Position numbers and translations under genes: made by a program
Shown here: positions 1-64,000 of the stretch, in pieces
Layout: each line of letters begins with the position of its first letter
Numbering within the stretch: the stretch's first letter is position 1
The notes under the pieces: model-generated
Told to the model about the DNA's origin: nothing
Databases searched by the model: none
Seen by the model: only the letters and a program-made list of their open reading frames with translations
DNA from: Alphaproteobacteria bacterium
GTDB lineage: Bacteria > Pseudomonadota > Gammaproteobacteria > Burkholderiales > Burkholderiaceae_C
Reading direction: 5' to 3'
DNA: 64,000 nt
Assembly (NCBI GenBank): GCA_030054175.1
Contig: JASGCM010000015.1
Location: forward strand, 1 to 64,000

Positions 1-131
1 TTGTGTTGCCAGCCCTTGTGCGGACCTCCCTGTTGGTTGGACTGGCTGATTTCCCTGCTGCCCCCCCCCCCCCCCCCGCAGGCCGTCAGTGTGGCTGCAA
101 CCATGCCCAGCAAAACTTGTCTTCGTTGCAA
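1..131 (-). CDS. Putative lipoprotein, N-terminal part only (gene runs off the left edge)
   Basis: Reverse-strand translation from TTG at 131: MQRRQVLLGMVAATLTAC-GGGGGG-SREISQSNQQGGPHKGWQH. RR plus hydrophobic core plus lipobox LTAC; SD-like GGGAG 7 nt upstream of the TTG. Frame open to the window edge. Confidence 0.55.
   Translation of the reverse strand, partial: MQRRQVLLGMVAATLTACGGGGGGSREISQSNQQGGPHKGWQH
61..77. repeat. 17-bp C homopolymer (G17 on the coding strand of the putative lipoprotein)
   Basis: Direct count of uninterrupted C at 61-77. Confidence 0.95.
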
Positions 132-202
132 TTTCCACTCCCGATGACTGCGGAACCGCTATAGCCCATCGCCCACGGCGCTATGTGCGCTTGGGTTCAC
201 TC

Positions 203-222
203 AAACTATATTGAAACTATAT
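203..222. repeat. Direct repeat AAACTATAT-N2-AAACTATAT in AT-rich intergenic region
   Basis: Two identical 9-mers at 203-211 and 214-222, 11 bp period. Confidence 0.8.
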
Positions 223-315
223 GGTTTTATTTGTAAGAAATTTTTATGATATTTTACTTTCGCGAACAAGTCTGCGGCGCACATCGGGCCGAAATACAGA
301 TCCGCGTCTTGGAGT

Positions 316-1767
316 TCAGGCGACGCGGCAGATCTTGAGCATATTGGTACCGCCCGGCGAACCCATGGGCTCGCCGCAGGTGATGGCGTAGATGTCCCCC
401 GAGCGAACCACGCCACGCCGTTTCAGGTCTTCCTCGGCCTGTCGCAAGGCGGTATCTCGGTCGTTACTGGACTCCATCAGCAAAGGGCGCACATTGCGGT
501 ACAGCGCCATCTTGCGCTGGGTCGACAGCTTGCTGGTCAGTGCATAAATGGGAATATGGATGCGGTGACGACTCATCCACAAGGCGGTTGAGCCCGACTC
601 GGTCATGGCCACCAGCGCCTTGGCCCCCAGGTGATGGGCCGTGAACAGCGCACCAATGGCGATGGTTTGGTCGATGCGACTGAATTGTCGCCCAGTGAAA
701 TCGGCGTCCAACTCAACCCGCTCGGCCGCTTCAGCGGCCGCGCAAATGGCGACCATTTCGCGCACGGTTTCCAAGGGGTATTTACCGGCGGCAGTCTCGG
801 CACTGGTCATGACCGCGTCGGTGCCGTCAAGAACGGCATTGGCGACATCGCTCACCTCGGCACGGGTGGGCACCGGGTTGTTGATCATGCTCTCCATCAT
901 CTGGGTGGCGGTGATGGTGACCTTGTCGTATTCGTGCGCCAAGCGAATCATGTGCTTTTGCAACGCCGGCACGGCGGCATTGCCGACCTCAATGGCCAAG
1001 TCACCACGCGCGACCATGATCCCATCGCTGGCCTTCAATATCTCTTCCAGGTGTGGAATGGCCTCGGCGCGCTCGATCTTGGCGATCAAGCCGGGTCGGT
1101 GCTTGTATTCGGCACCCGCCACATTGGCCAATTGGCGCGCGAGCTCCATGTCGGTGGCGTTTTTCGGAAAACTGATGGCCAAATAATCGGCCTGAAATGC
1201 CATGGCGACCTTGATGTCCTCCATGTCCTTGGCGGTCAGAGCCGGCGCCGTCAACCCGCCACCCTTTTTGTTGATGCCTTTGTTATTCGACAGGTCACCC
1301 CCTACCTTGACCACGGTATGCACTTGTTCACCGGATACGCGCGCGACTTCAAGAACGATCAGGCCGTCATTGAGCAACAAGACATCGCCGGGCACCACAT
1401 CACGTGGCAACTCTTTGTAATCCAAACCCACACCTTGCTCGTCACCGGACTCAGTGCGTTGGGCATCGAGCACGAAGGGTTGCCCCGCCTGCAAAGTCAC
1501 CTTGCCCTGGGCAAACTTGCCAACTCGGATTTTGGGTCCCTGCAAGTCGGCCATGATGGCGACCTCACGACCCGCACGCTGCGCGGCCTCGCGCACCAAG
1601 CGGGCCCGATCAATGTGGTCTTGGGCTGTGCCATGGCTGAAATTCAAACGCACCACATTCACACCAGATCGGATCATTTCCTCGAGCAACTGTGGGGCAC
1701 TGGAGGCAGGCCCCAGCGTGACGACGATTTTGGTGGAGCGGCGGGCGACGGGTGTAGTGGTCTTCAT
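316..1767 (-). CDS. pyk: Pyruvate kinase
   Basis: TKIVVTLGPAS, NFSHG, ADLQGPKIR, MVARGDLAIEVG, ATQMMESM motifs. Confidence 0.97.
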   Translation of the reverse strand: MKTTTPVARRSTKIVVTLGPASSAPQLLEEMIRSGVNVVRLNFSHGTAQDHIDRARLVREAAQRAGREVAIMADLQGPKIRVGKFAQGKVTLQAGQPFVLDAQRTESGDEQGVGLDYKELPRDVVPGDVLLLNDGLIVLEVARVSGEQVHTVVKVGGDLSNNKGINKKGGGLTAPALTAKDMEDIKVAMAFQADYLAISFPKNATDMELARQLANVAGAEYKHRPGLIAKIERAEAIPHLEEILKASDGIMVARGDLAIEVGNAAVPALQKHMIRLAHEYDKVTITATQMMESMINNPVPTRAEVSDVANAVLDGTDAVMTSAETAAGKYPLETVREMVAICAAAEAAERVELDADFTGRQFSRIDQTIAIGALFTAHHLGAKALVAMTESGSTALWMSRHRIHIPIYALTSKLSTQRKMALYRNVRPLLMESSNDRDTALRQAEEDLKRRGVVRSGDIYAITCGEPMGSPGGTNMLKICRVA

Positions 1768-1891
1768 GACGCTCATTCTCACATGTGGCGTTGATTTGGC
1801 AAGTATCGTAATTATTCACCAATCAGTACTCGATGCCGAATTATGAGTATAAAAATAGCACAATGATGTGGTAATCCATTTGGAGAAGACC

Positions 1892-2560
1892 ATGCAAAAC
1901 ATCCCCGTGTACAAAGCCGAACCGCATTTGCGCCGCTTGGCCCACGATAGTCTGCGTCAATTGGCGCGACGTGGCCGCCTGGTGCGCTTTAAAAACAACA
2001 GCCAGGTGATCACACAGGGCCAGATCGGGCATGAAATATTCATTGTGCTCGACGGCAGGCTAGAGGCCTACATTCACTCCAACGGCCGCAAAGAACGACG
2101 CCTGACCTTGGCCACGTTGCATTCAGGCGACATTTTTGGCGAGATCGGGGCCGAAGGCGGTCAGCGCAGTGCCTCGGTGTGCACTGTATCGCCCTCCCTG
2201 TGTGCGATGGTGCCCAGCAGTGAGTTGGCCGAGATGCGCGAACACGACCTGCAACTTCAAGCCCTGTTGGCACTAACCGCCAATGCGCGCAACCGCCACA
2301 ACACCCAACTGATGGCTCAGGCCCTGTTCAATGACATTTACACCCGAATGATCGACCTTCTGATGTCGCTGGCCACCGTACAAGGGCCACGCACCATGCC
2401 CATCACTGAGCGCATCACGCACCAAGACATCGCCAACCGCCTGGGCTGCAGCCGAGAAATGGTCAGCCGTTTGCTGAAAGACCTGGAACGGGGTCAATAC
2501 ATTTCGCGCCGCAAGGATCACACTTTGGTTTTGCATCCCCCACTGCCTGTGGCATGGTGA
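1892..2560 (+). CDS. Crp/Fnr-family transcriptional regulator
   Basis: cNMP-binding-like GDIFGEIG segment and C-terminal HTH ITHQDIANRLGCSREMVSRLLKDLE; SD GGAG before ATG 1892. Confidence 0.92.
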   Translation: MQNIPVYKAEPHLRRLAHDSLRQLARRGRLVRFKNNSQVITQGQIGHEIFIVLDGRLEAYIHSNGRKERRLTLATLHSGDIFGEIGAEGGQRSASVCTVSPSLCAMVPSSELAEMREHDLQLQALLALTANARNRHNTQLMAQALFNDIYTRMIDLLMSLATVQGPRTMPITERITHQDIANRLGCSREMVSRLLKDLERGQYISRRKDHTLVLHPPLPVAW

Positions 2561-2685
2561 ACCGGACTGAAGGGCCTGACCTGAGTCAATCGGGGGTCAT
2601 ATAGAAACCCGTTTGTCAGTAATTTTGGCGATAATCCTCAGGATTTCAGTCAAATGCTGGGCTCACAGCCCTTGCGAATACCTTC

Positions 2686-3759
2686 ATGAGCGCCATCGAC
2701 CAACCCATTGCCCCCGGACAACCCCTTCCCCACCGCAAAATCATCCGCGAATGGCTCATTCCATTGGCTGAGCGGACCGTGCGTCATGCCATTTTGCTGA
2801 TGGCGCTGGACTTCACCCTATGGTTCGGTTTGTTGGCCGCAACGGTCTACTTCGAGACCTGGTGGGTCAAATTGCTGTTCGGCCTGGCCGCTGGCTTCGT
2901 GATTGGCCGTTTATTCATCATCGGTCATGATGGTTGCCACCAAAGCCTGACGCCTTATCGGGGCCTGAACAAATGGTTGGGTCGGATCGCCTTTTTGCCC
3001 TCGCTCACCCCTTACAGCCTGTGGGATGTGGGCCACAATGTCGTGCACCACGGTTACACCAATCTGAAAGGCTTCGATTTTGTCTGGGCGCCGCTCACGC
3101 AAGACGAGTACCAGGCGCTCAGCCCCATGGGCAAGCTGATGGATCGCCTCTACCGCAGTGGTTGGGCGCCTGGCGTCTACTACATGATCGAAATTTGGTG
3201 GAAGCGGATGTTCTTCCCGTCGGCCCAACACATGCCGACACGCCGCCGTATTTTTTTGCTGGACAACCTGTTGATCAGCGGCTTTGGCTTGCTCTGGCTG
3301 GGCACCTTGGCCGCTGCCGCTTGGGCCACCGACCAATCGTTGTGGCTGGTTTGGGCCTGTGGATTCGTGGTGCCTTTCTTGTTTTGGTGCGCGATGATCG
3401 GTTTCGTGGTGTATGTGCACCACACCCATGAACGGGTGTGTTGGCACAATGACCGTGCGGCCTGGTCCAAGGCACAACCTTTTGTGTCAACCACGGTGCA
3501 CCTGACTTTCCCGTTCAACATCGGTTCTTTGATACACCACATCATGGAGCACACCGCCCACCATGTGGACATGAGCATTCCGCTCTACAAGCTGAAACAG
3601 GCGCAATCGAAACTGGAAGAAATGTTGCCCGGTCGAATCATCATCCAGCGCTTCTCATGGCGTTGGTATTTCGATACCGCACGCAAGTGCAAGTTGTACG
3701 ATTTCACGCGCCAATGCTGGACCGACTATCGCGGTCGGCCCACGCCGGCCCTCAGTTGA
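2686..3759 (+). CDS. Fatty acid desaturase
   Basis: Histidine boxes HDGCHQ, HNVVHHGYTN and HTAHHVD plus multiple TM segments. Confidence 0.9.
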   Translation: MSAIDQPIAPGQPLPHRKIIREWLIPLAERTVRHAILLMALDFTLWFGLLAATVYFETWWVKLLFGLAAGFVIGRLFIIGHDGCHQSLTPYRGLNKWLGRIAFLPSLTPYSLWDVGHNVVHHGYTNLKGFDFVWAPLTQDEYQALSPMGKLMDRLYRSGWAPGVYYMIEIWWKRMFFPSAQHMPTRRRIFLLDNLLISGFGLLWLGTLAAAAWATDQSLWLVWACGFVVPFLFWCAMIGFVVYVHHTHERVCWHNDRAAWSKAQPFVSTTVHLTFPFNIGSLIHHIMEHTAHHVDMSIPLYKLKQAQSKLEEMLPGRIIIQRFSWRWYFDTARKCKLYDFTRQCWTDYRGRPTPALS

Positions 3760-4705
3760 GCGCCATGCTCAGCTTGCGCCGATAACGGGATACCAATTCG
3801 GCCTGTGGGTCTTGCTGAGCAACGGTTTTCCCGGCGATTTCGATGCCCGAACCGGCCTTCTTGTCTGTCGGGTCCGGCTTCGGGGCCGGCGGAGTCAACA
3901 ATTCAAGAATGGCGATGTAGATTTTGCGCGGCAGCCCGTCTGACCAGGCTTTGTCTCGCATGATGATTTCCAACAACTCGTCCATCGAGGCCTCATATTG
4001 ACCAGCGGCCAGCAACAGGCGGGCTTTGGCCAGACGGGTATCGAAATCCCGCTTGTTGGCCGCTAAGGCAGCATCGAACTGATCCAAGGTCCATTGGCCG
4101 CGCTCGTCAGTGGTGGCAAATTGCAAAGCCTGTAACCAGTGCATCAAGGCTTCAAAACGCAGTTGACGTGGGATTTGGGCCAAGGCCGGTGCCAACGCTG
4201 TTTCAGCCGTTTCCAACTCGCCTAGAGTGATGAGCAGCTTGACATAATCGAAGCGAGCATCGTCGTTGGCCGGGTTGATGGCCAACGCCTCTTGTAGCTT
4301 GGCCAGTGCGGCCTCGTGATCCCCTTGGGCCATCAAATCCTCGGCCTCGGCGGTCTCGGCCTCGGCAATCAACTCACCTTCCGAGGGCAGGTGCTTGTCG
4401 AGGAATTCGCGCAATTGACCTTCGGGCTGTGCCCCCATGAAACCATCGACCGGACGACCGCCCACCATCAGGACACAGGTGGGGATGCTGCGGATGCCAA
4501 AGGCTGAGGCCAATTGCTGCTGGTCGTCGGAGTTGATTTTGGCCAGCTTGAAACGCCCGCCGTATTCGGCCTCAAGGCGCTCGAGCACGGGGCCGAGCGA
4601 TTTGCACGGGCCACACCAGGGCGCCCAAAAATCGACCAGCACAGGGGTGGTCATCGAGGTGTTGACCACCTCGGCTTCAAAATTCTCAATGGTCACATCC
4701 AACAT
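3752..4705 (-). CDS. Thioredoxin-domain/TPR co-chaperone, YbbN/CnoX-like
   Basis: N-terminal Trx fold with WAPWCGPCKSLGP, then a TPR-like region. Confidence 0.88.
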   Translation of the reverse strand: MLDVTIENFEAEVVNTSMTTPVLVDFWAPWCGPCKSLGPVLERLEAEYGGRFKLAKINSDDQQQLASAFGIRSIPTCVLMVGGRPVDGFMGAQPEGQLREFLDKHLPSEGELIAEAETAEAEDLMAQGDHEAALAKLQEALAINPANDDARFDYVKLLITLGELETAETALAPALAQIPRQLRFEALMHWLQALQFATTDERGQWTLDQFDAALAANKRDFDTRLAKARLLLAAGQYEASMDELLEIIMRDKAWSDGLPRKIYIAILELLTPPAPKPDPTDKKAGSGIEIAGKTVAQQDPQAELVSRYRRKLSMALN

Positions 4706-4772
4706 GCTTGATCACTCCACCCAAAAACAGCCCAAAGGCTAAAATGGAAGCATAACCGACCCAGCAGTCCAA

Positions 4773-5270
4773 ATGACATCACCTATTGTGGGCGTGGTCA
4801 TGGGCTCCCAATCCGATTGGGACACCCTGCAGCACGCCACCCAGATCCTTCAAGATTTCTGTATCCCGCACGAAACCCGAGTGGTTTCGGCCCACCGCAT
4901 GCCCGATGAGATGTTCCGCTATGCCGAAACCGCCCTGGAGCGGGGCTTGCGCTGCATCATTGCCGGGGCAGGTGGCGCGGCCCATTTGCCGGGCATGTTG
5001 GCGGCCAAGACACCGGTGCCGGTGCTGGGCGTTCCAGTCGCCAGCCGCCATCTGCAGGGGGTCGACTCATTGCACAGCATTGTTCAAATGCCCAAGGGCA
5101 TCCCGGTGGCCACCTTCGCCATCGGCGCCGCTGGCGCGGCCAATGCTGCCCTGTTCGCTGTCGCCATGCTGGCACACGACCATCCCGATTGGGCGCGACG
5201 ACTGACCGAGTTCCGTCTGGCGCAGACCGATCAGGCTCGTGCCATGCGTGTGCCACCCGCCGCCCCATGA
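4773..5270 (+). CDS. purE: N5-carboxyaminoimidazole ribonucleotide mutase
   Basis: GVVMGSQSDWDTL, VVSAHRMPDEM, AGAGGAAHLPGM. Confidence 0.96.
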   Translation: MTSPIVGVVMGSQSDWDTLQHATQILQDFCIPHETRVVSAHRMPDEMFRYAETALERGLRCIIAGAGGAAHLPGMLAAKTPVPVLGVPVASRHLQGVDSLHSIVQMPKGIPVATFAIGAAGAANAALFAVAMLAHDHPDWARRLTEFRLAQTDQARAMRVPPAAP

Positions 5271-6481
5271 AACAAAGCCCTCTGACCCCTGTGGCCCCGG
5301 GTGCTTGGCTGGGCATGCTGGGTGGCGGCCAGTTGGGCCGCATGTGGGTGCACGCCGCCCAAAGCTTGGGCTATCGCTGCATGGTGCTCGACCCCGACCC
5401 CGACAGCCCTGCAGGTCGCGTCGCCGAACAACATTTGGCGGCCGACTACCTGGATGTTCAAGCCTTGCGCACACTGGCGCAGACCTGCGCGGCGGTGAGC
5501 ACTGAATTTGAAAACGTGCCGGCCCAAGCGCTGGCGCAATTGGCCGAATCGACCCGTGTGACGCCCCATGCCGATGCGGTAGCCATTGCCCAAGACCGCG
5601 CCAAAGAAAAAGCCCACTTTCAGGCCTGCGGGGTGCCGGTGGCACCCCACCGGATCATCGAAAGCCCAGAACAACTGGCTGAAGTGCCCGACCACTTGCT
5701 GCCTGGTATCTTGAAAACCACCCGCCTGGGCTATGACGGTAAAGGCCAAGCCCGGGTCAAGACCCGCGAGGAGCTGAACGCCGCTTGGCAGCGCTTGCAA
5801 GACTCGGCGGGCTCGGTCCTCGTCCCCTGCGTTTTGGAGCAGCAGTTGCCCTTGAAAGGCGAATGCTCGGTGGTGCTGGCGCGTGGCTTCGATGGCAGTC
5901 ACACTCACCTGCCCGTGCAGCTCAACCTCCATCGTCAAGGCATTTTGGCCTTGACCGAAGTGGCTCCAGGTTTGCTTGAACCTGCGTTGGAACATGAATT
6001 GGTGCAGGCTGCACTGGCGATTGCCCTGAAGCTGAACTATGTCGGCGTATTGTGCGTCGAATTTTTCATCATCCCTCGCCCCAAGGGCGGAGCGACCTGG
6101 GTGGTCAACGAGATTGCCCCGCGACCCCACAACAGCGGACATCACAGCATGGACGCCTGTGATTTGTCGCAATTTGAACTGCAAGCCCGTTGCATGGCGC
6201 AACTGCCGCTGCGCGAAGTGTGCCTGCACAGCGCAACGGCCATGATCAACCTGCTGGGAGATGTCTGGTACCACGACGGCCAGGCGCATGAACCCAACTG
6301 GTCGGCAGTTTTGGCCGTGCCTGGAACGCACTTGCACCTTTATGGCAAAGCCGAGGCGCGTGTGGGCCGCAAAATGGGGCACCTGAACCTGACCGGTCGC
6401 GATCTGGCGCAAGTGCGCATGGCTCGTGACCAAGTCGCCCGCATCCTGGGCATCGCCCCCTTCATCGACAGCCCCACATGA
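5267..6481 (+). CDS. purK: N5-carboxyaminoimidazole ribonucleotide synthase
   Basis: GMLGGGQLGRM and ATP-grasp core VNEIAPRPHNSGHHS; ATG overlaps the purE stop (ATGA). Confidence 0.95.
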   Translation: MKQSPLTPVAPGAWLGMLGGGQLGRMWVHAAQSLGYRCMVLDPDPDSPAGRVAEQHLAADYLDVQALRTLAQTCAAVSTEFENVPAQALAQLAESTRVTPHADAVAIAQDRAKEKAHFQACGVPVAPHRIIESPEQLAEVPDHLLPGILKTTRLGYDGKGQARVKTREELNAAWQRLQDSAGSVLVPCVLEQQLPLKGECSVVLARGFDGSHTHLPVQLNLHRQGILALTEVAPGLLEPALEHELVQAALAIALKLNYVGVLCVEFFIIPRPKGGATWVVNEIAPRPHNSGHHSMDACDLSQFELQARCMAQLPLREVCLHSATAMINLLGDVWYHDGQAHEPNWSAVLAVPGTHLHLYGKAEARVGRKMGHLNLTGRDLAQVRMARDQVARILGIAPFIDSPT

Positions 6482-7473
6482 TCTGGTCAGGCGAGAATCC
6501 GACACACATCGAAGAGGCCGCCCGCTGGCTGGCCCAAGGTCATCTGCTGGGCTTTCCAACTGAAACCGTGTATGGGCTGGGTGCCGATGCCGGTCAAGAC
6601 GATGCCGTATTGGCCATTTACGCCGCCAAGGGTCGGCCCGTCGATCACCCACTGATCGTCCATATCTCAGAGGCGGCCGATGCCGCCCTCTTTGCCGACC
6701 CCATCCCTGATTTTGCGCTGGCCCTGATGGCGGCGCATTGGCCCGGCCCTTTGACGCTGATATTGCCACGCCGGGCCGGGGTGGCCGATACCAGTGCGGC
6801 CCACCAAGCCAGCATCGGATTGCGTTGCCCCAGTCACCCGGTGGCGCAAGCCCTGCTGCGTACCGCCCGATCATTTGGTGTGGCCGGTGTCTCCGGACCC
6901 AGCGCCAATCGCTTTGGGCGCGTCAGTCCGACCCAGGCCGAGCACGTGGTCAGCGAATTCGATGGCGCCATTCGGGTGCTCGACGGTGGCCCTTGCCAAG
7001 TAGGCATTGAATCGGTCATCGTCGATTGCTCTCGCGGTCAACCGGTGCTGTTGCGGCCTGGTATGCTCAATGCGCAAGTGCTGTCCCATAGCGCCGGCCA
7101 ACGGGTGCTGAGCCCTGAGGCTGCCAGCGCCACCCTGTGCCAAACGACTCCCAAGGCATCAGGCCTGCTGGCTTCGCACTATGCCCCCAATGCCCGGGTC
7201 CGACTGCTTGACCCGATGGCCATGGCCCATGCCGCCCAGACCCTGAATGCCCTTGAAAAAGCCGGCCTGGCCATCTGGTCACCCCTTGCGCCCGACTTCG
7301 GAGCAGGTCATTGGCGCGCGATGCCCACCGATGCCGACGCCTGTGCCCGAACCCTGTTTCAGGTCTTGCGCGATTTCGAGCACTTGGGTGTGGAAGAAAT
7401 CTGGATTTGCCCCCCGCCAGCCCACCCCGATTGGGACGGGGTCCGCGACCGCTTGACCCGAGCCAGCCACTGA
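6478..7473 (+). CDS. tsaC: L-threonylcarbamoyladenylate synthase (Sua5/YciO/YrdC)
   Basis: FPTETVYGLGADA, KGRPVDHPLIVHI, GPSANRFGRVSPT, C-terminal LASHYAPNARV (Sua5 domain); ATGA overlap with purK. Confidence 0.93.
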   Translation: MIWSGENPTHIEEAARWLAQGHLLGFPTETVYGLGADAGQDDAVLAIYAAKGRPVDHPLIVHISEAADAALFADPIPDFALALMAAHWPGPLTLILPRRAGVADTSAAHQASIGLRCPSHPVAQALLRTARSFGVAGVSGPSANRFGRVSPTQAEHVVSEFDGAIRVLDGGPCQVGIESVIVDCSRGQPVLLRPGMLNAQVLSHSAGQRVLSPEAASATLCQTTPKASGLLASHYAPNARVRLLDPMAMAHAAQTLNALEKAGLAIWSPLAPDFGAGHWRAMPTDADACARTLFQVLRDFEHLGVEEIWICPPPAHPDWDGVRDRLTRASH

Positions 7474-7512
7474 TTCACCGATTTTGGACTTGCAAGTAAA
7501 CTAGGCTGGTTA

Positions 7513-8757
7513 ATGGAGATTCTGATGCGTCATGGGCGGTACCTTTTGATTCAACGCTGGTGGTTGGGCCTGTGCCTTGGCTTGGCTGTGTTGCTGTCCG
7601 GTTGCGGAGGTGCGGGCACCAAATACAACGAGTTCATGCCCACGCGCTTGGTGGTATTGGGAGACGAGATCAGCTATGTTGGCTGTGCCGTGAACCCCGA
7701 AACAGGACTTTGCGAAGGGACTCATGAGACGCTCGATCGCTTCAACCTGAATTACAACACCGCTCCCGTAGCCAATTCTGGCGTGCCTTTTTACAACAAT
7801 TGGGTCACTGTTTTGGCGGCCAACTATCGGCTGGGGGTCGATAAAATCATCGAGTCGACTTACACCGATCCAAGTCTGACTTCTGGTACTGAAGCGGAAA
7901 AACGTCGATTAACCCGCAAAGGTGCCGCCGCGCCCGTGGTGCGCGCGCAAGCTGACCGTGTCCCAGCGTACCAAACCGGTGATTTGCTGATCATTGCCGG
8001 TGGCGCTCACGACGTTTTATGCGTGGTGCGAAATACCGATGTCTCGAATTGCTCGAGTACCACGGTCCGCCCAGGCATTGACCCCCTTCTGATGATCAGC
8101 CAAGCCAATGCGTCATCCTTGGGCAATGCAAAGGGGGTGCGCATTGTGGCAGCGGCCCATGCTTACCAGCAGTTGGCGCTCGACATGATTGGCCGTGGAC
8201 ATCGCAATGTTTTTGTCGTGCCTGTCTATGACTTCAGCAGCAGCCCCGATCTGGGCAGCTTTTGCACCGGGTGTTCTGCCGAGGATCTGAAGACCGCCAT
8301 CAATCTCTTCAACATCGCCTTGCGCGCCTTCGTGGACAGCAAGGGCGATCCGCTGACCTTCAGCCCGGGTGAGCCGCGTATTTTGCTCACCAGCGGTTAC
8401 TCGGCCACCGACTCTTTGTATGTCAACATCGCCGTGCCCAAAGCCGGGACCAATCTGGTCGCAGCCGGTGCCATCATGGGCTACCAGATCAGCCCTTCGA
8501 TTTGCGGCCCTCAAACTTCCTTTGACTTTGTCCGTGCGAATTGCAGTTGGAACGGTCTGTATGTCACCACCAATGCCGTGACGCCGCTGTTGCATGGGGT
8601 GCCTTATGCCGACGATGTGACGGGCGACAATCGGCCAGTCTTCCTGACCAATCTAGGCCGCTACGCTTACAGCGCCGACATTTACCTCTCGCCTGGCGCC
8701 ACCTTCTCGATGGGCAGCATCTTTTATAACTTCATGCGCGGTTTTCAGGGCTGGTGA
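7513..8757 (+). CDS. Putative lipoprotein with degenerate SGNH/GDSL-hydrolase-like architecture
   Basis: Lipobox LLSGC; block I-like VVLGDEIS, block III-like IIAGGAHDVL, C-terminal YSADIYLSPGA. Confidence 0.65.
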   Translation: MEILMRHGRYLLIQRWWLGLCLGLAVLLSGCGGAGTKYNEFMPTRLVVLGDEISYVGCAVNPETGLCEGTHETLDRFNLNYNTAPVANSGVPFYNNWVTVLAANYRLGVDKIIESTYTDPSLTSGTEAEKRRLTRKGAAAPVVRAQADRVPAYQTGDLLIIAGGAHDVLCVVRNTDVSNCSSTTVRPGIDPLLMISQANASSLGNAKGVRIVAAAHAYQQLALDMIGRGHRNVFVVPVYDFSSSPDLGSFCTGCSAEDLKTAINLFNIALRAFVDSKGDPLTFSPGEPRILLTSGYSATDSLYVNIAVPKAGTNLVAAGAIMGYQISPSICGPQTSFDFVRANCSWNGLYVTTNAVTPLLHGVPYADDVTGDNRPVFLTNLGRYAYSADIYLSPGATFSMGSIFYNFMRGFQGW

Positions 8758-10163
8758 GTCAGTTGCGCTGACCAATCGACCAAGGCATCGAGCACGGCTC
8801 GCCCTGACTGGGCTTGCGGGTGCTCGATGATGGCCACCAACACCCATCGCTGACCGACTGGGCCGTCAACGTAACCCGCCACTGCCAACACATTGCGCAA
8901 ACTGCCCGTTTTAAGATGCGCACTGGCTTGGGCCTTGGAGCGACGCAACGTTCCGTCTTGCCCCGTGACAGGCATGGAGGCCATCAGTTCGGACATATAG
9001 GCTGAGGTCCAAGCGCGTTGCAACATCAGATTGAGCCCTTGCGCGGTCATGCGACCGTGGCGACTCAGCCCGGATCCGTTATCGACCACCAAGCCAGGTT
9101 CACGGATGCGCTGATGCCACCACTGTTGCACGATCTCTCGCGATGCTTCGAAACGACCCACGCCCAGTGCTTGCTGGCTGAGCGTCAGGAACACCTGATC
9201 GGCCATGAGGTTGTTGCTGAACTTGTTGATATCGCGCGTCAACTCGGCCAGGGTCGGCGATTCGGTATAAATCAGGGTTCGAGCTTCGGCGGGAATGCGC
9301 CCCTCTCGCACCCGCCCCACCAACTGCCCACCGATGGCACGCCACACACCCTCGATGGCGCGTGCAGCATGGCTGGGCGGATCGGCATAAGCCACAGGCC
9401 AAATGCGCTCGCCACATTCACTGGGAAAAGTGCCCTGAAATACGAAACGCGCAGGGTCGCTGAAATCGGCCTTGAGCGCCGAGCGGTAATCGGTACACGG
9501 GCCTTTTTGCAAGGGGATGACCTCAGGCACGCGAACACCGGCCAGAGGGGGCTCGGCATGCACCCGCGCCACACCGGCCCGCGCATCGGGTACGAAGTGC
9601 AGCAACACCGACTTGAAGTTGACCACCAATGCATCCGGGCTGACGTTGTAGGGCCTGTGCGGCTCACCGTCGAATTGGGCTGGATCGTTGGCCTCGACTT
9701 CGAACGCAGAGCGATCGAGCACCAAGTCGCCCTCGATGCGATCGATCCCCAAGGCCTTGAGTCGACGCAAAAGCAACCACAAGCGCTCGACCACCAACTT
9801 GGGGTCGCCTTGGCCTTGCACATACAAATGGCCACGCAAAGCTCCGTTGACGATGGGACCGTCGGCCCAAAGGGTGGTGCGCCATACATGAGCGGGACCC
9901 AGCAACTCAAAGGCCGCACTGGTGGTGACCAATTTCATGAGCGAGGCTGGGTTGACCGAGAGGTCAGCACGGTGGCTGAGCCGAGCCGGCCCTCCTGCAG
10001 CAGGCGCCACCACCACATGCAAGGCCGTGGGCGGCAGTTGCGCCTGCTGCAAGGCGCGCATCACTTCGGGTGGCAGGGCTTGGCCTTGGGCCGACACCGC
10101 TCCGCCCAACCAAACGCCGGCCACAAGCAAGCATTGAAATTGAAAGAGGCGCATCTTGAACAT
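8745..10163 (-). CDS. dacB: D-alanyl-D-alanine carboxypeptidase/endopeptidase (PBP4)
   Basis: SxxK (NPASLMKLV), SxN (KFSNNLMAD), KTG (HLKTGSLRN). Start at MFKMRLFQFQ (or 10154), not the 845-aa ORF start. Confidence 0.93.
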   Translation of the reverse strand: MFKMRLFQFQCLLVAGVWLGGAVSAQGQALPPEVMRALQQAQLPPTALHVVVAPAAGGPARLSHRADLSVNPASLMKLVTTSAAFELLGPAHVWRTTLWADGPIVNGALRGHLYVQGQGDPKLVVERLWLLLRRLKALGIDRIEGDLVLDRSAFEVEANDPAQFDGEPHRPYNVSPDALVVNFKSVLLHFVPDARAGVARVHAEPPLAGVRVPEVIPLQKGPCTDYRSALKADFSDPARFVFQGTFPSECGERIWPVAYADPPSHAARAIEGVWRAIGGQLVGRVREGRIPAEARTLIYTESPTLAELTRDINKFSNNLMADQVFLTLSQQALGVGRFEASREIVQQWWHQRIREPGLVVDNGSGLSRHGRMTAQGLNLMLQRAWTSAYMSELMASMPVTGQDGTLRRSKAQASAHLKTGSLRNVLAVAGYVDGPVGQRWVLVAIIEHPQAQSGRAVLDALVDWSAQLTHQP

Positions 10164-10211
10164 CGGTATGTTCAGCCGATTATCGGCCGGCTTGCGATAA
10201 TCCACACCCTG

Positions 10212-10922
10212 ATGAAACTTCTGGCTTTTGACACCAGCACCGAGCAACTGCACCTGGGTGCCAGCGATGGCTCGCGCCACCTGACCCATGCCGAAACCGG
10301 CGGGCCGCAGTCTTCGCAACGCATCTTGCCCTTGGCTCTGTCGACCCTGGGCGACTTGGGCTTGACCGTGGGTGGTCTGGACGCCATCGTCATGGGTCGC
10401 GGCCCGGGTTCGTTCACCGGCTTGCGCACGGCCTGCGCCGTGGCCCAAGGTCTGGCTTATGCCGCCAAGGTACCGGTGTTGCCCATCGACACCCTTTGGG
10501 CCGTGGCGGAAGAAGCCCGACAGGGGCGCGACTCGGTCCGGGTGTTGGCGGTGCTCGATGCCCGCATGGGTCAATACTATGTGGCGGCATACCAATTCGC
10601 AGGTGGGCACTGGACTGAAATCAGTGCCAGCGCCTTGCTCAACCCGGACCAAGTCTTGGCACCCAGCGAATGGCTGATGGAGCAGACCACTTGGATCCTG
10701 GCCGGGCTGGGGTTCGAGGGGATCATGACGCAACTGCAAACCCAATCCCCCCAACCATTCAGCGTGCAAACAGCGGCACCCACCGCAGCCGCCTTGATGC
10801 GGCTGGCCCCCCAGGCTTGGGTCCGGGGCGAAGCGGTGGCCGCCGAGTTGGCCATGCCCATGTATGTGCGCGACAAGGTGGCACAAACCACCGCCGAGCG
10901 CGAGGCAGGACGCCTGACATGA
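10212..10922 (+). CDS. tsaB: tRNA t6A biosynthesis protein TsaB
   Basis: MKLLAFDTSTEQL, GRGPGSFTGLRTACAVAQGLA. Confidence 0.94.
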   Translation: MKLLAFDTSTEQLHLGASDGSRHLTHAETGGPQSSQRILPLALSTLGDLGLTVGGLDAIVMGRGPGSFTGLRTACAVAQGLAYAAKVPVLPIDTLWAVAEEARQGRDSVRVLAVLDARMGQYYVAAYQFAGGHWTEISASALLNPDQVLAPSEWLMEQTTWILAGLGFEGIMTQLQTQSPQPFSVQTAAPTAAALMRLAPQAWVRGEAVAAELAMPMYVRDKVAQTTAEREAGRLT

Positions 10923-11395
10923 TCCATTCGTCCAAAATGAGTGTGTGCGCTCACTTTTCCGAAATGCATCCAGCAATCCTCCCCCAAGTCTGTGAGCTGG
11001 AAAAAACCGCTTACTCACACCCTTGGACCCAGGGGAACTTTGAGGACTCATTGCGCTCGGGCTACTGGGCCCAGGTTTTGGTTGGCGACGCCCTGGATTT
11101 ACTGGGCTATGTGGTGGCGATGCCCGGTGTGGATGAAACCCATTTGTTGAATTTGACCGTGGCCCCAGCGCACCAGGGCCGGGGTTGGGGGCGGCATCTG
11201 TTGGACTCCCTGGTGGCATGGTCACGCGATCAGGGCGCCACCCGTCTGTGGCTGGAAGTGCGCGCCAGCAACGCGCGGGCACGCCGACTGTATATGGCCT
11301 ACGGTTTTACCCATATGGGTGAGCGGAAAAATTACTACCCTGGGCTTGGACGCCAACGCGAGCATGCGGTGGTGATGAGCTTGGCACTGGCTTAA
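10919..11395 (+). CDS. rimI: Ribosomal-protein-alanine N-acetyltransferase
   Basis: GNAT core NLTVAPAHQGRGWGRHLLDSL, ASNARARRLYMAYGF; 4-bp overlap with tsaB. Confidence 0.92.
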   Translation: MIHSSKMSVCAHFSEMHPAILPQVCELEKTAYSHPWTQGNFEDSLRSGYWAQVLVGDALDLLGYVVAMPGVDETHLLNLTVAPAHQGRGWGRHLLDSLVAWSRDQGATRLWLEVRASNARARRLYMAYGFTHMGERKNYYPGLGRQREHAVVMSLALA

Positions 11396-11398
11396 GAT

Positions 11399-12253
11399 GT
11401 GTGCATGAGCCTGAGCCTGGACGCCCGCCAAAAGGCCATGTTGGAACACATGGGTCTGCGGCTGGATTTTTTGCCCGTGACATCGGCCCCTGCGGCTGAG
11501 GCGGGTGCCATCGCCGAGCCGGCCTCCACCCCGAATGCACCTGCCCCGGCGCCTGAGCGAGCAGTCGGTGCAACCCCAACGCTCCCCCCTCAGACATTGA
11601 CCCCTGCTTCGGTTCCCGTGGCGCGTTCCGATGCGGCGACTGCCGATTGGAACCAGTTGCAACACATCGTTCGGGAGTGTCAGTCTTGCGGCTTGTGCGA
11701 AAGCCGTCGGCAGACGGTGTTTGGCGTGGGGGCAGAGCCCCCTTCCACGCCAGAAGAGGCCGGCGTGGACGTGATGATCGTGGGCGAAGCACCCGGGGAA
11801 CATGAAGACCTTCAAGGCCTGCCCTTCATGGGCGCTGCCGGACAGTTGCTGGATCAGATGCTGGCCGCCGTGGGTTGGTCACGCCAGCCCGAGGGCGGCC
11901 CGGCTGGTCGGGTCTACATCGCCAATGTGCTCAAGTGCCGCCCGCCAGGCAACCGCAACCCCCAGCCCGAGGAAGTGGCGCAATGCCTGCCCTTGCTTCA
12001 GCGCCAAATCGAACTGCTGCGCCCCAGGTTGCTGCTGGCCATGGGACGCTTTGGGGCTCAAGCCCTGCTGACCGAGAACCAGCCCGATGTGCATGGCATC
12101 CCACTGGGCAAACTGCGGGGACTCGCCCATGCCTATCGCGGCACCCCCCTGATCGTGACGTACCACCCCGCTTACCTGCTGCGCAGCCCGGCAGAAAAGA
12201 GCAAAGCCTGGAATGATCTGTGTCTGGCCCGTTCGCTGGTGACTGGGCCCTAA
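11399..12253 (+). CDS. Uracil-DNA glycosylase family protein (family 4/5, Fe-S type)
   Basis: CQSCGLCESR, MIVGEAPGEHEDLQGLPFMGAAGQLLDQML, NVLKCRPPGNRNP, VTYHPAYLLR. Confidence 0.92.
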   Translation: MCMSLSLDARQKAMLEHMGLRLDFLPVTSAPAAEAGAIAEPASTPNAPAPAPERAVGATPTLPPQTLTPASVPVARSDAATADWNQLQHIVRECQSCGLCESRRQTVFGVGAEPPSTPEEAGVDVMIVGEAPGEHEDLQGLPFMGAAGQLLDQMLAAVGWSRQPEGGPAGRVYIANVLKCRPPGNRNPQPEEVAQCLPLLQRQIELLRPRLLLAMGRFGAQALLTENQPDVHGIPLGKLRGLAHAYRGTPLIVTYHPAYLLRSPAEKSKAWNDLCLARSLVTGP

Positions 12254-12262
12254 AATGGGCGC

Positions 12263-13087
12263 ATGTCTTTTCTAGAGATGCTCGGCGACGCACAGCGACG
12301 CCATCGTTCGATGTTGTGCGTGGGGTTGGACCCCGAGCCCTCGCGTTTTCCCGCCGGCTTGCGTGGCAACGCCAACAAAATCTATGATTTTTGTGCCCGC
12401 ATCGTCGACGCCACTGCCGATCTGGTGAGTTCCTTCAAACCGCAAATCGCCTACTTTGCCGCCCACCGGGCCGAATCGCAGTTGGAGCGCCTGATGGAGC
12501 ACATCCGGCGCGTGGCCCCGCAGGTGCCGGTGATTCTGGACGCCAAGCGCGGCGACATCGGGTCGACCGCCGAACAATACGCGCTGGAAGCCTTTGAGCG
12601 GTATGGCGCTGATGCGGTCACGCTGTCGCCTTTCATGGGCTTTGACTCGGTTCAGCCCTATTTGAAATACCACGGCAAGGGCGCATTCTTGCTGTGTCGC
12701 ACCTCGAATCCGGGCGGCGATGACCTGCAAAATCAACGGCTGTCTTCGGTAGAGGGCGCACCCCTGTTGTACGAACACGTTGCTCGACTGGCGCAAGGCC
12801 CCTGGAACCTGAACGGTCAGCTGGGGCTGGTGGTGGGTGCGACTTACCCCAACGAGATCGAGAGGGTGCGCCAGATTGCACCGCATGTGCCGCTGTTGAT
12901 CCCCGGTGTAGGGGCGCAAGGCGGTGACGCCATGGCCACGGTGAAAGCCGGTTGGCGAGCCGATGGCGACATCATTGTGAACTCGTCGCGGGCCATTTTG
13001 TACGCCAGCGCGGATGCTGACTTTGAGCAGGCGGCAAGGCGGGTGGCTGAACAGACCCGGGACACGCTGGAGCGGGCCAAGGGCTGA
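12263..13087 (+). CDS. pyrF: Orotidine-5'-phosphate decarboxylase (type 2)
   Basis: [29 protein letters not shown]. Confidence 0.95.
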
Positions 13088-13099
13088 GATGCAGACTGT

Positions 13100-13558
13100 T
13101 CAGAACGGAATATCGTCGTCGATGACGTCGGCCGGGGGCTTGCCTGCGCCCAAGGGGCGAGAAGACGGCGCCGAGGCACGCGGGGCCGAAGAAGGTGCAC
13201 CGCCCTCTCCCATGCCACCCCCTTCGCGTCCGCCCAGCAACTGCATTTCTGTGGCGATGATGTCCACCGTGTTGCGCTCGACGCCGGCCTGGTCGGTGTA
13301 TTTGCCGTACTTCAGCCGGCCCTCGACGTAAAGCGGACGGCCTTTTTTGACGTACTCGCCGGCGATTTCAGCCAATCGATCGTAAAAGGTGACCCGGTGC
13401 CATTGGGTGTCTTCGACCATTTCGCCCGAGTTTTTGTCTTTGCGCCGGCTGGAGGTGGCGATGGACACATTGGCCACGGCCTGACCCGAGGGCAGGTAAC
13501 GCACTTCAGGGTCACGGCCGCAGTTGCCGATGAGAATGACTTTATTGACGGATGCCAT
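13100..13558 (-). CDS. ssb: Single-stranded DNA-binding protein
   Basis: [25 protein letters not shown]; acidic tail DDDIPF. Confidence 0.97.
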
Positions 13559-13631
13559 GGAGAACCTCTTGGAAAATTGGAAGATGATGGGTCAATTATG
13601 CGGGCCAAAAGGGTCGCCCGACAGGGCCAAA

Positions 13632-14879
13632 TCAGTTACTGTGAGTGGCACTGGCTTGTGAGTGATTTACCACTACGGCTCGCATGCCCCAGGCCGCCAA
13701 CAACCAAAGCAGCATCAGGGCCGCATTCAGACCAAACAGGCCCACGACCCCCACGGTTTTGGACAACCAGCCGCCCAGAGCACCTCCAGCGAAGATGCCC
13801 AGCGATTGCAATGTGTTGTACACACCCAAAACGGTGGCGCGGACCGAAGGGTGCGCCAGACGCGAGGCTTGGCTGGGTTGACTGGCCTCGAGCACATTGA
13901 AGCCACAGAAAAACAAAAACAGCCACCCACCCATGATGGTTAGATCGACATCACCCATGGCCTGTTGGGCCAAGCCCCATTGCACGACCATGACCAAGGC
14001 AATGCACGCCAAAAATAGGGGCTTGAGGCGGCCCCGTCGCTCTAACGGGAACAAGGTCACGCCCATGACGACAAAGGACAAGAGCACCACGGGCAGGTAC
14101 AACCAGCCGTGATCAGACACGGGTAAGCCGGCTTGCACCAACAAGAAGGGCAGACCGACCCAAGTCGAAATCTGAACCGCATACAGCACAAACACGCCCA
14201 AGTTCAAGCGCAACAAATCAGGGCCGAGCAACAAACGACGCAAGACCCCAGGCGCCGGCGGCGGGGCCAGATCCTGCAAGGGCGGCTCGGTCGGGGTCCA
14301 AACGGAAATGATCAGGATGCCCGCCAAGGCCAAGGCGGCCATGACGGCAAAAATCAAGCTCAGTCCACCCGCGCTGTTCAGAAACGGGCCTAAAACCAGC
14401 GAGAGCGCAAACATCAGTCCGATGCTGGTGCCAATCATGGCCATGGCTTTGGTGCGCACGCCATCGCGAGTCAAATCGGCCAACAAAGCTGAAACGGCGG
14501 CAGAAATGGCTCCGCCGCCCTGCAGGGCCCGTGCCCAGGCCAACTGCTCGACCGTGGTGGCCCAGACGCCCAGCAAGCTGCCGATGCCAAACAAGGCCAA
14601 ACCCGACACGATGATGCGCTTGCGGCCCCAACGGTCAGCGGCCCACCCCATGGGCAACTGCAAGGCCGCCTGCACCAAACCGTACAGGCCCAAGGCCAGT
14701 CCGACCGCCGAGGAGTCGTCACCCCCAGTGTAATGGCGCGCTTCGATGGCGAACACCGGCATGACCATGAACAGGCCCAGCATGCGCACGGCGTAGATCG
14801 ACGCCAGAGAAAAACTGGAACGGCGCTCCTGGGGCGTCATGCGGTGAGCGTCGGTTTCGGTGGGCAGGGGAGAGGACAT
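13632..14879 (-). CDS. MFS transporter
   Basis: 12-TM-like hydrophobic pattern, [11 protein letters not shown] loop; antiporter-like MFS. Confidence 0.88.
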
Positions 14880-14954
14880 GTCGGTTGGATGGGCTCACGG
14901 TGGGCCGCAGCGGGGGTATTGTCCCTCAAGTTGGGCGCGACAGGCGATAATGGC

Positions 14955-17945
14955 ATGTTTAGCCCGAAAGACCCCAACTTGAACGCACCCGATGACGGCA
15001 CCTATCTGGCCCAGGCGCATCCAGCCGCCCCGGGGCTGGGTTTTCTCAGCGTGCGTGGGGCACGCACTCACAACCTGAAAAACATTGACTTGGACTTGCC
15101 GCGCAACCGCCTGGTGGTCATCACCGGTTTGTCGGGTTCGGGCAAATCGAGTCTGGCCTTTGACACCCTGTATGCAGAAGGCCAGAGGCGCTATGTCGAG
15201 AGCCTGTCCAGCTACGCGCGGCAATTTTTGCAACTGATGGACAAGCCCGATGTCGACCAGATCGAAGGCCTGTCGCCGGCGATTGCCATCGAACAAAAAG
15301 CCACCAGTCACAACCCGCGCTCGACGGTGGGGACGGTGACCGAGATCCACGACTACCTGCGGCTGCTGTTCGCCCGCGCCGGCACGCCACATTGCCCCGA
15401 ACACCGCATGCCCCTGCGGGCTCAAAGCGTGGCGCAGATGGTCGAACAAGCCCTGGCCTTGCCAGCAGAAACACGTTTGCTGGTATTGGCCCCGGTGGCG
15501 CGCGAGCGCAAAGGCGAATTCGATCAGTTTCTGTCCCAGTTGCAAGCGCTGGGCTATGTGCGATTCCGCCTGAACGGAACATGGTTCGAGGCCAACGAGT
15601 TGCCTGCGCTGAAAAAAACCGAAAAACACGATTTGGACGTGGTGGTCGATCGGCTGCGCGTGCGACCTGACGCGCGCCAGCGCTTGGCCGAGAGCCTGGA
15701 AAACGCGCTGGGCCTGGCCGAAGGCCGCGCCATCTTGGTCGAGGCCGACAGCGGCGCCGAGCACTTGTTCAACGCCCGCTTCGCCTGCCCGGTGTGCAAC
15801 CACGCCATCGGCGAGATCGAACCACGACTGTTTTCTTTCAACTCGCCCCAAGGGGCTTGCCCCAATTGCGACGGCCTGGGGGTGCAAGAGTTTTTCGACC
15901 CCGAGCGGGTGGTGGCATTCCCCAGTCTTGGCCTGGCCAGCGGGGCCATCAAGGGCTGGGACCGGCGCAACCCCTATTATCACGGCCTGATCGAATCGCT
16001 GGCCAAACATTACGGCTTTGACATCGAAACACCGTTCGAGGACTTGCCCGAACGCATCCGTCAGATCGTGCTGCATGGTTCGGGCGAAGAGGTCATCAAG
16101 TTCACCTACAGCCTGGGCAGCGGGCCACAAGCGGGCCGCAAGCGCAGTAGCCGCCACCCGTTCGAGGGGGTGCTGCCCAATATGACCCGGCGCCACCGCG
16201 AGACCGATTCGGCTTTGGTGCGCGAGGAGCTCTCGCGCTATCGCTCGACCCAACCCTGCCCCGCTTGTCATGGTACACGACTGCGCGCCGAAGCTCGACA
16301 TGTGTTGTTGGGCGAGGGGCCGCAAGCGCCGGGTATCCACGCCGTGAGCCACTGGACCTTGGCGGAGTGCCATGGGTTCTTTCGTGATTTGCGACTGATC
16401 GGTTCGAAAGCAGAAATCGCCGACAAGGTGGTGCATGAAATTTCCAATCGCTTGAAGTTTCTCAATGATGTGGGTTTGGGTTATTTAAGCCTGGCGCGCA
16501 GCGCTGACACCTTGTCGGGCGGGGAAGCCCAACGCATCCGGCTGGCCTCGCAAATCGGGTCTGGCCTGACCGGGGTGATGTATGTGCTCGATGAGCCCAG
16601 CATCGGCCTGCACCAGCGCGACAACGACCGCCTGATCGACACCCTGCGTCATTTGCGCGATTTGGGCAATACGGTGCTGGTGGTCGAGCATGACGAAGAC
16701 ATGATCCGCGCTGCCGACCACTGCGTCGATATGGGGCCTGGAGCGGGTGTTCAGGGCGGCCGGGTGATGGCCCAAGGCACGCCCCAGGAATTGGAGCAAA
16801 ACGCCGACTCGCTGACCGGACGTTACTTGTCGGGCGCACTGAGGATTGCGGTGCACAGGCAACGGCGGCGTTGGTTGCGACGCGAAGGCGCGGCGCCCGA
16901 ACTTTTTGACGCCTTTGGCAAAAGCCTGCCCTCGGACCCGCAAGCCCTGCAAGCCTTGCGTGTAGTGGGTGCGCGCGGACACAACCTGCGCGCGGTGAAG
17001 GTGGACTTTCCCATCGGCCTGATGACTTGCGTGACCGGCGTGTCAGGCTCGGGCAAGTCGACGCTGGTCAACGACACCTTGTATGCCGCTGCGGCACGGC
17101 AAATTCACCGCTCCCACGACGAACCAGCGCCATTTGAGGAGTTGTTGGGGCTGGAATTGATCGACAAGGTGATCAATGTCGATCAATCGCCCATAGGGCG
17201 CACACCGCGCAGCAACCCGGCCACCTACACCGGGCTGTTCACCCCCATCCGCGAATTGTTGGCCGAAGTGCCCATGGCGCGCGAGCGCGGTTATGGGCCG
17301 GGTCGTTTCTCATTCAATGTCTCGGGTGGTCGTTGCGAAGCCTGCCAAGGCGACGGCATGGTCAAGGTCGAGATGCACTTTCTGCCCGATGTGTATGTGG
17401 CCTGCGATGTGTGCCATGGCAAGCGCTACAACCAAGAAACACTGGACATCTTGTACAAGGGCCACAACATCGCCCAGATTCTGGACTTGACGGTCGAGTC
17501 TGCTTTGGCCCTGTTTGGTGCCGTGCCCTCGATCGCCCGCAAGTTGCAAACCCTGATGGATGTGGGATTGAGTTACATCCGACTGGGCCAATCGGCCACC
17601 ACTCTCTCAGGAGGCGAGGCACAGCGGGTGAAATTGGCGCTGGAATTGTCCAAGCGCGATACAGGGCGCACGCTGTACATCCTGGACGAGCCCACCACTG
17701 GCTTGCATTTCGCCGACATCGATCTGCTGCTGCGGGTCTTGCACCAATTGGTCGAGGCGGGCAACACGGTGGTGGTGATCGAACACAACCTCGATGTCAT
17801 CAAAACCGCCGATTGGGTCATCGATATGGGTCCTGAAGGTGGGGCAGGAGGTGGTCAAGTGGTGGCCACCGGCACACCCGAAGACATCGCCTGCCACCCC
17901 GACAGCCACACGGGTCGATACTTGAACCGGCTGTTGGGCGACTGA
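14955..17945 (+). CDS. uvrA: Excinuclease ABC subunit A
   Basis: [36 protein letters not shown] zinc motifs, [12 protein letters not shown], second ATPase [14 protein letters not shown]. Start placed at MFSPKDPN. Confidence 0.95.
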
Positions 17946-18076
17946 ACCAACTCCGTGGATCCGTGGCGGGTCGCTCAGGTAAACTGCAAGAAAGCCAATA
18001 CAGCAAGGCGCCCGGGTTTAGGATGCAATGACGCATGGGGTTTTGCAGGGCCGCCCTGGCCACACCGGTACAGGTG

Positions 18077-18105
18077 AAAAAAAGCCCCGCCAGGGGGCGG
18101 GGCTT
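18077..18105 (-). terminator. Rho-independent terminator downstream of amtB
   Basis: Plus strand AAAAAAA-GCCCCGCC-AGGG-GGCGGGGC: 8-bp GC stem followed by a U-run on the minus transcript. Confidence 0.85.
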
Positions 18106-18132
18106 AAACCTTGGAGTAACTAAAGCAGAGGG

Positions 18133-19600
18133 TTAGCGGTTGTACGCCGACTCGCCGTGCGAGCTGATGTCCAAGCCTTCGCGCTCTTCCTCTTCGGTCA
18201 CGCGCAGACCCACCACCAGATCAACCAGCTTGAACGCCACCACCGACACCACACCCGACCAAATCAGGGTCGTGATGACCGCTTGCAGTTGCACCCAGAC
18301 TTGCCCGGCAATGGAGTAGTCGGGGCTGGCTGCATTGGCCACGTAATCGAAGATCCCGGTGCCACCCAGAGAAGGCGCAGCGAAGACGCCAGTCAACAAT
18401 GCACCGACGATGCCGCCGACGCCGTGCACGCCGAACACGTCGAGCGAGTCATCGGCACCCAGCATGCGCTTGAGACCGGTCACGCCCCACAGACACAGCA
18501 GGCCGGCGATCAAGCCGATGATGATGACGCCCATCGGACCGACAAAACCACAGGCCGGGGTGATGGCGACCAAGACGGCGACGGCACCGGAAGCGGCACC
18601 CAACATCGAAGCCTTGCCTTTGGCCAGTGCCTCACCGGCGGCCCAGCTCAGGGTGGCAGCGGCAGTCGCGACCAAGGTGTTGAGGAATGCCAGGGCGGTC
18701 AAACCATTGGCTTCCAGATTGGAGCCGGCGTTGAAACCGAACCAACCCACCCACAGCAAAGAGGCGCCCACCATGGTCAGCGTCAGGCTGTGCGGGGCCA
18801 TGGCTTCACGGCCATAACCGGTTCGCTTGCCCACCATGTAAGCTCCGACCAGGCCGGCAACGGCAGCGTTGATGTGCACCACAGTGCCACCAGCGAAGTC
18901 GAGCGCGCCCTTGGCCCACAACCAGCCTGCAGCGGCAGTCACGGTTTCAAGCGTAGCGGCATCGGTGAATGCATCCGGGCCATCCCAGTACCACACCATG
19001 TGAGCGACAGGCAGGTAGCTGAAGGTGAACCACAAAGCGCAGAACAAGAGGACAGCCGAGAATTTGATGCGCTCGGCAAATGCGCCAACGATCAGCGCGC
19101 AGGTGATGGCGGCGAAGGTGGCTTGGAAGCCCACGAAGGAAAACTCGGGGATGACAACGCCCTTGCTGAAGGTGGCTGCCACGGTATCGACCGTGACGCC
19201 CTTGAGGAAGGCTTTGTCAAATCCACCGAAGAATGGCGAACCCCCTGTGAAGGCCACGCTGTACCCGTAAATGGCCCACAGCACATACATCAGCGATGCT
19301 GACCATAAAGACCTGCATCAAAACAGACAGCATGTTCTTGCTGCGCACCAAGCCGCCGTAAAACAGCGCCAGGCCGGGCAGGGTCATGAGGATGACCAGC
19401 AAAGTGGCCACCGTCATCCAGGCGGTATCGCCCTTGTTGGGGACAGGGGCAGCCGCAGGTGCGGCGGCTTCAGCGGCAGCTGGCGCTTTGGCCTCGGCCA
19501 CGGCTGCGGTCGGCGCGGCCGGGGCAGTTTGCGCCATGGCCATGCCACCGCCCAGCATCAGGGTCAAGCCCAGGATCAGAGAAGATAGGAATTTTTTCAT
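18133..19600 (-). pseudogene. amtB: Ammonium transporter, apparently frameshifted (two ORFs)
   Basis: Upstream part (start 19600) [10 protein letters not shown]...[22 protein letters not shown]; downstream part 18133-19290 [17 protein letters not shown]...EEEEREGLDISSHGESAYNR. The halves are in different frames around 19288-19300. Confidence 0.85.
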
Positions 19601-19622
19601 GATGAATGGCTCCGGGGGTGGG

Positions 19623-20784
<1,162 letters not shown>

Positions 20785-20823
20785 GGGACTTCCTTTCATT
20801 TGAAGATGGTGACCCACAGGTCT

Positions 20824-20841
20824 TAGCAGTCTTCGTGCCAA
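20824..20841 (-). promoter_or_regulatory. Predicted sigma54 promoter for torF-glnK-amtB
   Basis: Minus strand TTGGCACG-AAGA-CTGCTA: GG-N10-GC spacing exact, one mismatch to TTGGCACG-N4-TTGC. Confidence 0.8.
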
Positions 20842-20985
20842 GCTTTTGGGTTCTATTTACCTATATTTATTCTCTGTTTCGTGCGTTAATGCCTGTTGCC
20901 TTTGCGCCAGTCGCACCCGAATGGTACAGGCCCAATATTGGAGTACGGAGCTATTTTTTTTCTGCACCATTTTTGTGAGTCAGAC

Positions 20986-22518
20986 ATGAGCCACGCCCGC
21001 ATCAGCAGCTGCACCCTCATTGGCGCCCGCCCGGTGCGGGTGGAGGTCGAAATTCATGTGGGCACCGGCCTGCCCGCCATCCAATTGGTGGGATTGGCCG
21101 ATACCGAGGTGCGCGAAGCTCGCGAACGGGTGCGCTGCGCCTTGCTCAGTTGCGGCTTGCCCTTTCCACACGACCGCCGGGTGACCATCAACTTGGCACC
21201 GGCCGATCTGCCCAAAGACTCAGGGCGTTTTGATTTGCCCATCGCACTGGCTTTGCTGGTGGCCAGCGGGCACTTGGCGGCGGAAAACCTCAGGGGCCAT
21301 GTGTTCGCCGGTGAGTTGGCGCTGAACGGCGAATTGAGGGCGGTGCGAGCCACCTTGCCCATGGTTCTGGCCTGCGCAAGCCGGGGCTGGGGCGATGGTT
21401 GGGTGTTGCCAGCGGTGAGCGCACCTGAGGCCAGCCTGGTGCCCGGGGTCGAGATCGCACAGGCGCAGCACCTGAATGACATCGTCGCGCATTTTCGGGG
21501 CGAGAGCGCCGAGGGCTGGGCCCGGCTGCAGCCCAAGGCCCAACTGCCCGTCATCGACATGGGCCCAGACCTGCGCGATGTGCGGGGCCATTTGGGCGCC
21601 AAACGGGCGCTGGAGTTGGCTGCCGTGGGTGGCCACAACCTGCTCATGGTCGGCCCGCCAGGTTCGGGCAAGTCGATGCTGGCCCAGCGCCTATCGGGCT
21701 TGCTGCCAGCACCCGACCCGGGGGAGTCGTTGCAAACGGCAGCATTGCAAAGTCTGGCCGGTCAGGACGTCTTGGCCCATTGGGGGCAGCGACCCTTTCG
21801 CGCCCCGCACCACAGCGCCACCGCAGCGGCACTGATCGGGGGAGGCTCGCCCCCACGTCCGGGCGAGGTCAGCCTGGCTCACCACGGGGTGCTTTTTCTG
21901 GATGAGTTGCCCGAGTTTCGCCGTCAGGCCCTGGAAGCCCTGCGCGAGCCGCTGGAGAACCATGTCATCACCATTTCACGTGCGGCAAGCCAGGTGGAGT
22001 TTGATGCCGACTTTCAGTTGATCGCCGCCATGAACCCCTGCCCCTGCGGTCAACTGGGCAACCCCAGGGGGCATTGCCGCTGCACGCCCGATCAGGTCAG
22101 CCGCTATCAGGCGCGCCTGAGCGGACCGCTGCTGGACCGCATTGACATGCACATTGAAGTGCCATTGATCGCCGCCAATGACCTGTTACAAACGCCCCCC
22201 GGCGAATCCAGCGCTGAAGTGCGGGAGCGCTGCCACCGTGCGCGCCAACGCGCCTTGGCGCGCCAGGGTTGTTGCAACGCCCGCCTGGGGGCGGCCCAAC
22301 TCGACGCCCTGCCGTGGACTCACGCCGCACGCCAGGCGCTGCAAAAAGCAGCCCAGCACTGCATCATGTCGGCACGCGCCGTGCACCGCTGCTGGCGCCT
22401 GGCCATGAGCATTGCCGACCTCGCCGAAGCGGCTGAGGTCGATGTGCGCCATGTGCACGAAGCGCTGCAATACCGCTACCGCGGATACGACAGGTGGGGC
22501 CGCGCGACCCCTTCATAA
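20986..22518 (+). CDS. comM: YifB family Mg-chelatase-like AAA ATPase / ComM
   Basis: Walker A VGPPGSGKSMLAQRL, LFLDELPEF, NPCPCG, HCRCTPDQVSRYQARLSGPLLDRIDMHIEV. Confidence 0.94.
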   Translation: MSHARISSCTLIGARPVRVEVEIHVGTGLPAIQLVGLADTEVREARERVRCALLSCGLPFPHDRRVTINLAPADLPKDSGRFDLPIALALLVASGHLAAENLRGHVFAGELALNGELRAVRATLPMVLACASRGWGDGWVLPAVSAPEASLVPGVEIAQAQHLNDIVAHFRGESAEGWARLQPKAQLPVIDMGPDLRDVRGHLGAKRALELAAVGGHNLLMVGPPGSGKSMLAQRLSGLLPAPDPGESLQTAALQSLAGQDVLAHWGQRPFRAPHHSATAAALIGGGSPPRPGEVSLAHHGVLFLDELPEFRRQALEALREPLENHVITISRAASQVEFDADFQLIAAMNPCPCGQLGNPRGHCRCTPDQVSRYQARLSGPLLDRIDMHIEVPLIAANDLLQTPPGESSAEVRERCHRARQRALARQGCCNARLGAAQLDALPWTHAARQALQKAAQHCIMSARAVHRCWRLAMSIADLAEAAEVDVRHVHEALQYRYRGYDRWGRATPS

Positions 22519-23732
22519 TGAACCCCATGAGCAACGCACGCACAAGAATCGTCGGGGATGGCGCTTTTGTCTTTTGGCTCTCGTTCGCCCAGCTGATCTC
22601 TTGGGGCAGCGTGTTCTATGGTTTTTCAGTGTTTCTGGAACCCACCGAACAAGCGCTGGGCATTGGGCGCGCCGAGTCGTCATTGGGGTTCAGCCTGGCC
22701 TTGCTGGCCGAGGGGCTGCTGGCTTATCCCGTGGGTCGCCTGATTGACCGCGGACACGAGCGGGCGATCATGACGCTGGGCTCTTTGTGGTGCGGCCTGG
22801 CTTTGCTGGCGCTGTCGCAAGTGCAAAACCTGTGGCAATTTTGGGCGGCTTGGCTGATGCTGGGCGTGGGCCTGTCGGCCACTTTGTATCCACCAGCCTT
22901 TGCCGTCTTGACGCGGCGTTTTCCCACCGACTTTCGCCGCGCCATCATCAGCCTGACTTTTTTGGGCGGTTTGGCCAGCACGGTGTTCATTCCGCTCATG
23001 GCCGGGTTGATTGAATGGCTGGATTGGCGCCATGCCCTGTGGGTGCTGGCGGGCTTTCATGTGCTGGTGTGCGCGCCCATCCATGCCCACATCTTGCGCG
23101 GGGCGCCCGTCCACCCCTTGCTGCCGCCGGGCCATGCCCAGGCCCAAGAGGTCGGCGAGCTGAAGCACCACCTGCGCCAGCCCACTTTCTGGCTGATCGG
23201 GGTCTTTGTGGTGTTGCTGTTGGGCGTGACGGCGGCCTTGCCCGCGCACATGATTGCGCTGCTGCGCGAGAGCGGCCTGAGCGAGCGCTGGGTCATCATT
23301 GCGCCGGCGTTCATCGGAGCCATGCAAGTGGTCGGGCGCATGGGCTTGTATGTTTTGGAGCGGCGACTGGATCCGCACTGGACCAACCGCTGGATGCCTT
23401 GCCTGATCCCGCTGGGGCTGCTGTTTTTGATGCTGGGTGCGGGGCAGGTCTGGGCCGCCATGTGCTTTGTGGTGCTGTATGGCGTGGGCAACGGCTTGCT
23501 GACCATCGTGAAAGGCACTGCCATCGCACAGTACGTCAGCCAGGCGCACACCGCCAGTTTGAATGGGGCACTGGGTCTGCCGCTGGCGCTGGCACGCGCC
23601 GGGGCACCTTTTGTACTGGGCCTGTTGTGGTCGCCTGAAGGCGGTTATGCGTTGGGCCTGTGGCTGATGTGGGGCACCTGCCTGCTGGGCATTGGGGCGC
23701 TGTGGGCGGCGCAACGGCGAGCACTGGCTTGA
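22518..23732 (+). CDS. MFS transporter
   Basis: 12-TM-like pattern; GRLIDRGHERAIM loop. Confidence 0.88.
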   Translation: MNPMSNARTRIVGDGAFVFWLSFAQLISWGSVFYGFSVFLEPTEQALGIGRAESSLGFSLALLAEGLLAYPVGRLIDRGHERAIMTLGSLWCGLALLALSQVQNLWQFWAAWLMLGVGLSATLYPPAFAVLTRRFPTDFRRAIISLTFLGGLASTVFIPLMAGLIEWLDWRHALWVLAGFHVLVCAPIHAHILRGAPVHPLLPPGHAQAQEVGELKHHLRQPTFWLIGVFVVLLLGVTAALPAHMIALLRESGLSERWVIIAPAFIGAMQVVGRMGLYVLERRLDPHWTNRWMPCLIPLGLLFLMLGAGQVWAAMCFVVLYGVGNGLLTIVKGTAIAQYVSQAHTASLNGALGLPLALARAGAPFVLGLLWSPEGGYALGLWLMWGTCLLGIGALWAAQRRALA

Positions 23733-23826
23733 AGTGGCGCCACTTTGGATGACTTTGGCCGCAGCAATTCTTGATATATTTGCTACTCCCGCACGGGCAG
23801 ATGTCGTTGCGACGGACGGGCCGCAT
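23536..23826 (-). CDS. Possible small SEC-C zinc-motif protein, or a remnant of one
   Basis: MRPVRRNDICPCGSSKYIKNCCGQSHPKWRHFKP: exact C-x-C-x8-C-C SEC-C pattern. The C-terminal half of the ORF is antisense to MFS and not convincing. Confidence 0.4.
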   Translation of the reverse strand: MRPVRRNDICPCGSSKYIKNCCGQSHPKWRHFKPVLAVAPPTAPQCPAGRCPTSATGPTHNRLQATTTGPVQKVPRRVPAPAADPVPHSNWRCAPG

Positions 23827-23848
23827 CCAATCCTCAATCGAGCCGACC

Positions 23849-24293
23849 ATGACTGATCGCACCGTCCATCTGCATCGCGTATTGCGTTGTCCACCCGAAA
23901 AAATCTATCGCGCTTTTTTTACAGGCCGATGCCATGACCAAGTGGCTGCCGCCCTATGGGTACACCTGTACCGTTCAACATTTTCAGCCTCGGGTGGGCG
24001 GCACGTTTCAAATGACCTTCCATCGCTTCAGCTCCGGCCATGCACACTCGTTTGGCGGCGAGTTTTTAGAGCTCACGCCGCATCAACGCATTCGTTACTC
24101 CGACCGCTTCGACGATCCGAACATGCCCGGCGAGTTGCATGTCTGTGTAGATTTGATCGAAGTCAGTTGCGGCACCGAACTGCGCGTGGCTCAGTCAGGC
24201 ATCCCCGAGATGATTCCGCTCGAGATGTGTCACCTGGGTTGGCAAGCCTCATTGGCCCAACTGGCGCTGTTGGTCGAGGCGGATCAGCCTTGA
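23849..24293 (+). pseudogene. AHSA1/SRPBCC-domain protein, frameshifted at a T7 run
   Basis: MTDRTVHLHRVLRCPPEKIYRAF in one frame continues as QADAMTKWLPPYGYTCTVQHFQPRVGGTFQMTFHRFSSGHAHSFGGEFLEL in the next. Removing one T from 23914-23920 gives a continuous ...YRAFLQADAMTKWLPP... Confidence 0.8.
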
Positions 24294-25294
24294 CCTGGTT
24301 TGAATCACTCACGGGTTGCTCCGAACAGTCTGTCCAACAAGTTCGCGCCAACCTTCATGTGCAAGGCCCCTGGTTGCACTCTCGCATCAACGGCGTCATG
24401 TGGCACGCCGGGCATTTGTCCACGCCCAGCCTGGCCGAGTTGCGCGCGCAAGTGTCCCTTTTGCCCCACTTGAATCAAGCCAACCGAGTGCGTGAAGTGG
24501 TGGCCAATGTGCAGCACTTGCACGCCGACCCTGCCCATGCGCAGGCCTTGTTTCAAGTGGCATCGCAATTCAACCTGCTGGAAATGGTGGGGCCCAACGT
24601 CACGCCGGAGCGCGGTATTGGCATTTATGAGCACGACCGCACTCAGGGGCCCGCTTGCGCCATTGCGGCGGGAGCCGGGACCATCTATCGCAACTACTTT
24701 GTGCCTCTGGGCGATCAACTGGGGCAAACGGCGGACCGACAGATCGACACACTGGCCGATTTGGGGGCTTTGTTGGGCAACGACACGCAAAAACTTTGGC
24801 GCATGACCAATGGCTATGTCTTGCCATCCGCCGATGGTTTGAAAGCGATCGATCTGCGGTTGGCCGAGTCGGATCATGCAGAGCTGGATCGTCTGCGTGC
24901 GTCGCTGCGCGTGGGCTTACATGCAGATACCCAGGTCACTTTGACAGAGGGCGGTCATCGGGTATCGCAAATTTACGCATCGGCTTTGCCGGTGGCCTAC
25001 AGTCCGCACCCCAAGCGCTGGTGGGCGCGGTTTGCCCAATTGGTGCTGGAGGCCGCATATGAAGCCACATTGTGTGCCGGCATCCTCAACGCACAGAAAA
25101 CCGGCCAGCGCAAGGTGTTTTTGACGCCGTTGGGCGGTGGCGCTTTTGGCAACGAGACCGATTGGATCATCGGGGCGATCAAGCGTGCACTGAGGGTTTC
25201 GCAGGGACATGCCCTGGATGTCGCAGTGGTCAGTTATGGGCGGTCACAACCGGCCGTGAGACAGCTGTTGGATTCCGTCGCTTTGGATGACTGA
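24290..25294 (+). CDS. Conserved uncharacterised protein (possible macro/PARG-like fold, speculative)
   Basis: TTG start overlaps the AHSA1 TGA stop (TTGA); motifs QFNLLEMVGPNVTPERGIGIYEHDRTQGPACAIAAGAGTIYRNYFV and KVFLTPLGGGAFGNETDWIIGAIKRAL. Confidence 0.65.
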   Translation: MTWFESLTGCSEQSVQQVRANLHVQGPWLHSRINGVMWHAGHLSTPSLAELRAQVSLLPHLNQANRVREVVANVQHLHADPAHAQALFQVASQFNLLEMVGPNVTPERGIGIYEHDRTQGPACAIAAGAGTIYRNYFVPLGDQLGQTADRQIDTLADLGALLGNDTQKLWRMTNGYVLPSADGLKAIDLRLAESDHAELDRLRASLRVGLHADTQVTLTEGGHRVSQIYASALPVAYSPHPKRWWARFAQLVLEAAYEATLCAGILNAQKTGQRKVFLTPLGGGAFGNETDWIIGAIKRALRVSQGHALDVAVVSYGRSQPAVRQLLDSVALDD

Positions 25295-25407
25295 TTCCCT
25301 TGAACCTCAACACACCCAGTACCCACTGGACATGCAATCTTTGGCCTCTTCAAAAAAGACTCGCAACCTCTCGATGCATGGCTGGCATTAAATGACCATG
25401 CCCGGCC

Positions 25408-29162
<3,755 letters not shown>

Positions 29163-29198
29163 CCCCCGATTGTAAGAAACAGCGACAATATCCACCCT

Positions 29199-29591
29199 AT
29201 GCGCCATTTGTCCCCCCGCGAATCCTGGGCCCTTGTGCAGTCCAACCCCGAAAGCCTGTTGATCGATATCCGCATGGAAATCGAGTCAATGTATGTAGGC
29301 CGCCCCCCCGGAGCGGTCAACATTCCATGGTACGAGTACCCCGATTTCACGCCTCACCCGGATCAGTTTTGTACCCAGGTGCTGGAGGAGGCGGGTCGCA
29401 AAGACCGCCCCCTGCTGCTGATCTGCCGCAGTGGCCAGCGCTCGCTCGAGGCTGGGGCCACGCTGGTACAAGCGGGCTTTACTGACGTGGTGAACGTCTT
29501 ACATGGCTTTGAAGGCGACCTGGACGTCCAATTCCATCGCTCGACCCTGAACGGCTGGCGTTTTGAGGGTCTGCCCTGGGAACAGTTGTAG
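29199..29591 (+). CDS. Rhodanese-like domain protein
   Basis: [19 protein letters not shown], active-site loop [10 protein letters not shown] with Cys. Confidence 0.88.
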
Positions 29592-29618
29592 AATCTAGGC
29601 CTCTGAAAGGAACCCATC

Positions 29619-29753
29619 ATGAGCGGACACAACGAGCCCCCGAAGTCGGATGACGTGGTCGAATCCATCGTCCCCCTCATGCCCATCGTTTTACCGGTGG
29701 GCGGCGGCATCCTGATTTTCCTGCTGGCCTTCATCGCTGTCTTCATGGCCTGA
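29619..29753 (+). CDS. Small (44 aa) single-TM membrane protein, unannotated
   Basis: MSGHNEPPKSDDVVESIVPLMPIVLPVGGGILIFLLAFIAVFMA*; SD AAAGGA upstream; followed by a terminator. Not in the supplied ORF track (too short). Confidence 0.65.
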   Translation: MSGHNEPPKSDDVVESIVPLMPIVLPVGGGILIFLLAFIAVFMA

Positions 29754-29778
29754 ACCCAACCGGCCTGAGGTCGACCCG

Positions 29779-29804
29779 GCACCGCTTTGGCGGTGCTTTT
29801 TTTT
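29779..29804 (+). terminator. Rho-independent terminator
   Basis: GCACCGC-TTTG-GCGGTGC-TTTTTTTT. Confidence 0.9.
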
Positions 29805-30004
29805 GACTTGCGCATCAGTCCAACCTCTTTGTTGCCAAAAAACAACGCTCGTTTGTCAGGTAACCGGGGAACGAATTTCATAAAATCATCTCCAGTCAAA
29901 GTGGCCAACCCCGCCCTCTTGAAGGCTGTCCGTGGACGGTTGAGGTCAGCCTTGTGCCTGGGCGCAGGCCTGACCTGAACTTTTTTTCAATTGAGGAGAT
30001 GTGC

Positions 30005-31861
30005 ATGAATTCCCCCGCCTTTCAGGGCCTGCCCCTGAATCCCCCTGCTTTTGTCAAAAACGCCAAACTGATTGCCTGGGTGGCCGACATGGTGGCCTTG
30101 CTGCAGCCCGATGCCGTGCATTGGTGCGACGGCAGCGATGAAGAGTACAACACCTTGTGCCAGAAGCTGGTCGACGCGGGCATCTTCATCCGCCTGAATC
30201 AAACCAAGCGACCCAACTCTTACTTGGCTTGGTCTGACCCATCCGATGTGGCTCGGGTCGAAGACCGGACTTTCATCTGCTCGAAGAGCCAGCTCGATGC
30301 AGGCCCGACCAACAATTGGGTCGACCCCGTCCAGATGCGTGCCACGCTAAACCCGCTCTTCAAAGGCTCGATGCGTGGACGCACCCTGTATGTGGTCCCG
30401 TTCTCCATGGGCCCCCTGGGCAGCCCGATCGCCCATATTGGCGTCGAACTGTCAGACAGCCCCTACGTGGCCGTGAACATGAAGCTGATGACCCGCATGG
30501 GCAAAGCCGTGTACGACGTGCTGGGCAGCGACGGCGGGTACGTGCCCTGTGTGCACACGGTGGGTGCCCCGCTGGAGCCGGGACAAAAGGACAGCCGCTG
30601 GCCTTGCAACCAAACCAAATACATCGTGCACTATCCCGAAACGCGTGAGATCTGGTCATTCGGTTCGGGCTATGGCGGCAACGCCTTGTTGGGCAAGAAG
30701 TGTTTTGCCCTGCGCATTGCGTCCAACATGGGCCGCGATGAGGGCTGGCTGGCCGAGCACATGCTGATTTTGGGCGTGACCAACCCCGAAGGCCGCAAGT
30801 ACCACGTGGCCGCCGCTTTCCCCAGTGCCTGCGGCAAAACCAACTTCGCCATGTTGATCCCCCCCAAAGGTTTCGAAGGCTGGAAAGTCACCACCATCGG
30901 GGACGACATTGCCTGGATCAAACCTGGACAAGACGGCCGGCTGTATGCCATCAATCCCGAAGCCGGATACTTTGGCGTTGCACCGGGCACCAACGCCCTG
31001 ACCAACCCCAACTGTATGGCCAGCTTGGACAAAGACGTGATCTTCACCAACGTCGCATTGACCGACGATGGCGATGTCTGGTGGGAAGGCCTTGGTGATC
31101 CCCCGGCGCACGCCATCGACTGGCAAGGCAAAGATTGGACCCCGGCCCTGGCCAAGGAAACCGGCGCCAAAGCGGCCCACCCCAATGCCCGCTTCACTGT
31201 GGCGGCCGTCAACAACCCGGCCATTGACCCTGCTTGGGACGACCCCAAAGGCGTGGCCATCGACGCCTTCATTTTCGGCGGGCGCCGTTCGAACACCGTG
31301 CCCTTGGTCACCGAAGCGCGCAATTGGGTCGACGGCGTTTACATGGCCGCAACCATGGCCTCTGAGACCACCGCCGCCATCATTGGCGCGCAAGGTGTGG
31401 TGCGGCGCGACCCCTTCGCCATGCTGCCGTTCACCGGCTACCACATGAGCGACTACTTTCAGCATTGGCTCAACATTGGCGAGAAGATCGCCAAGACCGG
31501 TGCCGTCCAGCCGCGCTTTTACACCACCAACTGGTTCCGCAAAGGCGAAGACGGCAAGTTCATTTGGCCTGGATACGGTGAGAACATGCGCGTGCTCAAG
31601 TGGATGATTGACCGCATCGAAGGCAAAGCCCAGGGCATCGAGCATCCCGCCGGCAACAGCCCCTCGTTCGAGGAGATCACCTGGACCGGTCTGAACTTTG
31701 GCGCCGATCAGTTCAAGTCGGTGACCGCCATCCACAAAAGCGAATGGCAAGCAGAACTGAAAATGCACGACGAACTGTTCACCCAGCTGGCGCACCACTT
31801 GCCGCCGGCCTTGGTGCAAGCCAAACAGACCTTGTCGCAAAAGGTCAACGCACAGGCCTGA
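30005..31861 (+). CDS. pckG: Phosphoenolpyruvate carboxykinase (GTP)
   Basis: [44 protein letters not shown]. Confidence 0.96.
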
Positions 31862-31880
31862 TCCCGTACCTGCTGCAACG

Positions 31881-31909
31881 AAAACGCCCTGTGTCACAGG
31901 GCGTTTTTT
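31881..31909 (+). terminator. Rho-independent terminator after pckG
   Basis: ACGCCCTGTG-T-CACAGGGCGT followed by TTTTT (10-bp perfect arms; the innermost pairs must open to form the loop). Confidence 0.88.
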
Positions 31910-31949
31910 CTTTCGGGAGTTTGCTCCAGCAAGAGCACTGGGGGTGGAC

Positions 31950-32231
31950 TCAACCGCGGGCGCGACGGATCTCGGCCATCAGGCGCGGGTCGCGCACGGC
32001 CATTTCCCACATGCGGGCATCTTGACGGGCCAAGAACCAGGCGCGAACGTGGCGTGCGACCTGGGTGCGCAGCGCATGCCAAGCCAAACGCACCGGGGTG
32101 ACGATGGCCGCCAAGGGGCCTTTGGGGTTTTGCAGGTTTGCGGCGACCTCACGGAAGGTCTGGTAAGCCTGCTCGGCGCGAATGACGCCAGGATGCTGGG
32201 TGGGGTAGTCAGCGTGAGCGAAAGAGGTCAT
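31950..32231 (-). CDS. Hypothetical small basic protein (DUF1127-like flavour, uncertain)
   Basis: 93 aa MTSFAHADYPTQHPGVIRAEQAY...ARQDARMWEMAVRDPRLMAEIRRARG; SD-like AAAGGAGAA upstream. Confidence 0.6.
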   Translation of the reverse strand: MTSFAHADYPTQHPGVIRAEQAYQTFREVAANLQNPKGPLAAIVTPVRLAWHALRTQVARHVRAWFLARQDARMWEMAVRDPRLMAEIRRARG

Positions 32232-32276
32232 GGTCTTCTCCTTTGAGCGGTTGCGGTACAACCATAACTGAATTGT

Positions 32277-32320
32277 AAGTGAAAACCCTATGATACTCTT
32301 TAGATTTAAGTAAAAACCCT
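32277..32320. repeat. Imperfect direct repeat AAGTGAAAACCCT / AAGTAAAAACCCT
   Basis: Copies at 32277-32289 and 32308-32320, 31 bp apart, in the AT-rich upstream region of the small protein gene. Confidence 0.75.
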
Positions 32321-32350
32321 GATTGCGTGTCGTTTTTCGAAATCACCCCT

Positions 32351-33916
32351 TTAGGCTGCCTGCGGACCCACTCGCCCTGACTCGACAGCGAAGCGAGCCT
32401 GTACTTTCAATAAGTCACTAGTGCCTGCTGAGTGTGGTGTGTTGCGAAACTCGACCGTGGCTTGTTTGGCGTTGAAGTCCAGCAGGGTGTAGCCGCGCTC
32501 GTCCGAACGCGCGTGCATCAGGTCTGGGTTGCTGCCTTTGATGGCCGAAAGCAAACTGTCGGCCATGCCACGCGAACTGATGGAGGTAGTGACGAACTCG
32601 CTCGCCACCGGGGCCGAGTGGGTGTCGTTGGGTTCGGGGCGCAACACCGAAGCCACGTTCATGTGCACATCGCCGCCCAATGTCACGACATCATTCAGGC
32701 GGGCCTCACCAATGGCGTCAATCAAGCGGCGCCGGGCCATGGGATAGCCATCCCAGCCATCGGTGTAAGTGATTTTGCCCAAAGGCGAGTCGATGCGGGT
32801 CGATGAAATGATCGTGCTTTGGGCCAACAACTTCCACTGGCGCTGGCTGCGTTGCAAACCCGCGTACAACCACTGCTCTTGGTCGGCGCCCAACATGCTG
32901 CGTTGAGGCTGCGACAGTTCGGCGCACTGCAACACCACACGGCCGCCACCGCGAACCGGATCAGGGCAGGCCTGGGGGTCGCGGTATTGCCGACAGTCCA
33001 GCGTCCAAAGGTCGGCCAAACGCCCCCAATGCAGACGCGAGTGCAAGCGCATCGAGGCGGCATAGGGGCTGGCCGGATCCGGCCCCAAGCGCACAGGTTG
33101 GTGTTCGAAATAGGCCCGGTAGGCCGCCGCACGGCGGGCCAAAAACACAGCCGGGTCGGTACGCGCCGGATCGGTTTGGTTGGCGTAGTCATTGACCACT
33201 TCGTGGTCATCCCACATCAGCAGCCATGGATGAGCAGCATGGCTGGCTTGCAAGTCAGGGTCGGACTTGTACTGGGCATAGTGGTCGCGATATTCGGTCA
33301 GGGTCTTGGGCTCAGGCCCACGATGGGAGCGCACGCGATTGCGCGGATTCGAGTTCTCGTAAATGTAATCGCCCACGAACACCACCAAGTCCAGGTCTTG
33401 ACGCGCCATGTCACGGTGCGCCACATACTGGCCGTGCTCGAAATGTTGGCAAGAAGCCAACGCCAAGCGCAAGCGGGCCACTTCGGCATCGGAAGACGGA
33501 GCGGTTTGGGTGCGACCGACGGGACTGATGGCGTCGCCACACACGAAACGGTACCAGTACGAGCGGGCGGGCAAGAGTCCGCTCACGGCGACATGCACAC
33601 TGTGGGCACGAGTGGCGTCGGTGCGCCACTCGCCGCGCTGCACTAACCGGCGCAAGCTCTCGTCGGCATAAATCTCGTAGCGACCCGACAGCCCATCGCC
33701 GGCCAGGGCTTGTCGGTCTTCGTCGGAAACCAGCAAACGGGTCCAGATCACGACCGAGTCATGGCGCACGGAGCCACTGGCCACGCCCAACTGGAATGGG
33801 GCGGTTTTCCAGTTGCGCTCGCTGGCCGTCTGGGCCCAAGTCGGCTCCTGCCATGGGGCCAGCGCCAGCGACCAAGCGGCTGCTCGTGCCCAGCGGTGAA
33901 ATTGTCGGCGATCCAT
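32351..33916 (-). CDS. PhoD-family alkaline phosphatase/phosphodiesterase
   Basis: RRQFHRWARAAAW signal; GVASGSVRHDSVVIWTRL, LASCQHFEHGQY, VFVGDYIYEN, MWDDHEVVNDYA, TLGGDVHMN. Confidence 0.92.
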   Translation of the reverse strand: MDRRQFHRWARAAAWSLALAPWQEPTWAQTASERNWKTAPFQLGVASGSVRHDSVVIWTRLLVSDEDRQALAGDGLSGRYEIYADESLRRLVQRGEWRTDATRAHSVHVAVSGLLPARSYWYRFVCGDAISPVGRTQTAPSSDAEVARLRLALASCQHFEHGQYVAHRDMARQDLDLVVFVGDYIYENSNPRNRVRSHRGPEPKTLTEYRDHYAQYKSDPDLQASHAAHPWLLMWDDHEVVNDYANQTDPARTDPAVFLARRAAAYRAYFEHQPVRLGPDPASPYAASMRLHSRLHWGRLADLWTLDCRQYRDPQACPDPVRGGGRVVLQCAELSQPQRSMLGADQEQWLYAGLQRSQRQWKLLAQSTIISSTRIDSPLGKITYTDGWDGYPMARRRLIDAIGEARLNDVVTLGGDVHMNVASVLRPEPNDTHSAPVASEFVTTSISSRGMADSLLSAIKGSNPDLMHARSDERGYTLLDFNAKQATVEFRNTPHSAGTSDLLKVQARFAVESGRVGPQAA

Positions 33917-33921
33917 GCTGC

Positions 33922-35067
33922 TCAAACGCCCACGGTTTCGGTTTGCAAGGCCTGGGCAATCACGCCCCCGCCCAAACACACCTCGCCGTCGTAGAGCACG
34001 GCCGACTGGCCAGGCGTGACAGCCCATTGCGCCTGCTCAAACTCAAGCACCAAACTGTCCTCTGCATCGCCGAGCAATCGGCAAGCCGAATCGACTTGCC
34101 GATAGCGCGTCTTGGCCCCCAAATTCATTGGTCTGTCCCCGACAGGGGCATGACCCGCGACCCAGCTGAGGTCTTGGGCGCACAAGGCCGGTGCCAACAA
34201 CCAGGGGTGGCCGTGGCCCTGCACGGCATACAGGGTGTTGCGTTCGATGTCCTTGTGCGCGACAAACCAGGGCAGGTGTTCGCCACCACCTCTTTGAGCG
34301 CCTTTTTCTTTCACGCCACCGATGCCCAGGCCCTGACGTTGCCCCAAGGTATAAAAACTCAAGCCCACGTGACGGCCTATGACACGGCCACGATCGTCCT
34401 TGATGGGGCCGGGTTCATGCGAGATGTAGCGCGACAGAAATTCGCGAAAAGGTCGCTCTCCGATGAAGCATATGCCTGTCGAGTCTTTTTTGCGCGCATT
34501 GGGCAAACCGATGTCGGTCGCGATTTGACGCACCTGGGTTTTGCGCAACTCACCCACAGGAAACCAGGTTCGCGCCAATTGCGATTGGTTGAGGCGGTGC
34601 AAAAAATAACTCTGGTCTTTGCTCGGGTCCAAGCCTTTGAGCAGTTGCACTTGTTTGCCCTGCTCGCGCACCCGCGCATAGTGGCCGGTAGCAATGCGCT
34701 CGGCGCCCAAACGCATGGCGTGGTCCAAAAAGGCCTTGAACTTGATCTCGGCATTGCACAACACATCCGGGTTGGGCGTTCGGCCGGCTTGGTATTCGCG
34801 CAGGAATTCGGCGAAAACTCGGTCTTTGTATTCGCTGGCGAAGTTGACATGCTCGATCTCGATGCCGATCACATCGGCCACAGCCGCAGCATCGACGAAA
34901 TCGATATTGGATGAGCAATATTCGGAATCGTCGTCATCTTCCCAGTTTTTCATGAAGATGCCGACAACCTCGTGGCCTTGTTGCTTGAGCAACCAAGCGC
35001 TCACGGCCGAGTCGACCCCGCCGCTCAAGCCCACGACCACGCGTTGGGGCTTGACGGCCTGGCTCAA
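33922..35067 (-). CDS. mnmA: tRNA-specific 2-thiouridylase
   Basis: [63 protein letters not shown]. Confidence 0.96.
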
Positions 35068-36260
35068 TTGGCGAAAGCGGCAATGCCCGTTTGGGCCCGC
35101 CCCAGGATCAGGGCGTGGATGTCATGGGTGCCCTCGTAGGTATTGACCACCTCGAGGTTGACCAAATGACGCGCCACACCGAACTCGTCACTGATGCCGT
35201 TGCCGCCCATCATGTCGCGCGCCATGCGAGCGATGTCCAGGGCCTTGCCACACGAGTTGCGCTTCAGGATGGAGGTGGTCTCGACCGCCGCTGTGCCTTC
35301 GTCTTTCATGCGGCCTAGGCGCAGGCAGCCTTGCAAACCCAAAGCAATTTCGGTTTGCATGTCGGCCAGTTTTTTCTGTATCAGTTGGTTGGCAGCCAGC
35401 GGGCGACCGAACTGCTGGCGATCAAGCACGTATTGGCGCGAGGTGTGCCAGCAAAATTCTGCCGCACCCAATGCGCCCCAAGCAATCCCGTAGCGTGCGC
35501 TGTTGAGGCAAGTGAACGGCCCTTTGAGGCCTTGAACTTCGGGGAAAGCGTTTTCTTCCGGCACGAACACACCATCCATGACGATCTCGCCGGTGATCGA
35601 GGCACGCAAGCCCACCTTGCCATGCACGGCCGGAGCACTCAAGCCCTTCATGCTTTTTTCCAAAATAAAGCCGCGGATCGGCCCCACCTGACCGCCTTCG
35701 CTGACCTCTTTGGCCCACACGACAAAGACGTCTGCGATGGGGCTGTTCGAGATCCACATCTTGTTGCCTTTCAGCTGATAACCCCCGGGGACCTTGTGCG
35801 CCCGGGTAGCCATGCTGGCCGGATCAGAGCCATGGTCGGGCTCGGTCAAGCCGAAGCAACCAATCCATTGGCCGGTAGCGAGTTTGGGCAGGTATTTTTG
35901 CTTTTGGGCTTCGGTGCCAAAGTAGTTGATCGGGACCATCACCAATGAAGATTGCACACTCATCATTGAGCGGTAGCCCGAATCGATGCGCTCGACTTCG
36001 CGTGCGATCAATCCGTAGGCCACATAGTTCAGTCCCGGCCCGCCGTACTCGGTGGGGATGGTCGGACCAAGCAAGCCCAACTCACCCATTTCACGAAAAA
36101 TATGGGGGTCGGTTTTTTCATGGCGGAAGGCCTCGCGCACACGCGGCATCAAACGGTCGTTGCAATACGCTGCGGCCGCTTCGCGGATCATCCGTTCCTC
36201 TTCGGTCAACTGCTGGTCCAGCAGGAACGGGTCTTCCCAAACAAATGTGGCTTTGGCCAT
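35064..36260 (-). CDS. Acyl-CoA dehydrogenase, glutaryl-CoA dehydrogenase-like
   Basis: [82 protein letters not shown]. Confidence 0.9.
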
Positions 36261-36440
36261 GCAGTGCTCCCCAAATGACGACAAATAATGGATGATTTTA
36301 CTCCCGACACTTGGGCAAAGCCCCGTTTTGGGGGGAAGACAGAGGGCTTTTATATCAAAAAGTAATTAATAAAAGAAAATTTATTCGTTCCGTTTTTAAA
36401 GGGTCGCTTTCAGAATCGGGGTCTGATTTTGATTTTGAGA

Positions 36441-37448
36441 ATGAATATGCCCCCTATTTTGCGCCGTACCATTCTGGTCCTGTGGTGGTCGGCCGTCACT
36501 TGGAACAGCTGGGCCCAGCCCACCACTTTGCTGAACGTCTCGTACGACCCCACCCGTGAGCTCTATGCCGAATACAACCAGGCCTTTGCTCGCCATTGGA
36601 AGGTCAAGACCGGGCAAGAATTGATCCTCAAGCAATCGCATGGCGGCTCAGGCAAGCAAGCGCGCGCCATCATTGACGGGTTGGATGCCGACGTCGCCAC
36701 CCTGGCCTTGGCGGGTGACACCGATGCCTTGCATGTCCATGGACCGCTGATTTCCAAAGACTGGCAAAAGCGTTTGCCGCACAACAGCACCCCTTACACC
36801 TCAACTATTGTGCTGGTTGTGCGCCAAGGCAACCCCAAAAACATCAAAGACTGGGATGATCTGGTGCGCCCCGACGTCAAGGTCATCACACCCAACCCCA
36901 AGACCTCGGGCGGTGCGCGTTGGAATTACCTGGCCGCATGGGAGTTCGCCAAACGCAAGTACGGGGGCGATGACAAGGCCCTGGAGTTCGTGAAAAAGCT
37001 CTACCAAAATGTACCCGTATTGGACACGGGCGCGCGCGGCTCCTCTGTGACCTTTGCCCAACGCAATCAAGGTGATGTGCTCCTGAGTTGGGAAAACGAG
37101 GCTTATTTGCTGGAGAAAGAGTTTAGCCACAAGGTGGATTTCGTCTATCCCTCCATCTCCATCCTGGCCGAGCCCGCGGTGGTGTTGATCGACAAACACG
37201 TGGATAAAAAGGGGACCCGTGCCGTGGCCCAGGCTTACCTGGAATTTCTCTACTCCGAAGAAGCGCAAGATTTGATTGGCAAGCACTTTTATCGACCCCG
37301 CTCGGCCAAGGCCCAGCAGAAGTACGCCAAACAACTGCCCAAACTGAACCTCTTCACCATCGAAGAGGCCTTCGGGGGCTGGGATAAAGCGACCCAGATT
37401 CACTTTACAGACGGCGGCAAGTTCGACCGGATCTACACGAGGAAATGA
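36441..37448 (+). CDS. sbp: Sulfate ABC transporter substrate-binding protein
   Basis: [68 protein letters not shown]. Confidence 0.95.
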
Positions 37449-37485
37449 TGGCGACTGATCTGCACGCACGAAAGGTGGCTCCTTG

Positions 37486-38337
37486 ATGACCACTGTATTC
37501 ACTTCTCGTCGACGGCCAGCGCGGGTTTTGCCGGGCTTCAACCTGACCCTGGGTTACACCATTTTGTACTTGAGCTTGATCGTACTAATCCCGCTATCGG
37601 CCTTGCTGTTCAAGACCTTCACCCTGAGTTGGGAGCAGTTTTGGGCCGCCGTCACCGCAGAGCGCGTGATGGCTTCTTACCGCTTGACCTTCGGGGCCTC
37701 TTTCATTGCAGCCCTGGTGAATGCCTTCTTCGGCTTGTTGGTGGCCTGGGTCTTGGTGCGCTATGAGTTCTGGGGCAAAAAAGGGGTCGACGCCCTGGTC
37801 GATTTGCCCTTTGCATTGCCCACTGCCGTGGCGGGCATTTCGCTGACCGCTCTGTTGGCGGACAATGGTTGGGTCGGTCAAGTGCTGGAGCCGCACGGCA
37901 TCCAGCTGGCATTCAACCCCAATGGCGTTGTGATCGCGCTCATCTTCATCGGTTTGCCATTTGTGGTGCGCACCGTGCAGCCGGTGCTGGAAGAGGCAGA
38001 AAAAGAGTTGGAAGAAGCCGCCACTTGCCTGGGCGCCACCCGCTGGCAAACCTTCACCCGCGTGATCCTGCCCTCAATCATCCCCGCATTGCTGGCCGGT
38101 TTTGCCATGGCCTTTGCCCGCGCCATCGGCGAATATGGCTCGGTCATTTTCATCGCAGGCAACATGCCCATGGTGTCCGAAATCACACCGCTCATCATCA
38201 TCGGCAAGTTGGAACAGTACGACTACGCCGGGGCCACTGCAGTGGCCTTGGTCATGCTGATGTTCTCTTTCATCCTGCTGCTCATCATCAACGCCTTGCA
38301 GGTTTGGCAGCGTCAACGGTGCGGAGCACCAGCATGA
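37486..38337 (+). CDS. cysT: Sulfate ABC transporter permease CysT
   Basis: Binding-protein-dependent permease motif [23 protein letters not shown]; position in sbp-cysTWA. Confidence 0.94.
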
Positions 38338-39236
38338 GCGGTGCCGCTGCTTCCTTGGGTCAGACGAATCGCCGCACGCAGTCGGGCACCACCGAGCCCG
38401 CCTGGGTGCGCTGGACTTTGCTGGGCTTGGCATTGGGTTTCATGTTTTTGTTTTTGGTGCTTCCGTTGGCTGCCGTGTTCACAGAAGCATTGCGCAAGGG
38501 GTTGGAAGCCTACCTAGACGCCTTGAAAGAGCCGGACGCCTGGTCTGCGATTCGCCTGACGCTGATCACGGCAGCAATCACTTTGCCGCTGAATATGGTG
38601 TTTGGCATTGCCGCCGCATGGGCCATTGCCAAATACGACTTCAAAGGCAAGGCCTTCTTGACCACCTTGGTGGACTTGCCGTTTTCTGTGTCTCCAGTGG
38701 TGGCTGGCCTGATCTATGTGTTGGTTTTCGGGGCGCATGGCTGGCTCGGCCCCTGGTTGGCAGCGCATGACGTGAAGATCATTTTTGCCGTACCGGGCAT
38801 CGTGTTGGCCACCGTATTTGTGACCTTTCCCTTCATTGCCCGCGAGCTGATTCCACTGATGCAGGCCCAGGGGACGGAAGAAGAGCAGGCGGCGATCGTC
38901 CTGGGGGCTACGGGCTGGCAGACCTTTAGGCGCGTGACGCTGCCCAACATCAAATGGGGTTTGATCTATGGCGTCATTCTGTGCAACGCACGCGCCATGG
39001 GCGAGTTTGGGGCGGTGTCGGTGGTGTCGGGCCACATCCGCGGACAGACCAACACCATGCCGCTGCATGTCGAAATTCTGTACAACGAATACCAGTCGGT
39101 GGCCGCTTTCGCGGTCGCTTCACTGCTGGCGCTGCTGGCGCTGGTCACGCTGGTGATCAAGTCGGTGGTGGAGTGTCTGCACGAACGCGACATGCGTGGG
39201 ACAACCGTTACGCCACCGGAGAACCCCAACACCTGA
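38334..39236 (+). CDS. cysW: Sulfate ABC transporter permease CysW
   Basis: [65 protein letters not shown] overlap with cysT. Confidence 0.94.
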
Positions 39237-39276
39237 TGGAATATTCTTCTCGAAACAAACGGATCGGAGTCCCACC

Positions 39277-40368
39277 ATGAGCATCGAGATTCGCCATGTC
39301 AAAAAACAATTCGGTGACTTCATCGCATTGAACAACGTCAGCCTGGACATCGAATCGGGCGAGCTGATCGCCCTATTGGGTCCCTCGGGCTGCGGCAAGA
39401 CCACGCTACTGCGCATCATCGCCGGTCTCGAGGCCGCCGATGAAGGCCGCATTGCCTTCAGTGGTGAAGACACCACCCACGTCCATGTGCGTCAACGCCA
39501 AGTGGGCTTTGTGTTCCAGCACTATGCGCTATTTCGCCACATGACAGTGTTTGAAAACGTCGCCTTTGGCCTGCGGGTGCGACCGCGTGCGACGCGCCCC
39601 GCTGAGGCGGAAATTCGGCGCAAGGTGCATGACCTACTGGGTCTGGTGCAACTCGACTGGCTGGCCGACCGCTACCCCTCGCAACTCTCGGGCGGTCAGC
39701 GCCAACGCATCGCGTTGGCACGGGCCTTGGCGGTCGAGCCCAAGGTGTTGCTGCTGGACGAACCGTTTGGCGCGCTGGACGCCAAGGTTCGCAAAGAGTT
39801 GCGTCGCTGGCTGAGACGACTGCACGACGAGCTGAACGTGACCAGCATTTTTGTCACGCATGACCAAGAAGAAGCCCTGGAAGTGGCCGACCGGGTGGTG
39901 TTGATGAACAAAGGCCACATCGAGCAAATCGGCTCACCTCAGGAGGTCTGGGATCATCCGGCCAACCCGTTCGTCTATGGCTTTCTGGGTGACGTGAACT
40001 TGTTTCATGGCCGCGCCCACGAGGGAGAGATGCTGATTGGCACCGATCACCATGCCGTGCGCCTGGACACGCCCGATCATGTCAACGCCCAAGACGCCAA
40101 GGCGTGGGCCTATGTGCGACCACACGACCTGCATGTGGAACGGTACGCGCCAGGACACCAAGGCGGTATCGTGGCCCGCCTCACGCGAGCCATCGTGGTA
40201 GGGCCGGTGGCTCGCCTAGAACTCGAGGCACAAGAGGAACAGGGCGTTGGAAAAGAGGCGGTCATCGAAGCCCAGTTGTCAGCCGCCCAGTTCCGCGAAG
40301 AAGGCTACGCCGAGGGCGATGTGCTGGTGTTGACCCCTCGCAAAGCGAGGGTGTTCGTCGACGGCTGA
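39277..40368 (+). CDS. cysA: Sulfate ABC transporter ATP-binding protein
   Basis: [52 protein letters not shown]. Confidence 0.95.
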
Positions 40369-40385
40369 GCCATGGGCCGCGGGCG

Positions 40386-42476
40386 TCAGACCGGGTGCGT
40401 TTGCAGGTGACGCTGGGCCATGTCGATGTACCAGTTCAGACACTGCGGGTTGGCCATGGCGTCACGGTTGAGCACTTTGTCAACGGGCTGTCCGAGCATC
40501 AGTTTCTTGATCGGCAGCTCTTGCTTCTTACCCGAGAGTGTGCGCGGGATTTCGGCAACCTGAAAAATCTCATCGGGCACGAAACGCGGGCTCAGGGCAT
40601 CGCGTACTGCCGCATTCAGGCGTTGCCGCAGGGCGTCATCGAACACCTGGCCTTCGCGCAACACCACGAAGAGCGGCATGTAACTCTCACGGCCCAAGTA
40701 CTCCAAATCGACCACCATCGAATCGAGCACCTCGGGCAAGGCCTCGACGGCGCGGTACAACTCGCTGGTGCCCATGCGCAGTCCATGCCGGTTGATGGTG
40801 GCATCGCTGCGGCCATAGATGATGCAACGGCCTTCGGGGGTGATTTTCAGCCAGTCGCCATGGCGCCAGACCGCGCCGCTGGTGGGATCGGCATCGCCAC
40901 CACCGGGTCGGCGACCCAGGCCGGGCGGGTACATGTCGAAGTAACTGCCCAGATAACGCTGGTGATCGGTATCACCCCAGAAAAAAGGTGGCATGCTGGG
41001 CAGTGGCTGAGTGACCACCAACTCACCTACTTCGTCCACGACCGGCTGGCCGTGTTCATTCCAGGCCTCAACAGCCACCCCAAGAAAACGGCACTGCATC
41101 TCTCCGGGCACCATGGGCAACTCGCGATGTCCGCCCAGGTAGGCGCCGGCGTCGGTGCCGCCCGAGATGTTGCACCACCAAATGTCGGGTCGCCGCTGCT
41201 GGCCTGATCGGTTGTAAATCCGACGGAACTGATCGGTCCCCCATTGTTGAACCTCGGGGCTGAGCGGTGAACCGGTGGTACCCAAGGCGCGCACCTGACC
41301 CAGCCCATCGATGGTGGACAGGTCGATGCCTGATTTCATGCAATGGGTGAAGTACGCCGCGCCGGCACCGAAGAAAGTGACACGCTCGCGGGCCGCATAT
41401 CGCCATAAGACCCCCCAGTCCGGGCGCTCTTTGGTGCCTCCGGGGTTGCCGTCGTAGATGACACAGGTGGTGCCGCTGAGCAAACCGCTGAGTTGGGCGT
41501 TCCACATGACCCAACCGGTCGAGCTGTACCACAGAAAGCGCTCGCCCCAGGAATTGGCTTCGTAACTACAGCCCACGTCGTAGTGCACGTTCTTGTGGGC
41601 CATGCCATTGAGCAAAGAACCACCGTGGGTGTGCACGATGGGCTTGGGCAAGCCGGTCGTGCCGCTGCTATAGACGATCCATAAAGGATGGTCGAACGGC
41701 ACCCACAAGGGCGCAAAGCCCGGGTCGTCGCCACCGGCGGCCACCACCTTGGCAAAGTCGGCACCATCGGGTGGGTTGGATAGCCCACCCAGGTTTTGCA
41801 GCAGCAAGACATGCTGCACGCTGGGCAACGCTGCTCGAAGTTCTTTGACCACACCGATTCGGTCGTGGTCTTTGCCGCCATAGGTCACGCCATCGCAAGC
41901 GATCAAGACCTTGGGGGTGATTTGACGGAATCGATCGAGCACGGCGTTGGTACCCATGTCTGGTGCGCAGACGCTCCAGATGCCACCCACACTAACCACC
42001 GCCAAAAAAGACACCATGGTTTCGGCGATGTTGGGCAAATATGCCGCCACCCGGTCGCCCGGTCGCACGCCTTGCGCTTGCAAATGCCGGGCCAGGGCCG
42101 CCACCTGGCGACGCAGTTCGGGCCAAGAAAGTTCGCGCCGTTGGCCGCGCTCGTTGTCGCTGATGACGGCAAGCATGCCCGCCTCGTGCGCCAGATGCAC
42201 ATGGCGCAACACCTGTTGGGCGTAGTTGACCTGAGCGCCCGGAAACCACTCTGCGCCTGGCATGGTGTTTTTAGCCAGTACGGCCGTGTGGGGAGTGGGC
42301 GATTGCAGATCCAGGTATTCCCACATGGTGGCCCAGAACTGTTCGAGTTCGCTCACCGACCAGCGCCACATCGCCTGGTAGTCGGCAAATTTCAGACCGT
42401 GCTTCTTCTCCAGCCATTGGGCATACAGCCGGATTTGCGGCACGAAAGGGGCGATGACATTATCGGGGGCGTTCAT
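40386..42476 (-). CDS. Acetoacetate--CoA ligase
   Basis: AMP-binding VYSSGTTGLPKPIVHTHGG, SSTGWVMWNAQLSGLLSGTTCVIYDGNP, GRSDATINRHGLRMGTSELY. Confidence 0.92.
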   Translation of the reverse strand: MNAPDNVIAPFVPQIRLYAQWLEKKHGLKFADYQAMWRWSVSELEQFWATMWEYLDLQSPTPHTAVLAKNTMPGAEWFPGAQVNYAQQVLRHVHLAHEAGMLAVISDNERGQRRELSWPELRRQVAALARHLQAQGVRPGDRVAAYLPNIAETMVSFLAVVSVGGIWSVCAPDMGTNAVLDRFRQITPKVLIACDGVTYGGKDHDRIGVVKELRAALPSVQHVLLLQNLGGLSNPPDGADFAKVVAAGGDDPGFAPLWVPFDHPLWIVYSSGTTGLPKPIVHTHGGSLLNGMAHKNVHYDVGCSYEANSWGERFLWYSSTGWVMWNAQLSGLLSGTTCVIYDGNPGGTKERPDWGVLWRYAARERVTFFGAGAAYFTHCMKSGIDLSTIDGLGQVRALGTTGSPLSPEVQQWGTDQFRRIYNRSGQQRRPDIWWCNISGGTDAGAYLGGHRELPMVPGEMQCRFLGVAVEAWNEHGQPVVDEVGELVVTQPLPSMPPFFWGDTDHQRYLGSYFDMYPPGLGRRPGGGDADPTSGAVWRHGDWLKITPEGRCIIYGRSDATINRHGLRMGTSELYRAVEALPEVLDSMVVDLEYLGRESYMPLFVVLREGQVFDDALRQRLNAAVRDALSPRFVPDEIFQVAEIPRTLSGKKQELPIKKLMLGQPVDKVLNRDAMANPQCLNWYIDMAQRHLQTHPV

Positions 42477-42547
42477 GGCAGTGAATTGATCAACTTATCA
42501 ATGATTTTGCATGACCCCAAGCCTAAAACCACTCAGGGAAACCACGC

Positions 42548-43630
42548 TTGTCCCAGTATGCCCACTGGCGCTTCAATCGGTCACTGATGAAAGCCCTAAA
42601 CCCTTTGCGTGACTTTCGGGTTGACCCCAATGCCATTTCTTGGGTCGGCCAAGACCTGCAACGCCCCGAATGTATTCTGGCCGAGCCCGGTGGCGACCTG
42701 TGGGTGGCCGACGCACGTGGCGGGGTGACCCACATTCGACCCGATGGTACCCAGCGCTTCATCGGGCAGACCCGCGATGCCCGATTTGAGCGCACAGCCA
42801 CCGACAGCGTGGAGGGCGCCGAAGCCAAGTTCACCACCGGAACTTTGCCCAACGGTTTGGCCTTCGCAGCCAACGGCGACATCTTGATTTCGAACTTCGG
42901 CACCGACTTGCTCGAGGTCATGACCCGCGAAGGCGAAACCCGCACCTTGTACGACCAAATCGACGGGCATCCCATCGGCAAAGTGAATTTCGTCTTGCGC
43001 GACATCCGCAACCGAATTTGGCTTACTGTGTCCACCCGCATCAACCCCTGGACCCAAGCGGCCAGCAGTCGGGTGCGTGATGGCTATGTGGCGGTGGTGG
43101 ACGAACAGGGTTTGCGGGTCGTTGCCGAGGGTTTTTATTTCACCAATGAAATCCGACTGGACGCACAGGAAGAGTGGCTCTACATCGTCGAGACAACTGG
43201 CCCGAACATCAGCCGCATGCGGGTGGTGGAAACCCTGCAGGGTGTCATCTTGCGCGATCGCGAGGTGTTTGGCCCCAGCCATTTGGGCGGATTTCCCGAT
43301 GGCATCGCCTTTGACGCATGGGGCAACCTGTGGTGCACGTTGATCATGGTCGACCAGTTGATCGCGCTGACACCCGAGGGTGACCGGTTGGAGTTGCTCG
43401 ATGCCGGAGATACCGCCGCCAGCGCCCGCCTGTTGGCCGATGTCGCCGCCGGGACGCTCAGCACAGAAACCATGCTGGCGACCCATGGCACGCTGGCCCC
43501 CTGGATGGCCAGTGTCACCTTTGGTGGCCCCGACCTGCGCACGGTGTACATTGGTAGCCTGATGGGTCATCGCATCCCGTGTTTTCGCTCGCCGGTGGCG
43601 GGCTTGCCCATGGTGCATTGGCCGCGTTGA
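42548..43630 (+). CDS. SMP-30/gluconolactonase-like beta-propeller protein (ATG at 42587 is also possible)
   Basis: RPECILAEPGGDLWVADARGGVTHI, LPNGLAFAANGDILISNFG, HLGGFPDGIAFDAWGNLWCTLI. Confidence 0.85.
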   Translation: MSQYAHWRFNRSLMKALNPLRDFRVDPNAISWVGQDLQRPECILAEPGGDLWVADARGGVTHIRPDGTQRFIGQTRDARFERTATDSVEGAEAKFTTGTLPNGLAFAANGDILISNFGTDLLEVMTREGETRTLYDQIDGHPIGKVNFVLRDIRNRIWLTVSTRINPWTQAASSRVRDGYVAVVDEQGLRVVAEGFYFTNEIRLDAQEEWLYIVETTGPNISRMRVVETLQGVILRDREVFGPSHLGGFPDGIAFDAWGNLWCTLIMVDQLIALTPEGDRLELLDAGDTAASARLLADVAAGTLSTETMLATHGTLAPWMASVTFGGPDLRTVYIGSLMGHRIPCFRSPVAGLPMVHWPR

Positions 43631-43663
43631 TCCATGTTTTCATGTTCACCCTGCTCTAAAACC

Positions 43664-44464
43664 ATGCCACGCCAATTTGTCGACCTCTCGATCCGCCTGG
43701 AAAACGATGTGCTCAGCGACCCGCCTGCGTTCGCTCCGCGCATCGAGTACTTCAACCACGAGAACACCTACGAGCAAATCGCTCCGTTTTTCCCAGGCCT
43801 GAAAAAAGAAGACTTGCCCGACGGCGAAGGTTGGGCCGTTGAATTCATCCACCTGTGCACGCACAACGGTACTCACCTGGACGCTCCTTACCATTTCCAT
43901 TCGACCATGGATCAAGCGCTGGGCCACAAAAAACCAGCGATTGCGATCGACGAGGTCCCGCTCGAGTGGTGCTTTCAGCCCGGCGTGAAATTTGACTTTC
44001 GCCATCTGCCCGATGGCCATGTGGTGACCGCGGCCGAGGTTGAGACCGAGCTCGCGCGCATCGGCCACACCTTGGCGCCGCTGGAGATCGTGGTGGTCAA
44101 CACGCGCGCCGGTTCACGCTACGGCCACCCCGACTACGTGTCCAGCGGTTGCGGCATGGGTTATGAGGCCACCATGTATTTGCTTGAGCGCGGCGTGCGT
44201 CTGACCGGCACAGACGCTTGGAGCTGGGACGCGCCCTTTGTGCACACGGCAGAAAAATACAAGTCCAGCGGCGACGCCGGCCTGATCTGGGAAGGGCACA
44301 AGGCCGGTCGCGACATCGGCTATTGCCACTTGGAAAAACTACACAATCTCGAAAGCCTGCCGCCGTCGGGCTTTTACATCAGCTGCTTTCCGCACAAGAT
44401 CAAAGGCGCATCGGCCGGCTGGACGCGCGCCGTTGCGATTTTTGACGATCAGCTGTTCAAGTGA
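43664..44464 (+). CDS. Cyclase/kynurenine-formamidase-like family protein
   Basis: HLCTHNGTHLDAPYHF metal-binding motif. Confidence 0.88.
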   Translation: MPRQFVDLSIRLENDVLSDPPAFAPRIEYFNHENTYEQIAPFFPGLKKEDLPDGEGWAVEFIHLCTHNGTHLDAPYHFHSTMDQALGHKKPAIAIDEVPLEWCFQPGVKFDFRHLPDGHVVTAAEVETELARIGHTLAPLEIVVVNTRAGSRYGHPDYVSSGCGMGYEATMYLLERGVRLTGTDAWSWDAPFVHTAEKYKSSGDAGLIWEGHKAGRDIGYCHLEKLHNLESLPPSGFYISCFPHKIKGASAGWTRAVAIFDDQLFK

Positions 44465-44470
44465 GCGGGC

Positions 44471-45031
44471 TCAAGCGCCTTTTTGCAGGCGCTCGCTCTT
44501 CCAATACACATCATCACCGCCGTCTTGGCGGTTGAGCACCCGAGCCAAAACGAACATCAGATCGGACAAGCGATTGAGGTATTGGCGCGGCGCATCGTGG
44601 ATGGCCTCTTCAAAGCCTAAAGCGACGACGGCGCGCTCCGCGCGGCGCGCCACCGTGCGGCACACATGGGCTTGCGAGGCAGCGCGGTTGCCCGCCGGCA
44701 GGATGAACTCTTGTAGCTTGGGCAGTTGGGCGTTGTAGTGATCCAATGCCTGATCCAGGGCCGCCACCGCTTGAGCTTTGAGCAACTCGAAACCAGGAAT
44801 GGACAGCTCGCCACCCAGGTTGAAGAGCTGGTGCTGAATCTCAACCAATACCTCGCGCACATCCTCAGGCATGGGCTCACAAAGCAGCACGCCAATGTTC
44901 GAGTTCAACTCGTCGACATCGCCCATGGCGTGCACGCGCAAGCTATTCTTGGACACCCGTTGGTTGTTGCCCAAGCCGGTGGTGCCCCCGTCCCCGGTCC
45001 GGGTGGCGATTTGCGTCAGTCGATTGCCCAT
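44471..45031 (-). CDS. Cob(I)yrinic acid a,c-diamide adenosyltransferase (PduO-type)
   Basis: TRTGDGGTTGLGNNQRVSKNSLRV, GDVDELNSNIG, YLNRLSDLMFVLAR. Confidence 0.94.
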   Translation of the reverse strand: MGNRLTQIATRTGDGGTTGLGNNQRVSKNSLRVHAMGDVDELNSNIGVLLCEPMPEDVREVLVEIQHQLFNLGGELSIPGFELLKAQAVAALDQALDHYNAQLPKLQEFILPAGNRAASQAHVCRTVARRAERAVVALGFEEAIHDAPRQYLNRLSDLMFVLARVLNRQDGGDDVYWKSERLQKGA

Positions 45032-45101
45032 GTGCGTTCTTTCCGTAACTGGCGCTATTTTCGCCCAGATGGGCGCTTATGATCAGACTCAAGGATTTAT
45101 C

Positions 45102-45845
45102 ATGGAACACATTTACCCGCTGCTGGTCGTAGCCTTGGGTTTTGGGGTGCTGGGCATCACCGGTTTTGGCTCGGCGCTGATCTCCGTGCCTTTGCTGGCC
45201 TGGGTCTGGCCCTTGCATCAAGTGGTGCCCTTGGTGCTCTCCATCGACTTCATCGCCTGTCTGTTGCTGGGTGGACTGCAATGGCGATTGATCCAACTGC
45301 CGGCGTTGCTGCCCTTTTTCTGCTGGCTGTTGGTGGGCGTGGCATTGGGTGCCGTCTTATCCTGGGTGCCGGGGGTGCTCGATAGCGGTGTCTTGCTGGT
45401 GGCGCTGGGGCTCTATGTCGCCTGGGCCGGTTGGCGCGGCTTGAGCGAAGCGGCACCACGTCCGAATTCGATGCTGCGTCACACTCCTCTGAGCGGCTTG
45501 CTAGGCGGCGTGATCGAAATGTTGTGGGGCACGTCCGGCTCGGTGGTGGTAGGTCATCTGGTATCCCGATTTGAAGACCCGCGCGTGCTGCGGGCTCACA
45601 TCACCCTGTGCCTGATGCTGGTCAGCGGGCTGGCTTGCCTGACTTTGGCCGCCAGTGGGCGCCTGAACACCCCGGAGGTGCGCGAGTGGTGGCCACCACT
45701 GACGGCCGTTGCTTTGGTGTCGATGTTGTTGTGCCACCGCTGGTCGCGCCATGCGCCGGTGGCCCGCCTGCGCCGAGCCATTTTGGGGTTGCTGGTGTTC
45801 AGCGGTCTGGCGTTGGCGCTCCAGGGAGGGCGCTCACTGGCCTGA
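45102..45845 (+). CDS. TSUP family (TauE/SafE-like) membrane transporter
   Basis: Multi-TM, GITGFGSALISVPLLAW and second half-repeat. Confidence 0.82.
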   Translation: MEHIYPLLVVALGFGVLGITGFGSALISVPLLAWVWPLHQVVPLVLSIDFIACLLLGGLQWRLIQLPALLPFFCWLLVGVALGAVLSWVPGVLDSGVLLVALGLYVAWAGWRGLSEAAPRPNSMLRHTPLSGLLGGVIEMLWGTSGSVVVGHLVSRFEDPRVLRAHITLCLMLVSGLACLTLAASGRLNTPEVREWWPPLTAVALVSMLLCHRWSRHAPVARLRRAILGLLVFSGLALALQGGRSLA

Positions 45846-45863
45846 AGGGTCAAAGCCCCGTCA

Positions 45864-47309
45864 TCAGTGCCCGCTCGGTGCCGACCAAGACAGGATCTTG
45901 CCCGGGTTCATCAGGTTGTGCGGGTCAAGCGCATGTTTGATGGTGCGCATCAGGCCCACTGCGCCCGAGCCAGCCTCGTTGACCAGGAAATCCATTTTGT
46001 GCAAACCGATGCCGTGTTCTCCCGAGCAGGTCCCGCCCAAGTCGATGGCACGCTTGACCAAGGTCTGATTCAAGGCCTCCGCGCGCATGCGCTCATCGGC
46101 ACTTTCCGGGTCAATCATGTACCCAAAATGGAAGTTGCCATCGCCCACATGGCCCACCAGGAAGTAAGAGATGCCACTGGCATCGGCCTCGGCCATGGAG
46201 TCCAGTAGACAGTCGGCCAAGCGGCTGATGGGCACGCAAGTGTCTGTACTGATGATGCGGCATCCTGCGCGATAGGTGAGCGCAGCGAAGTAAGCGTGAT
46301 GGCGAGCGGTCCACAAGCGGGTGCGCTCTTCGGGCGTGGTGACCCACTCGAACGATTGCCCACCGTGGTCGGTCGCGATCTCTTGCACGGTCTGCGCCTG
46401 CTCTTGAACACCAGCGGGCGAGCCATGGAATTCCATCAGCAGCATAGGTTCCTCGCGCAGGCTCAGCTTGGAATAGGCGTTGACCATGCGCACCGAATTG
46501 GCATCGATGAGTTCGACACGGGCAATCGGCACGCCCATTTGGATGATGGCGATGGTGGTGTTGACCGCATCTGCCACCGAAGAAAAAGAGCAAATGGCGG
46601 CCGAAACCGCTTCGGGCAATGGGTACAGACGGAGTGTGATTTCGGTCATGACGCCAAGCGTGCCTTCACTGCCCACGAACAAGCGGGTCAGGTCATAGCC
46701 CGCGCTGGACTTTTTCGCCTTTGTACCGGTACGGATGACGTCACCTTGGGCCGTGACCACCTCCAAAGCCAAGACGTTCTCGCGCATGGTGCCGTAACGC
46801 ACCGCGTTGGTGCCGCTGGCTCTGGTGGCGCACATGCCACCCAACGAGGCATCGGCCCCAGGGTCGATGGGGAAAAACAACCCCGTGCTTTTGATCTCTT
46901 CGTTCAATTGCTTGCGCGTCACGCCAGGCTGCACCGTCACGGTCAGATCCTCGGGGTTGATCGAAAGCACCTTGTTCATCCGTCCCAAATCGATGCTGAC
47001 CCCGCCTTCGATGGCCAGCAAATGCCCCTCCAGGGAAGAGCCAACGCCAAAGGGGATGATGGGTACGCGGTGACGTGCGCAAATTGCCACCGCATCGGCC
47101 ACATCCGCTGTGCTTTCGGCAAAGACGACAGCGTCGGGGGGCGGCACGGTGGTGAAAGCCGATTCGTCGCGGCCATGTTGTTCGCGCACCGCCATCGCCA
47201 AGGAGCATTGGGTGCCAAAGCGCTGCTGCAACTCGGTCAACGCTTGCGGCGGCACCGTGCGACGGGACACCAAGGGTTGCAAATGTTCGGAGTTGGAGGG
47301 TGCGTTCAT
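45864..47309 (-). CDS. FAD-binding oxidoreductase, D-lactate/glycolate-dehydrogenase (GlcD)-like
   Basis: PIIPFGVGSSLEGHLLAIEGGVSIDLGRMN, LFVGSEGTLGVMTEITLRL, CSGEHGIGLHK. Confidence 0.92.
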   Translation of the reverse strand: MNAPSNSEHLQPLVSRRTVPPQALTELQQRFGTQCSLAMAVREQHGRDESAFTTVPPPDAVVFAESTADVADAVAICARHRVPIIPFGVGSSLEGHLLAIEGGVSIDLGRMNKVLSINPEDLTVTVQPGVTRKQLNEEIKSTGLFFPIDPGADASLGGMCATRASGTNAVRYGTMRENVLALEVVTAQGDVIRTGTKAKKSSAGYDLTRLFVGSEGTLGVMTEITLRLYPLPEAVSAAICSFSSVADAVNTTIAIIQMGVPIARVELIDANSVRMVNAYSKLSLREEPMLLMEFHGSPAGVQEQAQTVQEIATDHGGQSFEWVTTPEERTRLWTARHHAYFAALTYRAGCRIISTDTCVPISRLADCLLDSMAEADASGISYFLVGHVGDGNFHFGYMIDPESADERMRAEALNQTLVKRAIDLGGTCSGEHGIGLHKMDFLVNEAGSGAVGLMRTIKHALDPHNLMNPGKILSWSAPSGH

Positions 47310-47353
47310 GTTCTTTCTTTCGGTCGCGCTTGGCGGCACATGGTCTTCATGCG

Positions 47354-48277
47354 CTATGACTGACCGCGAAGCCGATCAATCAATCCATTGAGTTCATCGA
47401 GCGATCCGAACTGGATGCTCAGCTCGCCCACTTCTTCGATCTTGCCATGCCTTTTGATGCGCTTTTTGACGTGCACTTCCACTTGGGCCGTGAGCAGGTC
47501 AGACAACTCTTCCTCAACTCGGCGCAAATCACGTGATTTTTCTTTTTTGGGCTGGGTCGAGACCAGTTGAAACTCGGCACCCAGTTTCTTCACCAAGCGC
47601 TCGGCCTCGCGCACAGACATGTGTCGTGCGACGATCTGATTGCCGGCTGTGATTTGCGCTGCACGATCGAGTGCAAGCAACGCACGCGCGTGGCCCATGT
47701 CGATGTCGCCAGCCATCAGCATGTGTTGTACAGGCTCAGCCAAGTTCAGCAAGCGCAGCAAATTGCTGGCGGCGCTGCGTGAGCGGCCCACCGCTTGCGC
47801 GGCCTGCTCGTGGGTCAAGCCAAACTCGCGCACCAGTCGTTGCAAACCCTGCGCCTCTTCCAAGGGGTTAAGGTCTTCGCGCTGGATGTTCTCAATCAGG
47901 GCCATGGCGGCGGCCGACTCGTTGGGCACTTCACGCACCAACACTGGCACTTCGGACAAACCGGCCAAGCGACTGGCGCGAAAGCGTCGTTCGCCGGCGA
48001 TGATTTCAAATTTGCCCGCATGCTCACCATCGCGCAAAGGCCGAACCAAGATGGGTTGCATCACGCCTTGGGCTTTGATGCTCTCGGCCAATTCGTACAA
48101 GGCGCCCTCGTCCATGCGCGTGCGCGGTTGGTACACGCCCGGGACCAAGGCATCCAAAGCCAAGGTGCTGGGCGCCCCTGCAACAGCTGCGCCAGCCACC
48201 GCTTCAGACGGGTCGGCTTTGGGACCCAGCAAGGCCTCAAGGCCCCGACCCAGGCCTTTGGGTTTTTTCGTCACCAT
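47354..48277 (-). CDS. parB: Chromosome-partitioning protein ParB
   Basis: KGLGRGLEALLG, IIAGERRFRASRLAGL, ENIQREDLNPLEEAQG, HTH LTHEQAAQAVGRSRSAASNLLRLL. Confidence 0.96.
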   Translation of the reverse strand: MVTKKPKGLGRGLEALLGPKADPSEAVAGAAVAGAPSTLALDALVPGVYQPRTRMDEGALYELAESIKAQGVMQPILVRPLRDGEHAGKFEIIAGERRFRASRLAGLSEVPVLVREVPNESAAAMALIENIQREDLNPLEEAQGLQRLVREFGLTHEQAAQAVGRSRSAASNLLRLLNLAEPVQHMLMAGDIDMGHARALLALDRAAQITAGNQIVARHMSVREAERLVKKLGAEFQLVSTQPKKEKSRDLRRVEEELSDLLTAQVEVHVKKRIKRHGKIEEVGELSIQFGSLDELNGLIDRLRGQS

Positions 48278-48960
48278 GTCACCTCCGCCACTGTGGCCTG
48301 CGGGATGGACTCGACCTGCGACCAATATTCATGCACACGCGCCCAACCGCCCACCACACCGCCGCCAGCCGGGGCGTCGGACAAGACCGTGGCACCCCAG
48401 GCGTTGAGACAAGCCGTCAGGTCGGGCGTGGGCTGGCGTTCTTTCCACAGCACGGCCAGCGGCAAAGGCCAGGTCTGCGCCGCCAAGGGCTTCCAAGTGA
48501 ACAATGTCTCTCTCAACTCGGGAGATTGCAAATCGATGGGATCAACCAAAAGCACCGACTTCACCCGCTTGGCTTGTTGGGTGTGGCGCAACCAGGCGTC
48601 CACCAAATGCGCCGCCAAACCATGGGCCAAGAGATGAACTTGCTCGTGACGCAACATGGTTTCTTGGAGTTGCATCATCCAATCACCACGCAATGGGCGT
48701 TGCCAGTCATGCTGGGCCACGCGCCGCAAGCCATGCTGCTGTTCCCATAGGGTCAGCCAGTGACTGGCCGGTGCGCCCTTACAGTCGGGCAAGGTCAGCA
48801 CGGGCGGTTCGCGCAGCGGTCTGATGGATGGGGCCGCTGGGGCCGTCGCATCCACCGCATGGGTTTGCGACGGTGGTTCAGCAGCGCTTATGGTGCCCTC
48901 GGGCAAAACGAGGCCCGAAGTTACGCTGGGGGGAGGTGTATCGAAATCGCTCATGTTCAC
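48271..48960 (-). CDS. RBBP9/YdeN-like alpha/beta hydrolase fold protein located between parA and parB
   Basis: HWLTLWEQQHGLRRVAQHDWQRPLRGDWMMQLQETM matches the RBBP9-type N-terminus; elbow region reads HLLAHGLAAHLV. Confidence 0.7.
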   Translation of the reverse strand: MNMSDFDTPPPSVTSGLVLPEGTISAAEPPSQTHAVDATAPAAPSIRPLREPPVLTLPDCKGAPASHWLTLWEQQHGLRRVAQHDWQRPLRGDWMMQLQETMLRHEQVHLLAHGLAAHLVDAWLRHTQQAKRVKSVLLVDPIDLQSPELRETLFTWKPLAAQTWPLPLAVLWKERQPTPDLTACLNAWGATVLSDAPAGGGVVGGWARVHEYWSQVESIPQATVAEVTW

Positions 48961-49742
48961 ATCGTGGGGGCACGTTCTACCAACTCTTGGGCGAAACCCA
49001 GGAAGGCTTGACTGCCTTTGGCCGAGGGGTCAAACACCAAGCCAGGCTTGCCGTAACTCGGCGCTTCGGCCAAGCGCACATTGCGTGGAATGATGGTATT
49101 GAAAACCTTGTCGCCAAAGTGCGCTTTCAGCTGTTCACTGACCTGCTGCTGCAACGTGATGCGGGGGTCGTACATGACCCGCAACAAGCCGATGATTTTC
49201 AGATCGCGGTTCAAATTGGCATGCACCTGTTTGATGCTGTTGACCAAGTCGGACAAGCCTTCGAGGGCAAAATACTCGCACTGCATAGGGACCAACACGC
49301 CATGGGCGGCGCACAGGCCATTGAGGGTCAGCAAAGACAAGCTCGGCGGGCAGTCAATAAGAATAAAGTCGTAGTCTTGGGCCACGGCCTGCAAGGCGTG
49401 GCGCAACCTCAGCTCTCGTTGGTCCAAATTCACCAACTCGATCTCGGCACCGGCCAATTCTCGGTTGGCCCCCAAGACATCGTAACCAGCGGTCTTGCCT
49501 TGCTCAGCCCAAGGGGTGCTGGCCCGGCACTCGGCCACGGTGGCAGAAGCCAGCAAGACATCGTAGACGCTCAACTCGAGGGTGCGCTTGTCGATGCCCG
49601 AACCCATGGTGGCATTGCCTTGCGGGTCCAGATCCACCAGCAACACACGTTGCCCCACCGCCGCCAAGCCAGCAGCCAAGTTGATGGTGGTGGTGGTTTT
49701 GCCCACGCCGCCCTTTTGGTTGGCGACACAAAAAATTTTCAC
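48957..49742 (-). CDS. parA: Chromosome-partitioning ATPase ParA
   Basis: FCVANQKGGVGKTTTTINLAAGLA, LLVDLDPQGNATMGSG, IDCPPSLSLLTLNGL. Confidence 0.97.
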   Translation of the reverse strand: MKIFCVANQKGGVGKTTTTINLAAGLAAVGQRVLLVDLDPQGNATMGSGIDKRTLELSVYDVLLASATVAECRASTPWAEQGKTAGYDVLGANRELAGAEIELVNLDQRELRLRHALQAVAQDYDFILIDCPPSLSLLTLNGLCAAHGVLVPMQCEYFALEGLSDLVNSIKQVHANLNRDLKIIGLLRVMYDPRITLQQQVSEQLKAHFGDKVFNTIIPRNVRLAEAPSYGKPGLVFDPSAKGSQAFLGFAQELVERAPTM

Positions 49743-49816
49743 CTCTGACCCTTTGAAATATGCCGATCAACGGCGCCGCGACAGTGTGAAGTATGCATCA
49801 ATCCGATGGCTTTGAA

Positions 49817-50434
49817 TCAGCCTGCAAGCCAAAGAAGGCGCAAGCCAAAACCCATCAGACACAAACCGGCCAAGCGACCCAGGGCGCGTGTCACCTTGGG
49901 GTTGGCTTGCAGGCGCTGCGCCATGGTGTACGTCAGCCACACCACGCCCGAGCAATAGACAAAGCCCAAAACCGCCACGGTCGCCGCCATGAAGCCAAAA
50001 GTCACCCAACCCAGGTGTGTTTGGGGGTCAATGAACTGAGGAAAGAAAGCAAAATAGAACATCACCGCCTTGGGGTTGAGCAGGGTGATCATCATCGTAT
50101 CCAGAAAATAACGACCAGGTCGTACTTGCACCGGTGCCGCAGTCCCGGCGCTGGAGCCGAGCATGCGCCAACCCATCCAAGCCAGATAAACGGCGCCTAG
50201 ACACTGCAAACCCAGGAAGAGGGCGGGTTGTGACTGCAACAGCGCGGCCACCCCGACCACGGTCAGCCACATCAGCACTTGGTCACCCAATAAAAGCCCG
50301 AACACCGAAGCCAATCCACCCCGGAGTCCACCTTGGCTGGTCGAGAGCACCAGAGCCAGATTGCCTGGGCCAGGCAAGAGCAACAACAAAATGAAGGCCA
50401 GAACAAAAGCGCCGTAGTCGGATACGCCAAGCAT
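49817..50434 (-). CDS. LysE family translocator
   Basis: FILLLLLPGPGNLALVLSTSQGGLRGGLASVFGLLLGD, LNPKAVMFYFAFFPQFI. Confidence 0.9.
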   Translation of the reverse strand: MLGVSDYGAFVLAFILLLLLPGPGNLALVLSTSQGGLRGGLASVFGLLLGDQVLMWLTVVGVAALLQSQPALFLGLQCLGAVYLAWMGWRMLGSSAGTAAPVQVRPGRYFLDTMMITLLNPKAVMFYFAFFPQFIDPQTHLGWVTFGFMAATVAVLGFVYCSGVVWLTYTMAQRLQANPKVTRALGRLAGLCLMGFGLRLLWLAG

Positions 50435-50452
50435 GATGGCACCTGTTTGCGC

Positions 50453-51100
50453 TCAGACCTCGGCGCGCCGCATCCAAACCAGGCAACGCTCGGCTTCCAG
50501 GCCGGGCACGGTCAAAGGTTCCACGTGAAACACATCGATACTGGCAGGGAGTTCGGCCATCTCGGCGTCTGGGCGCTTGCCCTTCATCGCCAGCCATTGC
50601 CCCCCCTGAGCCAAAGCCGCATCGGTCCAGAGGGTGAAGTCCGCCAAGGACGCGAAAGCGCGACTGACAATCACAGGCCATGTCTCGGTCAAGGTTTCCA
50701 CCCGCGCGTGGACCGCCTTTAAATGGGGCAGGGCCAGTGTGCCGGAGGCTTGTTGGATGAATGCGGTTTTTTTGGCCACGGCGTCAACACAAGTCACCTC
50801 CCACTCAGGACGGCAAATGGCCCAAACCACCCCAGGCAAGCCGCCGCCCGAACCCACATCGAGGACACGCATCGGTCGGCCCTGGGCATGACGCAACAAA
50901 GGCGGTAACGCAGATAAGCTGTCGAGCAGGTGATGGGTCAATATTTCTTGCGGATCGCGCACAGCCGTCAGGTTATAAACCCGATTCCACTTCATGAGCA
51001 AAGCCATGTAATCCAACAAACGTTGTTGGCGAGCCAGGTCGATGTCCAGACCCAACGCCCGCACCCCCTGCGCCAGGGCGGTCGAGCCGTCGATACTCAT
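50453..51100 (-). CDS. rsmG: 16S rRNA (guanine527-N7)-methyltransferase
   Basis: [52 protein letters not shown]-like segment, [11 protein letters not shown]. Confidence 0.95.
50517..50532. promoter_or_regulatory. parS-like site GGTTCCACGTGAAACA
   Basis: 14/16 to TGTTTCACGTGAAACA. Confidence 0.65.
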
Positions 51101-53061
51101 GCCAGCAAACCTTCAACTGGCGACAGCCCCTTGAAACCGCCTTTTCGCAAATGGATCAGCAGCAGAGAAATGGTGGCCGGGGTGATGCCCGAAATCCGTG
51201 ACGCCTGCCCCAAAGTTTCCGGTCGGTGCTTGGCCAATTTTTGACGCGCCTCCATGGACAAGGCAGAAACCTGCATGTAGTCGAGATCGGCGGGCAAGCG
51301 CAGCTGTTCGTGGTACGAAGCTCGCTCAACCTCGTCTTTTTGGCGCTCAATGTAGCCCGCATACTTGGCGGCAATTTCCACCTGCTCGATCACAGCATCG
51401 GTCATGTCGCCCAAAGTTTCACGTGAAACAGCGGCACTGGCCCAGCGACCCGACTCGAGCGACATGAGCGCAGCGTGCCCGATGCCGGGGCGACGCAACA
51501 AATCAAACAGCTTGTACTCGTGCTCAATGGGCTTGCCCAAAACCCGTTCTGCCTCTGCGGCCGACAAGATCTGCGGGTTGACCCAGGTGGATTTCAGCCG
51601 CTCTGTTTCACGTGAAACCGCATCGCGTTTGCGACAGAATGTATCCCAACGGGCGTCGTCCACCAGCCCCATCTGTCGACCCGTTTCGGTCAGACGAATG
51701 TCGGCATTGTCCTCGCGCAATTGCAGACGAAACTCAGCGCGGCTGGTGAACATGCGATAGGGCTCGGTCACCCCCTTGGTGATCAGGTCGTCGACCAAAA
51801 CGCCCAAATAGGCCTCGTCGCGCCGTGGCAGCCAAGGGGACTGGTCACGGCATTGCAAGGCGGCGTTGATGCCAGCGAACAGGCCCTGAGCCGCGGCTTC
51901 TTCATACCCGGTAGTGCCGTTGATTTGGCCAGCGAAAAACAAGCCTTTGATTTGGCGCGTTTCAAAATGCGAAGTGAGGCCACGCGGGTCAAAGTAATCG
52001 TACTCAATGGCATAGCCCGGCCGCAAGATGTGGGCATTTTCCAAACCGCGCATCGATCGAACCAATTCGTACTGGATGTCGAAAGGCAAGCTGGTGGATA
52101 TGCCATTGGGGTAGTACTCGTTGGTGCTCAGGCCTTCTGGCTCCAAGAAAATTTGGTGGCTGTCTTTGTCTGCAAAGCGGTTGATCTTGTCTTCCACGCT
52201 GGGGCAATAACGCGGCCCCACACCCTCGATTTTCCCGGTGAACATGGGACTGCGATCAAAGCCACTTCGGATGATCTCGTGGGTGCGCTCATTGGTATGG
52301 GTGATCCAGCACGGCACTTGGGGCGGGTGCATGTTGGAGTGACCCATGAAACTGAACACGGGCACCCCCAACCCCTCATTCATGCCACCGGGCATGCCGT
52401 CACCCGGTTGCTCGATGCATCGGCTGAAATCGATGGTGCGCCCGTCGATGCGCGGTGGGGTACCGGTTTTCAATCGGCCCTGAGGCAACTTCAAATCTTT
52501 CAAACGCGACGACAAACTGACCGCGGGTGGATCCCCGGCCCGGCCGCCAGGGTGGTGATTCAAGCCCACATGGATTTTGCCGTCCAGAAAAGTACCCGCC
52601 GTCAGCACCACGGCGCGCGCGCGAAAGCGAATACCCACTTGCGTCACAGCACCTGCAATATGATCACCTTCGATCATGAGGTCGTCAACAGCTTGCTGAA
52701 AAATGTGCAGGTTCGGTTGATTTTCCAGGCGCTGTCGGATCGCCGCTTTGTACAAAACCCGATCTGCTTGGGCACGAGTGGCGCGCACTGCCGGGCCTTT
52801 GGATCTGTTCAAAATGCGAAACTGGATGCCACCTTCGTCGGTTGCCAAGGCCATGGCACCGCCCAAGGCGTCAATTTCTTTGACCAGGTGGCCTTTGCCT
52901 ATGCCCCCGATGCTGGGGTTACAACTCATCTGACCCAAGGTTTCGATGTTGTGGGTCAACAGCAAGGTTTGACAACCCATGCGGGCCGCCGCCAATGCGG
53001 CTTCGGTGCCGGCATGGCCGCCTCCGACGACGATGACATCAAACTCTTGCGGATAAAGCAT
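51097..53061 (-). CDS. mnmG: tRNA uridine-5-carboxymethylaminomethyl modification enzyme
   Basis: [63 protein letters not shown]. Confidence 0.97.
51415..51430. promoter_or_regulatory. parS-like site AGTTTCACGTGAAACA
   Basis: 15/16 to TGTTTCACGTGAAACA. Confidence 0.88.
51604..51619. promoter_or_regulatory. parS-like site TGTTTCACGTGAAACC
   Basis: 15/16 to TGTTTCACGTGAAACA. Confidence 0.88.
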
Positions 53062-53110
53062 GGCTATAGTGGCCTGAGGCACGCTGTGCCTAGGCGATCA
53101 ATCAAAAAGC

Positions 53111-54295
53111 TTATTTTACGGGCAGCAGAGATTTTTGACGCCATGCCAACAGAGCCCCCATCCACAAACAGGCTGCCGAAGACCACAAACCCACCTTCAA
53201 ACCACCTGCGCCATCGGCAATCAGCCCCACCACCGTCGGGCCCACAATTTGCCCCCAGGCGAACACCACCGTGAACAATCCAATGCCACGCACCCACCAC
53301 TCGGCGGGCAGGTTATGCCGAACAAAAGCCGTGGTCGATGCGACCACAGATAAGAACACGGAGCCAAACAAAGCCCCTGACAACAACAACACGGGCAGCG
53401 ATTGACTGAGGGTGGCCAAGGCCGTGGCCAGCCCCAACAAGGCATTGAGCCAGGCCATGGCGCGTCCATCTCGATGCCTATCGAGCAAGTCGGCCCACAG
53501 ACGCGCCGACGCCACCACGCACAGGCCCAAAACGGTATAGAAGACCGTGCGCTCGGTGTCTTCTATGCCCTCTTGCCGCAACAAGGCGATGACGAAGGTC
53601 ATGTAACCGATGTAGCCCATGCCAAAGCAACCATAGCCCAGTAAAACCCAGCCCATGCGAGCGCGCCATTGGGGCCACTGCGCATCGTCCACCGATTGGG
53701 CAAGCACCGCCAAAGGGGGCGTGGCGGCCCCCAAAGCTTGCGCCACCGGCGCCATGGCCACCAAAGCAACAGCGCACACCGCCGCCAACCACCACCAGGC
53801 CTGCGGCCAGTCGGACACCACCGGCATGGCCCACGGCACGATCAAGGCCGAGGCCACGATGCCCCAACCGGTGCCGCCGTAATACAGACCCAACAGCCAA
53901 CCGCTTTGTTGAGGATGGTCTTGCGCCAAACGCGCGGCCAACACTCCGCCAGCCACAAACACCCAAGCACTGGCAAAGCCTGCCAGAAAGCGCTGCACCA
54001 AGAGGCCATCGGGTTGACGGAAAAAACCGCTGGCCGCCATGAACACGCTGGCCAGCAACCCCCCCATCAGAAAGACCCAAGATGGACCACGCTTGCGCAT
54101 CAACCACGGCATCAGGGTAGCCCCCACCATGTAACCAGCGGCATTGCCGGTGTTCATTGCGCCGGCCAAGGCATACGACCAGTCCAGGTCTTCGCGCATG
54201 GCGGGCAACAACAAGGCATAGGAAAAACGGGTGATACCCAGCGACAGCGCCGCCCCCAAAGACAGTGACAGGGCAATGCGCCAAGGGGACTTCAC
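53111..54295 (-). CDS. MFS transporter, YbfB/YjiJ-like
   Basis: GTG start overlapping the histidine kinase stop (GTGA); LGITRFSYALLLPAMREDLDWSYALAGAMNTGNAAGYMVGA. Confidence 0.88.
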   Translation of the reverse strand: MKSPWRIALSLSLGAALSLGITRFSYALLLPAMREDLDWSYALAGAMNTGNAAGYMVGATLMPWLMRKRGPSWVFLMGGLLASVFMAASGFFRQPDGLLVQRFLAGFASAWVFVAGGVLAARLAQDHPQQSGWLLGLYYGGTGWGIVASALIVPWAMPVVSDWPQAWWWLAAVCAVALVAMAPVAQALGAATPPLAVLAQSVDDAQWPQWRARMGWVLLGYGCFGMGYIGYMTFVIALLRQEGIEDTERTVFYTVLGLCVVASARLWADLLDRHRDGRAMAWLNALLGLATALATLSQSLPVLLLSGALFGSVFLSVVASTTAFVRHNLPAEWWVRGIGLFTVVFAWGQIVGPTVVGLIADGAGGLKVGLWSSAACLWMGALLAWRQKSLLPVK

Positions 54296-55725
54296 GCCAT
54301 CGACTCCGACGCTGGAGTCGGAGCTGGTGCCTCGGTCAGAATCACCGTGACAGCCAGACCCCCATCGGGGCCATCTTCCAAAGCGAGGCGCGCCTGCAAA
54401 TGCCGGGCATACGATGAAACAATGGACAAACCCAACCCATGCCCTCCGGTGTCGAATGTCAACTCGTTTCCGCGTTGCCACCGGTCTTGCAAGGCCTGCC
54501 TCTGAGAGGGAGGCACTCCGCTGCCATTGTCCTGCACCTTCAGTTGAACGCTTCGCTTTCCGCCATGGTCATCCATTTCATACCAAAGGACCGTCACCTG
54601 GGGTGCTCTCCCGTCGGCGGGTCGGCCATGGCGCAAAGCGTTGTCGATCAGGTTGTCGATCAAGCCCTCGAGCAAGGCCCTGTGACCCCAAACCCAGCAC
54701 GCATGGTCAGTGCCTTGAGCACCCAAATCAACTCCACGTTGATCGGCCTGCTGCATCCAACGCAACAAGGCTTGAGTCACCAGATCGTTCAGGCAGATGG
54801 GCTCCAGGGCCAGCGATTGCTTGGCCTCGGAGGCCAGAGCCAGAGCCAGTAACTGGTCTACCAAATGGCTGGCACGTTCTTGGCTGCCCAAAATGCCTTG
54901 CAGCTGTTCTCGCCACACCTGCGGCTGGGCACTGGACAAACCGTACTCGGCCTGCGCTCTAATTCCCGCCAATGGCGTGCGCAACTCGTGCGCGACATTG
55001 CCAGAAAACTCTCGCTGCGCCTGCAGTCCCGTGGCAATGCGACCAAAGAGGCTGTTGACCACTTCGCCCAAGCGCTGCATGTCGCTGCTGGACTTTGGCA
55101 CACGCACCGGGGACAAATCGCCAGCATCTCGCTGTAACAAGTCTTGTTCCAGTTCGGCCAAGGGGTTCAATTCCACTTCGATGTTTCGGCGCAGCCACAA
55201 AGCCAAAAACAGCAACAAGCCCAGCTGCGGAAACAAGGAGAAAACCAACACTTGCTGCAAGATACGCTCACGGCTATGGGTGGTCTGCCCCATGACGACA
55301 TTGAAGTCGCGCGGCCAATCGCGGTGCAAGGTCACGGTGCGCAAACGTTGCCCTTGGTGCAACGTTTCACCGAACACGTGGCTGATCCCGACTTTGGTGG
55401 GCACGCCTTGCAAGCCAGCATGCCCGGCCAAAAATTGACCCTGCCCATCGTAGATGGCGAAAAACAACGATTCACTTTGGTCAAACAACACCGCCTTCAT
55501 TTCGGCCGGAGACAAGCGGAAATCGAGCTCGCCATGGCGATCATGCACATGCCCTGCCACCATCAGCGCATCATCAAGCAGCGAACGGTCGTAGGCCTGG
55601 CTGGTAAAATGCCGAGCCACCAAGGCTACGACCACCGCACCCAACACACCTGCCCACATCAGGGGCATGAGCACGTGGCGCAGCAGTCGACTGAGCAGGG
55701 TCGGCAGATGCACGGGGGTCAACAT
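54292..55725 (-). CDS. Sensor histidine kinase
   Basis: H-box EFSGNVAHELRTPLAGIRAQAE, N-box LIDNALRHG, G-box HGLGLSIVSSYARHL. Confidence 0.93.
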   Translation of the reverse strand: MLTPVHLPTLLSRLLRHVLMPLMWAGVLGAVVVALVARHFTSQAYDRSLLDDALMVAGHVHDRHGELDFRLSPAEMKAVLFDQSESLFFAIYDGQGQFLAGHAGLQGVPTKVGISHVFGETLHQGQRLRTVTLHRDWPRDFNVVMGQTTHSRERILQQVLVFSLFPQLGLLLFLALWLRRNIEVELNPLAELEQDLLQRDAGDLSPVRVPKSSSDMQRLGEVVNSLFGRIATGLQAQREFSGNVAHELRTPLAGIRAQAEYGLSSAQPQVWREQLQGILGSQERASHLVDQLLALALASEAKQSLALEPICLNDLVTQALLRWMQQADQRGVDLGAQGTDHACWVWGHRALLEGLIDNLIDNALRHGRPADGRAPQVTVLWYEMDDHGGKRSVQLKVQDNGSGVPPSQRQALQDRWQRGNELTFDTGGHGLGLSIVSSYARHLQARLALEDGPDGGLAVTVILTEAPAPTPASESMA

Positions 55726-56414
55726 GTTCGCGTCTCTTCCAACAGATAGCCGATGCCGCGCAGGGTGCGAATGCCTGCCCCGGAGCCCTGAAGTTTCTTG
55801 CGCAAACGCGAGATGAATGCCTCCAGGGCGTTGTCACCCAATAGATCGTCAAAGCCCGACAGTTTTTCGGCCAGCTCTTTTTTGCTGATCACGCGCCCCG
55901 GAGGACTGAGCAACTCGCACAACACCTCGTATTCGCGCGCAGGCAGGATCAGGTCATCTTGAGCCAGCTGGATACGCCGCAAGGACCGCGTCAAGGTCAA
56001 TTGACCAACGCTGACGACTTCTTCGGTACCCAGGCTGCGTCTGGCCAAGGCGCGCAAGCGGGCCTCGACCTCGGCCAACTCAAAAGGCTTGCCCAGATAA
56101 TCATCGGCGCCAGCATCCAGGCCGGCAATGCGCTCTTCGGTGCGATTTCGGGCGGTCAACACCAAAACGGGGGTACGGTCGCCACGGCGGCGGTGCTCCC
56201 TGAGCAACTCCAGACCGCTGCCCTGTGCGCAGTCGGACTGTCCGGTCAGAGGCAGATTGAGATCCAGCAAGACTGCGTCGTAAGCCTGCACCGACCAAAA
56301 GTGCCGTCCTCGGGCCAAGTCGCCCGCAGCGTCGACTCGATGACCAGCATCGGCCAAGCTGCGCTGTACGACTTCTCGCAGCACGGTGTCGTCTTCCATC
56401 AACAAAATGCGCAT
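55719..56414 (-). CDS. OmpR/PhoB-family response regulator
   Basis: MRILLMEDDTVLREVV, LLDLNLP phospho-Asp, VLTARN, DDYLGKPFELAEVEARLRAL, winged-helix C-terminus. Confidence 0.93.
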   Translation of the reverse strand: MRILLMEDDTVLREVVQRSLADAGHRVDAAGDLARGRHFWSVQAYDAVLLDLNLPLTGQSDCAQGSGLELLREHRRRGDRTPVLVLTARNRTEERIAGLDAGADDYLGKPFELAEVEARLRALARRSLGTEEVVSVGQLTLTRSLRRIQLAQDDLILPAREYEVLCELLSPPGRVISKKELAEKLSGFDDLLGDNALEAFISRLRKKLQGSGAGIRTLRGIGYLLEETRTC

Positions 56415-56435
56415 CCAGCGGCTCCCAAGGGTCTT

Positions 56436-56463
56436 GGTCAGGTATCGGTCAGGCACAACCTGA
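56436..56463. promoter_or_regulatory. Candidate response-regulator operator between divergent RR and TolC genes
   Basis: GGTCAGG at 56436-56442 and 56447-56453 (11-bp period); also TCAGG-CACAA-CCTGA inverted repeat at 56449-56463. Confidence 0.5.
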
Positions 56464-56473
56464 GATAAACCCA

Positions 56474-57808
56474 ATGATGAGCATACGACAATTGAGACAA
56501 TCTGTTGTGCAAGCCACCCTTTGGGTCGGTGTGGGCCTGTCTAGCGTGGCATTGGCACAAACTCCTTTGGACTTGGATCGTGTTCTGGAGGTAGCCAGCG
56601 CCAACCTAGAGGTCCAACTCAGCCAGTCCGCCCTGGCGGCAGCCCGCGCCGACATCACCAGCGCCGACCGCAACCCATTCCCGGTACTGTCGGCCCGCAC
56701 CTCGTCCATCGACCTGCAAAACGGCATCGGCGGCGGGAATGTGTGGCGAGATAAACGCATCGACAAGGGTCTGGGCCTGGACATCACCCAAGAGCGCGGT
56801 GAAAAGCGCGAATGGCGTACGCGCGGGGCGAAAAGTGCTGCCCGCGCGGCCGAGGAAGACGTGGCCCAGACCCGACGCCGCCAACTGTGGTTGGCCAGCA
56901 TGGCCTATTTCGAATGGCTGGCCCAAAGCGAAAGGCTGCGCCATGTCTCGGCCATGGCCCAAGCCAGCCGCCAGCAAGCGCAGGTGGCAGCTCAACGGCA
57001 ACAGGCGGGCGATGTGTCCATGCAAGACCGTTTGCGCTTTGACATTGAGGCGCGTCGCGCCGAAGCAGAAGTCCCCTCCGCACAAGCGGCTTTGCAACGT
57101 GCGATGCTGGCGTTGCAACTGATCACACGCATCGAGTCGCCAACGAGTATTTGGTCACCGGCCCAAAGTTGGCCCAACATCGGTACGGCCTCCTATCCGG
57201 CAGAACACTGGCCACAACGACTGCAACAAGCCGTAGATCAACGCCCCGATGTGGCGGCCGCTCAAAACCGCCTTGAGGCCGCGCGACACGGACTGGACTT
57301 GGCGCTGGCACAAAAGAAGTCAGACATCACCTGGGGCAGCAGTTTCGATCATTACCCGGGCACTTCGGCGCGCCTGCTGGAATTTCGCATGCAAATGCCA
57401 CTGCAATGGAATTACAACTACCAAGGCGAGATCGCCCGGGCTCAAGCCCTGGTCGTGCAAAGCCAAGACCTCCTGGCCCAGACCCGCTTGCAAGCCCAGA
57501 CCGAATTAGCGGGGCTGTACCAAAGCTTTGTCGCCGCCCAAGGCCGCTGGCAAGCGCACCAAGAAGGCATCTTGCCGCAAGCCCAACAGGTGCTTGCACA
57601 AGCTGAACTGGCCTACCAAAAAGGGGGCTTGTCACTGACCGACTTGCTCGACGCCCGGCGCACCTTTCACCAGGCCTGGCTCGATTGCTTGGTGGCGCGG
57701 CTTGAATGGACCAACGCTTACTCGGGTTTGCTGTTTCATACCGAGACCGAAGCGCAAGCTCGCACCCAATTGACCCGATCCTCCCACGCGGCAGGATTCA
57801 CTCACTGA
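56474..57808 (+). CDS. TolC-family outer membrane efflux protein
   Basis: Signal peptide; coiled-coil Ala/Gln-rich repeats; first gene of a tripartite efflux operon. Confidence 0.9.
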   Translation: MMSIRQLRQSVVQATLWVGVGLSSVALAQTPLDLDRVLEVASANLEVQLSQSALAAARADITSADRNPFPVLSARTSSIDLQNGIGGGNVWRDKRIDKGLGLDITQERGEKREWRTRGAKSAARAAEEDVAQTRRRQLWLASMAYFEWLAQSERLRHVSAMAQASRQQAQVAAQRQQAGDVSMQDRLRFDIEARRAEAEVPSAQAALQRAMLALQLITRIESPTSIWSPAQSWPNIGTASYPAEHWPQRLQQAVDQRPDVAAAQNRLEAARHGLDLALAQKKSDITWGSSFDHYPGTSARLLEFRMQMPLQWNYNYQGEIARAQALVVQSQDLLAQTRLQAQTELAGLYQSFVAAQGRWQAHQEGILPQAQQVLAQAELAYQKGGLSLTDLLDARRTFHQAWLDCLVARLEWTNAYSGLLFHTETEAQARTQLTRSSHAAGFTH

Positions 57809-57817
57809 AAGCCTCGC

Positions 57818-59008
57818 ATGAATGCCCAATACCTTTGTCTGCGCATCGGACTGACCCTGAGCCTGGGTTTGCTCGGCGCCTGCCAAGACGCACCGACCCC
57901 TTTAGCCGCGCCGAGCCAGCCGATCATTCAAAACAACCAGATCCGATATCCTGCCGACCATCCCCAATTGACGCTGCTGGGCACCGAAGCCGTAGCCCCG
58001 GCGCACAATTTACGGATTGAGTTGCCCGCCAAACTGGTTTGGAACGAAGAGCGAACGCAACGCATCTACCCGGCATTTTCTGGGCGCGTGGTGGGCATTC
58101 ACGTCGACCTGGGTCAATCGGTCCAGGTCGGCTCGCGACTGGCCCAACTGGCGTCACCCGAGTTTGGTTTGGCGCAAGCCGATGCGGCGCGCGCGCAAGC
58201 CGATCTGTCGTTGGCACAGAAACAGTTGCGCCGCCAACAAGAGTTGTTCGATGCCGGCGTGTTGGCGCACAAAGATCTTGAGTTGGCGCAGGCCGAAGAA
58301 GCCCGTGCACAGGCCGAGTGGTCAAGAGCCCACAGCCGAGTGCGCTTGTACAGCTCGGCCACAGGACTCGGTGTAGATCAAAGCTTGTCACTGACCAGTG
58401 GCATCCATGGCGTGGTGGTTGAGCGCAACATCAATCCGGGGCAAGAGTTGCGTCCCGATCAAAGTGGCCCTGGCACGCCACCCTTGTTTGTCATCACTGA
58501 CCCGCAGCAGCTGTGGGTACAAATCGACGCGCGCGAACTGGATCTGACCAGCCTGAAACCGGGTCGAGACATCCGCATCAAGGTGCCCTCTTTGCCCGAG
58601 GCTTCTTTCACGGCCCAAATCCATGCGGTGGCCGACTACATCGACCCCAGCACTCGCACCATCAAAGTCCGCGCAGTCGTGCCCAATCCGCAACGACTGC
58701 TCAAAGGCGAGATGCTGGCCACAGCCCATTTCGATCGCACGTTCATTGACACCGTGCTGGTACCCGCCAGTGCGGTGTTCCTGCGTGGCGCCCAACACCT
58801 CGTCTTCGTGCAAAGCGCGCCCGGGGTATTTGAGCCGCGCAGCATCGTGGTCTTGCACGAGAGCCCGAAAGAGGTATTGGTCAGCGAGGGTCTGCATGTG
58901 GGTGAGCGGGTGGTGGTGCAAAACGGTCTGTTGCTGGCACGTGAGTTGCGCAACGCCCAAGACGAAGCCCAACAAAAGCCCATGACCCCATCGGCGGGCA
59001 AGCCATGA
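57818..59008 (+). CDS. Efflux RND transporter periplasmic adaptor (lipoprotein)
   Basis: Lipobox GLLGAC; barrel/hairpin adaptor pattern (GRVVGIHVDLGQSVQVGSRLAQLASPEF, LWVQIDARELDLTSLKPG). Confidence 0.91.
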   Translation: MNAQYLCLRIGLTLSLGLLGACQDAPTPLAAPSQPIIQNNQIRYPADHPQLTLLGTEAVAPAHNLRIELPAKLVWNEERTQRIYPAFSGRVVGIHVDLGQSVQVGSRLAQLASPEFGLAQADAARAQADLSLAQKQLRRQQELFDAGVLAHKDLELAQAEEARAQAEWSRAHSRVRLYSSATGLGVDQSLSLTSGIHGVVVERNINPGQELRPDQSGPGTPPLFVITDPQQLWVQIDARELDLTSLKPGRDIRIKVPSLPEASFTAQIHAVADYIDPSTRTIKVRAVVPNPQRLLKGEMLATAHFDRTFIDTVLVPASAVFLRGAQHLVFVQSAPGVFEPRSIVVLHESPKEVLVSEGLHVGERVVVQNGLLLARELRNAQDEAQQKPMTPSAGKP

Positions 59009-62000
59009 AACGCATCATTCAATTCGCCATCAACCAGCCGCTGTTCATCATGCTGGGCGTCTTGCTGTTTGTGATGGCCGGCGTGTTTTCTTTCAACAAA
59101 CTCTCGGTGGAGGCCTTTCCAGACGTGACCGATACCCAGGTGACTGTCATCGCGCTGTTTCCGGGACGGGCCGCCGAAGAGGTGGAAAAACAAGTCACTT
59201 TGCCGATTGAGACGGCATTGGCGGGCTTGCCCAACTCCATCCGCTTGTTCTCACACACTCAGTTTGGCCTGTCCTACACCGTCATCACATACAACGACAA
59301 CGCCGAGGTCAATTTGGCGCGACAGCAGGTCAACGAGCGTTTACTCAGCGTCGATCTGCCGCCCGGCACTCAAGTGAACATCGCCCCCAATGCGACGCCG
59401 GTGGGCGAGATCATGCGCTATCGGGTGCGTGGCGACGGACAAAACACCACCGACTTACGCACGCTGGAAGACTGGGTCATCGAACGCGCCTTGCGACAAG
59501 TGCCTGGCGTGGCCGACGTGGTCGCCATGGGCGGCTTCATCAAACAATACGAAGTGCAGCCTGACATCGATCGACTGCGCGCGCACAAGCTGACTTTTCA
59601 AAATCTGCTGGATGCACTGGGGCGCGGCAACAGCAACGCTGGCGGCAGCTATGTAGCCCAAGGCGCACAACAATTCGCCATTCGCGGCATCGGTTTGCTG
59701 AGATCGGCCGACGACATCGGCGAGATCGTTTTGGCTTCACGCAATGGCACCCCCATTTTGATTCGAGACGTGGCACAAGTGAAGGTGGGCGCCGTTCCGC
59801 GTCTAGGCATCGTCGGCCAGGACAGCGATGACGATGCGGTGATCGGCATTGTCATCATGCGCAAAGGCGAAAACCCAAGCGTGGTCCTCAAGGCCGTCAA
59901 AGAGCGCATAGACCAACTCAATCAGCGCTGGTTGCCACCCGGTGTTCAGATCGTCCCCTTCTATGACCGAACCTGGTTGATGAACAAAACCTTAACCACG
60001 GTGTTTCGCAATTTGGTCGAAGGCGCTTTGCTGGTTGCCCTGGTTTTGTATCTGTTTTTATCCAATATGCGCGCCAGTTTGGCGGTCGTGGTGGTGATTC
60101 CTTTGTCCCTATTGGCGACCTTCATGGGTTTAAAAATCATGGGCGTGCCGGCCAACCTGCTCAGCCTGGGTGCCATGGACTTCGGCATCATCGTCGACGG
60201 GGCAGTGATCGTGATCGAGAACATCATGCACCGATTGGCCCAACGCGGTGAAGGGATGAACGAAAAAGAGCGCAAAACGGTGATCATTCAGGCCGCCAAC
60301 GAAGTGGGGCGTCCTACTTTGTTTTCTATGTTGATCATCATCGCGGCACACATCCCGATCTTCGCTCTTGAGCGTCATGAAGGGCGTATCTTTCAACCCA
60401 TGGCCCTTTCCGTCACCACGGCACTGTTGGGTTCGCTGATCATTTCATTGACCCTGGTGCCTTTGCTGGCCTTCTGGATGCTGCGGCGCAAACTGCCGCA
60501 CGACGACAACCGTCTGGTGTCCTCGGCCAAACGGCTGTATAAGCCTGTCCTTGATTGGGCTTTGCTCAACACCCGCAAAGTGGTGGCCGTCGCGCTGGCG
60601 AGCTTTGTCATCGCATTGGGACTGGGCACCCGACTGGGTTCCGAGTTCTTACCCGAACTCAATGAGGGGACTTTTTGGGTCAACTGGGACTTGCCGCCCA
60701 GCATTTCCCAAGAAGAGGCTTCGCAGGTGCTGCGCATGGCGCGCAAAGCGCTGTCCTCGATACCCGAGGTTCGCACCGTGGTTTCAAAAGCGGGTCAACC
60801 GGAAGACGGCACCGATCCCAAGACCCTGAGCATGGCTGAGGTGTTCGTCGACGTGAAGCCCACAGAAGAGTGGCGCAAGGGGCTCACTCGCGAAACGTTG
60901 ATCGAAGAGATGGAGTCCCGACTGACCGTCATACCTGGTATGAATCCCGCCTTTTCGCAGCCCATCCGAGACAACGTACTCGAATCAATTTCGCAAATCA
61001 AAGGCCAGATCGTGGTCAAGGTCGCTGGCGATGATTTGCAGCAATTGCGCACCACCGTCGAGGCCATGCAACGCCAATTCAAACAGGTTCAAGGTGTTCA
61101 ACGTGCCGAAGTGGATCGTTCCGGCGAGCAACCCCAACTGGTGATCGACATCGATCGCGAACGGGCCGCTCGCTTTGGGCTCAACGTGAGCGATATCCAA
61201 GACGTGATCGAAGCGGCTTTGGCTGGCAAAGTGGCCACCCAAATCTGGGAGGGTGAGCGTAAATTCCCCGCTGCTGTTCGTCTGCCTGCCGAACGCCGTA
61301 ACCTGGAGCAATTGGCGCGCACCCCCATCGCTACGCCCGATGGCGGTTACACCACGCTGGGTGCAGTGGCGGACATCCGACAAGACAGCGGCGCCATGAA
61401 CATCGCACGTGAGGCAGGGCGTCGCACCATGGCGATTGGCATTTTCATCAAAGGCCGCGACATGGGCTCGGTGGTGGCCGACATGCAGGCTCGGGTCAAG
61501 GCCCATGTCGCCATACCCGACAGTTACACCGTGACCTGGTCCGGCGAATTTGAGAACCAAGAGCGGGCCATGAAACGACTGGCGGTGGTGGTGCCCATCT
61601 CATTGCTGCTGATTTTCGTTTTACTGTTTGATGCCTTTAAAACGCTGAAAAGCGCCACATTGATTCTGGTCAATGTGCCACTGGCGTTGGTCGGAGGCAT
61701 CATTGCCCTGTGGCTGTTTGGCATTCCCTTGTCGGTATCCGCCGCCATCGGTTTCATTGCCTTGTCAGGGCAGGCGGTGCTCAATGGGGTGGTGATGTTG
61801 ACGGTGTTTCAGCAATTGCGCAGCGCCGGCTTACCCTTGGTGGAAGCGGTGCGCGAGGGCTCAATGCAGCGGCTTCGAACCGTGCTGATGACGGCCTTGC
61901 TGGCGGCCTTGGGTTTATTGCCCATGGCGCTCAGCCACGACATCGGGGCCGAGACCCAACGCCCTTTGGCGCTGGTGGTGATCGGCGGGCTGGTCTCAGC

Positions 62001-62091
62001 CACCTTGCTCACGCTGGTGGTCTTGCCCGCTTTGTATGTGGCTTGGTTCTCGCCTCGGCACCCCAGCAGAGAAAACACCAAAAACAATTGA
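59005..62091 (+). CDS. Heavy-metal-efflux RND permease (CzcA/CusA family)
   Basis: 1028 aa; FPDVTDTQVTVIALFPGRAAEEVEKQVTLPIE, TM4 AMDFGIIVDGAVIVIENIMHRL. Confidence 0.94.
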   Translation: MKRIIQFAINQPLFIMLGVLLFVMAGVFSFNKLSVEAFPDVTDTQVTVIALFPGRAAEEVEKQVTLPIETALAGLPNSIRLFSHTQFGLSYTVITYNDNAEVNLARQQVNERLLSVDLPPGTQVNIAPNATPVGEIMRYRVRGDGQNTTDLRTLEDWVIERALRQVPGVADVVAMGGFIKQYEVQPDIDRLRAHKLTFQNLLDALGRGNSNAGGSYVAQGAQQFAIRGIGLLRSADDIGEIVLASRNGTPILIRDVAQVKVGAVPRLGIVGQDSDDDAVIGIVIMRKGENPSVVLKAVKERIDQLNQRWLPPGVQIVPFYDRTWLMNKTLTTVFRNLVEGALLVALVLYLFLSNMRASLAVVVVIPLSLLATFMGLKIMGVPANLLSLGAMDFGIIVDGAVIVIENIMHRLAQRGEGMNEKERKTVIIQAANEVGRPTLFSMLIIIAAHIPIFALERHEGRIFQPMALSVTTALLGSLIISLTLVPLLAFWMLRRKLPHDDNRLVSSAKRLYKPVLDWALLNTRKVVAVALASFVIALGLGTRLGSEFLPELNEGTFWVNWDLPPSISQEEASQVLRMARKALSSIPEVRTVVSKAGQPEDGTDPKTLSMAEVFVDVKPTEEWRKGLTRETLIEEMESRLTVIPGMNPAFSQPIRDNVLESISQIKGQIVVKVAGDDLQQLRTTVEAMQRQFKQVQGVQRAEVDRSGEQPQLVIDIDRERAARFGLNVSDIQDVIEAALAGKVATQIWEGERKFPAAVRLPAERRNLEQLARTPIATPDGGYTTLGAVADIRQDSGAMNIAREAGRRTMAIGIFIKGRDMGSVVADMQARVKAHVAIPDSYTVTWSGEFENQERAMKRLAVVVPISLLLIFVLLFDAFKTLKSATLILVNVPLALVGGIIALWLFGIPLSVSAAIGFIALSGQAVLNGVVMLTVFQQLRSAGLPLVEAVREGSMQRLRTVLMTALLAALGLLPMALSHDIGAETQRPLALVVIGGLVSATLLTLVVLPALYVAWFSPRHPSRENTKNN

Positions 62092-62121
62092 ATTGACAGA
62101 AAACGACCTAAAATAGGAAAA

Positions 62122-64000
62122 ATGGCTTCCACTGAAACGGTCTGTGACATCGGCGTCGGGGGCATGACCTGTGCGTCGTGCGTGACGCGTGTTGAGCGCG
62201 CCCTGAGCAAAGTACCCGGGGTCGAAAGCGCCAGCATCAACTTGGCCAGTGAAGTGGCACGCGTCACTTGGCAAAGCCCCTCTGGAGATGCCACAGAACG
62301 ATGGGCCCGTTTGCGGCGCGCCATCCGAGACGCTGGCTACGAGCCGCGCGATCTGGGCACTTCAGGTGCGACCCCGGAGCCCAGTTGGCTTGAGGCCTGG
62401 CCCGTCTGGACGGGTCTGCTGATGAGCTTGCCACTGGTCTTGCCCATGGTCAGCGCACTGTGGGGTCAACACCTCATGCTGCCCCCCGCCTGGCAATTCG
62501 CCTTGGCTACCCCGGTGCAATTCATTTTAGGGGCACGTTTTTACAAGGCCGGTTGGCATGCCCTGCGCGCGGGCACCGGTAATATGGATTTGTTGGTCGC
62601 ATTGGGGACCACAGCCGGTTGGGCCCTGTCGGTTTGGTTGTGGCTGGGTGTGCCGGCGCACGAAAGCCATCACCCCGACTTGTACTTTGAAGGCTCAGCC
62701 GTGGTCATCACCCTGGTGCTGTTGGGCAAATGGCTGGAAGGGCGCGCCAAACGCAGCACCTTGCAGGCCATACAGGCCCTGCAAGCCCTGCGGCCTCAAA
62801 CAGCACGGGTGATGACGCGCGATGGTGGACAAGAGTTGCCCATTGCCGACGTTTTGGTGGGTGATTTGTTGCGTGTCCTGCCCGGCGAACGCATACCTGC
62901 CGATGGGGAAATCACCGAAGGCGACAGCAGCGTGAATGAATCGATGTTGACGGGCGAGCCCTTGCCGGTGCCCAAAAGTGTCCAACAGCACGTGCGTGGA
63001 GGGACGCTCAATGGCGAGGGGATCCTGCACATTCGCGTGACGGCAGTGGGTGCGACCTCGTTGTTGTCGCAAATCATTCGATTGGTAGAAGACGCCCAAG
63101 CGGCCAAAGCGCCGATCCAACGACTTGTCGATCAGATCGCGGCTGTCTTTGTTCCGGTGGTTTTGGTCATCGCCGTACTGACGGGGCTGGCCTGGGCTGG
63201 ATCCGGTGCAAGCTTCGAAGTGGCCCTGATCCACGGCGTGGCCGTGATGGTCATTGCTTGCCCTTGTGCATTGGGCTTGGCGACCCCTGTGGCCATCATG
63301 GCCGGCACAGGTGTGGCTGCCCGTTCAGGTATTTTGATCCGGGATGCCCAGGCACTTGAGTTGGCGCATCGAGCGGGCATCGTGGCTTTTGACAAAACGG
63401 GAACGCTGACCTTGGGTCAACCTCGCTTGATCGAGTTGCTGCCCCTGGTCGAAAGTACAAGTCATTTGCTGCTGCAACAAGCCGCCAGCCTGCAACAACA
63501 CAGTGAGCACCCCTTGGCCAAAGCGGTGCTGTTGGCCGCGCAACAAGCTCCCCTGGATTTGCTGGAGGTGACCCAAAGCCAGGCGGTGGGCGGTCGCGGC
63601 ATTGAAGGACAAATCCATGGATTGGGCTATCGACTGGGCAGTTTGAACTGGCTCGGCCAGCACCTGAGTGCCGCGCAAAAAGAACTGGTGTCCGCGCGCA
63701 TGGCTCAGGGGCACACCGTATCGCTGCTGGCCCAAATCGCGGCCGACGATCATGTTCAACCCTTGGCCGTCCTGGCCTTCGGGGATCAGCCCAAACCGGG
63801 TGTCGAGCAGGCCTTGGATGACCTGAGAGCGCGTGGCCTTCAATTGGCCTTGATTTCGGGCGACAACCTAGGCGCGGCTCAGGCCATGGGTCGAAAGCTG
63901 GGTTTGCGCACCGACGAAATCCACGCTGAAGTCTTACCCGCCGAAAAAACCGCGTGGGTGCGGCGTCTGCAAGATGACGCACATGCCCGCGGTCGCACGG
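62122..64000 (+). CDS. Copper-type P1B ATPase, 3' truncated by the window
   Basis: Not listed in the ORF track as it lacks a stop in the window. [35 protein letters not shown] ([13 protein letters not shown]), phosphorylation motif DKTGTLT. Confidence 0.92.

Follow-up and report, generated by a model that had tools for sequence, protein, structure and literature searches.

Gene organization at the contig end

The stretch of DNA analysed here (the window) covers positions 1-64000 of contig C36, which belongs to a 3.10-Mb draft genome (G000) in 39 contigs, and the window's first base is the end of that contig. At this end the minus strand carries the beginning of a putative lipoprotein gene behind the gene for pyruvate kinase, with the following features in reading direction:

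316-1782, minus strand: pyk, pyruvate kinase, the upstream neighbour in the same direction (PF00224, 369.5 bits; PF02887, 116.3 bits)
138-142, minus strand: GGGAG, possible ribosome-binding site, 6 nt before the TTG (sequence, by inspection)
78-131, minus strand: lipoprotein signal peptide LQRRQVLLGMVAATLTAC with TTG start at 131 and lipobox LTAC (translation; lipobox by inspection and pattern)
61-77, minus strand: G17 homopolymer, the poly-Gly linker directly 3' of the lipobox Cys (sequence; assembled length unreliable)
1-60, minus strand: contig-end sequence past the tract, start of an NHL domain, probably with read errors (counterpart of bases 49-105 of contig C5)

Translation from the TTG at 131-129 gives LQRRQVLLGMVAATLTAC, with Met at the start, followed by six Gly codons made up of the G17 tract (a C17 run at 61-77 of the plus strand) and the next C. 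By inspection, LQRRQVLLGMVAATLTAC has a charged start, a hydrophobic stretch and a lipobox ending in Cys, and is thus predicted to be a lipoprotein signal; lipidation and a membrane or surface location are likewise predictions. The initial annotation of this DNA, which had placed a poly-G tract directly behind a lipobox Cys on the minus strand, was confirmed in this point, as was the presence of GGGAG upstream of the TTG, although the spacing is 6 nt and not the 7 nt given there. No recognisable promoter and no convincing terminator were found at the lipoprotein locus.

The tract is longer than chance would produce, its exact length being uncertain: runs of 17 C or G are expected about 1e-4 times or fewer in 64 kb of such composition, and the second-longest C or G run within the 64-kb window has 7 nt. 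In the whole G000 genome there are seven C or G runs of at least 11, the two longest being the run of 17 in the window and a run of 47 at the start of contig C5. Folding with quadruplex terms predicts a G-quadruplex in the tract (-57.7 kcal/mol, vs -19.8 kcal/mol without them), a prediction expected of any such run, which says only that polymerases may stall there. Loss of mismatch repair was considered as the cause of the G run and was discarded, since mutS and mutL are present.

Probable continuation of the gene on contig C5

C36 stops 60 nt past the tract, and a probable continuation of the gene was located at the start of C5, which opens with C47-GCACTGACTCCTGCCAGTCCAACCTACTGGGAGGTCAGCACATGGGCTGGCAACACAAGTGCC. 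Bases 60-105 of C5 match the reverse complement of window bases 1-46 (91%, E 5.5e-11), so that after its C47 the contig carries the same sequence as the left end of the window, at matching distance (within 3 nt). Reading on, C5 encodes ALTPASPTYWEVSTWAGNTSADGLGISDYTDAVGTAAQFNLPTGIALDPSGNLWVADSQNHLIRRITPKFC and a stop, that is, a single NHL repeat (PF01436, 34.7 bits against a curated cut-off of 20), followed by the gene for fructose-bisphosphate aldolase (fba) and, identified by sequence inspection, purC and pgk. As assembled, the gene stops after a single repeat and does not make up a propeller of several NHL repeats, although an unassembled gap may hold further ones. The GC content at third codon positions (GC3) is 0.63 in the NHL part and 0.74 in pyk and fba.

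That the two contigs are joined at this place is suggested by gene order in relatives. In the 30 pyk loci that scored best (that of G000 and those of 29 relatives), an automatic script found a pyk-to-fba distance of 37-106 bp in 13 cases, and printed frames placed fba directly after pyk in four more; the spacing in the remaining loci was not resolved by the script. As pyk and fba are adjacent in relatives and G000 has a single fba, located on C5, C36 and C5 should be neighbours, and the order across the join should be pyk, lipoprotein gene, fba, purC. If the contigs overlap in their shared sequence, the pyk-fba interval measures 238 + n + 312 nt, n being the number of G in the tract. None of the genus relatives checked among these loci showed an NHL gene in the pyk-fba interval; in one genome of the same genus (G015) an NHL lipoprotein gene lies beside the purC of a pyk-fba-purC cluster. 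A DNA search with the lipoprotein locus gave no match in 40 relatives, all of them different species and not strains.

Sequence differences beside the tract

In an ungapped comparison of window bases 1-57 (reverse complement) with C5, 10 of the 57 sites differ. Every one of the seven affected codons carries a missense change (Trp to Arg twice, Tyr to Asn once). First codon positions hold six of the ten changes and third positions two, and the changes cluster towards the tract (permutation p 0.006). Such an all-missense pattern is unlike divergence under selection, although by itself it does not prove read errors, because a random substitution in this region is missense 75% of the time. The differences most likely represent read errors in low-quality sequence past the homopolymer, and the assembled tract length is consequently unreliable.

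The homopolymer itself is in conflict between the contigs, as the run consists of C on the coding strand of C5 and of G on that of C36, so a sequencing artefact is needed to reconcile both. On two-colour instruments, persistent signal loss leads to poly-G up to the read end (PMC13218037), and the C47 of C5 fits signal loss called as G in reads entering the tract from the other side, provided that two-colour sequencing was used. The initial annotation had named an assembly artefact as an outcome that would speak against the tract, and this caveat applies in part, given that the contig ends 60 nt beyond it and that C5 opens with a run of the opposite base at the same place.

Tract length and reading frame

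The consequences of a change in tract length were derived by placing the C5 sequence behind a tract of n G, which presumes the C36-C5 join. With n = 1 mod 3 (16, 19, 22) the NHL frame is open and a lipoprotein of 94-96 aa results. With n = 0 mod 3 the product is poly-Gly-His-stop, of 24-26 aa, and with n = 2 mod 3, the class into which the assembled length of 17 falls, translation stops at 50-52 aa (50 residues for G17 itself). Provided that C36 and C5 join, therefore, a length change alters the product, and the G homopolymer behind the lipoprotein signal does set the downstream reading frame, as had been proposed.

Other parts of that proposal have to be revised. The G17 frame (SREISQSNQQ...), which had been taken as the coding frame, is an off frame, since coding on C5 needs n = 1 mod 3. 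All frames are indeed open to the window edge, but as this edge is a contig end the open stretch covers only about 20 codons; the two non-coding frames stop soon on C5. The ranking of frames by GC3 that had favoured the G17 frame was reproduced (0.74, 0.58 and 0.45), but carries no weight with 19-20 codons of probably erroneous sequence. Retargeting to alternative mature proteins through tract changes is not supported, as the other frames end at 24-26 or 50-52 residues; with both ending early, the effect of slippage would be on/off.

NHL lipoproteins in related genomes

Lipoproteins with a lipobox Cys, poly-Gly and NHL repeats are common in the genus, mostly of about 350-700 aa with several repeats, and in the homologues, too, the NHL repeat stands directly behind the lipobox Cys and the poly-Gly. 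Those of relatives in the genus and the family (e.g., L176, L052, and L048) share signal peptide, lipobox Cys, poly-Gly and NHL repeat with the proposed C36/C5 gene and differ from it in their mixed Gly codons and, mostly, in having several repeats, whereas the C36/C5 gene has a homopolymer and one repeat. Mixed codons are the norm for post-lipobox poly-Gly in relatives, in agreement with the initial annotation: the longest G run within these linkers is 8 and most are 2, and linkers with as many as 11 Gly in mixed codons were assembled without trouble (L062).

There is a precedent for a product with one repeat: in another genus, genome G373 encodes an 87-aa NHL lipoprotein with an intact frame, a signal peptide and poly-Gly (L199:4528-4791). 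This protein resembles the product of the C36/C5 gene in its signal peptide, poly-Gly, single NHL repeat and stop, and differs from it in having mixed Gly codons and no homopolymer and in adjoining a full-length sibling. The two G373 genes, on its contig C10, form a tandem of 371-aa and 87-aa NHL lipoproteins (L199:2975-4090 and 4528-4791) with near-identical signal peptides.

A candidate phase-variable lipoprotein

Based on the evidence described above, it can be hypothesized that the pyk-fba interval contains one small NHL lipoprotein gene whose G-tract linker acts as a slippage on/off switch and at whose tract the assembly broke, an account to which we give roughly even chances. The gene would comprise a signal peptide, a poly-Gly linker encoded by a G homopolymer and a single NHL repeat, some 95 residues in total; the draft assembly would have broken at the tract, leaving the gene's 5' part on C36, with the 3' part now at the head of C5. 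Slipped-strand mispairing during replication would change the tract length and move the NHL domain in or out of frame, so that cells with n = 1 mod 3 would be on and make the NHL domain, and those with n = 0 or 2 mod 3 would be off through an early stop; the real tract length would then vary within a population. Judged from its sequence, phase variation at the G run of an NHL lipoprotein gene is plausible as a candidate switch. More tentatively, the poly-Gly linker turned into a G homopolymer may itself be the switch, a true on/off device at the lipid-anchor junction of a minimal one-repeat NHL lipoprotein. The absence of the gene from the pyk-fba site in the relatives checked was counted against the proposal, and so were the lack of a recognisable promoter, the opposite bases of the run on the two contigs and the single NHL repeat, which alone is not a full propeller.

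Comparable systems have been described in Bordetella, where homopolymeric C/G tracts form contingency loci, e.g., at bvgS, fim3, tcfA, and bapC (Gogol 2007, PMC1891110), and where tracts of 9-35 nt show polymorphism between species as well as between strains (PMC1891110). Judging by gene order, the source genome probably belongs to the same order as Bordetella. As in those loci, a C/G homopolymer of beyond-chance length is found in or at a gene for a cell-envelope or exported protein, and a tract within the gene shifts the frame. The Bordetella loci involve different genes, whereas the tract described here sits at the lipid-anchor junction, and their variation has been measured in strains and cultures, whereas the C36/C5 tract is known from one assembly only. 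The C36/C5 lipoprotein is ordinary in kind and unusual in placement, and plausible as a phase-variable candidate.

Three other explanations were weighed. The gene could be in decay, being what is left of a longer NHL lipoprotein after the loss of all repeats but one, with neutral growth of the G run and no function in switching. This reading, which we consider somewhat unlikely, would account for the single repeat before the stop where most homologues have several, for the failure of any relative checked in the genus to keep a gene at this site and for a GC3 in the NHL part below that of pyk and fba; it is opposed by the intact NHL frame with its conserved motif (34.7 bits) and by the intact one-repeat lipoprotein with a signal peptide in G373. 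An artefact of sequencing or assembly, in which the true linker is shorter or has mixed Gly codons and low-signal base calls were filled with G, is improbable. It would be in line with the position of the tract, which adjoins error-like sequence and is 60 nt away from a contig end, with the proximity of most runs of at least 14 in related assemblies to contig ends (within about 110 nt), with the poly-G that two-colour signal loss yields (PMC13218037) and with the mixed codons in the poly-Gly of all relatives. Against it, unique sequence flanks the run on both sides in C36, and assembly failed here from both directions, although mixed-codon linkers with as many as 11 Gly were assembled in relatives (L062). 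A tandem of two NHL lipoprotein genes, of which the first starts on C36 and the last ends on C5, with a separate tract in each and real divergence between them, would have a parallel in the G373 pair with its near-identical signal peptides and is very unlikely in view of the uniformly missense changes (two of them Trp to Arg), mostly at codon position 1 and clustered at the tract, and of the lack of a second close NHL match in G000.

Returning to the slippage switch, if the tract is real and varying, common poly-Gly lipoprotein linkers can become frame switches, outside well-studied pathogens. Since assemblies break at such loci, these readily escape notice, and the locus also serves as a warning that, in draft genomes, a reading frame may be wrong if it adjoins a long G run at the end of a contig.

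Other homopolymers in the genome, genus and family

In loci fetched from genomes of the genus and family, G or C runs of at least 14 are mostly found no more than about 110 nt from the end of a contig, suggesting that assemblies commonly break at such runs; in 84 genomes of the genus, those of the other interior runs of at least 11 that were read are 11-13 long. Of the interior runs in the fetched loci, the longest is a G20 in a family genome (G326:C1:371557, L233), far from a contig end. Outward poly-G at contig ends was considered as a general proof of signal loss and rejected, since the orientations are mixed and prove nothing in general.

TGC or TGT with at least 11 G directly behind it occurs at 52 places in 401 family genomes, and none of the 30 of these loci that were fetched, including the C5 locus of G000 itself, has a lipobox with a signal peptide at the site. 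The pattern is about twice as frequent as the same pattern read backwards, and lipoproteins are not the cause.

Within G000, an in-frame G11 was observed in two opposite-orientation copies of one coding sequence, about 259 kb apart (C34:18330 and C34:277313; L037 and L038), which contains an EEGGGGGAREM-like stretch and is of M20-type amidohydrolase character by inspection. A C13 run (C35:16395-16407, L034) separates a gene end from the probable ribosome-binding site of the gene that follows, which by inspection is nitronate monooxygenase-like, and may represent a spacing switch.
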